NCBI GenBank assembly: GCA_030550675.1
Contig: JAUQOW010000018.1
Coordinates: 1-35,152, forward strand
Length of the DNA stretch: 35,152 nucleotides
Reading direction: 5' to 3'
Source: Chloroflexota bacterium
GTDB lineage: Bacteria > Chloroflexota > Chloroflexia > Chloroflexales > Roseiflexaceae
Below, one piece after another: positions 1 through 35,152 of this stretch. The number at the start of each line of letters is the position of its first letter. Position 1 is the stretch's first letter. The position numbers and the translations under genes are program-made. The notes below the pieces were generated by a model. It saw only the letters and a list, made by a program, of their open reading frames with translations. It made no database searches and was not told the origin of the DNA.

Positions 1-1118
1 TGCCAATCTTTTACAAAGACGCTGAGGGGCGCTATGTGGGGTGCAACGAGGCGTTCGCTGCGTTCCTGGGGCGCACGCGCGCCGAGATCATCGGCAGAAC
101 CGCCTACGACCTGGCGCCGACGCATCTGGCGGAGGTGTATCACCAGGCGGATCTCGACCTCATGCGCCAGCGCACTGCGCAGGTCTATGAAGCCGAGGTA
201 AAGCCCGCCAACAGTGAAAGCCGTTTCGTCCAGTTCTCAAAAGCGCCAATCTTCGATAATGCCGGGAATGTCATCGGACTGGTCGGCGCCATTCAGGACA
301 TCACCGGGCGCAAGAATGCGGAACAGGAGACGGCGCGCCTGATGGAAATCCTGGAGAACACGCCCGACGTGATCGGCATGGCGGACGCGCAGGGGCAGGT
401 AGTCTACATGAACAAAGCCGGTCGTCGGCTGCGCGGTCTGTCGTCCGATGCTGAGCTCACTGGAATGCAGATTGCCGATTTTCATCCCGCCTGGGCGGCG
501 AAGATCATTTACGACGAAGCCATTCCGACGGCGGATCGCCGCGGGTACTGGAGCGGCGATGTGGCGATGGTCAATGCGCGCGGCGAGGAGATTCCGGTCT
601 CGCAGGTGCTGCTGGCGCACCACGACGCGGATGGGAATCTTGTCTACATCACCGGCATTATGCGCGATATTTCTGAGCGGCAGAAAGCTGAACGCGCGCT
701 GCGCGAGCGCGAGATCCAAGAACAGGTGATCGAGGCGCAACGCGCAGCGTTGCGCGAACTGTCCACCCCGCTCCTGCCGATCTCGTCTGATGTGGTGGTC
801 ATGCCGATCATCGGCACGGTCGATAGCGCCCGGGCGCAGCAGATCATGGACACGCTGCTCGAGGGAGTGGGTGAGCACCACGCCTCACTGGCGATCCTGG
901 ACATCACTGGAGTGAAGGTAATGGATACGCAGGTCGCCGGGGCGCTGCTCCACGCAGCGTATGCGGTGCGGTTGCTCGGCGCGCAGGTGGTTTTGAGCGG
1001 CATCCGCCCCGAAATTGCGCAGACGCTGGTGCACATCGGCGTTGATATGCGCGATATTGTCACGCGAGGCACGCTCCAGCAGGCAATCACATTCGCGCTG
1101 GAGCGATTCCGGCAGTAA
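1..1118 (+). CDS. PAS-PAS-STAS sensor protein, RsbR-like (5' end outside window)
   Basis: The reading frame is open from the window edge (codons from base 3), and the first visible residues, PIFYKDAEGRYVGCNEAF, are a PAS start, so the gene begins upstream; the GTG at 36 is internal. Two PAS domains follow one another (visible residues about 1-100 and 105-225), then a short helical linker, then a C-terminal STAS domain (about 250-370) with DITGVKVMDTQVAGALL and SGIRPEIAQT. In the RsbR family such STAS domains are stressosome scaffold parts phosphorylated on conserved Thr/Ser by RsbT-type kinases. Here the Thr in DITG is kept and a Ser sits in SGIRPE. PAS domains would sense a ligand, redox state or light. 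No kinase or phosphatase partner is adjacent. The stop is followed by the arsR promoter. A second protein with the same STAS type lies at 26077-27174. Family call is firm; the signal sensed is unknown. Confidence 0.88.
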   Translation, partial: PIFYKDAEGRYVGCNEAFAAFLGRTRAEIIGRTAYDLAPTHLAEVYHQADLDLMRQRTAQVYEAEVKPANSESRFVQFSKAPIFDNAGNVIGLVGAIQDITGRKNAEQETARLMEILENTPDVIGMADAQGQVVYMNKAGRRLRGLSSDAELTGMQIADFHPAWAAKIIYDEAIPTADRRGYWSGDVAMVNARGEEIPVSQVLLAHHDADGNLVYITGIMRDISERQKAERALREREIQEQVIEAQRAALRELSTPLLPISSDVVVMPIIGTVDSARAQQIMDTLLEGVGEHHASLAILDITGVKVMDTQVAGALLHAAYAVRLLGAQVVLSGIRPEIAQTLVHIGVDMRDIVTRGTLQQAITFALERFRQ

Positions 1119-1187
1119 CGGACGTCCTTCCCCCCTCCGAAAGCAAAGCGTAATCCCCGCCAAAGGTCGAGTTTTTGCTCAATCCGC

Positions 1188-1216
1188 TTGACAGAGCATA
1201 GATATCGTTATATTGT
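1188..1216 (+). promoter_or_regulatory. Promoter of the arsR-sulP unit
   Basis: A consensus -35 TTGACA (1188-1193) is followed after exactly 17 bp by TATTGT (1211-1216), a 4/6 match to the -10 box. The arsR start codon lies about 32 bp downstream of the expected transcript start. Confidence 0.65.
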
Positions 1217-1227
1217 AAAACTGCAAT
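1212..1227 (+). promoter_or_regulatory. Imperfect inverted repeat over the -10, candidate ArsR operator
   Basis: ATTGTA (1212-1217) and TGCAAT (1222-1227) are inverted arms (5 of 6 pairs) around AAAC, sitting on the -10 box. ArsR-family repressors usually bind such AT-rich palindromes at their own promoter. Autoregulation is inferred. Confidence 0.35.
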
Positions 1228-1254
1228 GTTTGAATGTCTGAATAAGGCGGTTAT

Positions 1255-1590
1255 GTGAACGATCCGGTCCGCCGGTTTAAAGCCGAGTTCTTCAAGGCGC
1301 TGGGGCATCCTGCACGTCTTGCGATTCTCGATCATCTGCGCAACGGCGAGAAGAGCGTCAATGAACTCCAGGCGCTCCTGGGGTGCGATCAGTCCACCGT
1401 GTCGCAACAACTGTCCGTGCTGCGCAACCGCGGCATTGTCGAGGGGCGCAAGGAGGGGACGACTGTCTATTACCGGGTGCGTGATCCGGCGGTGTTTCGC
1501 TTGCTGGACGATGCACGGGAGATTTTCAATAATCAGTTGATCACCACGCAGGAGGTGCTGCAACAACTGAGCGAGGTCAGCACGACATAG
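1255..1590 (+). CDS. ArsR-family winged-helix transcriptional regulator
   Basis: A 111-residue protein of normal ArsR/SmtB length. The winged-helix domain fills residues about 15-90: FKALGHPARLAIL, then the recognition region LLGCDQSTVSQQLSVLR and the wing EGRKEGTTVYYRV. The start is GTG, preceded by AAGGCGG; the ATG two bases upstream reads straight into TGA. The classical ArsR metal motif (ELCVCDL) is absent. One Cys, in the recognition region, is the only obvious thiol, so the inducer may not be a metal and cannot be read from sequence. The next gene on the strand is sulP with no clear promoter between, so the regulator probably controls itself and the transporter from the promoter at 1188. 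Family is sure, ligand unknown. Confidence 0.9.
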   Translation: MNDPVRRFKAEFFKALGHPARLAILDHLRNGEKSVNELQALLGCDQSTVSQQLSVLRNRGIVEGRKEGTTVYYRVRDPAVFRLLDDAREIFNNQLITTQEVLQQLSEVSTT

Positions 1591-1604
1591 TCCATTTCGA
1601 CAAT

Positions 1605-1728
1605 TGAACGCCGAAGCTCCGATGGCGGGGCGCGGGGGAAGCGTTTGTGTGGGGTGAACGTTGCGTGTGCAACCAGGGCGTCCTTTCGGCCCGAACCCGT
1701 CAGCGTACTTCGCAGGCTTACCGAAAGG
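1605..1728 (+). ncRNA. Candidate c-di-AMP riboswitch (ydaO-yuaA type) in the sulP leader
   Basis: Conserved ydaO aptamer blocks occur in the right order and spacing: CGCCGAAGCTCC (1609-1620), GCGGGGGAAGC (1632-1642), GGGGTGAAC (1651-1659), AGGGCGTCCTTTCGG (1675-1689), CCGAACCCGTCAGC (1691-1704) and TACTTCGCAGGC (1706-1717). These parallel the known blocks GCCGAAUCC, GGAACC, GGGGUGAAUC, GAACCCGUCAGCUAAC and GUAGGC as I remember them. CCTTTCGG (1682-1689) is exactly complementary to CCGAAAGG (1721-1728), matching the 3' tail pseudoknot of solved ydaO structures. A terminator hairpin follows at once and sulP begins 98 bases later. c-di-AMP riboswitches mostly control potassium, osmolyte and wall genes. 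Recognised by eye; not confirmed by a covariance model. Confidence 0.8.
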
Positions 1729-1768
1729 CTCGTTTCCGCACCGGCGGAAAGAGCCTTTTGTTATTCTT
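1724..1768 (+). terminator. Intrinsic terminator, probable expression platform of the riboswitch
   Basis: AAAGGCTC (1724-1731) pairs with GAGCCTTT (1751-1758) and TTTCCGC (1733-1739) with GCGGAAA (1744-1750): 15 pairs, one bulged G, loop ACCG. TTTTGTTATTCTTGT follows. Its 5' arm shares bases 1724-1728 with the aptamer pseudoknot, so the two structures compete. Confidence 0.8.
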
Positions 1769-1825
1769 GTCGTCCGACGCGATCTTGAGATTTTGTACGT
1801 CTATCGAAGTGGAGGATTTGCGGGC

Positions 1826-3640
1826 ATGATGGCGTTATTGGAACGATTGACCCTGTTCCAGATTCTGCGACGGGAATTTTCAACCTATGACCTGGCGCAT
1901 TTTCAGCGCGATCTGCTGGCGGGACTGACGGTCGCTGCCGTGGGGCTGCCGCTGGCGCTGGCGTTCGGCGTGGCGTCCGGCGCCGATGCGGCGGCTGGTC
2001 TGGTGACCGCAATTTTGGCAGGTCTGATCATCGGCGGACTGGGTGGCGCCGGGTATCAGATCAGCGGTCCGACCGGCGCCATGTCGGCGGTGCTGATCGT
2101 GCTCGCATCGCGCTACGGTTTGAGCGGCGTGTGGGTGGCGACGGTCATGGCGGGCATTTTTCTGATTGCACTGGGCGTGTTTCGCCTGGGGCGCTATGTG
2201 TCGTTCATTCCATCACCGGTCATTACCGGTTTCACGTCCGGCATTGCGCTCATTATCGCTATCGGTCAGCTCGATCACGTGCTGGGGGTGACGACGCCGA
2301 AAGCCGAAAATGCGCTGGAAAAACTCTGGCACTATGTGACCAATCCCGTCGTTCCCGACTGGCATGCGCTGGCGCTGGCTGGCATCGTCATGGCGACCAT
2401 GATCCTCCTGCCGCGGGTGACGACGCGCATCCCCGGTTCGCTCGTCGGCATCATGATCGCATCGCCAGTCGCGTTCTTCGCCGGTTGGGATGTGGCGGTC
2501 ATCGGCGATATTCCGCGCACGATCTTGCTGGAGAATCGCCTGACGCTGGAGAGCATTCCGTGGGAACATCTTTCCGATCTGTTGCCGGCGGCTGTGTCGA
2601 TTGCGGCGCTTGGGGCGATTGAAAGTCTGCTCTGTGGCACGGTCGGGGCGACTATGTCCGGCGGGGAATTCGATAGCAATCAGGAATTGATCGGGCAGGG
2701 CATTGGCAATCTCATCATTCCTTTCTTTGGCGGCGTTCCAGCGACGGCGGCGATTGCGCGCACCAGCGTGGCGATCAAGAGCGGCGCCGCCACCCGCCTG
2801 ACCAGCATTATTCATTCGCTGGCGCTGTTGCTCAGTGCGCTGGCGCTGGCGCCGCTGATCAGCCACGTGCCGCTGGCAGCGCTCGGCGGCGTACTGCTCG
2901 TGACCGCCTGGCGCATGAATGAGTGGGAGTCGATCCATTTCTTTGTGCACACCCGCCTGCGCGGCGCTCTGGCTGGTATGATCATCACGATGATCGCCAC
3001 CGCAGCGCTCGATCTGACCCAGGCGATCCTGATCGGCGTCGCCATTTCGGCGGTGCTCTACATTCGCCAGTCGGCAGTCAGCACATCGGTCGCCAGCGGT
3101 CCGGTGAAGCCGGAGAAGATCCGGGCGCAGGGGTTCGATCTGCCAGCGGCGTGCCCGGCGATCCACGTCTACTACCTGACCGGTCCGGTCTTCTTCGGCA
3201 GTGTCACGACCGTGCTGGAGTCGTTTGAGACGGCAGGCGACTATCACACCCTGATCATCAGCATGCGCGGCGTGCCGGTGGTCGATGCAATGGGCATTCA
3301 GGCGTTGCAGCAGATCGTCGAGGAGCACCACCACCGCGGCGGCAAGGTGTACTTCAGCGGGTTGCAGCCAGCCGTGCGCGAGATGTTCGACCGCACCGGA
3401 TTGACGAAGATGGTGGGTGAGGAACATATCTTCTGGGATGCGGCGCAGGCGATCATCGCCAGCCACCAGAGCCACGAACTCGACGGCTGCGCTAAGTGCG
3501 ACTCGCGCAGCGAGGTCTGCGAAGTGCTGCGTGCGGCGCGGCGCCGGAGCGCTGAGCTGGATGAGACAGCAACGCTAACGGTTGCTGCGGATCGAGCGCC
3601 GTCCACGGGCATAGCATCAGCGTCCTCGGTGCAGGGGTGA
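1826..3640 (+). CDS. SulP-family anion transporter with C-terminal STAS domain
   Basis: A 604-residue inner-membrane transporter of the SulP/SLC26 family (sulfate, bicarbonate or other anions). The N-terminal signature FQRDLLAGLTVAAVGLPLALAFGV and SGPTGAMSAV lie in the first transmembrane helices. About a dozen hydrophobic segments run to residue ~425, followed by a STAS domain (about 440-550; LIISMRGVPVVDAMGIQAL) and a short tail with CAKCDSRSEVC, a Cys-rich end worth noting. Start chosen at the ATG at 1826 behind GGAGG (1811-1815). The frame is open back to 1661, but that part lies in the riboswitch and terminator. Bicarbonate uptake would suit the 3-hydroxypropionate carbon fixation of relatives, but substrate cannot be told from sequence. 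Control by ArsR and c-di-AMP is inferred. Confidence 0.88.
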   Translation: MMALLERLTLFQILRREFSTYDLAHFQRDLLAGLTVAAVGLPLALAFGVASGADAAAGLVTAILAGLIIGGLGGAGYQISGPTGAMSAVLIVLASRYGLSGVWVATVMAGIFLIALGVFRLGRYVSFIPSPVITGFTSGIALIIAIGQLDHVLGVTTPKAENALEKLWHYVTNPVVPDWHALALAGIVMATMILLPRVTTRIPGSLVGIMIASPVAFFAGWDVAVIGDIPRTILLENRLTLESIPWEHLSDLLPAAVSIAALGAIESLLCGTVGATMSGGEFDSNQELIGQGIGNLIIPFFGGVPATAAIARTSVAIKSGAATRLTSIIHSLALLLSALALAPLISHVPLAALGGVLLVTAWRMNEWESIHFFVHTRLRGALAGMIITMIATAALDLTQAILIGVAISAVLYIRQSAVSTSVASGPVKPEKIRAQGFDLPAACPAIHVYYLTGPVFFGSVTTVLESFETAGDYHTLIISMRGVPVVDAMGIQALQQIVEEHHHRGGKVYFSGLQPAVREMFDRTGLTKMVGEEHIFWDAAQAIIASHQSHELDGCAKCDSRSEVCEVLRAARRRSAELDETATLTVAADRAPSTGIASASSVQG

Positions 3641-3705
3641 AGCGCGGAGGTTTGGCGTGTGCGGCCTGGGCTTGGGGCGCAAGGCATCGCTCCGTCGCAC
3701 GGTCG

Positions 3706-3750
3706 AGCCCGCGCAGGCGGGCTTCGCAACCGTAGCCTGCGGCTTTAGTC
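3706..3750. repeat. Palindromic intergenic element after sulP
   Basis: AGCCCGC (3706-3712) and GCGGGCT (3717-3723) form a 7-bp stem with loop GCAG, followed by a smaller AGCC/GGCT hairpin near 3734-3744. It resembles REP-like intergenic palindromes. It could help end sulP transcription but has no T-tract. The rest of 3641-3877 shows only a possible TATACT -10 box at 3837-3842. Confidence 0.4.
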
Positions 3751-3877
3751 GCTGGGCGGGCAGGCGCCATCAACCCGACGACGACGGCGGATCATCAAAA
3801 GAGGACGCTACCGTATCACATATCACAGATTTCGTGTATACTGCGAGCGTCTACGTCGTCTGCGAAGAACGCCGCCT

Positions 3878-5407
3878 ATGGCTCCTACTCAACGCTGGCG
3901 CTGGCTGTCTATCATCGTTTCTGCAGCGATCCTCACCGGGATCGTTGCTCTGTTCGTTGTGCAACCCATTGGCGCACTCGCTCAGACAGCATCGAGCAAC
4001 CCGCCATCGCTGACGGTCGCCGGGACGCTCGGTGATCCGCCGCAGGAGCGGATTCTCTTCATCAGCGCAGCCACGCCGATCTCCGGCGCAGAGGCGCTGG
4101 TCTCCGATTTCGTGCGCGTGGACAATGCTGCGACGATCACCGGCCTGATCACCGTCGCGCCGTTGCCAGCGCGCGTTGAGGCGGGCAGACCGCTGACGCT
4201 GACGGTGACGGCGTCGTTCGCCAATGCGCGCAGCGGCGCCTACAACGGCACGATCTGGCTGAACTACGACGCCAATGGCGTCCCGTCGTCGCTCCAGATC
4301 CCGGTCACGGTCACGATCAAGGACCCGCCGGGCCCGCCGTTCTTCGCGTTGATCAGCGGCGTGGCGATAGCGGCGTTGATTTCGACCTATCTGGGGGGCG
4401 GGCGGCAGCGCGACGAACTGGCAGTGCGGATCGAACGCCTGGCGGCGCGGGTGACCGCCGCCTCGGGATTGCCCGACGCCGTTCGCCGCACATTGCGCCA
4501 GCATCTCAATCGAGCGGATGTCTGGGTGCGCATGGGCAAGCTGGCGGAGGCGCAGCAGGAGTACGAACAGGCGGAGCAGTTACTGGCGCGCTGGCTCGGC
4601 TGGCTGGAGGCGTGGCGGATAGTGCAGACGCAGATCAGTCAGACGCGCACTATGCTGCAACCTGATGATCAGGGCAAACCGGCATACGCGGCAGAGATCC
4701 AACGTCGTCTTGACGAGATTGAGGAGTTGACGGCGACCACCAAAGATTTGAACGATCTGCAACATCGTTTGAACGACGTCATTGCACAGATCAACGACTT
4801 TCTCCGTCTGGAAACTCGACATAAGAACCTTCAAAAGATACTCGACGCCACGGCGCTGACGCCAGCAGAGAAGAGTCCCTATCAGATGCAGATCAACCAA
4901 TTGGGGCGGCAGCTTGATGTGTTACTGCCGGGCGACCAATCCGCTTACCAGACGATCAGTGAAGCCATCGACAGTCTCAATAGCGATCTCAAAGCGTTGC
5001 TGCCGAAAGGCGCGCTAGAGTCGGCGCTGCTCGGCGATCAATCAAGGCGGGCTGCAGGGCAGGCGACGCTGGTGATTGAAGAAACGGCGCCGCAGTTCCC
5101 CCGGTTTGCGCTGCGTCTTCCAGATTCGGCGCCGGCTGCGACAGGGCGCCCTGTCGCAGCCGGTTTTCCGGCGAGCCTGCCGTGGGCGCGGATGCGGCTC
5201 TATGGCTTTCGCCTGGCGCAGTTCCTCATTCTGATCACCCTCTGGGGGTGGACAGGGTACAACGAGTTGTACATCCAGAACCCGACGTTTGGCAGCGACT
5301 GGCTCTCGAACTATTTCACGCTGGTCGCCTGGGGCTTCACGTCGGAAGCGGCGCGCGCTACGTTGACGAATCTTGCTGGTCGGCTGGGAATGTCGGTTGA
5401 GCAGTAA
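3878..5407 (+). CDS. Unrecognised membrane protein with coiled-coil middle
   Basis: 509 residues; I do not recognise the family. Seen in order: an N-terminal signal anchor or cleavable signal (about 8-36, ending GALA-QT); a beta-rich, Thr/Val-rich segment (about 40-150) like an extracytoplasmic Ig-type sandwich, ending PVTVTIKDPPGPP; a second hydrophobic helix (about 154-173); a long polar alpha-helical region (about 178-390) rich in Gln/Glu/Leu with probable coiled coils; a Pro/Ala-rich linker; and C-terminal hydrophobic stretches at about 445-465 and 476-490. The helical region should lie in the cytoplasm and the Ig-like part outside. The start has no strong ribosome site. It stands alone on its strand, convergent with the EVE gene. 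A structural or sensory role is possible; no enzymatic motif was seen. Confidence 0.75.
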   Translation: MAPTQRWRWLSIIVSAAILTGIVALFVVQPIGALAQTASSNPPSLTVAGTLGDPPQERILFISAATPISGAEALVSDFVRVDNAATITGLITVAPLPARVEAGRPLTLTVTASFANARSGAYNGTIWLNYDANGVPSSLQIPVTVTIKDPPGPPFFALISGVAIAALISTYLGGGRQRDELAVRIERLAARVTAASGLPDAVRRTLRQHLNRADVWVRMGKLAEAQQEYEQAEQLLARWLGWLEAWRIVQTQISQTRTMLQPDDQGKPAYAAEIQRRLDEIEELTATTKDLNDLQHRLNDVIAQINDFLRLETRHKNLQKILDATALTPAEKSPYQMQINQLGRQLDVLLPGDQSAYQTISEAIDSLNSDLKALLPKGALESALLGDQSRRAAGQATLVIEETAPQFPRFALRLPDSAPAATGRPVAAGFPASLPWARMRLYGFRLAQFLILITLWGWTGYNELYIQNPTFGSDWLSNYFTLVAWGFTSEAARATLTNLAGRLGMSVEQ

Positions 5408-5411
5408 CCGG

Positions 5412-5840
5412 TCACGGCTCACCGCTGTCGGCGCCTGCCATTGCCAGCAACCGCCGCCAGTGCTCTTCGGTCACCGGCACGACCGAGAGGCGCGACTGCC
5501 GCACCAGCGCAAAGTCGGCGAATGCGGGATCGGCTTTGATGTCCGCCAGCGTCACCGGACGCGGCAGCGGCGCCAGCGGGCGCACATCAACCACGACCAT
5601 GCGCGGATCGCTCTGCTGCGGGTCGGGGTAGGGCGCGCTGATCACTTCCGCCCGCCCAACGGCGCGCCGCTCGTCGCCAGTGTGGTAGATCAGCGCTTCA
5701 TCCCCCGGTTGCATCTCGCGCAGATACTTGAGCGCGACATTGTTCGCCACGCCGTCCCACACGGTTCGACCGTCGCGCACCAGGTCATTCCAGGCGTAGC
5801 AGTCCGGTTCGGTTTTTAGCAGCCAGAAACGTTTGCTCAT
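5412..5840 (-). CDS. EVE-domain protein
   Basis: A 142-residue single-domain EVE protein (PUA-like fold, thymocyte nuclear protein 1 type). It opens with MSKRFWLLKTEPDCYAWNDL and has the family's VWDGVANNVALKYLREM, GDEALIYHTGDERRAVG and a C-terminal LVRQSRLSVVPVT. EVE domains bind modified bases in DNA or RNA and often accompany restriction or nucleic-acid processing enzymes. Its ATG overlaps the stop of the upstream FHA gene by four bases (ATGA), so the two are translationally coupled. Because that partner has a nuclease-like N-terminal domain, a shared nucleic-acid role is plausible, but this is inference. Length is normal. Confidence 0.9.
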   Translation of the reverse strand: MSKRFWLLKTEPDCYAWNDLVRDGRTVWDGVANNVALKYLREMQPGDEALIYHTGDERRAVGRAEVISAPYPDPQQSDPRMVVVDVRPLAPLPRPVTLADIKADPAFADFALVRQSRLSVVPVTEEHWRRLLAMAGADSGEP

Positions 5841-6820
5841 ACGCGCTCCAGGATGATATCAGTCATGCCCAGCCGCAGGCGCGTACCTGCGGGGATGATG
5901 CGTTCCGTGTTGCGAAGATGTTCCGCTGGACCGTCAGGCGGCGTCACCCACGTGCCGTTCTTGCTGGCGTCGCGAATAACGACGCTGTTCGGTTCATCGC
6001 CGCAGATGATGTGCAGGTGGTCGCTCGACACCAGTTCATCGTTGCAGATCGGGATGCGTCGCTCATATTCCTTCGGCGACTTCCTGCGCCCGACAATGGT
6101 CTCCCCCTCGTGGAGCGGAACTGATGACGACGCGCTTCCTGGCGCCTGAATCAACAACTGAAACTGCGGCGGCGCCAGTTCAAAGAGAAAGCGGTTGTTG
6201 TCGAACCACAACCGACCGCCGAACAGATGCATAGCAATCGCATGGATCGCCTCGTCCGAAAGGGCGACGCCGCTGTGCGACATTGCCGCAACGCCAGGGA
6301 GTTCGTCGAAACTGCAAACCTTGAGGTGATCACGATGGTCGTCCACATCGAGCGAAATGCGCGAGTCGGCGGGCAGCGCCGGAACGCCGATGATTAAGCC
6401 GATCACGTGTTTGAACGGATGCGAGTCGGCGGTTGTGATGCCGAGGCGCGCGGCGGCGGCGTTGAGACTCATCTGAACCGCGTCGCGCTGCTGGCGCAGC
6501 CGGTGCAGCGGATGCGCCCCATCATCTTCGAGAATCGGCTGACCGCTGGCGCGGTCGCGCCAGACTCCTCCCGGCGGCGCGTCGATGGGACCGGCATACG
6601 ATCGCAATGCTCCGACGATCACCGCTGTCGCCCGCAGCACGAGCAGGTCGATCTGCTTCAGCGGCGGGTCGGCGCCCGCTGCAATGTTGAAGACAACCGC
6701 ACACAATCCCTCAGTCGGCGACTGCTGGATGGCGTGCGCCAGCTTCAGCGCACGCTCGCGCAGCGCAATGCGTTCGCGCGCCGTGTCCGGCGTTCGTCCA
6801 ACGTAGATCTGCGGTTGCAT
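5837..6820 (-). CDS. FHA-domain protein with degenerate NERD-like N-terminal domain
   Basis: 327 residues. The C-terminal FHA domain (about 235-325) shows the phospho-Thr binding pattern: GETIVGRR (239-246), SSDHLHI (265-271) and DASKNGTWV (284-292). The N-terminal part (about 35-175) follows the layout of NERD nuclease-related domains: hydrophobic strand AVVFNI, KQIDLLVL with Asp58, strand VIVGALRSYAG (68-77), a Trp (87), and HPLHRLRQQRDAV. In active NERD domains the second strand carries the E-x-K catalytic pair (as in VELKSY); here it reads GALRSY, so cleavage activity is doubtful. The NERD assignment is inference. The start ATG has GGCGGACGG upstream and a good extended -10. It leads a two-gene operon with the EVE gene. 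A phospho-Thr partner, presumably a Ser/Thr kinase target, is not in view. Confidence 0.78.
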   Translation of the reverse strand: MQPQIYVGRTPDTARERIALRERALKLAHAIQQSPTEGLCAVVFNIAAGADPPLKQIDLLVLRATAVIVGALRSYAGPIDAPPGGVWRDRASGQPILEDDGAHPLHRLRQQRDAVQMSLNAAAARLGITTADSHPFKHVIGLIIGVPALPADSRISLDVDDHRDHLKVCSFDELPGVAAMSHSGVALSDEAIHAIAMHLFGGRLWFDNNRFLFELAPPQFQLLIQAPGSASSSVPLHEGETIVGRRKSPKEYERRIPICNDELVSSDHLHIICGDEPNSVVIRDASKNGTWVTPPDGPAEHLRNTERIIPAGTRLRLGMTDIILERV

Positions 6821-6860
6821 GAACGTGGTTCCGTCCGCCTTCCGAACATCTGCTGGAGAG

Positions 6861-6869
6861 ATTGTAGCA
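6861..6869 (-). promoter_or_regulatory. Extended -10 promoter of the FHA-EVE operon
   Basis: Read on the minus strand this is TGC-TACAAT, an extended -10 about 40 bases ahead of the FHA start codon. No good -35 was seen, which is normal for TGn promoters. Confidence 0.5.
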
Positions 6870-6890
6870 CAGGCGGCTGTTCACTTGAGT

Positions 6891-6925
6891 GATGAGTGAC
6901 GAGTGACGAGCGGGCGATGAGGAGC
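6891..6925. repeat. Short-period GAGTGACGAG repeat
   Basis: Degenerate tandem copies of GAGTGATGAGTGACGAGTG lie between the divergent FHA and flavin-reductase-like genes. Other intergenic gaps in this window hold comparable short-period DNA. Confidence 0.6.
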
Positions 6926-6935
6926 GGGCAGGTAG

Positions 6936-6985
6936 TATAATGAGCCGCGTGATCGGCAGCGTGTGACTTGTACACGTTCACACGC
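6936..6985 (+). promoter_or_regulatory. -10 box and inverted-repeat operator of the flavin-reductase-like gene
   Basis: A perfect TATAAT (6936-6941) is followed by inverted arms GCGTGTGA (6959-6966) and TCACACGC (6978-6985) around an 11-base centre containing TGTACA. The arms lie just downstream of the expected transcript start, a place where a repressor would block transcription. No matching regulator is next to it. Confidence 0.45.
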
Positions 6986-7003
6986 TTTGTGACAGGAAGC
7001 AAT

Positions 7004-7615
7004 ATGGATACCGTCTCTTTCGTTCCTGAAGCCATGCCGCCGCGCGACGCCTATCGACTGTTGGTCAGCAGCGTCGTGCCGCGCCCCATTGGTTGGGCTT
7101 CGACCATCGGCGCCGACGGGTCGATCAATCTGGCGCCGTTTTCTTTCTTCAATGCCGTTGGCGGACCGATGCCGTTCGTCATGATCTCAGTCAGCCGTCG
7201 CGCTGGCGCGGTTAAGGATACCCTGCGGAATGTCACCGAGACCGGCGAGATGGTGCTGAACATCGTCAACGAGGAGCTGGCGCCGCAAATGAATATCACA
7301 TCGGGCGACTGGGCGTATGGCGAGAATGAGTTCGAGCGCGCCGGTCTCGAAGCGGCGCCGTCGGTCGATGTGCGTCCGCCGCGCGTCGCGGCGGCGCCGG
7401 TGGCGATGGAGGTGAAAGTGACGCAGATCGTGCCGGTCGAGGGCAGCAGTTATACCATGATCATCGGGCGCGTCGTGCGTTTCCATATCCGCCGCGACCT
7501 GCTGCGCCCCGATGGGACGGTCGATCCGGTGCGGCTGAACCCGGTGGCGCGGCTGAGCGGCGATGAATACGCCCGGCTTGGCGAGGTCTTCACGATGCCG
7601 CGACCGGAAGTGTAA
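7004..7615 (+). CDS. Flavin reductase-like (FMN-binding split-barrel) protein
   Basis: 203 residues of the flavin reductase-like/DIM6-NTAB family, which bind FMN in a split-barrel dimer and pass electrons from NAD(P)H or act as flavoprotein oxidoreductases. Seen: MPPRDAYRLLVSSVVPRPIGWASTIGA at the N-terminus, NLAPFSFFNAVGGPMPFVMISVSRR (FMN phosphate and isoalloxazine contacts in the family), DTLRNVTETGEMVLNIV, and a C-terminal RLNPVARLSGDEYARLGEVFTM typical of the subgroup. Start chosen at the ATG behind AGGAAG (6993-6998); a TTG 36 bases upstream lies within the operator palindrome. Length is normal. It is monocistronic; the extended -10 of parA starts right after its stop. Physiological substrate unknown. 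Confidence 0.88.
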   Translation: MDTVSFVPEAMPPRDAYRLLVSSVVPRPIGWASTIGADGSINLAPFSFFNAVGGPMPFVMISVSRRAGAVKDTLRNVTETGEMVLNIVNEELAPQMNITSGDWAYGENEFERAGLEAAPSVDVRPPRVAAAPVAMEVKVTQIVPVEGSSYTMIIGRVVRFHIRRDLLRPDGTVDPVRLNPVARLSGDEYARLGEVFTMPRPEV

Positions 7616-7633
7616 CGCAGTGCGCTATGCACA

Positions 7634-7642
7634 TGCTATAAT
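7634..7642 (+). promoter_or_regulatory. Extended -10 promoter of the parA-hydrolase pair
   Basis: TGC-TATAAT is a consensus extended -10. The transcript should start near 7649, just past the GTG at 7648, so the translation start must be the later ATG at 7699. Confidence 0.65.
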
Positions 7643-7698
7643 AGCGCGTGGAGCACATAGCGCCACACGGGAGTCTCCCCTCTTCAGGTGCATCATCT

Positions 7699-8469
7699 AT
7701 GGGATCGGTCATCGCACTGGCAATGCAGAAGGGCGGGGTCGGCAAAACGACTACTGCGCTCAGTCTTGGCGCGGCGCTCGCGGCGCGCGGGCGGCGTGTG
7801 CTGTTGATCGACATCGATCCGCAGGCGAATCTGACCCAGGGACTCGGCATTGACCCATCACAACTGGAGTACAGCGTCTACGAGGTGCTGCTCAACCCGG
7901 AGCGTGGTAGCGCGTTTGCGACAATCACCACCAGCGATGGCGTCGATCTGATCCCCTCATCGCTGCTGCTGGCGGGTGCGGAACTTGAACTGGCCGGGCG
8001 CGTCGGGCGCGAGTTGCTGCTGCGCAAGGCGTTGCGCACCGCGCGCGAAACCTACGACTATATCCTGATCGATCCGCCGCCGTCGCTCGGATTGTTCTCG
8101 CTCAATGCGCTCGCTGCTGCGCAGTGGGTGCTTGTGCCGCTGCAACTGCACGCCTATGCGCTCAAAGCCATGCCGCAACTGGAGCAGACCATCGACCTGG
8201 TGCGCGAGATCAACCCGGAACTCGCCATCGGCGGCGTGCTCTGCACCCTCGCTGACCGCCGCACAAATCTGAGCCACGAGATTGAACGACAGGTGCGCGA
8301 ACGCTATGGTTCACTCGTGTTTCAAACCGTCATTCCGATGAATGTCAAGCTTGCCGAGGCGCCCAACGCCGGCATGCCGATCCATCGCTATGCGCCCGGA
8401 AGCGTCGGTGCGCAGGCGTACAGTGCGCTGGCTGACGAACTTGAACTGCGATTGACCCATACGAGGTGA
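7699..8469 (+). CDS. Orphan ParA-family ATPase
   Basis: 256 residues of the ParA/Soj class of DNA-gradient partition ATPases. The deviant Walker A QKGGVGKTTT (10-19) has the signature Lys11 and the phosphate-binding Lys16. Walker A' is IDIDPQANLTQGLG and Walker B ILIDPPPSLG. It is about chromosomal ParA length and lacks the extra N-terminal HTH of plasmid P1-type ParA. No parB is next to it; the following gene overlaps and is a hydrolase. Orphan ParAs often position cargo (carboxysomes, chemoreceptors, storage granules) through a partner with a short basic N-terminal peptide. The hydrolase carries two such peptides (see its entry). If this is instead the main chromosomal ParA, parB must lie elsewhere. 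Family certain, cargo unknown. Confidence 0.9.
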   Translation: MGSVIALAMQKGGVGKTTTALSLGAALAARGRRVLLIDIDPQANLTQGLGIDPSQLEYSVYEVLLNPERGSAFATITTSDGVDLIPSSLLLAGAELELAGRVGRELLLRKALRTARETYDYILIDPPPSLGLFSLNALAAAQWVLVPLQLHAYALKAMPQLEQTIDLVREINPELAIGGVLCTLADRRTNLSHEIERQVRERYGSLVFQTVIPMNVKLAEAPNAGMPIHRYAPGSVGAQAYSALADELELRLTHTR

Positions 8470-8471
8470 AG

Positions 8472-9551
8472 ATGAGCGCTGAACCTCCCTCGGACAACCC
8501 GACTCCTATTCGACGGGGCAAAGGGTTGCGCCTGTCGGTCACATCGTCCGACGCCGATATTCCTGCCGCTGAGTCCGGCGACGAAACGCTGCGTCGCGGA
8601 CAAGGGCTTCGTCTGTCCGTCCACGACCCGACGGCAGCCTCATCGCCGTCAACCCTCTTGCGTGAACTGATCGGCGCCCCGCAGGTCATCGAACTATCGC
8701 ACGGTCCGCTGGCATATCGCGCCGCCGGGCATGGTCCGCCGCTCATCCTGCTCCACGGTTGGGCGGCTTCGTCGCGCTACTGGCTCATCACGCTGGCGGA
8801 CCTGTCCGCCGATTTTCGCGTGTATGCGCTCGATCTGCCGGGATTTGGCGACTCCCCGGCGCTGCCTGAGCCGGGGACGGTCGCCCGGCAGGCGCAGGCT
8901 GTCCTTGAGTTTGCCGATGCGCTTGGTCTGACAACCTTCGACATCAATGGTCATTCATATGGCGCAGCGGTGGCTGTGACGCTGGCAGCCAGCCAGCCGC
9001 AGCGAGTGCGACGCCTGGTGATGACGTCGCTGGGCGCGATTGGCAGCGAGATTGAGCGCCTGATCTTTGCGCTTGCGCGCGCGCCGCTCGACCTGACGCT
9101 GCGCATCGGGTATCCCTGGCTCAACCTGATCGCGCCGTGGGTCGAGCTGTGGCGACCGTTCGCCACGGCGCTGTTGTGCGTTCCGCCGCTGCCGCAACTG
9201 CTGGCGGCGCGCTTTATCGAGAACGGGCTGCGCGAGAAGTGGATGCTCCAGGAAGGGATCGTCGATCTGACGAAGATGGACCTGCGGGCGCACCTCATGG
9301 CAGTTGTAAGCGTCGGCGACCCGCAGGTGTTCGACGCTATGTGCAACGCCCCGCAGCCAACGCTGCTGATCGGCGGCGCTGGAGACCAGATTATGCCGCC
9401 GGAGTCGCTGCACGCAGCGGCTGCGGTGCTGCGCCGTCCGCGCCTGGCGCTGATCGAACAGTGCGGTCACATCCCGATGATTGAACAGCCGGATGCGTAC
9501 CACGCCGCGTTGCGGTCGTTCCTGCTCGATGGAGCGTCCGAACCGTTGTAA
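8472..9551 (+). CDS. Alpha/beta hydrolase with duplicated basic N-terminal peptide
   Basis: 359 residues. The catalytic domain (about 70-355) is a standard alpha/beta hydrolase: oxyanion loop HGWAAS (95-100), nucleophile elbow GHSYG with Ser162, Asp305 in GGAGDQIMP and His333 in CGHIPMIEQP. The 65-residue N-terminal tail is unusual. It is polar and disordered-looking and holds RRGKGLRLSV (14-23) and RRGQGLRLSV (41-50). Start chosen at the ATG with GAGG (8463-8466) five bases upstream; a GTG at 8466 overlaps that site. The ribosome site lies in the end of parA, so the genes are co-transcribed and coupled. The tail could be a ParA-binding peptide, making this enzyme, or a body it binds, the cargo. 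Substrate (ester, lipid or polyester) is not predictable. Confidence 0.88.
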   Translation: MSAEPPSDNPTPIRRGKGLRLSVTSSDADIPAAESGDETLRRGQGLRLSVHDPTAASSPSTLLRELIGAPQVIELSHGPLAYRAAGHGPPLILLHGWAASSRYWLITLADLSADFRVYALDLPGFGDSPALPEPGTVARQAQAVLEFADALGLTTFDINGHSYGAAVAVTLAASQPQRVRRLVMTSLGAIGSEIERLIFALARAPLDLTLRIGYPWLNLIAPWVELWRPFATALLCVPPLPQLLAARFIENGLREKWMLQEGIVDLTKMDLRAHLMAVVSVGDPQVFDAMCNAPQPTLLIGGAGDQIMPPESLHAAAAVLRRPRLALIEQCGHIPMIEQPDAYHAALRSFLLDGASEPL

Positions 9552-9562
9552 TCCAATAATGC

Positions 9563-9613
9563 AATAAAACTGCGGAGAGACGTTGCAATGCAATGTCTCT
9601 CCGCAGTTTTATT
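9563..9613. terminator. Bidirectional terminator, 19-bp perfect stem
   Basis: AATAAAACTGCGGAGAGAC (9563-9581) and its exact inverse complement (9595-9613) flank a 13-base loop. The stem ends in A4 on one side and T4 on the other, so it works in both directions for the convergent hydrolase and cytochrome genes. It runs into the cytochrome stop codon. Confidence 0.88.
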
Positions 9614-10028
9614 ACCGCCTCAACGTCCGCAGATACGCTATCAAATCCGCCATCTGCTGGTCACTCAGAGCGCGCCCTGGCATCACGCCAATCCGCCCCT
9701 GGTTGGTGGTTCGGATGAAGGCGGCGACATTCTCCTCGGTGCGCGGCGCGCCGTTGGGCAGCATTCCGCCGTAGTCCACCCCTGGCGGATAGACCGGTCC
9801 TTCCGGCTGCAAGACGCCTGCCATCCCGGTGCCAACCCGAAACTCAGTAGTGGTCGTATGACAGGCGCTGCACCCGGCGCGTTCAAAGACGATCCGCCCG
9901 CGCGCCGCATCGCCGACGATTGGTCCGCTGGCAGGCGCATCGGGAGACCTGCCGAGCGTATTCGCCGCCAGCAGCAACGCTCCCAGCACCAGCGCCACGC
10001 CGATTGCCATCCGAATCAATGGTTGCAT
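9612..10028 (-). CDS. Membrane-anchored c-type cytochrome
   Basis: 138 residues. An uncleaved signal anchor (about 6-24) is followed by a linker and one class I cytochrome c domain. The heme attachment motif is CSACH (53-57) and the probable distal ligand is Met116 in VMPGRALSDQQMADLIAYLRTL. The domain faces the outer side of the membrane and should carry electrons in respiration or photosynthesis. The gene starts four bases after the stop of the large AAR-like gene, so they form an operon. The functional link is obscure, as an acyl reductase would use NADPH. The start ATG is well placed and size is normal. Confidence 0.9.
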   Translation of the reverse strand: MQPLIRMAIGVALVLGALLLAANTLGRSPDAPASGPIVGDAARGRIVFERAGCSACHTTTTEFRVGTGMAGVLQPEGPVYPPGVDYGGMLPNGAPRTEENVAAFIRTTNQGRIGVMPGRALSDQQMADLIAYLRTLRR

Positions 10029-10032
10029 ATCG

Positions 10033-12219
10033 TTACTGCACCCGCGCCTGCCGTCGCAACGCGATCAGGCTCAGGGCGACTGCGCCAACGCCAGCCCACC
10101 CCCACGCAGCGGAGTGTTTGCCGCGTCGCGCGGCGCGCACCCCCTTCGCCATCTCCGGGATCGACTTCAGCCGCTCCTTCGCCTCGGCTTTGCGCCGTGC
10201 GAACAGTTCGGGATCGGCGCGCAATTCCTCCGCCAGTTTGCGTTTGTGCATGATCTGTTCTTCAGTGATGTACTCCTCAAAGGAGCGCAGCGGCGCAAGC
10301 CGATACCCGTGTTTGCGGAAGAGGCGGTAGATCTCCTTGACCCGCTCAGGCGAAATGTTGCGCCCCAGCGTGTAATCCTCGAAGCGCCCTTCCATTGCCA
10401 GCAGCGACGTTTCCGCCAGACAGGCGTAGACCGTCTTTGGCGGCAAGCCAATGTCGTACCCGATCTCGACATCGCCGGGGATGATCACCTCGCCGCTCTC
10501 GATCACCAGAATATCGGGGCGGAGCGCCGCTTCCGCCGGGTTGATGTCCGGCGGGCGCGCCACGTCGCAGATGATCGCGCCCGGCTTGCACTCGGTCACG
10601 TCCAGCACCCGCTGACCAAAGGCGGAGGTGGCGGTGATGATCAGGTCGCACTCGCCCGCCAGACTGTTGGCGTGGGTCGAGATGACGACGCGCGCACCCG
10701 GCGTTTCGCGCTCGATCAGGCGCTTCAGATCGATCAACTTCTCCGGTTCAATTGAGACCAGCACGACGTCCTTCGTGGCTTGCGCCGCCAGCCGCGCACA
10801 GGCGGAGCCGATTGAACCGGTCGCGCCGATGACCATAATTCTACCACGGCTCAGGTCGTGATACCCCATCATGCGCGCTGCAATCTTGGCAGTCTCCAGA
10901 GTTGCGGCGACGGTCAGGCTGTTGCCGCTGGTGATAGCGATGTCGGCTTCGTTAGCGACGGTGATGCCTGCATCGCCGACGACGCTGGTGAAGGCGCCAA
11001 GCCCCATGATGCGCGCGCCGAGCCGCTCGGCGAGGTGCGCCGCCTGATTGAGCAGATTGTAGGTGAAGCGCGGGCTGTGCTTCATCATCTGGCGCGGCGT
11101 TGCGCCCAGCGAGATCAGATAGCCCTCGATGCGCTGCCCCGTCGTCGGCGAACGCCCGCCGGTGATCTTGCCGACGTAGATCGGCGGCACGTAAGCGGCA
11201 GCGGCTTCAACGATCGTATCGGGAATGTAGCGCGTCCAGTAAAACGGCGGGTAATCGTGAATGAATTTGACGCTCAGCGGGTGAATCACAAACGCGAACT
11301 TGTTAATGCCAACCGCTTCCGGCTGTAACGTCACAACTGCTGGCGCCCAGTCCAGGTCCGCCAGCAGGTCGAGGTAGGTGTCCTCGGTCAGCGGCGTCTG
11401 CGGATCGGGGCGCAGCGCCGCCAGCAGCGCCTCGATGGTTGCCGCAGAGTGACGCGCAATCTCGCCCTTGCCGCTGAGGGACGGCATCAGCGTAATCAAC
11501 GTTTCGACGCCGCGCTCGCGCAGATCGGCGATGTCTTCATCCGTGGCCGCTTCGACGATGACCATCTTCCGATCCAGGCGTTCCGGCGCGAAGCGACGGA
11601 TGGCGGCGATATTCCCCGCCAGAATGTCTGCCCAGACGAAGCTGCCCTGATGGTGCGGCGCGCCAGTGATGCCAGCGATGGTCTCAAATGAGGCTTCCCT
11701 GAGCGCTTCGAGCGTCGGCGCCGCCGCCTGATCAAGGGTTTGCGCGCTCCCGACGCCTGGCGCGTCGGGGAGACCGAAGAAGATCTGCGGGTCGGCGAAG
11801 CGCAGCGCCGGAGTCCGGCGCGCCAGCGCCTGCGCCAGCCCTTCGTGATTGACGCCAGGAACGAACAGCACGCGCTTCTGGTTGAAGATCAGCGGATGGG
11901 CGCGTTCGGCAAGAATGACGCCCCAGCGTTCAAGTTCGGGACGCACGCCGCTGCCGTCGACAACCGGCGTCGCTCGCGCCGCAGCGGGCAGATCAGCGCC
12001 AATGGCGTGCTGGACCTGCGCATTGCCCAGGCGTAGCACGGCAGGCATGCCTTCCAGTCCAATCGCGTCAACTGCGCCGTCATGCTCGGCGATGAGAGCG
12101 CGAGCGCGCGCAATGTCGCCGCCGCAGCCAATGCGGCGCACCTCGACTTCCTGGTTCAAAAAGGTGACTGGCGAGACCATGTCGCCTTCGCCAAGGTGAA
12201 TGATAAGGACTCGCTTCAT
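10033..12219 (-). CDS. Acyl-ACP-reductase-like (AAR-like) dehydrogenase with large N-terminal extension
   Basis: 728 residues. Residues about 305-645 follow the cyanobacterial long-chain acyl-ACP reductase (AAR) pattern. There is [17 protein letters not shown], then a nucleotide-binding loop [17 protein letters not shown] (464-480), and [15 protein letters not shown] with Cys600. Next come YTLGRN and [14 protein letters not shown], which match the FACFAES...WGRN...KHGF stretch of AAR around its catalytic Cys. AARs reduce fatty acyl-ACP/CoA to aldehyde with NADPH. The N-terminal 300 residues look like a separate alpha/beta domain that I do not recognise. A Lys/Glu-rich helix (650-700) and a C-terminal membrane anchor (about 704-722) follow. 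Start chosen at ATG 12219 behind AGGAGG; the frame is open to 12501 through a repeat. It is followed by the cytochrome c gene. A quinate/shikimate-dehydrogenase-like activity is the alternative. Confidence 0.75.
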
Positions 12220-12277
12220 AGATTTCCGCCTCCTCGCAGCGCCGCGACCGGCGGCGCCTACGAACGCACTTATTGTC

Positions 12278-12286
12278 AGGGTAGCA
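12278..12286 (-). promoter_or_regulatory. Possible extended -10 for the AAR-like gene
   Basis: On the minus strand TGC-TACCCT lies about 59 bases ahead of the start codon. It resembles the other TGC-TA promoters here, but its last bases are poor. Confidence 0.3.
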
Positions 12287-12339
12287 CGGCGGCGCATCCC
12301 GGCGCGGAAACAAATGGCGACGCCGGGTTTACAACCTGC

Positions 12340-12400
12340 TACTTTTTGATGAGAGATGAGCGGCAAGGGGCAAGAGGCGCAAGGGGCAGGGGCGTCGCTT
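12340..12400. repeat. Purine-rich short-period repeat
   Basis: GATGAGAGATGAGCGGCAAG and GGGGCAAGAGGCGCAAGGGG form degenerate short-period DNA. The gene-free stretch 12220-12600 holds this, the possible AAR promoter and the dispersed repeat at 12436-12545; otherwise I see nothing in it. Confidence 0.5.
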
Positions 12401-12435
12401 TTCCTCGTCCTCCAGGCTCTCTTAGGACGATCCAC

Positions 12436-12545
12436 GAGATGTTGGACAATCTTGTGATTAGCGCTGGCTTCGACAGGCTCAGCCAGCGCCAACCGATCCA
12501 CAAGTGCAAGCGTGATTGTGCGGGTTTAGTTGATCTTCCCATCAG
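12436..12545 (+). repeat. Dispersed hairpin-bearing repeat, copy 1
   Basis: The centre is a perfect 9-bp hairpin, GCGCTGGCT (12461-12469) and AGCCAGCGC (12481-12489), with loop TCGACAGGCTC. Flanks match the inverted copy at 25300-25412: TTGGACAATCT to the left, then AACCG..., GTGCA.GC, GGTTTA and TTGATCT to the right. The core TTCGACAGGCTCAG is a known REP-like motif of many bacteria. Confidence 0.75.
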
Positions 12546-12600
12546 GTGTAGCGTTTTGCCGTCCCATCAGACCGCGGGAGTTGTTCTCCGTCCCAATGTA

Positions 12601-14163
12601 TCATCTCCGGTTCAATTGGGCGTAAATGTCCCGATTCTGGCGGTAGATGCGCACGAAGGCGCGGAATAATTCATCGTAAGTGCGCCGGTGCTCCTGGCGC
12701 GGGTAGAAGGTCGTCGCTACCGGTGCGCTGATTTGACCAAGGGATTGGCATCCAATCGCCGCCGCTGCAATCAGCGCCGCGCCGCGCACATTGGCGAGGA
12801 GCGGATGAGCCGCCTGATGAATGGGACACCCGAGCACATCGGCGAAAATCTGGCACCAGACGGCGGACTGCGCCCCACCGCCGGTCATAATGATCGCGCC
12901 GGGCGAACGTCGTATGAAACGGCGCACCGCGTCGCGCAGCCAGCGCATATTGTAGGCGACCCCTTCCATCACGGCGCGCGCCATCTGCGCCCGCGTCGTC
13001 GTCAGCGACAGGTTGTGAAACCCGCCGCGCAGCGTGTGATCTTCAACCGGGGTGCGCTCGCCGTAGAGCCAGGGAGTGAAGATCAGCCCGCCGCTGCCAG
13101 GCGCTTCGCGCTCTACCATACGGTTCAGCGCCGTATAAAATCCATCCGGACGCGACGTTGCAAGCTCATCCTCGGCAAACAACAGGTTGTCGCGCAGAAA
13201 CGTCAGGCAGGCGCCAGCGCATTCCTGCTCGTTGGTCAGCAGGTATTTGCCGGGGATCGCAGAAGGCAACGACGCCATATTGTGAATCAGGTCGGTGCGC
13301 TTGAACGGTACATGGCAAACAAGCCACGACGATGTGCCGACATACAGGTTGGCGTCGTAGTCGCGCACGGCGCCTGCACCCACTGCCGCCGAATGAATAT
13401 CCGCCGACCCGACGGCCACCGGCGCGCCTGGCTCGATACCGAGATGTTCGGCGGCTTCTGGCGTGAGCGAACCCAGAATGTCGGTTGCGCGCCGCAGGTC
13501 GGGCAGTTTCGTGCGCTCAACGCCGGTCAGCGCCAGCAATTGTGGCGCGTATGCGATCCGATCAATTGCGCGGTTGTCGGTCAGCCAGTGAAGCGTGATT
13601 GAATCGAACGATGCAGCGCGCACTCCTGTGAGTCGCAGGTTGATGTAATCCTTCGGTTCGAGAAAGACGCTTGCGGCGCGGTACACATCGGGATGCGCCC
13701 GCCGGAGATACAGGATGTGCGCCAGCGGATCCTTTCCAGCGAGACCAGGTGCGCCGCCAGTGAGTCGGATCCAGGTTGCCAGTTTTGCCAGCCCGTACCC
13801 GGCGACGGATGGACGACCCGCGACCAGAGTATGGATATCCGGCGCGCCGCGCGAATCCATCCAGATAATTGCGTTGGTCAATGGGCGGTTATCGGCGCCA
13901 ACCGCGACCGTGCCCGACCACTGCGCCGTTGCGCCGACAGCAGCGACGCGGGTAACGCCGGTTGCGGCGGTCAGGCGGCGCGCAGCCGCGCCAATTGCCT
14001 CCCACCATTCGACGGCGCTTTGCTCAGCGCCTCCGTCCTGCAACAAATGCAGATGCACCGGCTCGAACTCCCATGCCAGAATATCGCCGCTGAAAGTCGC
14101 CAGCGCCACCTTGGGACCGGAGGTGCCCAGATCGATTGCCAGAATTGGTTCGTCCGACGTCAT
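12601..14163 (-). CDS. FGGY-family carbohydrate kinase, xylulokinase-like
   Basis: 520 residues, normal for FGGY kinases, which phosphorylate sugars such as xylulose with ATP. Seen: the N-terminal phosphate loop LAIDLGTSGPKVALATFSG (about 9-27), AQWSGTVAVGADNRPLTNAIIWMDSRG, FLEPKDYINLRLTG, the catalytic-Asp region VAVGSADIHSAAVGAGAV, and the C-terminal ATP site MTGGGAQSAVWCQIFADVLGCPI. Start chosen at ATG 14163, just ahead of the first strand; a TTG 66 bases upstream falls in low-complexity repeat DNA. Its ribosome site is weak. No sugar transporter or isomerase is adjacent, so the sugar is open. The order of motifs fits XylB better than glycerol or gluconate kinase. Confidence 0.85.
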   Translation of the reverse strand: MTSDEPILAIDLGTSGPKVALATFSGDILAWEFEPVHLHLLQDGGAEQSAVEWWEAIGAAARRLTAATGVTRVAAVGATAQWSGTVAVGADNRPLTNAIIWMDSRGAPDIHTLVAGRPSVAGYGLAKLATWIRLTGGAPGLAGKDPLAHILYLRRAHPDVYRAASVFLEPKDYINLRLTGVRAASFDSITLHWLTDNRAIDRIAYAPQLLALTGVERTKLPDLRRATDILGSLTPEAAEHLGIEPGAPVAVGSADIHSAAVGAGAVRDYDANLYVGTSSWLVCHVPFKRTDLIHNMASLPSAIPGKYLLTNEQECAGACLTFLRDNLLFAEDELATSRPDGFYTALNRMVEREAPGSGGLIFTPWLYGERTPVEDHTLRGGFHNLSLTTTRAQMARAVMEGVAYNMRWLRDAVRRFIRRSPGAIIMTGGGAQSAVWCQIFADVLGCPIHQAAHPLLANVRGAALIAAAAIGCQSLGQISAPVATTFYPRQEHRRTYDELFRAFVRIYRQNRDIYAQLNRR

Positions 14164-14219
14164 TGTTTCTGGACGTGTATCGCGTTGCTTTCCAGCGTTT
14201 CGCCAGACGTTTGATGCAA

Positions 14220-14268
14220 AGGCTCGCAATTGCTTTGCGCTTTGCGTCTTTGCGCCCTTGCGTCATTT
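14220..14268. repeat. CGCAAAG short-period repeat
   Basis: On the minus strand the 99-base gap between the Uma2 and kinase genes is made of degenerate tandem CGCAAAGACGCAAAG-like units. It has no coding content. Confidence 0.55.
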
Positions 14269-14898
14269 TCCCGCTAAGTACGACGATGCGCCAAAGACCT
14301 CATCGACGCTCACGCTGAAGCCTTCGAGCAACGCCGATGTCGCCTGATCGCCGCGACGGAAAACGCCGCAGGGCGCATAGGCGTCGTCGGTCAGCGACAG
14401 GACCGTGATCGTCTCATCCAGCGGATGGACAATCCAGTACTCAGGAATCCCTGCACTGGCATAGTCGCGCACCGTATCGACAGTATCGCGCTCTGGATCG
14501 TCCTCGCTCACCACTTCCAGCACCAGGTCAGCGCCGGACCAGTAGCGGTTCTGCGCTCGCGGGTCATCGGCGCGCAGCAGGAGCAGCAGGTCCGGCTCGC
14601 GGAACGCCGCTGGACCGACCTGCAACCGGAGAGGCGCGAAGAGAACCAGCCCGCCGCGTGGATGCAGGAATGCAAAGAATACGCGGTACAGGAACGCCAG
14701 GATCATCTGATGGCGTTGCGGAGGCATCGGCAGCACCTCCAGCCTGCCGTCGGAAAATTCCACCAGACAAGACGTATGGTCGGTCAGTTTCAGATATTGC
14801 TCGACGGTCCAGAGACCCTGCAGCGGTGCAAGATCAATGGCAACGCCATCAGTTTCGCGCACCAGCAGCATTGGTGATTCGCGGATAATGGTTGTCAT
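14263..14898 (-). CDS. Uma2-family (DUF820) protein, PD-(D/E)XK-like fold
   Basis: 211 residues. Family landmarks: LVEFSDGRLEVLPMPPQRHQMI, then FREPDLLLLL (catalytic Asp strand), ADLVLEVVSEDDPERD (catalytic Glu) and YASAGIPEYWIVHPLDETITVL. Uma2 proteins have a restriction-endonuclease fold and are greatly expanded in Chloroflexota and cyanobacteria; their function is unknown. The Lys expected four residues before the YA pair is Thr here (TVRDYA), unlike the second Uma2 protein in this window, so it may be inactive. Start chosen at ATG 14898 behind AAAGGAGG. It sits directly downstream of a decayed FAD oxidoreductase 5' end and may be expressed from that gene's promoter. Confidence 0.87.
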   Translation of the reverse strand: MTTIIRESPMLLVRETDGVAIDLAPLQGLWTVEQYLKLTDHTSCLVEFSDGRLEVLPMPPQRHQMILAFLYRVFFAFLHPRGGLVLFAPLRLQVGPAAFREPDLLLLLRADDPRAQNRYWSGADLVLEVVSEDDPERDTVDTVRDYASAGIPEYWIVHPLDETITVLSLTDDAYAPCGVFRRGDQATSALLEGFSVSVDEVFGASSYLAGK

Positions 14899-14904
14899 CA
14901 CGTC

Positions 14905-15087
14905 CTCCTTTCTGCACCGCCTGGTGAACTGCCACCGCAGCGCGCAGCGCTTCGCAGCCAGCAACCAGCCCGGCAACCCCCGCACCGATGATTACCACTT
15001 TTTTGGTCGATGCGACAGACCATCAACCGCTGCGATCCCTCGACGGATGATGTTCAGGCGCCCAGTCGTCGAGGGTTCTTTCGACAT
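14905..15087 (-). pseudogene. 5' stump of an FAD-dependent oxidoreductase (amine-oxidase-like), frameshifted
   Basis: From ATG 15087, behind AGGAG, the frame gives MSKEPSTTGRLNIIRRGIAA and runs to a TAG-class stop shortly after RPKKW (TAA). One base out of frame, just past a run of six A (about 14999-15004), it continues KKVVIIGAGVAGLVAG and CEALRAA. That is the FAD-binding beta-alpha-beta fingerprint (GxGxxG) of amine-oxidase/phytoene-desaturase-type flavoproteins. The similarity fades near 14925 and the Uma2 gene begins at 14898. A single missing A would explain the break. The rest of the oxidoreductase is gone, apparently replaced by the Uma2 gene. A sequencing error could cause the frameshift but not the missing body. 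Confidence 0.7.
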
Positions 15088-15126
15088 GGACGCGCTCCTG
15101 CGAGGTGAAAACGGATGCGTGGTGCA

Positions 15127-15135
15127 AGTGTAGCA
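15127..15135 (-). promoter_or_regulatory. Extended -10 ahead of the oxidoreductase stump
   Basis: On the minus strand TGC-TACACT lies about 40 bases before the ATG at 15087. It probably drove the lost oxidoreductase and may now drive the Uma2 gene. Confidence 0.45.
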
Positions 15136-15190
15136 CAGGATGAGGAGAGGCCAAAAGCTGGCGTGTTACCGAACGAAAATGAAAAAAGTA

Positions 15191-15220
15191 TTGATTAAGA
15201 TGAAGGTCTTGATATATAAT
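15191..15220 (+). promoter_or_regulatory. Promoter of the AOR gene
   Basis: TTGATT (15191-15196), an 18-bp spacer and a perfect TATAAT (15215-15220). The transcript would carry a leader of about 110 bases before the AOR start codon. Confidence 0.65.
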
Positions 15221-15239
15221 CGTTCACACCCAAACATCG

Positions 15240-15333
15240 GGAGAGCGTGCATAACCTCGAGAAAAGCCTGCTCCGGTCAAAGGCGACTCTCCGCATTTCC
15301 TCGCAGCAGGCAGCAGTATTCAGAGAGGAGGAA
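15240..15333 (+). promoter_or_regulatory. Structured leader of the AOR gene, possible cofactor-responsive element
   Basis: GCCTGCT (15266-15272) pairs perfectly with AGCAGGC (15305-15311). GGAGAG (15240-15245) can pair with CTCTCC (15287-15292), and CCTC (15255-15258) can pair with GAGG in the ribosome site (15324-15331). These pairings partly exclude one another, which suits translational control. A molybdenum/tungsten-cofactor riboswitch is one idea, but I could not match its consensus. Confidence 0.35.
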
Positions 15334-15336
15334 CCC

Positions 15337-17166
15337 ATGGCACTGGGCGGGTACGCGAACCGGATTGCCCACGTGGATCTGACGGCCGGGACGGTGGAGT
15401 ATCGCGGCATTCCCGAGGATTGGGCGCGCAAGTACGTTGGCGCGCGCGGACTTGGAGTGCGTTACATGCTCGAGAACGGCCCACAGGTAGACCCCCTTTC
15501 TCCCGACAACCTGCTCTGCTTCATGAACGGACCTCTGACCGGCACGGAAGCGAATATGAGCGGGCGCATGGCCATCGTCACCAAGTCGCCACTGACCGGC
15601 ACCGTCACCGACAGTCACCATGGCGGTTGGTCAGCGGCGCGTCTGCGCTGGGCTGGCTTCGACGGCGTGCTGGTCAAGGGCAAAGCCAGCAGCCCGGTCT
15701 ACCTCTTCATTCAGGACGGCAAAGTTGAGATCCGCGACGCCTCGGAGGTCTGGGGGAAAGGCGTGCACGACACGGTGCGATTCTTCCGCGAGCGCTACGG
15801 TGAGAAGGACCTGAGCGTGATTGCCATCGGGCAGGCTGGCGAGAATCTGGTCCGGTTCGCCTGTTGGGTCAATGAGGATGATCGTGCGAGCGGACGCGGC
15901 GGCACCGGCTGCGTGGGCGGCAGCAAACTGCTCAAGGCAATTGTGATCAAGGCGCCGAAGAAGATGCCAAAAGCCGCTAACCTGGAGGCATGGAAGCCTG
16001 CCCACAAGCGCGCTCTGGCGACGATCATGGACGAGCGGAATATCACCAGCCCGCGCAAGGGCGGTCTCTCGGTGTATGGCACGAACGTGCTGATGAACAT
16101 CACCAGCGCGATGGGCGCCCTGCCGACGAAGAACAGCATGCTTACCTCGTTTGGTCCGAGCGCCGAGAAGATCAGCGGCGAGTATGTCAAAGAGCATATC
16201 CTGGTCGATGATCCGACGTGTCATGCGTGCCCCGTGGCCTGCAAGAAAGAGGTCGAGATCAAGGAGGGTCCCTGGAAAGGGCTGCGCATGGAGAGCCTCG
16301 AGTACGAGCCAGCCTGGTCGCTTGGCGCGAACTGTGGCAACGACGACGTCAACACCGTTGCGAAGCTGATTGACCTGTGCAACGACTATGGCATGGACGC
16401 TATTGAGACGGGGCATCCTATCTCGATCTACATGGAAGCCACTGAGCGTGGCTACACCAACGGCGATGGCGGTCTTGTCTGGGGCGATAGCATGGGGATG
16501 GTTGAACTGGTGCGCAAGATCGCCTTCCGTGAGGGGATTGGCAATGTCATGGCCGATGGCGCCGATGCGACCGCCAGGCACTTTGGTCATCCCGAGCTTG
16601 CGATGACGGTCAAGGGTCAGGGCGTCCCAGCCTACGATCCCCGTGGTCTCAAGGGTATGGGTGTTGCTTACGCCACCAGTAATCGCGGCGCATGCCACCT
16701 GCGCGCCTACACTCCTGCCGCAGAATTAGGCGTCACGCCTCTTGGCGCGCTCAAGGTTGATCCGCTTGCCTGGAAGGGCAAGGGGGAGCTGACAAAACTC
16801 TTCCAGGACCTCCACGCTTTCTCCGACAGCCTGGATCTGTGCAAGTTCAGCGCTTTTGCCGAAGGCGCCGAGGAGTATGCGGCTCAGTATGCAGCGATGG
16901 TCGGGGTGGAGTGTACGATTGAGGATGTGCTCAAGATTGGTGAACGCATCTATAATCTCGAGCGCTACTACAACAACCTTGCCGGCTTCCGTGAGGGCAG
17001 CGACTATCTGCCAGCGCGTTTTCTCAAGGAGCCGTCGACCATGCCCGGCTCGCAGGGACACGTCTGTGAGCTTGATGAGATGCTTGCCGAGTACTACGCT
17101 GCCCGTGGTTGGGTGAACGGCGTCGTCCCGGAGAGCAAGCTGCGCGAACTGGGTATTATTGAGTAG
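15337..17166 (+). CDS. Aldehyde:ferredoxin oxidoreductase, tungstopterin type
   Basis: 609 residues, the size of Pyrococcus AOR, with the same arrangement of [4Fe-4S] ligands. Cys295, Cys298 and Cys302 lie in CHACPVACKKE and Cys502 in SLDLCKFS; the Pyrococcus pattern is about 288, 291, 295, 494. N-terminal AOR domain features include YVGARGLGVRYMLE, NGPLTGTEANMSGRMAIVTKSPLTG, DSHHGGWSAARLRWAGFDGVLVKGKA and GRGGTGCVGGSKLLKAI. The pterin-binding C-terminal domain has MESLEYEPAWSLGANCGNDD and GMDAIETG. The enzyme oxidises aldehydes to acids with ferredoxin, normally with tungsten. Start chosen at ATG 15337 behind GAGGAGG. A MoaD-like gene follows and two moeA genes converge on it. It is cytoplasmic; its aldehyde is unknown. 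Confidence 0.93.
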   Translation: MALGGYANRIAHVDLTAGTVEYRGIPEDWARKYVGARGLGVRYMLENGPQVDPLSPDNLLCFMNGPLTGTEANMSGRMAIVTKSPLTGTVTDSHHGGWSAARLRWAGFDGVLVKGKASSPVYLFIQDGKVEIRDASEVWGKGVHDTVRFFRERYGEKDLSVIAIGQAGENLVRFACWVNEDDRASGRGGTGCVGGSKLLKAIVIKAPKKMPKAANLEAWKPAHKRALATIMDERNITSPRKGGLSVYGTNVLMNITSAMGALPTKNSMLTSFGPSAEKISGEYVKEHILVDDPTCHACPVACKKEVEIKEGPWKGLRMESLEYEPAWSLGANCGNDDVNTVAKLIDLCNDYGMDAIETGHPISIYMEATERGYTNGDGGLVWGDSMGMVELVRKIAFREGIGNVMADGADATARHFGHPELAMTVKGQGVPAYDPRGLKGMGVAYATSNRGACHLRAYTPAAELGVTPLGALKVDPLAWKGKGELTKLFQDLHAFSDSLDLCKFSAFAEGAEEYAAQYAAMVGVECTIEDVLKIGERIYNLERYYNNLAGFREGSDYLPARFLKEPSTMPGSQGHVCELDEMLAEYYAARGWVNGVVPESKLRELGIIE

Positions 17167-17183
17167 CAGGCAGTCGAAAAGAA

Positions 17184-17203
17184 GCGGGCGCTGCCGCGCC
17201 CGC
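17184..17203 (+). terminator. GC-rich hairpin after the AOR gene
   Basis: GCGGGCGC (17184-17191) and GCGCCCGC (17196-17203) form a perfect 8-bp stem with loop TGCC. Only a weak T-rich tail (CCTTATTG) follows, so it may attenuate rather than stop transcription into the MoaD gene. Confidence 0.5.
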
Positions 17204-17232
17204 CCCGCCTTATTGTATCAAGTGAAACGAAA

Positions 17233-17511
17233 ATGCAAGTGAATTTTTATGCAACCCTGCGCCCGATCGTTGGCAGTCGCACCGTGGAATTTGATCTCGG
17301 CGAGAATATCACGGTGAAACAACTGGTAGACGTTGTGGTGACGCGTTTTCCCCGACTGCGCGAGGAGCTGCTGAACGCCGACGGCAATCTCTACCCCCAC
17401 GTCCATGTGTTTGTCAACGGTCGTGATGCGCCGTACCTCCCAAACGGGGTTGAGACGCTCATCCAGCCGGGAGATACGATTGACATTTTTCCCGCCGTGG
17501 CAGGAGGGTAG
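17233..17511 (+). CDS. MoaD/ThiS-family sulfur carrier protein
   Basis: 92 residues with a ubiquitin-like beta-grasp layout. It opens MQVNFYATLRPIVGSRTVEF, has HVHVFVNGRDAPYL in the middle and ends PGDTIDIFPAVAGG. The C-terminal Gly-Gly is the site that is adenylated and thiocarboxylated. MoaD-type carriers donate sulfur for the dithiolene of molybdopterin, and a dedicated copy beside AOR suggests a role in the tungsten-pterin cofactor. It lies 66 bases after AOR on the same strand. The start has only a weak ribosome site. A ThiS-like role in other sulfur transfers is possible but less likely here. Confidence 0.88.
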   Translation: MQVNFYATLRPIVGSRTVEFDLGENITVKQLVDVVVTRFPRLREELLNADGNLYPHVHVFVNGRDAPYLPNGVETLIQPGDTIDIFPAVAGG

Positions 17512-17535
17512 GATCGATACACCCGGGGTGCGGCG

Positions 17536-19500
17536 TCAAACCTGCGTTTCTTCGCCCATCCGCTCCACACGATAGCCACCCAACGCTTCGACGGCGCTGC
17601 GATAGGCGGGATCGAAGAGCATCCGGCGCAGCGGCGCCAGCAACTCGCTCTCCCAGTGGCGACGCGGAATGGCGAGATCGTAGCATTCGCTAAAAAGAGG
17701 GACAAAAGTAAGCCCAAGCGCGTGCGCAGCCGCTCTGATCCCGAGACCCACATCGGCGCTGCCGCTTTGCACGGCGGCAGCGACCGCCATATGCGTGAAC
17801 TCCTCACGCTCATAGCCGCTAATGGTCCCTGGGTTGATCCCTTCCTGTCGCACATGGTAATCCAGCAGCACGCGCGTGCCCGAGCCGCGTTGCCGATTGA
17901 CAAAGCGCACGCCCGGTCGTGTAAGGTCACGCAGGCTGCTCAGGCCCAGCGGGTTGCCCGGCGCTACCAGAAAGCCCTGCTCGCGGTACGCCAGGTGAAC
18001 CAGCACGATCTCTTCGTCGGGCAACAGACGACGGACATACGATATGTTATACTCGCCCGTTTCCTCGTCGAGGAGATGGATGCCAGCGAGATGGGCGTCG
18101 CGGCGCTTGAGCGCCATCAGTCCTCCCAGGCTGCCCACATTGGCCGAACTGAGGCGTCGTCCTGCGCCAGCGCGTCGCAAATAGCTCGCCAGCAAGTCGA
18201 GGGCCAGGTCGTGGCTGCCGATAGCGACAATGGTGGACTCGATTTCGGTCTGATCGCGCAGGAGTTCGACAGCAACCTCAGCCCCGGCATGGAGACCTTC
18301 GGAGAAGCGGGGAATACGTGCAATCCCATCGGCGCGGACCAGTGACATCACCACGCCCGCTCCTCGCGCCAGCGGCGTGGCAATGAGACGCCCGTCCACC
18401 CGTCCCAGGGTGACGCGCACGAACTCGTCCTCACCTATTGGCGAGAGCAGCTTGCGGCTGATCGTGGCGGTCACCGCAGGTCGTGGCGGAGGGGTGAGAC
18501 CCTGAAGCCGGTACAGCAGGGGGCGGAGAAATAGTTCGGCCGTGAGCGCTGCCGACACGGGGTAGCCAGGCAGACCCAGGACTGGCTTTCCCGCCGCCAC
18601 GCCAAGGATCACCGGATGACCAGGACGAATGGCGACGCCATGAACGGCGACCTCGCCAAGTTCGCCGAGCACAGTCGCGGTATAGTCTTCGGCGCCGGCT
18701 GACGAACCGGCGTTGATCACAATCACCTCATGATCGGCAATCGCGCCTGCGACGGCGGCGCGCAGCAGGTCCTGCCGGTCAGGCACGGGGGGCAGGCGCG
18801 TGGCTACTCCGCCCCATTCTTCTACCATCCCGGCGAGAATCAGGGAATTGAACTCGATAATCTCGCCAGCGCGCAGGGTCTGTCCACTCGCCTCGCGGGC
18901 AGCAGCCGCCTCAGGCGTGACCAGCTCTGTGCCGGTAGGGATGATCGCCACCCGCGGGCGCCGCCGCACTCTCACGGTTGCGTGTCCGGCAGCCGCAATC
19001 GCGCCCAGGTCGACCGGACGCAAGGAGACGCCTTCAGGGATGACCAATTCCGTGGCGACGATGTCCTCACCCATTGGGCGCACGTGCTGCCAGGGCGCCA
19101 CGGCGGCGGTGATCGCCACAGTTGCGTCGCCAAGAGTCTGAACGTTCTCGGCCATCACCACTGCATCGGTGTTGGGCGGTAGAGGGTCGCCGGTGTCTAC
19201 CCAGATGGCCTGATCACCAAGCGTGAGCGTTAAGGGCGATGAATCGGTGGCGCCAGCCGTCGCAGCGGCGCGCACGGCAATGCCATCCATAGCGGCGGCA
19301 TGGTAGTGGGGCACTGAGCGCGCCGCCCATATCGGGACAGCGGTGATGCGGCCACGCGCCTCGGCAAGAGGAATAATCTCTTCGTCCATCAGTCGAAGAC
19401 CGCCAGCGCGTGCAAGAGCGGACTCGAACTGGACCAGGGCGTCTTCCAGGGCGCGGTCTTCGAGGTAGTAGCGTCGTCGTGACATAGAACTCTCTACCAT
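17536..19500 (-). CDS. MoeA fused to a periplasmic-binding-protein-like domain
   Basis: 654 residues. Residues about 10-405 are MoeA, which inserts molybdate or tungstate into adenylylated molybdopterin: AAAMDGIAVRAA with Asp72, VDTGDPLPPNTDAVVMAENV, PTGTELVTP, NAGSSAGAEDYTATVLGELG and HGVAIRPGHPVILG. Residues about 415-645 form a PBP-like domain like that of LysR effector and molybdate-binding proteins: TIVAIGSHDLALDLLASYLR, SSANVGSLGGLMALKRRDAHLAGIHLLD, VNRQRGSGTRVLLD and SADVGLGIRAAA. This fusion is known from archaea and some bacteria, and the domain may bind the oxyanion. The ATG lies three bases after the stop of the upstream moeA; a second ATG at 19485 is the alternative start. It converges with the MoaD gene. 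Confidence 0.9.
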   Translation of the reverse strand: MVESSMSRRRYYLEDRALEDALVQFESALARAGGLRLMDEEIIPLAEARGRITAVPIWAARSVPHYHAAAMDGIAVRAAATAGATDSSPLTLTLGDQAIWVDTGDPLPPNTDAVVMAENVQTLGDATVAITAAVAPWQHVRPMGEDIVATELVIPEGVSLRPVDLGAIAAAGHATVRVRRRPRVAIIPTGTELVTPEAAAAREASGQTLRAGEIIEFNSLILAGMVEEWGGVATRLPPVPDRQDLLRAAVAGAIADHEVIVINAGSSAGAEDYTATVLGELGEVAVHGVAIRPGHPVILGVAAGKPVLGLPGYPVSAALTAELFLRPLLYRLQGLTPPPRPAVTATISRKLLSPIGEDEFVRVTLGRVDGRLIATPLARGAGVVMSLVRADGIARIPRFSEGLHAGAEVAVELLRDQTEIESTIVAIGSHDLALDLLASYLRRAGAGRRLSSANVGSLGGLMALKRRDAHLAGIHLLDEETGEYNISYVRRLLPDEEIVLVHLAYREQGFLVAPGNPLGLSSLRDLTRPGVRFVNRQRGSGTRVLLDYHVRQEGINPGTISGYEREEFTHMAVAAAVQSGSADVGLGIRAAAHALGLTFVPLFSECYDLAIPRRHWESELLAPLRRMLFDPAYRSAVEALGGYRVERMGEETQV

Positions 19501-19503
19501 TGC

Positions 19504-20733
19504 TCAGAACAGTGTGACCTCAACTGGCGAACCAGCGTACAGTCCGCTCAGATCGAGGGGAACGCGCACCAAGCCGTCTGCGTGAACCAGGGTATAGATC
19601 AGATTTGACTTGCCGAAGACCGGATTGGCGTACAACACGCCGTCGCGTCGCTCCAGGCGCACTGGCACGAAATCTTCGCGGCCAGGCTTCGAGGCGATAT
19701 TGAGCGTCAGAACAGCCTGAACGGTCAACGGATCAGTCTCAGGAGCGCCCTGGAGATGACGCAGCGCCGGGGCGACAAAGAGACCAAAGGCAATGATTGC
19801 TGAGACGGGGTTGCCAGGCAACCCAAAAACTGGCCGCTTTCCGGCTGCAGCAATAATTGTAGGCTTGCCAGGGTGAATAGCCACGCCATGCACCAGCACT
19901 CCTGGCGCACCCAGCGACTCAATAATGCTGACAGTATAATCCCGTGTGCTCACCGAACTTCCAGCGGAGAGGACAAGGAGATCGGCGCTTTCCAGTGCAG
20001 AACGAGCCATCCGATCCAGGATCGCCGGATCGTCGGGGGCGATGCCGCAAAGAACAGGCTCGCCCCCGGCGCGCCGAACCAGCGCGGCGATGGTGTAACT
20101 GTTGATGTCGCGCACCTGCCCTGGCGCTACCTCAGCGTCGGCGGGAACAACCTCGTCGCCGGTGGCAAGGATGGCGACGCGCGGGCGGGCAACGACCGGA
20201 ACCTGCACAATGCCGACCCCTGCCAAACCTCCGAGATCCTGCGGACGGAGACGGTGACCGCGAGGAAAGAGCACATCACCTCGAGCGACATCCTCGCCGA
20301 CAGGAATGACATTTTCGCCGACGGCCACGGGGCGCACAACCTCTATCGCTGTCGGGTCAAGATACTGGGTATACTCAACCATGACAACGCTGTCACTGCC
20401 GGAGGGGAGCATACCTCCTGTGTGGATCAGCGCTGCCTGCCCGGGACCGACAGTGAATTTGGGCGCTCGTCCCATTGGCGTCTCGCCACAGATCGTGAGA
20501 TAGGCTGGAAGGCTCTCGCTGGCGCCGTAGGTGTCTGCAGCGCGCACGGCAAAGCCATCCACCGTGGAGCGCGGAAAGGCGGGCAGATCAACCGGTGAGC
20601 GTAACTCCTCAGCCAACACCCGGTCAAGTGCGTCGTGAAGCGGGATCAACTCGCGATGTGATAGTGGTGCGATGTGGGCGCGGAGGCGGGCATTCGCCTC
20701 GGCTACGGTCACAACCTGAAACAGCTCAGGCAT
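19504..20733 (-). CDS. moeA: Molybdopterin molybdenumtransferase MoeA
   Basis: 409 residues, the size of E. coli MoeA, with its four-domain order. It has FPRSTVDGFAVRAADTYG with Asp59, GQAALIHTGGMLPSGSDSVV, VARPRVAILATGDEVV, LSAGSSVSTRDYTVSIIESLG, HGVAIHPGKPTIIA and GLPGNPVSAIIAFGLFVAP. It catalyses metal insertion into MPT-AMP to give the active cofactor. The start ATG has AGGAG upstream. It is the first gene of a two-gene operon with the MoeA-PBP fusion. Two paralogues next to an AOR suggest that one handles tungstate and the other molybdate, as proposed for archaeal MoeA pairs; which does which is not visible. Confidence 0.93.
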   Translation of the reverse strand: MPELFQVVTVAEANARLRAHIAPLSHRELIPLHDALDRVLAEELRSPVDLPAFPRSTVDGFAVRAADTYGASESLPAYLTICGETPMGRAPKFTVGPGQAALIHTGGMLPSGSDSVVMVEYTQYLDPTAIEVVRPVAVGENVIPVGEDVARGDVLFPRGHRLRPQDLGGLAGVGIVQVPVVARPRVAILATGDEVVPADAEVAPGQVRDINSYTIAALVRRAGGEPVLCGIAPDDPAILDRMARSALESADLLVLSAGSSVSTRDYTVSIIESLGAPGVLVHGVAIHPGKPTIIAAAGKRPVFGLPGNPVSAIIAFGLFVAPALRHLQGAPETDPLTVQAVLTLNIASKPGREDFVPVRLERRDGVLYANPVFGKSNLIYTLVHADGLVRVPLDLSGLYAGSPVEVTLF

Positions 20734-20768
20734 AGGCGCTCCTGATCGTGTTGGGCTGCTTTTGCAGC

Positions 20769-20777
20769 ATTATACCA
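20769..20777 (-). promoter_or_regulatory. Extended -10 promoter of the moeA operon
   Basis: On the minus strand TGG-TATAAT lies about 36 bases ahead of the moeA start. A small inverted repeat (GCTGC, four bases, GCAGC) covers the expected transcript start. Confidence 0.6.
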
Positions 20778-20872
20778 TCTTGGAGGACAGGTGGCGGGTG
20801 CAAAAGTGACAGATCGCAGGTGTGAAGGTCGCAAAAGGCGCTACCCTACCCCTTAACCCCCAACCCCTGATA

Positions 20873-20926
20873 CCAGTTCTCAGTTCTCGGTTCTTGGTTC
20901 TCAGTTCTTGGTTCTCGGTTCTCGAA
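20873..20926 (-). repeat. GAACTGAGAACCAAG-type repeat, left array
   Basis: On the minus strand this stretch is built of degenerate GAGAACCAAGAAC and GAGAACTGAGAAC units. The same units occur in plus orientation at 25208-25298, so the two arrays are inverted around the amidohydrolase and FtsX genes. Confidence 0.8.
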
Positions 20927-20941
20927 GAAAATTCAGGTACC

Positions 20942-22591
20942 ATGATGGCATACGGTTCCTTATACAACCATCCAGCAACCATGATCCCAGACGCCATTCT
21001 CTCCGGCGCGACGATCTATCCTATCATCGCTGCGCCAGTCGCTCGCGGCGCCGTCGCAATCAGCGGCGACCGCATCCTCGCTGCAGGTCCGGCGGATGAC
21101 ATCGAGACGCTGGCAGGACCATCCACGCGTATCGTGCGTCTGCCGCCTGAATATGCTGTCATTCCGGCATTCCACGATTCGCACCAGCATCTGCTGAGTT
21201 ATGTGCGCAGCCGCACCCGTGTGGCGCTGTGGGATACCACGAGCATCGGCGCCGTGCTGGAACGGCTGCGCGCGGAGGCGGCGCGACGCCCGCCAGGAGA
21301 ATGGATCGTCGCCGTGGGGCACGACCAGGGGCGGCTGGCGGAGCGGCGCCATCCGGCGCTGGCGGAACTCGACGCCGCTGTTCCCGGTCATCCGCTCCTG
21401 ATCTACCGCGCGTGCAACCACGTGGCGCTGGCAAACTCGGCGGCGCTGGCGCGCGCGGGCATCGCCGCCGCCACGCCCGATCCGCCAGGCGGGCGGATCG
21501 AACGCCGCGAGGATGGAAGTCCGACCGGCGTGCTGCTCGAATCGGCAATGGCGCTGGCAGCGCGTGCGGTCGAAGCGCCAGCCATCGACTGGCGCGCCGG
21601 GGTGCGTGATGCGGCGCGTGAATATCACAAACGCGGGATTGTCGCGATTGGCGAGGCGGCGCTCGGTCATGTCGCCGGTTTGCACGACCTTGAGATTGTC
21701 AATGAAACGATTCGGGGCGGAGGCGCAGGGCTGCGCATGTACGTCCTGGCGTATGGCGCCGTTGCCGAAGCGATGCTCCAGGCGGCGGAAGCGGGCGAGC
21801 GGCAAGAGGCATGGCAGGACGATGCCTGGTTGCGCTTCGGGGCGATCAAGTATTTCGCCGATGGGACGCTTGGCGGCGGCACGGCGTGGCTCAGCGAAGG
21901 ATACGGCGACGAACCGGACAACTGCGGTTTTCCGCTCGTTTCAGCGGAAGAACTCGACGCACGGGTATTGCGTGCGCATCGCGCCGGTTTCCAGGCGGCG
22001 ATCCATGCCATCGGCGATGCCGCCGTCGCCATGGCGCTTGATTCGTATGAGCGTGCGCTTGCCGCATATCCGCGTTTTAATCATCGCCATCGTATCGAAC
22101 ATGTCGAAGTCGTGCATACCGGGTTGCCGGAACGCTTCGCGCGTTTGGGAGTCATTGCCGCCATTCAGTCCTGCTTCACCTATTGGGAAGAGGGGGATGT
22201 GACGCGGCTGGGTTCCGGGCTGACGCCGTGGGGTCATGCCTGGGGCGCCTTGCAGCGCGCCGGGGTGGCGCTCGCCAATGGGTCGGACAACCCGGTGTTG
22301 CCGGATTTTGCGCCGCTCCAGGGGATCGCAGCGGCGGTGACGCGCAGGGCGCACAATGGTCGCGTGATTGCCGCGCATCAGGCAATCGGTTTGATGGAGG
22401 CGCTACGTAGTTACACATGGGGCAGTGCGTATGCCGCCTTTGCCGAACATGAGCAGGGCGCGCTGGCGCCGGGCAGGTACGCCGATATTGCAGTGCTCGA
22501 TGGTGACCTGCTCAGCGTTGAACCTGAACGCCTGACAAATATTTCCGTTGTGCTGACGGTTGCCGGCGGAAAGATCGTCTATGAACGGTAG
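20942..22591 (+). CDS. Metal-dependent amidohydrolase, YtcJ-like
   Basis: 549 residues of the amidohydrolase superfamily, YtcJ/exoenzyme-regulatory-like group. Metal ligands and catalytic residues are in place: HDSHQHL (HxH near residue 80), AIKYFADGTLGGGTAWL (carboxylated Lys candidate), AIHAIGDAAV, HRIEHVEV and NGSDNPV (Asp). The composite beta domain gathers N- and C-terminal ends (AILSGATIYPI and ALAPGRYADIAVLDGDLL). These enzymes hydrolyse C-N bonds; the substrate cannot be read. The frame is open to 20822, but that part is made of the repeat array, so I chose the first ATG after it; MIPDAILSG at 20981 is an alternative. It ends nine bases before the FtsX gene and they may be co-transcribed. 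Confidence 0.87.
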   Translation: MMAYGSLYNHPATMIPDAILSGATIYPIIAAPVARGAVAISGDRILAAGPADDIETLAGPSTRIVRLPPEYAVIPAFHDSHQHLLSYVRSRTRVALWDTTSIGAVLERLRAEAARRPPGEWIVAVGHDQGRLAERRHPALAELDAAVPGHPLLIYRACNHVALANSAALARAGIAAATPDPPGGRIERREDGSPTGVLLESAMALAARAVEAPAIDWRAGVRDAAREYHKRGIVAIGEAALGHVAGLHDLEIVNETIRGGGAGLRMYVLAYGAVAEAMLQAAEAGERQEAWQDDAWLRFGAIKYFADGTLGGGTAWLSEGYGDEPDNCGFPLVSAEELDARVLRAHRAGFQAAIHAIGDAAVAMALDSYERALAAYPRFNHRHRIEHVEVVHTGLPERFARLGVIAAIQSCFTYWEEGDVTRLGSGLTPWGHAWGALQRAGVALANGSDNPVLPDFAPLQGIAAAVTRRAHNGRVIAAHQAIGLMEALRSYTWGSAYAAFAEHEQGALAPGRYADIAVLDGDLLSVEPERLTNISVVLTVAGGKIVYER

Positions 22592-22599
22592 AGCATCAT

Positions 22600-25200
22600 A
22601 TGTCGTGGACGCTGCTGAAAACATCGCTCCGCTACATCCTGCGCCACCCCTGGCAGTTTGGTCTGGCAGTGCTGGGGGTCGCGCTCGGGGTCGCGGTTGT
22701 CGTCTCTATCGATCTTGCCAATGACAGTGCGCGACGGGCGTTTCTGCTTTCAACAGAGACGCTGACCGGGCGTGCGACTCACCGGATCGTCGGTGGACCT
22801 TCAGGGATACCGGAGGATGTCTACCGCCGGTTGCGGATCGATCTGGGAGTGCGCGCTGCGGCGCCGCTGGTGGAAGGCGAGGCGGCTGCGCCGGATCGCA
22901 GCGGGTTGACGCTGCGCATCCTGGGGATCGATCCGGTCGTCGAGGCGCCGTTCCGCCCCTGGCTTGCCGGTGCGCCCGGCGAGGGCGCAGCGCTCGACCG
23001 GACATCGTCGGCGCAGGAAGGGTGCCAGGGATTCGGGTGCTACGGATTGCTGATGACGCGCCCTGGCGCTGCGCTGATCTCTGCGGAGACAGCGCGTGAG
23101 TTCGGCATTGTCAGCGGTGCGCGCCTGCCGCTCATGATCGGCGCAACCACCGTTGAGGCGGAGATTGTCGGGTTGCTGGAGCCTGCCGATGACGCCAGCC
23201 GCCGTGCGCTGGACGGGCTGTTGATTATCGATATTGCGACCGCGCAGGAGTGGATGGGGAAAGCCGGCAGGTTGAGCAGCATTGACCTGATCATTCCCGA
23301 AGGCGCCGCAGGAGAGACGCTGCTGCAACGAATCTCAGCAACGCTGCCGCCGGGCGTGCGCATCGAGCGTCCTGAGCAGCGCAGCAACGCCATTCAGCAG
23401 ATGACGGCGGCATTCGAGCTGAACCTGTCCGCCCTCAGCCTGCTGGCGCTGGTGGTTGGCATGTTCCTGATCTACAACACGATGACGTTCTCGGTGGTGC
23501 AGCGGCGCACCATGCTGGGAACGCTCCGCTGCGTAGGGGTGGCGCGTCGCCAGATTTTTGCCCTGGTGCTGGGGGAAGCGCTGATCATCGGGTTGATCGG
23601 CGCGCTGGCGGGTCTGGCGCTCGGCGTGGCGCTTGGGCGCGGGCTGGTCGGGCTGGTGACGCAGACGATCAATGATCTCTACTTCGCCGTGACGGTGCGT
23701 TCGGTCGAACTGTCGCCCGGTGTCCTGCTGAAAGGGTTCGTTCTTGGCGTGACGGCGACGCTGGCGGCGGCGGCGGTTCCGGCGACGGAGGCGACGCTGA
23801 CGCCGCCGCGCACTGTGCTACGCCGTTCGTCGTATGAAGAGCGGATGCAGCGGGCAGTGCGCGCAGCGGCGTTGATCGGCGTTGTGCTGATCCTGATCGG
23901 GCTTGGATTGATCGCTCTGCCCGGACGCAGCCTGACCGTGAGTTTTGGCGGGTTGCTGGCGCTCACCGTTGGCGCAGCCGCGCTGACGCCGCTGGTCACG
24001 CAGGGGCTTGCCAGTATTGTGCGACCGGTCGCGGGGCGCGCGTTCGGACTGCTGGGGCGAATGGCGGCGCGCGACATTGTGGCGTCGCTCAGCCGCACGT
24101 CAGTCGCCGTCGCCGCCTTGATGATCGCCGTCTCGGTCACGATCGGCGTCGGTCTGATGGTCAGCAGTTTTCGCACGACGGTTGAGCGCTGGCTGGAAAA
24201 CACCATCCGCGCCGACATTTTTGTTTCTGCGCCAAGTTCGCGCGGCAACCGTCTCGAATCGCCGTTGCCCGACGAGGCGATAGCCCGCATTATCGAAGCG
24301 CCCGGCATCGAACGCTACCGCCGTTACCGCAGCGCCACCATCGACAGCAGCGTTGGTCCGCTGTTGACGATTGCCCTGGATGTCACCCAGGCGGATTACC
24401 GGGTCTTCCAGTGGGTTCATCCCGTCAATGAAGACACGGTCTGGCAGGCGTTCGCTGGGGGCGCGGCGCTGATCTCGGAGCCGCTGGCGTATCGCCACAA
24501 CCTGCGTCCCGGCGATACGCTGACGCTGCTGACTGATCGCGGCGAACGGCAATTCCCGATTGCTGGCGTCTTTTACGATTACGGCAGCGATCAGGGCGTG
24601 GCGATGATCGATCTCGCCGTGTACCGGACGCTGTGGGATGATCAGGCGCTCTCGTCGCTCGGATTGTATGTCGCGCCCGGCGTGGACGTTGACGCGCTGG
24701 TGCGCGACCTGCGCGCGCGGATGCCGCCTGGTCTGGCGGTCAACATCGTCTCGAACCGCGGGTTGCGCGAAACCTCAATGGCGATCTTCGACCGCACGTT
24801 TGCGATCACCACGGTGCTGCAACTGCTGGCGACGATCGTGGCGTTCATCGGCATTCTTTCGGCGCTCATGGCGTTGCAACTCGAACGGGCGCGCGAGATG
24901 GGGGTGTTGCGCGCCAACGGGTTGACGCCGCGCCAGTTGTGGGGGCTGGTCGTCGGGCAAACCGGGTTGATGGGGTTGTTCGCGGGAGTGCTGGCGATTC
25001 CAGTCGGGGTGATGATGGCGGCGGTGCTGGTCTACGTCATCAATCGACGTTCGTTTGGATGGACGCTTCTGTTCGAGTTGAACGGCGGGTTGTTTGTGCA
25101 GGCGGTCGCGGTAGCGGTCGTGGCGGCGCTGCTGGCGGGGTTGTACCCGGCGTGGCGCATGGGGCGCACCTCGCCAGCGCTGGCGTTGCGCGAGGAGTAG
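22600..25200 (+). CDS. ABC transporter permease, FtsX/MacB-type, double domain
   Basis: 866 residues with two FtsX-type membrane modules. An N-terminal helix (about 15-40) precedes a large extracytoplasmic domain. A helix group from about 275 to 465 (LSLLALVVGMFLIYNTMTFSVVQRRTMLGTLRCVG) and helices near 500-525 follow. After a second external domain come C-terminal helices (about 730-860) with FIGILSALMALQLERAREMGVLRANGLTPRQLWGLVVGQTG. This arrangement is typical of permeases for lipoprotein or lipid release and peptide export, working with a LolD-like ATPase. No ATPase gene is adjacent; it may be encoded elsewhere. The start ATG follows the amidohydrolase stop by nine bases. The repeat array begins seven bases after the stop. 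Confidence 0.88.
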   Translation: MSWTLLKTSLRYILRHPWQFGLAVLGVALGVAVVVSIDLANDSARRAFLLSTETLTGRATHRIVGGPSGIPEDVYRRLRIDLGVRAAAPLVEGEAAAPDRSGLTLRILGIDPVVEAPFRPWLAGAPGEGAALDRTSSAQEGCQGFGCYGLLMTRPGAALISAETAREFGIVSGARLPLMIGATTVEAEIVGLLEPADDASRRALDGLLIIDIATAQEWMGKAGRLSSIDLIIPEGAAGETLLQRISATLPPGVRIERPEQRSNAIQQMTAAFELNLSALSLLALVVGMFLIYNTMTFSVVQRRTMLGTLRCVGVARRQIFALVLGEALIIGLIGALAGLALGVALGRGLVGLVTQTINDLYFAVTVRSVELSPGVLLKGFVLGVTATLAAAAVPATEATLTPPRTVLRRSSYEERMQRAVRAAALIGVVLILIGLGLIALPGRSLTVSFGGLLALTVGAAALTPLVTQGLASIVRPVAGRAFGLLGRMAARDIVASLSRTSVAVAALMIAVSVTIGVGLMVSSFRTTVERWLENTIRADIFVSAPSSRGNRLESPLPDEAIARIIEAPGIERYRRYRSATIDSSVGPLLTIALDVTQADYRVFQWVHPVNEDTVWQAFAGGAALISEPLAYRHNLRPGDTLTLLTDRGERQFPIAGVFYDYGSDQGVAMIDLAVYRTLWDDQALSSLGLYVAPGVDVDALVRDLRARMPPGLAVNIVSNRGLRETSMAIFDRTFAITTVLQLLATIVAFIGILSALMALQLERAREMGVLRANGLTPRQLWGLVVGQTGLMGLFAGVLAIPVGVMMAAVLVYVINRRSFGWTLLFELNGGLFVQAVAVAVVAALLAGLYPAWRMGRTSPALALREE

Positions 25201-25207
25201 GGGTGAG

Positions 25208-25298
25208 GAGAACTGAGAACCAAGAACCAAGAATCAGGGACTGAGAACTGAGAACCAAGAACCAAGAATCAGGGACTGAGAACTGAGAACCAAGAACT
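25208..25298 (+). repeat. 35-bp tandem repeat, right array
   Basis: Two identical 35-bp units (25208-25242 and 25243-25277) and a partial third (25278-25298). Each begins GAGAACTGAGAACCAAG and ends AATCAGGGACT. The units have no spacers, so this is not CRISPR. A further degenerate piece lies at 25433-25456. Confidence 0.9.
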
Positions 25299-25299
25299 A

Positions 25300-25412
25300 A
25301 TAGGGAGATCAAATAAAACCTGGATAATCGAGCCTGCACCTTTGGAGGAGCGGTTGGCGTGGGCTGAGCCTGTCGAAGCCCACGCCGATCACGAGATTGT
25401 CCAAGATCTGGT
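25300..25412 (-). repeat. Dispersed hairpin-bearing repeat, copy 2
   Basis: An inverted copy of the element at 12436-12545. On the minus strand the hairpin is GCGTGGGCT, loop TCGACAGGCTC, AGCCCACGC. Relative to copy 1 two stem pairs differ and both changes are compensated, while the loop is identical. Flanking TTGGACAATCT and TTTGATCT blocks also match. Confidence 0.75.
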
Positions 25413-25471
25413 TGATCTTCCTGTAAGAATCAGAAACTGAGAACCAGAAAGCGAAGAATGCACACAAACGC

Positions 25472-26080
25472 TCAGAGCGTGGTGTCAGGGGCGTTGGCGA
25501 AGAAATCGGCGATGCTCGCCTGGATCGGCAGCGTCGGTGATGTCAGAACTCCATCTGGCAAAATCGTATCGACATTCTTGAAGAGGTCGGCAGCCGGGTC
25601 TGGCGCGCTGCATACGATTACATCACGTTCAGCAGGGCGGACGATCCAGTATTCCGGCACGGCGGCGCGCGCATACGCATTGCGTTTGATCTCCAGGTCC
25701 TGCTCAGAGTTGGACGGTGACACAACTTCCACGATAAGGTCTGGCACGCCGTAAATGCGCCGATCACGGATAATGCTCAGATGTGCCGTCCGCACGACGA
25801 GGATATCCGGTTGCACCGGGTCACAACCAGGCATGAAAACCCCAATCGGCGCCCACAGGGTTACACCGACTCCCTGATCATCAATTTGCGCGAACAGGGT
25901 GCGCACGATCTGGCGCACGATCCACTGGTGAAACGTGCTGGGCGCCGTTGTCATATACAGAACCCCATCGATGACTTCATAGCGATTGCCGTCGTCGGGA
26001 AGCTGCTCCCAGCGCTCACGGCTCCAGTCGGCGCGCAACGAACGCAGCGCGCGTTCAGGACCGGCGTGCACCATCGTCAT
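25472..26080 (-). CDS. Uma2-family (DUF820) protein, complete PD-(D/E)XK motif
   Basis: 202 residues. The family pattern is intact: RYEVIDGVLYMTTAPSTFHQ, VQPDILVVRTAHL (Asp), GVPDLIVEVVSPSNSEQDLEIKRNAYARAAV (Glu and Lys) and PEYWIVRPAERDVIV. Uma2 proteins share the restriction-endonuclease fold; cellular role unknown. It starts at ATG 26080 within the stop of the upstream STAS gene (ATGA overlap), with GGAGG upstream, so the two products are made together. Only about 27 percent of positions seem shared with the Uma2 protein at 14263 by eye, so they are distant members. The downstream side is repeat DNA. Confidence 0.88.
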   Translation of the reverse strand: MTMVHAGPERALRSLRADWSRERWEQLPDDGNRYEVIDGVLYMTTAPSTFHQWIVRQIVRTLFAQIDDQGVGVTLWAPIGVFMPGCDPVQPDILVVRTAHLSIIRDRRIYGVPDLIVEVVSPSNSEQDLEIKRNAYARAAVPEYWIVRPAERDVIVCSAPDPAADLFKNVDTILPDGVLTSPTLPIQASIADFFANAPDTTL

Positions 26081-27174
26081 CGTACATCTCCTCCACTGTT
26101 TGCCGACGACAGCGCCGATTGCAGGGTCGCTGCCGTGCGCATCTCGTTCAAATCGGCGCCCAGACCGACAAGCGTTTGCGCAACTTCGGGACGGATGCCA
26201 GCCAGGATTGTCGCGGCGCCCATCAAGCGCGCCGCTCGCGCCACCTGGATCAGAGCGGCGGCGACGTGGCTGTCAATAACGGCGACGCCGGTCACATCAA
26301 TCACCAGGATGCGCGCGCGGGTTCGTTCCAGGGATCGCAGCGCAGCAGCGAGCAACTGCTGAACGCGGTTTGTGTCGATGCTTCCGATGAGCGGAATCAC
26401 CAGCGTGTCATCGCGGACGGGAATGACCGGCGCTGCGAGTTCTGCAACCATCTGGTTCAGGCGCTGTTGCGCTTTGAGGCTTTCTTCTAACCGTGCGACG
26501 ACTGCGCGTTGTTCGTCGACAAGACGGCGGTACGCGGCGGTGCGCTCTTCGACGCGCGCTTCCAGCGTTGCATTGGCGACTGACAGTTGCTGACCGACTT
26601 CCTCCGCATGCTGGCGCGCCTTGTCAGCCTCCTTGAGCGCCGACGACAGGCTGCGCGCTCCGATGAAGGAAATGAAGGCGCTGACCGTCAGCAGGACGGT
26701 AAGGTGCGCCAGGGCGAGGTTGAGATTGATTGCGGTACGGGTTTCAGCGGGAACTCCTGCCAGAACGCCCGCAATGCCAGCCAGACAAATGCCAAGCACG
26801 ATCCAGATCTGGCGCGGGGGCAGCAGCACGCTGGCCAGCAGGACGCTGACAAGGAGATAGAACAGATTGAACGGCGAGTTGGGATTGAGAAACACGCCGC
26901 TCACAGCGCCAATGCCGCTGACAATGATGACAACATAGGCCCCGGCGCTGACAAACCCCTTTTTGCCGAGCAGCGCCGCCGAAGCAAACACCAGCGTCGC
27001 CAACCCAAGGTTGATAAAACGCCCTGCCGATGGCTGGATCAGCGTCAATGCCATCCCAACGCTCAACAAAAGCGCAACCACGCCGAGGGACAGGGAGACC
27101 AGAATGCGTCCGCGTCGCTGGTCATCAGGGGAGCGGGCTGTGACATCGGTCAGGGAGGAGAGCAGGCTGGTCAT
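26077..27174 (-). CDS. Membrane protein with C-terminal RsbR-like STAS domain
   Basis: 365 residues. About six transmembrane helices (residues about 23-165) form a MASE-like sensor module. A long coiled coil follows (about 170-235; EADKARQHAEEVGQQL to EERTAAYRRLVDEQRAVVARLEE), then a STAS domain (about 245-355) with VIDVTGVAVIDSHVAAALIQVARAARLMGA and LAGIRPEVAQTLVGLG. The STAS part closely resembles that of the PAS protein at the window start. Thr in DVTG is the likely phosphosite; the second site has Ala (LAGIRPE), where RsbR proteins usually have Thr. Start chosen at ATG 27174 behind AGAGGG; a TTG at 27243 lies upstream of the promoter. It should link a membrane signal to stressosome-like partner switching. 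Coupled to the Uma2 gene. Confidence 0.87.
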   Translation of the reverse strand: MTSLLSSLTDVTARSPDDQRRGRILVSLSLGVVALLLSVGMALTLIQPSAGRFINLGLATLVFASAALLGKKGFVSAGAYVVIIVSGIGAVSGVFLNPNSPFNLFYLLVSVLLASVLLPPRQIWIVLGICLAGIAGVLAGVPAETRTAINLNLALAHLTVLLTVSAFISFIGARSLSSALKEADKARQHAEEVGQQLSVANATLEARVEERTAAYRRLVDEQRAVVARLEESLKAQQRLNQMVAELAAPVIPVRDDTLVIPLIGSIDTNRVQQLLAAALRSLERTRARILVIDVTGVAVIDSHVAAALIQVARAARLMGAATILAGIRPEVAQTLVGLGADLNEMRTAATLQSALSSANSGGDVR

Positions 27175-27224
27175 CGCATCGCCCTCTGCTGAATGTGAAC
27201 GTAACGATTGCACATGTGGACTCG

Positions 27225-27233
27225 ATTGTATCA
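27225..27233 (-). promoter_or_regulatory. Extended -10 promoter of the STAS-Uma2 operon
   Basis: On the minus strand TGA-TACAAT lies about 50 bases ahead of the ATG at 27174. Its place rules out the TTG start at 27243. Confidence 0.55.
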
Positions 27234-27336
27234 CATCCTGCAATATGTTGATAAATGGTAAATATCCCTGTTGCCTTGTTCCTCTTTCCCCTCGCCTTTT
27301 CGCCGTCCGCGTCGTTTCTCTTTATTCTGCTTGCAG

Positions 27337-27342
27337 TATAAT
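27337..27342 (+). promoter_or_regulatory. -10 box of the LUD gene
   Basis: A perfect TATAAT about 46 bases ahead of the ATG at 27389. No convincing -35 box is seen. Confidence 0.5.
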
Positions 27343-27388
27343 AGTTGCATTCCGGTTCCATCTCCGACATACGATACGAGAGCGTCGC

Positions 27389-28093
27389 ATGAACAGCAGC
27401 CGTGACCGCATGCTCAATCGCATCCGCGCCAGTCTGCGCGCAACGCGACCGTTCCTGGAAGCGGAGGCGGCGCGCGCGCCGCATGCTCCGCCGCCCTTCG
27501 TCCATCCGATTACGCACGACGACGTGGTGCAGCAGTTTGCCGCCGAACTGACGAAACTTCAGGCGTACCCGCATCCCTGCGCCGACGACGAAGCGGCGCT
27601 TGCGACCATCGCCGACATCCTTGCTCAACACGAGGCGCAGGAAGTCATTACGTGGGATCTGGAGAAGATCGACCTGCCGGGACTCGCGGATCTTCTTCAG
27701 CAGCGTGGCGTAAGGCGGCTCGATGGGCGGATTGCAGGCGATCCCGCGCAACGTTCAACGTTGCTTCAGGCGCACGAGCGTGCGCCCGTGTGCATTGCCG
27801 GGGTCGATGCCGCAATCGCTGAAAGCGCAACGCTCGTTGTGCACAGCGGCGAAGGACGGGCGCGCATGGCGTCATTGCTTGCGCCGGTGTTCATCGCCGT
27901 AGCGCGTCGAGCGCAGTTTGTGCGCGGTCTGGGCGAGGCTATCGAGCGCATCAAACAGAAGTACGGCGAGGTGTTTCGCAATGCCAGCGCGCTCACCCTG
28001 ATCACTGGTCCAAGCCGCACCGCTGACATTGAGTTGACGCTCACCCTCGGCGTGCACGGACCGCGCGAAGTGCATGTTGTTATTATTGGATAG
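27389..28093 (+). CDS. LUD-domain protein, LutC/YkgG-like
   Basis: 234 residues. LutC layout: RDRMLNRIRASLRAT at the N-terminus, VCIAGVDAAIAESATLVVHSGEGRARMASLLAPVFIAVARRAQFV in the middle, and LTLITGPSRTADIELTLTLGVHGPREVHVVII at the C-terminus. In bacteria LutC works with the iron-sulfur proteins LutA and LutB in lactate oxidation. Neither is next to it, and both neighbours are unrelated, so it may serve a complex encoded elsewhere. Start chosen at the ATG after the -10 box; the frame stays open far upstream without a ribosome site. Length is normal for LutC. Confidence 0.88.
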   Translation: MNSSRDRMLNRIRASLRATRPFLEAEAARAPHAPPPFVHPITHDDVVQQFAAELTKLQAYPHPCADDEAALATIADILAQHEAQEVITWDLEKIDLPGLADLLQQRGVRRLDGRIAGDPAQRSTLLQAHERAPVCIAGVDAAIAESATLVVHSGEGRARMASLLAPVFIAVARRAQFVRGLGEAIERIKQKYGEVFRNASALTLITGPSRTADIELTLTLGVHGPREVHVVIIG

Positions 28094-28102
28094 TATCCAC
28101 TT

Positions 28103-28125
28103 CCCGCAAGCGCCGACCTTGCGGG
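28103..28125. terminator. Hairpin between convergent LUD and DUF427 genes
   Basis: CCCGCAAG (28103-28110) and CTTGCGGG (28118-28125) form a perfect 8-bp stem with a 7-base loop. No T-tract is present. The position between convergent stops suggests a bidirectional terminator. Confidence 0.5.
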
Positions 28126-28138
28126 ATGCTGTTCGCCG

Positions 28139-28423
28139 TCACGCCTCGACTTTGACGCCGCGCCAGAAGGCAATATATCCGGCGATGCGACGGGCTGCCT
28201 CTTTAGGTTCGGGATAATACCACGCCGCGTCGCGGTTCACGGCGTCGTTGACGACGATATCATAGTAACTTGCAACCCCTTTCCATCCGCATACCGTGTG
28301 GGTCGCACTGTCGCGCAGATACTCGCGTTTGACCGACTCAGGCGGAAAGTAGTGGTTGCCTTCGATGACAATGGTTGCATCGCTCTCGGCGATAACGACG
28401 CCGTTCCAGATGGCGCGAGCCAT
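28139..28423 (-). CDS. DUF427-family protein
   Basis: 94 residues covering one DUF427 domain: MARAIWNGVVIAESD, NHYFPPESVKREYL, THTVCGWKGVASYYDIVV and DAAWYYPEPKEAARRIAGYIAFW. The family is small and cytosolic with a beta-rich fold; its biochemical role is not established as far as I know. The ATG has TGGAGGA upstream. It is a single gene, convergent with the LUD gene and divergent from the large PP2C-like gene. Confidence 0.92.
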   Translation of the reverse strand: MARAIWNGVVIAESDATIVIEGNHYFPPESVKREYLRDSATHTVCGWKGVASYYDIVVNDAVNRDAAWYYPEPKEAARRIAGYIAFWRGVKVEA

Positions 28424-28474
28424 AATCCGTTCCTCCAGGGATTAAGATAGAGCTGGAGTCTCGTCTTTCCAGCG

Positions 28475-28483
28475 TGCTATAAT
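28475..28483 (+). promoter_or_regulatory. Extended -10 promoter of the PP2C-like gene
   Basis: TGC-TATAAT is identical to the parA promoter box and lies about 33 bases ahead of the start codon. Confidence 0.6.
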
Positions 28484-28515
28484 TCCAGTACGTAGCAAGC
28501 CGTAGAAGCGATCTC

Positions 28516-31110
28516 ATGCCTGGAAACGTTACCCGCTCCGGTTCATTCGGTCTGGTCAGCGGCATTCCACAGGAAAAAAGCGACCTGACGCTGGTCGTGA
28601 TGCCTGCCAACCCGTTCGCGCCCGAAGCGCGCAAGGGGCAGTTGCACGTCGTTGTTGAAGCCGACCAGGACGTGTCGCGCGGGCGTGACGCCTGTCTGCT
28701 CGTCCTGCGCACCATTCGCCGGGTCTTTTACGAGGACCCGTCGTTCTCTGTCACGTCCTCGCTGCGCAAGGCGATCCTGGCGGCGAACCGCGCGCTCTAT
28801 CAGCAGAATTTCAACGCGCCGCCGCAGAAGCGCGCGGTCGTCGGCTTGACGTGCGCCGTCATCAAAGATCGCGATCTGTTCATTGCTCAGGTTGCGCCAG
28901 CGCAGGCGTATGTCATGGCGGAGGGTCGATTGCGCGCGTTGCCCGCCAATGCGTCATGGGGCGGCGCTGCCATCCCGTTCCGTTCGCGTGCGCTTGGCGT
29001 CAGTCTGACAATCGAGCCGGATCTCTACCGCGCCGTGTTGCGCCCTGGCGATGGCGTGCTGATCTGCACGAGCAACCTGTCGGATCTGCTCTCGCGCGAG
29101 GAAGTCACCCGCCTGTTGCGCGCAGCGGAGCCGAATGATGCGCTTACCGGCATCACCGACCTGTGTCGCCGCCATCAGATCGCCGATGCTCACGGCATCG
29201 TCGCCATGACGTTTGCGCGGCTCAGTCCGGCGGCGCAGGCGTCGCCGTTCAGCGCTGCGGGGATGAACGAGCGGGCGCGCCTGGCGCTGAGCGGCGTCGC
29301 GGAACGCCTGGCGCGCGCAGGGGCGGACATCGTCTGGCTGCTGCGCGGTCCGGCTGAGCGTGAAGCGCGCCGGCGCGCCGAGGTGAGTCGCGCGCGTCTG
29401 GCGGAGGAAGAGCGACGGCTGACCCGCCCCCACGACGAGCCGCCGTATTCCGCCGATCCGCTCCCTGTGCCACGACCGCTCAATCTGGGCGATCCGCTGA
29501 GCAAGGATGCGAATCATCGCTCGTCATCGGCGGTGCGCGCGTCGCCGGAGATGCCCGCCGCGCCAAGCGCCTTGCTGGGAGAAGTTTCGTTTCGCGACGC
29601 GCCAGCGCCGGAGCGGGTGATCGATTTGAGCGATGTGGCTGGACAGGCAGTATTCGGGCATCACGCGCGGGCGAAACGACCCGGCGCGCGTCCGTCCGCC
29701 CGCCCGTTCGAGGATCGTTCCAATCCATTCATCCGTCTCGGCGACAGAATCACGCAATGGTTGCGACCGCGTCCAAGCGCGCCGCCTCGTGCGCTCCCGC
29801 GCCAGCCGCGCACGACCGGTCTCAGCTATCGGCGGCAGAGACCTCCATTTCCCTGGGCGCTCCTGCTGGCGCTCGTTTCGCTCATCAGTCTGCTTATTCT
29901 GTACGGCGCCGCGTTAAGCCGGGAATATGCGCTGCGCGAGGCGGACAACGCACTGACGGAAGCGGAACAGGCGGTGGCTGCCATTCGCGGTGCGCCAGAT
30001 GAGGCGACTGCTCAGGAACTTCTGATCGAAGCCGAAGAGTCGCTGGCGGCGTTGCGCAGTTCAGATCTGATAACCGCAACCGCAGCACATCGTCAACGGT
30101 ATGAGGAGTTGGTGCGCGAGTATACCCGTGCGCTGGCAGCCGTGCAAAAACAAACCTACTTCGATGACCTGACCGAGGTGACGCGCCATCCGTTGCCAGG
30201 GGGTCTGTTCGATGCCGTTATTGTGCCGCCGCCGCCGCGCACAGTGACTGATACCCTGTCGTTCGGCTCGATCTATATGCTCGACACGAATGCGGGCACG
30301 CTCTATCGCGCACCGCGCGGCGGCGGCGCAGCGCAACCGTTTCTGCGACCGGAAGATGTTATTGGTCCGCTCAGCGTGGGACGGGTGCGCGCCGCCGCCT
30401 GGCGCATCGACAATATTGTCGCCGTGGCGCAGAGCGGCGACAGCGGACCATTTACCTTCTATTTTCGCAGCGGCAATGAATGGCGCTACAGCATCCTGGC
30501 GGGCAGCGAGGAATGGGGGCGCGTGGGCGAACGCTTTCGGGCGGTCAACTATGAGGGCAATCTGTATGTTCTTGGCGCGGCGCGCAGCAATGTGTTGCGT
30601 TACCTGAGCGGCGAGTACGGATCATTCCCGCTGCCCTGGATTCAGAATGACGGCGGGCGTGATGTGGGAAGCGCCATCGATCTGGCGGTGGACGGCAAAA
30701 TCAACCTCTTGATGCCGGATGGTCGCGTGCTGATCTTTGCAACCAACAGCGCTGGCGAGCGCGCCTTTGAACGCGAGATACCCGTTCCGCCGATCCGTCC
30801 GCCGCTGGTGACGGCGACCCGTTTCTTTGTGACTGGTCCGCCGGATAGCGGTTCGATCTTCCTGGTCGATAGCTTCAATGGACGCATTATTCAGATCGAC
30901 AAATTGACCGGCGAGTTCATTCAACAGATCAGCGCCCCGCCCGATGGACCAATTGCGCTCGATCAGTTGTTCAGCGTTTTTGTCGACGAGAGCGGCAGTC
31001 GACCAGTGCTCTACATGGTCAATGGCAGCCAGATTGTGCGCGGTTCACTGCCTGACCGTCCCCGTCCTTTCCGCGAACCTGGATCGCCAACACCAGTCGT
31101 TACGCCATAG
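28516..31110 (+). CDS. PP2C-fold pseudophosphatase with membrane anchor and external propeller-like domain
   Basis: 864 residues. Residues about 20-250 follow the order of PP2C/PPM phosphatases: GQLHVVVEADQDVSRGRDA, SLRKAILAANRALYQQNF, VVGLTCAVIKDRDLFIAQVAPAQAYVMAEGRLRALP and VLRPGDGVLICTSNLSDLLSREEVTRLL. The metal-binding Asp residues of the usual VADG, GDSR and SDGL motifs are missing (EADQ, APAQ, TSNL), so it is probably catalytically dead. A Pro/Arg-rich linker (about 310-440) leads to one transmembrane helix (about 447-468). Beyond it lie a helical hairpin (about 470-545) and a beta-rich region (about 575-850) with propeller-like repeats such as SIYMLDTNAGTLYRA and SIFLVDSFNGRIIQIDKLTGEF. 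An inside-out sensor or anchor for Ser/Thr kinase signalling is inferred. It ends 27 bases before zwf. Confidence 0.78.
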   Translation: MPGNVTRSGSFGLVSGIPQEKSDLTLVVMPANPFAPEARKGQLHVVVEADQDVSRGRDACLLVLRTIRRVFYEDPSFSVTSSLRKAILAANRALYQQNFNAPPQKRAVVGLTCAVIKDRDLFIAQVAPAQAYVMAEGRLRALPANASWGGAAIPFRSRALGVSLTIEPDLYRAVLRPGDGVLICTSNLSDLLSREEVTRLLRAAEPNDALTGITDLCRRHQIADAHGIVAMTFARLSPAAQASPFSAAGMNERARLALSGVAERLARAGADIVWLLRGPAEREARRRAEVSRARLAEEERRLTRPHDEPPYSADPLPVPRPLNLGDPLSKDANHRSSSAVRASPEMPAAPSALLGEVSFRDAPAPERVIDLSDVAGQAVFGHHARAKRPGARPSARPFEDRSNPFIRLGDRITQWLRPRPSAPPRALPRQPRTTGLSYRRQRPPFPWALLLALVSLISLLILYGAALSREYALREADNALTEAEQAVAAIRGAPDEATAQELLIEAEESLAALRSSDLITATAAHRQRYEELVREYTRALAAVQKQTYFDDLTEVTRHPLPGGLFDAVIVPPPPRTVTDTLSFGSIYMLDTNAGTLYRAPRGGGAAQPFLRPEDVIGPLSVGRVRAAAWRIDNIVAVAQSGDSGPFTFYFRSGNEWRYSILAGSEEWGRVGERFRAVNYEGNLYVLGAARSNVLRYLSGEYGSFPLPWIQNDGGRDVGSAIDLAVDGKINLLMPDGRVLIFATNSAGERAFEREIPVPPIRPPLVTATRFFVTGPPDSGSIFLVDSFNGRIIQIDKLTGEFIQQISAPPDGPIALDQLFSVFVDESGSRPVLYMVNGSQIVRGSLPDRPRPFREPGSPTPVVTP

Positions 31111-31137
31111 GCGATCTGCAATCTGCAAGGAGTCTCA

Positions 31138-32694
31138 ATGGAATCAGCGACGACCACATCGACTCCCCCTACTGCCAATCCGCTGCGTTCGGGGATGCGC
31201 ATGCAGCGCACGCCTCCGCCGTGCGCCGTTGTGATTTTTGGCGCCACCGGCGACCTGACCCATCGGAAACTTATTCCGGCGCTCTATCAGCTTCAGCGCG
31301 AACGGTTGCTCCCCCCCGGCTTCAGTGTGGTCGGGTTTGCGCGGCGCGACTGGAGCGACGACTATTTTCGCGAGTCGTTGTTGCAGAGCGCGCGCAAACA
31401 TTCCCGCACCGGGATTGATGAGGCGTTGTGGCGCGGTTTTGCCTCCGGCTGCTTCTACATTCGCTCGGCATTCGATGATCCGCAGGGATACGCCGAACTT
31501 GCCAGTCGCCTCAACCAACTCGATGCCGAGCGCGGCACCGGCGGCAACCGCCTGTTCTATCTGGCGACGCCGCCGGAGGCGTATGGCGAGATTGTGCGTC
31601 GACTCGGAGAAAGCGGTCTCAACCGGTCGCCCAACGGTGGATGGACGCGCATTATTATCGAAAAGCCGTTCGGTTCCAATCTGGCGAGCGCACGGGCGCT
31701 CGACCGCGTGGTACATCAGGTGTTCGAGGAACGACAGATCTATCGGATCGACCATTACCTCGGCAAGGAAACCGTTCAAAACATCCTGGTCTTTCGCTTC
31801 GCCAACGGCATTTTTGAGCCGCTCTGGAATCGCCGGTATGTTGATCATGTTCAGATCACGGTGGCGGAAAGCGTCGGCATTGAAGGGCGCGGCGGCTACT
31901 ACGACCGCACCGGCGCACTGCGCGATATGGTGCAGAATCATCTATTGCAACTGCTGTCGCTGACTGCGATGGAGCCGCCGGTCGGCTATCGCGCCGATGC
32001 CGTGCGCGATGAGAAGGTCAAGGTGCTGCGCGCTGTTCGTCCCATCGAACCCTCGGACGTCGAACGCTCCACCGTGCGGGGTCAGTACGGACCTGGGGCG
32101 GTTGGCGGCGTGCCGGCGCCCGGCTACCGCGAGGAGCCGGGAGTTGCGCCGGACTCGCTGACCGAGACCTTCGTGGCGCTGCGGCTGTACATCGAAAGCT
32201 GGCGCTGGGCGGGGGTGCCGTTCTTCCTGCGCACTGGCAAACGCCTCCCCAAACGCGCCAGCGAGATCGCTATCCAGTTCAAAATGGCGCCGCTTATGCT
32301 GTTCGAGAATGGTCCGCTCAGCGGCATCGAACCGAATGTCCTGGCGATCAAAATCCAGCCCGATGAAGGAATCTCGCTCCGATTCGACTCCAAAGTGCCC
32401 GGTCAGTCGAACATCATTCGTCCGGTCATGATGGAATTTCGCTACAACGCTGCGTTTGGCGTCGAGTCGCCCGAAGCTTATGAGCGATTGCTGCTCGACG
32501 CCATGCTGGGCGACTCGACGCTGTTCATTCGGAGCGATGAAATTGAGGCGATGTGGTCGCTCCTCGATCCGGTGCTCGAAGGGTGGGCAGCCGCGCCGCC
32601 GCCGGACTTCCCGAATTATGCCGCCGGTACGTGGGGACCGGCGAGCGCCGATGAACTGATCGCGTCGGTCGGCGCAAAATGGAGGCGATTGTGA
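31138..32694 (+). CDS. zwf: Glucose-6-phosphate 1-dehydrogenase
   Basis: 518 residues. It oxidises glucose 6-phosphate to 6-phosphogluconolactone with NADP+, the entry to the oxidative pentose phosphate pathway. Seen: the nucleotide fold [22 protein letters not shown] (about 31-52), [11 protein letters not shown], the active-site signature [54 protein letters not shown] and [16 protein letters not shown]. The start ATG follows AAGGAG (31127-31132). It gives a polar N-terminal extension of about 28 residues; a later ATG at 31201 is possible but has no ribosome site. The stop overlaps opcA. Cytoplasmic; normal length. Confidence 0.97.
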
Positions 32695-33812
32695 CCGAAA
32701 TCATCACCACGCCATCGGTTATTCTCCCGCAGGTCGATGCCTGCGCCATCGAGCGCGAACTGGCGCGTCTCTGGAGTGCAGCGACAGAGGCGCACTACGC
32801 CGAGGGCGAAGCGCTCATGCGCGCCTGTTTGTTCAATCTTGTCGTCCTGACCGATGCGACGAACATTGCACACATCACCAGCATTGTCGCCAGGTTGACG
32901 GCGTTGCGTCCCAACCGCGCCATTGTGACTGCGCTTCTGAACAACGAGGAACCCGAGGTCCCCGCACGACGCCTGGAAGCCTGGGTGCAGGCGCACTGCG
33001 CTTTCGTTGCACCGGGTCAACCGCAGGTCTGCGGCGAGCAGATCACCATCATGGCGCCACGTGACGCTGAAACGCATATTCCGGGGATTGTGCTGTCCCT
33101 GCTGGAACCGGATGTGCCGGTTGTCGTCTGGTGGGCGTCTGAGCGGACGCCAGGCGGTCTGGCGCTGACGCAATTGCAGTCAATTGCGGATCGTCTGATC
33201 CTTGATACAGCGCAGATGGATGGCGCCGCTGCGGCGTTAAGGGCGGCTCAGCATCTGGTTGCGGCAGGCGTGGCGGTTGGCGATCTTGCATGGGGGCGGT
33301 TGACGCCGTGGCGCGAACAAATTGCACAACTTTTCGACGCGCCGCCGGCGCTGCAACGGTTGTGGTCGCTCAACCGGATCGTGATCGAATATCGACCGCG
33401 CGGAATGACGGCGGCGCTGCTGCTTGCCGGCTGGATAGCGACGCGCCTTGACTGGCGGTTGTCTGGAAGATGCGAAACGGGCGGGATATTAACGAGGACC
33501 GATGGCGGCGAGATCATGCTGGAGTTTGTCAGCGTCGAGACGGGATCAGCCGACATCCTGGCATCAGTCACGCTTCAGACGGCGGACTCCCGGTTCTCCG
33601 TCCATTGCAGCGCGTCTGGCGATCACCTGACAGCAAGCGCAACTATCGACGACCTGGCGCCGGTGGAGCGCGCGGTCCGGCTGCCGCCGCTGGACGCCGC
33701 CGCTTTGATTATCGACGAACTGCGCCTGGCGCGGCATGATCTGATCTACGAAGCAGCGGTGCGCCAGGCGCTGGAATTCGCGGAGCGCCTGGCTATGCCA
33801 GCGCCTGAATGA
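32691..33812 (+). CDS. opcA: Glucose-6-phosphate dehydrogenase assembly protein OpcA
   Basis: 373 residues. OpcA activates or assembles G6PDH in cyanobacteria and actinobacteria and is usually encoded beside zwf. Recognised by [74 protein letters not shown] and [14 protein letters not shown] chose GTG 32691, five bases after GGAGG (32681-32685), giving a GTGA overlap with the zwf stop; the ATG at 32679 overlaps that ribosome site. In cyanobacteria OpcA activity is thiol-redox controlled; whether that holds here is unknown. Its 3' end overlaps the convergent small gene by 20 bases. Confidence 0.93.
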
Positions 33813-34044
33813 CCATCTCGATAATCCGATACCCCGCGTAGACCCCAAAGATCGTCACGACAATCACCGGAATCCACACCGCGCCGAGCGTCAACACGCG
33901 CTCGGCGCCGCTGGCGCGGTCAGGGATAAACCCCGGAATAATCTGCTCCTGGGTGGAGCGCGCGCCGCCGAAGAGCGTCACCAGACCGAGCGCAGCGAAT
34001 GCAATTGCCGACGCAATCGCGATGAGCACCCCAAGGATGAACAT
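33793..34044 (-). CDS. Small two-helix membrane protein
   Basis: 83 residues that I do not recognise. An N-terminal hydrophobic helix (about 2-26), a polar stretch with GGARSTQEQIIPGFIPDRASG, and a second helix (about 52-75; LTLGAVWIPVIVVTIFGVYAGYRII). The ATG has AAAGG upstream and lies 11 bases after the stop of the LacI-type gene, so the two form an operon. It overlaps the end of opcA by 20 bases in the opposite direction. Coding is likely from the ribosome site and clear membrane pattern; function unknown. Confidence 0.7.
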   Translation of the reverse strand: MFILGVLIAIASAIAFAALGLVTLFGGARSTQEQIIPGFIPDRASGAERVLTLGAVWIPVIVVTIFGVYAGYRIIEMVIQALA

Positions 34045-34055
34045 AGCACGCCTTT

Positions 34056-35120
34056 CTAGGTATAGACCAGCTGAGATGCACAGGTCGAGCCGCGCACCAG
34101 CAATTCGGTGGGAAGAAGATGGTGAATCGGCTCACTGTCTTCGTCATCAAGGGCTGCCACCAGCATCTCGGCTGCCAGACGCCCCTTTTCCTCAATGGGT
34201 TGACGAACAGTTGTCAACGGAGGCAGGGCGCGTTCGGCTTCCGGCAGATCGTCGAACCCCACGATCGAGAGTTCTTCCGGCACGCGCACGCCATGCGCCT
34301 GCGCCGCTTCAAGAATGCCCAGCGCGGTAATGTCGCTCATCGCCACAATCGCTGTCGGCGGCGTCTCCGCCTGCCAGAGCCGGGTAAACGCCTCAATCCC
34401 GCCCGCACGACTGGTCGGCGCCGCTATAACCTGAATATCGGGATCGTCAATGGAGCGACCGTACATCGCCAGACCGTCGCGGTATCCCGCGAAGCGCGCC
34501 GCCAGGGTGCCGGTAAACTCCTCGTACCGCTGATGCCAGGACTCCAGGCAGACCATCGCAATCCGCTGGTGCCCCAGACTCAACACGTGCAACATTGCTG
34601 CACGAGCGCCCTGCCGATCATCGACATTGATCGACGGAATGTCATGGGGGGCATCGCCATCAACCATGACAAACGGAACGTGTCGCCGCCGCAGTTGTTG
34701 CACCTCGCCGCGGTCAATTTCCAGACCGACCACAATAAACCCATCGACGGTCGCGTGCGGGATGGCTTTGAGCATGGATCCCCACAGCGGCGGCACGAGC
34801 ATCAGAGTCATGCCAGCCGCGCCACAGACGGCGCCGACTCCGCGCAGGAAAATGGGAAAGAAAGGGTTGACCATGATCGTGGCGATGTCCTGCGGCAGCA
34901 GAACACCCAGCGCATTCGTGCGGCGCGTCGTCATGCTGCGCGCGATCGGGTCGGGCGAGTACCCCAACCGTTCGGCGATGGCGCGAATGTGATTGACGGT
35001 TGCTGGTGAAAGTTGCGAGGGATCGTTGAACGCAAACGACACAGCCGTTTTGGAGACGCCAGCTTCCTTCGCGATCTGGCTGATCGTCACCTTGCGCTGT
35101 GCTGTGCGTTTTGCGCCCAT
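34056..35120 (-). CDS. LacI-family transcriptional regulator
   Basis: 354 residues. The N-terminal helix-turn-helix and hinge are typical: VTISQIAKEAGVSKTAVSFAFN (about 11-32), LSPATVNHIRAIAERLGYSPDPIARSM. A periplasmic-binding-type effector domain follows (about 70-345) with GVLLPQDIATIMVNPFFPIFLRGV, DGFIVVGLE, INVDDRQGARAAMLHVLSLGHQRIAMV, AIVAMSDITALGILEAAQAHGVRVPEELSIVGFDD and a C-terminal RGSTC. Such proteins repress sugar or nucleoside genes. The effector is not predictable, and no sugar transport genes are in view. The ATG has GAGGAT upstream; the promoter lies at or beyond the window edge. It is followed by a small membrane protein gene. Confidence 0.94.
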   Translation of the reverse strand: MGAKRTAQRKVTISQIAKEAGVSKTAVSFAFNDPSQLSPATVNHIRAIAERLGYSPDPIARSMTTRRTNALGVLLPQDIATIMVNPFFPIFLRGVGAVCGAAGMTLMLVPPLWGSMLKAIPHATVDGFIVVGLEIDRGEVQQLRRRHVPFVMVDGDAPHDIPSINVDDRQGARAAMLHVLSLGHQRIAMVCLESWHQRYEEFTGTLAARFAGYRDGLAMYGRSIDDPDIQVIAAPTSRAGGIEAFTRLWQAETPPTAIVAMSDITALGILEAAQAHGVRVPEELSIVGFDDLPEAERALPPLTTVRQPIEEKGRLAAEMLVAALDDEDSEPIHHLLPTELLVRGSTCASQLVYT

Positions 35121-35152
35121 GCGTGATCCTCGTAGAGCAAGTTGCGGCGAAG

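Follow-up and report, generated by a model that had tools for sequence, protein, structure and literature searches.

The window, the whole 35,152-nucleotide stretch of DNA analysed here, is contig C389 in a 5.06-Mb genome that is Roseiflexus-like. On its forward strand a gene for a Walker-type ATPase of the ParA type is directly followed by a gene encoding an alpha/beta-hydrolase fold. The features of the locus are:

7699..8469, + strand: parA, Walker-type ATPase (AAA_31), 256 aa; Pfam PF13614, E 1.2e-53
8466..9551, + strand: alpha/beta-hydrolase partner gene with putative N-terminal tandem ParA-docking peptides; Pfam PF00561, E 6.1e-28
8511..8540, + strand: putative docking peptide copy 1, RRGKGLRLSV, residues 14-23 (ATG form); invariant or near-invariant in alignment A1
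8592..8621, + strand: putative docking peptide copy 2, RRGQGLRLSV, residues 41-50 (ATG form); R42, G45 and L48 invariant in A1
8955..8957, + strand: codon of the nucleophile Ser162 (GHSYG), intact in the window copy, Ala or Gly in 12/26 relatives
9384..9386, + strand: catalytic-acid position Asp305, invariant in A1
9468..9470, + strand: catalytic-base position His333, invariant in A1
9563..9613, no strand assigned: 25-bp near-perfect inverted repeat from a repeat search, between the hydrolase gene and a convergent cytochrome c gene

The partner gene can start at GTG 8466, which yields 361 aa and a 4 nt overlap with parA, or at ATG 8472, which yields 359 aa and leaves a 2-nt gap; both forms end at 9551. 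We prefer the ATG since the GAGGTGA just 5′ of it resembles a ribosome-binding site and the relatives align to the same Met. The translational overlap given in the preliminary description would thus hold only for the GTG form, but parA and the hydrolase gene are tightly coupled under either start codon. In the majority of Chloroflexaceae the ATG of the partner gene lies inside the 3′ end of parA. The inverted repeat at 9563-9613, not flagged by a simple terminator scan of the window, is a probable two-way terminator that closes the parA-hydrolase unit. A large ORF at 10033-12501 on the minus strand has a weak Pfam match to a shikimate-dehydrogenase-like domain at its C-terminus and is otherwise for the most part without a family.

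A duplicated peptide at the N-terminus of the hydrolase

Between the two peptide copies there are six synonymous codon differences at the DNA level (seven nucleotides) and a single non-synonymous one, K/Q; this recount agrees with the earlier one. Among seven close relatives pN/pS is 0.059 for the motif, compared to 0.371 for its linker and 0.193 for the folded domain. By this measure constraint on the motif far exceeds that on the linker, in keeping with the selection on the peptide that had been proposed. Overlapping-frame constraint cannot account for either copy since both lie downstream of the parA stop, which also rules out an overlap artefact as the origin of the motif.

The AlphaFold model gives pLDDT values under 50 for residues 1-62, compatible with disorder, and the motif-bearing segment is probably disordered. 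Of the “disordered tail” described initially the disorder can be kept, but the segment is N-terminal. ParA partners have their docking peptide at this end, and the correction accordingly strengthens the idea of a ParA partner; such partners generally dock via charged, disordered N-termini (PMC10241942). The core of the peptide, G-[KQR]-G-L, aligns with the ParB box, although the motif departs from the textbook form of that box by an Arg at its first hydrophobic position and, in copy 2, a Gln at the charged position.

A degenerate DNA pattern comprising all codings of the core peptide was run on the host genome and on 82 genomes of the order. It matched the 5.06-Mb host genome three times, twice in this hydrolase and once within a 45-codon non-coding frame. 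Matches in G034 and G035 fall in repetitive frames, and five fetched off-locus matches lie in short non-coding frames beside longer ones, so that the matches opened speak against the motif being a common peptide. Among the inspected matches in the 82 genomes there was no coding occurrence away from the locus, and thus no sign of the peptide in many proteins unlinked to ParA.

The ParA lineage and the partners of its relatives

The deviant Walker A motif with the signature lysine (K11, K16), the Walker B motif and the catalytic Asp (D40) are kept in all hydrolase-linked ParAs that cover the site. The position of K217, equivalent to R238 of Myxococcus xanthus ParA in nonspecific DNA binding, is basic in all 27 hydrolase-linked proteins (23 Lys, 4 Arg). 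In M. xanthus ParA a pocket for the ParB peptide at the dimer interface and an arginine site have been measured, and ParA binding requires two juxtaposed N-terminal peptides (PMC12462528). Y61, E62, L96, E97, L130, G131, L135 and I171 of the window ParA are the pocket and arginine-site equivalents; relative to the M. xanthus pocket (Y81, E82, V116, E117, L150, G151, L155, L192) they are conserved or conservatively changed. The equivalent of M. xanthus D110 is Leu in the window ParA and six others.

In the ParA tree the 27 hydrolase-linked proteins form a single clade (98/94), including the leaf L024, which reads “other” in the tree and is counted within the clade because its partner is a hydrolase. 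The clade is nested with ParAs that have RHH or DUF3102 partners (92/94) and is separate from chromosomal ParA-ParB, a system that is also present in the host genome (G000:C359). The informative relatives came from viral contigs, while annotated plasmids and phages contained no match of at least 60% identity to the window ParA. The tree supports the assignment of this ParA to a partition-type lineage of Chloroflexota genomes and viral contigs; with such relatives and an identifiable partner gene, “orphan”, as it had been called, no longer seems the right word.

We searched 158 genomes of the class for ParA and read the next gene for every member of the close group. The 27 ParA-hydrolase pairs all belong to Chloroflexales, to the two families holding Roseiflexus and Chloroflexus. 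Each pair retains the motif, two canonical copies being found in 25 of them and a shortened second copy in L015 and L016. No motif-bearing hydrolase was found without its ParA. In a hydrolase profile search N-terminally complete, high-scoring matches occurred solely at the pair loci; other strong matches begin past the motif region or are without the motif, which is absent from the ParA-less paralogues examined. Matches spanning the motif region in a scan of genome contigs with this profile were all from Chloroflexota, except for short or weak ones. The free, ParA-less paralogues (L111-L114 and others) have Trp-Pro-rich cap repeats, e.g. LWQPWLTAWQPWINVWQPW, that could be a contact site for a membrane or lipid surface.

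In their own tree the linked hydrolase domains likewise group as a single clade (99/93). Since the ParA and hydrolase trees each give one origin, independent capture by the two families is ruled out. Both flanks of the locus in putative C. aggregans have a match in putative C. aurantiacus and two relatives, while the parA-hydrolase stretch has none there, which indicates that the two genes were gained or lost together.

Close relatives of the ParA are followed by short RHH-like proteins with the peptide IRRGRGVRLST or IRRGQGIRLST. On an 81.6-kb viral contig (L254), where the ParA is 68% identical, the partner peptide reads EIRRGRGVRLSTEG; this next gene encodes a short protein starting with MPSKKDLDALLNAPAPLPEIRRGRGVRLSTEG and with a probable ribbon-helix-helix at its C-terminal end. 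The partner peptides of L034 and L032 are PIRRGQGIRLST and VIRRGQGVRLST, those of L050 and L055 VRGKGYQLST (EIVRGKGYQLST) and VQGQPYRLST (QVVQGQPYRLST). DUF3102-like partners have a degenerate form, IQKGAPFQVST (PIQKGAPFQVST), and the motif is weak in some of them and in L033 of the RHH-like group. The RHH-like proteins match Pfam below threshold (E 2.7e-4 and 0.0015) and known structures weakly (E 3 at best), with the RHH proteins CdbA, SvtR, Arc and CopG recurring among the latter; that the short partners are ribbon-helix-helix proteins is probable and moderately supported. At L032 and L034, both of the RHH type, parA is preceded by iteron arrays like those of a partition centromere. No enriched 8-mer was detected upstream of parA in 25 of the 26 hydrolase loci tested. 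At the exception (L027:2329-2495), a contig end of a Chloroflexus genome, a minisatellite with a period of about 30 or 90 forms a local tandem repeat upstream of parA, which is probably unrelated to a centromere since it is absent in the siblings.

The partners of the wider group show further variation. Some DUF3102-like partners (L048, L049, L036) also have two peptide copies, e.g. PLQKGAPYTVSS and TLQRGAPFTIST, so duplication may recur across the ParA lineage rather than being specific to the hydrolase. A fourth partner type (L058, L063, L065, L066, L067, L068) has an ERGL-TF-EVG core, no Pfam match in the one member tested, and an N-terminal box nearer to that of ParB (RRGRGLDGM, IQRGQGLDGL). 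The linker of the RHH-like partner at L032:2255-2677 (+ strand) consists of near-identical heptapeptide repeats (AETQDRT), possibly a spacer of variable length.

The same peptide on unrelated partners, together with the nested position of the ParA clade, makes it very probable that it is the element by which partners dock to ParA in a partition system of mobile elements, moved once onto the hydrolase fold. The role of a ParA-partner element initially proposed for it is well supported by these comparisons, and by its absence in the ParA-less paralogues examined. The peptide is also rich in Arg and Gly, and such peptides often bind RNA or DNA; it could accordingly bind nucleic acid or another protein, with ParA as an accidental neighbour. 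Strict co-occurrence in 27/27 pairs, the joint absence in putative C. aurantiacus and the occurrence on partners of sister ParAs make such a coincidence highly improbable.

The hydrolase fold and its nucleophile

Only alpha/beta-hydrolase families of Pfam match the partner protein, and its AlphaFold model shows the usual alpha/beta-hydrolase fold, with a hydrophobic cap that is long. Among the PDB matches to the model with Z 26-30 are esterases and a PHB depolymerase, none of which is singled out. The closest enzyme-family matches fall far under their cut-offs; intracellular scl-PHA depolymerase (NF050089) scores 89.5 bits and does not reach its curated cut-off of 300.

The Ser162, Asp305, His333 triad is intact in the window protein and in the other Roseiflexus copies. 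The alignment shows Ala or Gly instead of the nucleophile Ser in 12 of the 26 copies, on several branches, while the Asp and His never change; Ser is kept in the window copy and 13 other linked copies, L024 and G001 among them. Compared with this Ser, the putative docking peptides are thus the more conserved feature. Since the motif persists where Ser is lost, catalysis would not be the conserved function, and the repeated loss of Ser with retention of the other two triad residues and of the peptides makes it more likely that the domain binds a ligand or surface than that it acts in general ester hydrolysis. The hydrolase fold is probably a cargo-binding adaptor and not a positioned esterase. 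This adaptor or ligand-binding role would apply in general, and activity is possible in Roseiflexus.

An esterase or lipase positioned by ParA had been one of the original proposals. In that case a serine hydrolase would be kept on the nucleoid or moved to its substrate, with catalysis as the point of the system. The complete triad of the Roseiflexus copies and the esterases and PHB depolymerase among the closest folds would fit such an enzyme. It is hard to reconcile, however, with peptides that outlast the nucleophile in nearly half of the relatives and with enzyme-family scores so far under their cut-offs, and we consider an active esterase unlikely to be the cargo.

Another possibility is that nothing is moved: ParA could use ATP to switch the hydrolase, or the hydrolase could regulate ParA by activating its ATPase. 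Apparently just two genes are needed, no conserved third neighbour gene having been noticed, and tight gene coupling fits a complex. But this ParA has retained every hallmark of partition along with the basic residue for DNA binding, and it is related to partition-type systems, so that we find a purely regulatory pair quite improbable.

A candidate positioning module and its cargo

We favour, as the probable explanation of the sequence data, a two-gene ParA positioning module with an exchanged partner. The ancestral partners would have been of the DNA-binding type (RHH-like or DUF3102-like) with a short N-terminal peptide of the core [RK]-G-x-[GP]-hydrophobic-x-[LV]-S-T. This peptide would have joined an alpha/beta-hydrolase domain once, near the base of Roseiflexaceae and Chloroflexaceae, and would then have been duplicated; the simplest history is a single transfer of the peptide onto the hydrolase followed by largely vertical descent with losses. 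In the proposed mechanism ATP-bound ParA dimers coat the nucleoid, presumably with no sequence preference. The two peptides of one partner chain may fill both symmetric pockets of one ParA dimer, in place of a pair of ParB N-termini, and induce ATP hydrolysis and release, while the hydrolase-fold domain would couple the ParA cycle to the cargo. The tandem repeat would supply the two juxtaposed peptides that M. xanthus ParA needs.

The ParA appears to be a member of the positioning-ATPase family, and the pair resembles a ParA positioning system in several ways. With Type Ib plasmid partition (ParF-ParG, delta-omega) it shares the ParA family, a partner gene directly downstream and a flexible N-terminal partner segment with a short ParA-directed peptide, and the partners of its sister ParAs are probably RHH proteins bearing the peptide seen here. 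It differs in that the partner has an alpha/beta-hydrolase fold instead of a DNA-binding RHH and in that the hydrolase loci are generally without centromere-like iterons upstream. A partner that does not bind DNA and missing centromere-like repeats argue that the pair is not a DNA partition system. Like chromosomal ParABS it has conserved residues in the ParA pocket for the ParB peptide, and the G-[RKQ]-G-L core is common to the ParB N-terminal box and the hydrolase peptide, but there is no ParB fold in the partner. McdA-McdB carboxysome positioning likewise combines a ParA-type ATPase with a non-DNA-binding partner that has a charged N-terminal segment; here the partner fold is unrelated, and the invariant C-terminal tryptophan that McdB carries according to a published account (PMC11321042) is absent from the C-termini in alignment A1. 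PhaM, PhaF and PhaH, which connect PHB granules to the nucleoid, would be a possible analogue if the cargo were a PHA granule, but they contact DNA themselves and are not homologous to ParA (PMC13052382).

A ParA-positioning mechanism would not position a lone soluble protein, and the swapped partner suggests a new cargo that is not DNA. The storage body of the initial proposal is a guess open to testing, and PHA granules in particular are a hypothesis only: an ATP-driven ParA system from a phage or plasmid would space a hydrophobic storage body along the nucleoid of filamentous phototrophs, with the hydrolase or pseudo-hydrolase and its tandem ParA-activating peptide as the adaptor, a scenario that we regard as doubtful. 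Cells of Chloroflexales are densely packed with granules of PHA, polyphosphate and other kinds (PMC7332563), and a 2025 review considers the need for energy expenditure in PHB granule positioning still open (PMC13052382). PhaC has a match in 26 of the 27 pair-bearing genomes and also in 21 pair-less ones, a distribution confounded by shared ancestry; co-occurrence of PhaC and the pair (Fisher p 1.8e-7 in the order, 0.027 in Chloroflexaceae) is uncorrected for ancestry and hence only a hint. Wax-ester synthase could be ruled out as a cargo marker, PF03007 not being found in pair-bearing Chloroflexus species.

The cargoes of ParA/MinD ATPases include plasmids, chromosomes, carboxysomes and chemotaxis arrays, among others, and to our knowledge their acquisition of a new cargo is rarely visible in sequence. 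Here the step would be laid out, from sister ParAs with DNA-binding-type partners to a peptide duplicated on a metabolic-enzyme fold that later lost its catalytic serine several times. A search covering part of the literature found no paper describing a ParA-hydrolase pair, and as far as we know the cell biology of Chloroflexales has been little studied. If the proposed module is real, it would define a portable ParA-docking tag and a way to provide both juxtaposed peptides on a single chain, and there would be an undiscovered positioned body in Chloroflexales.
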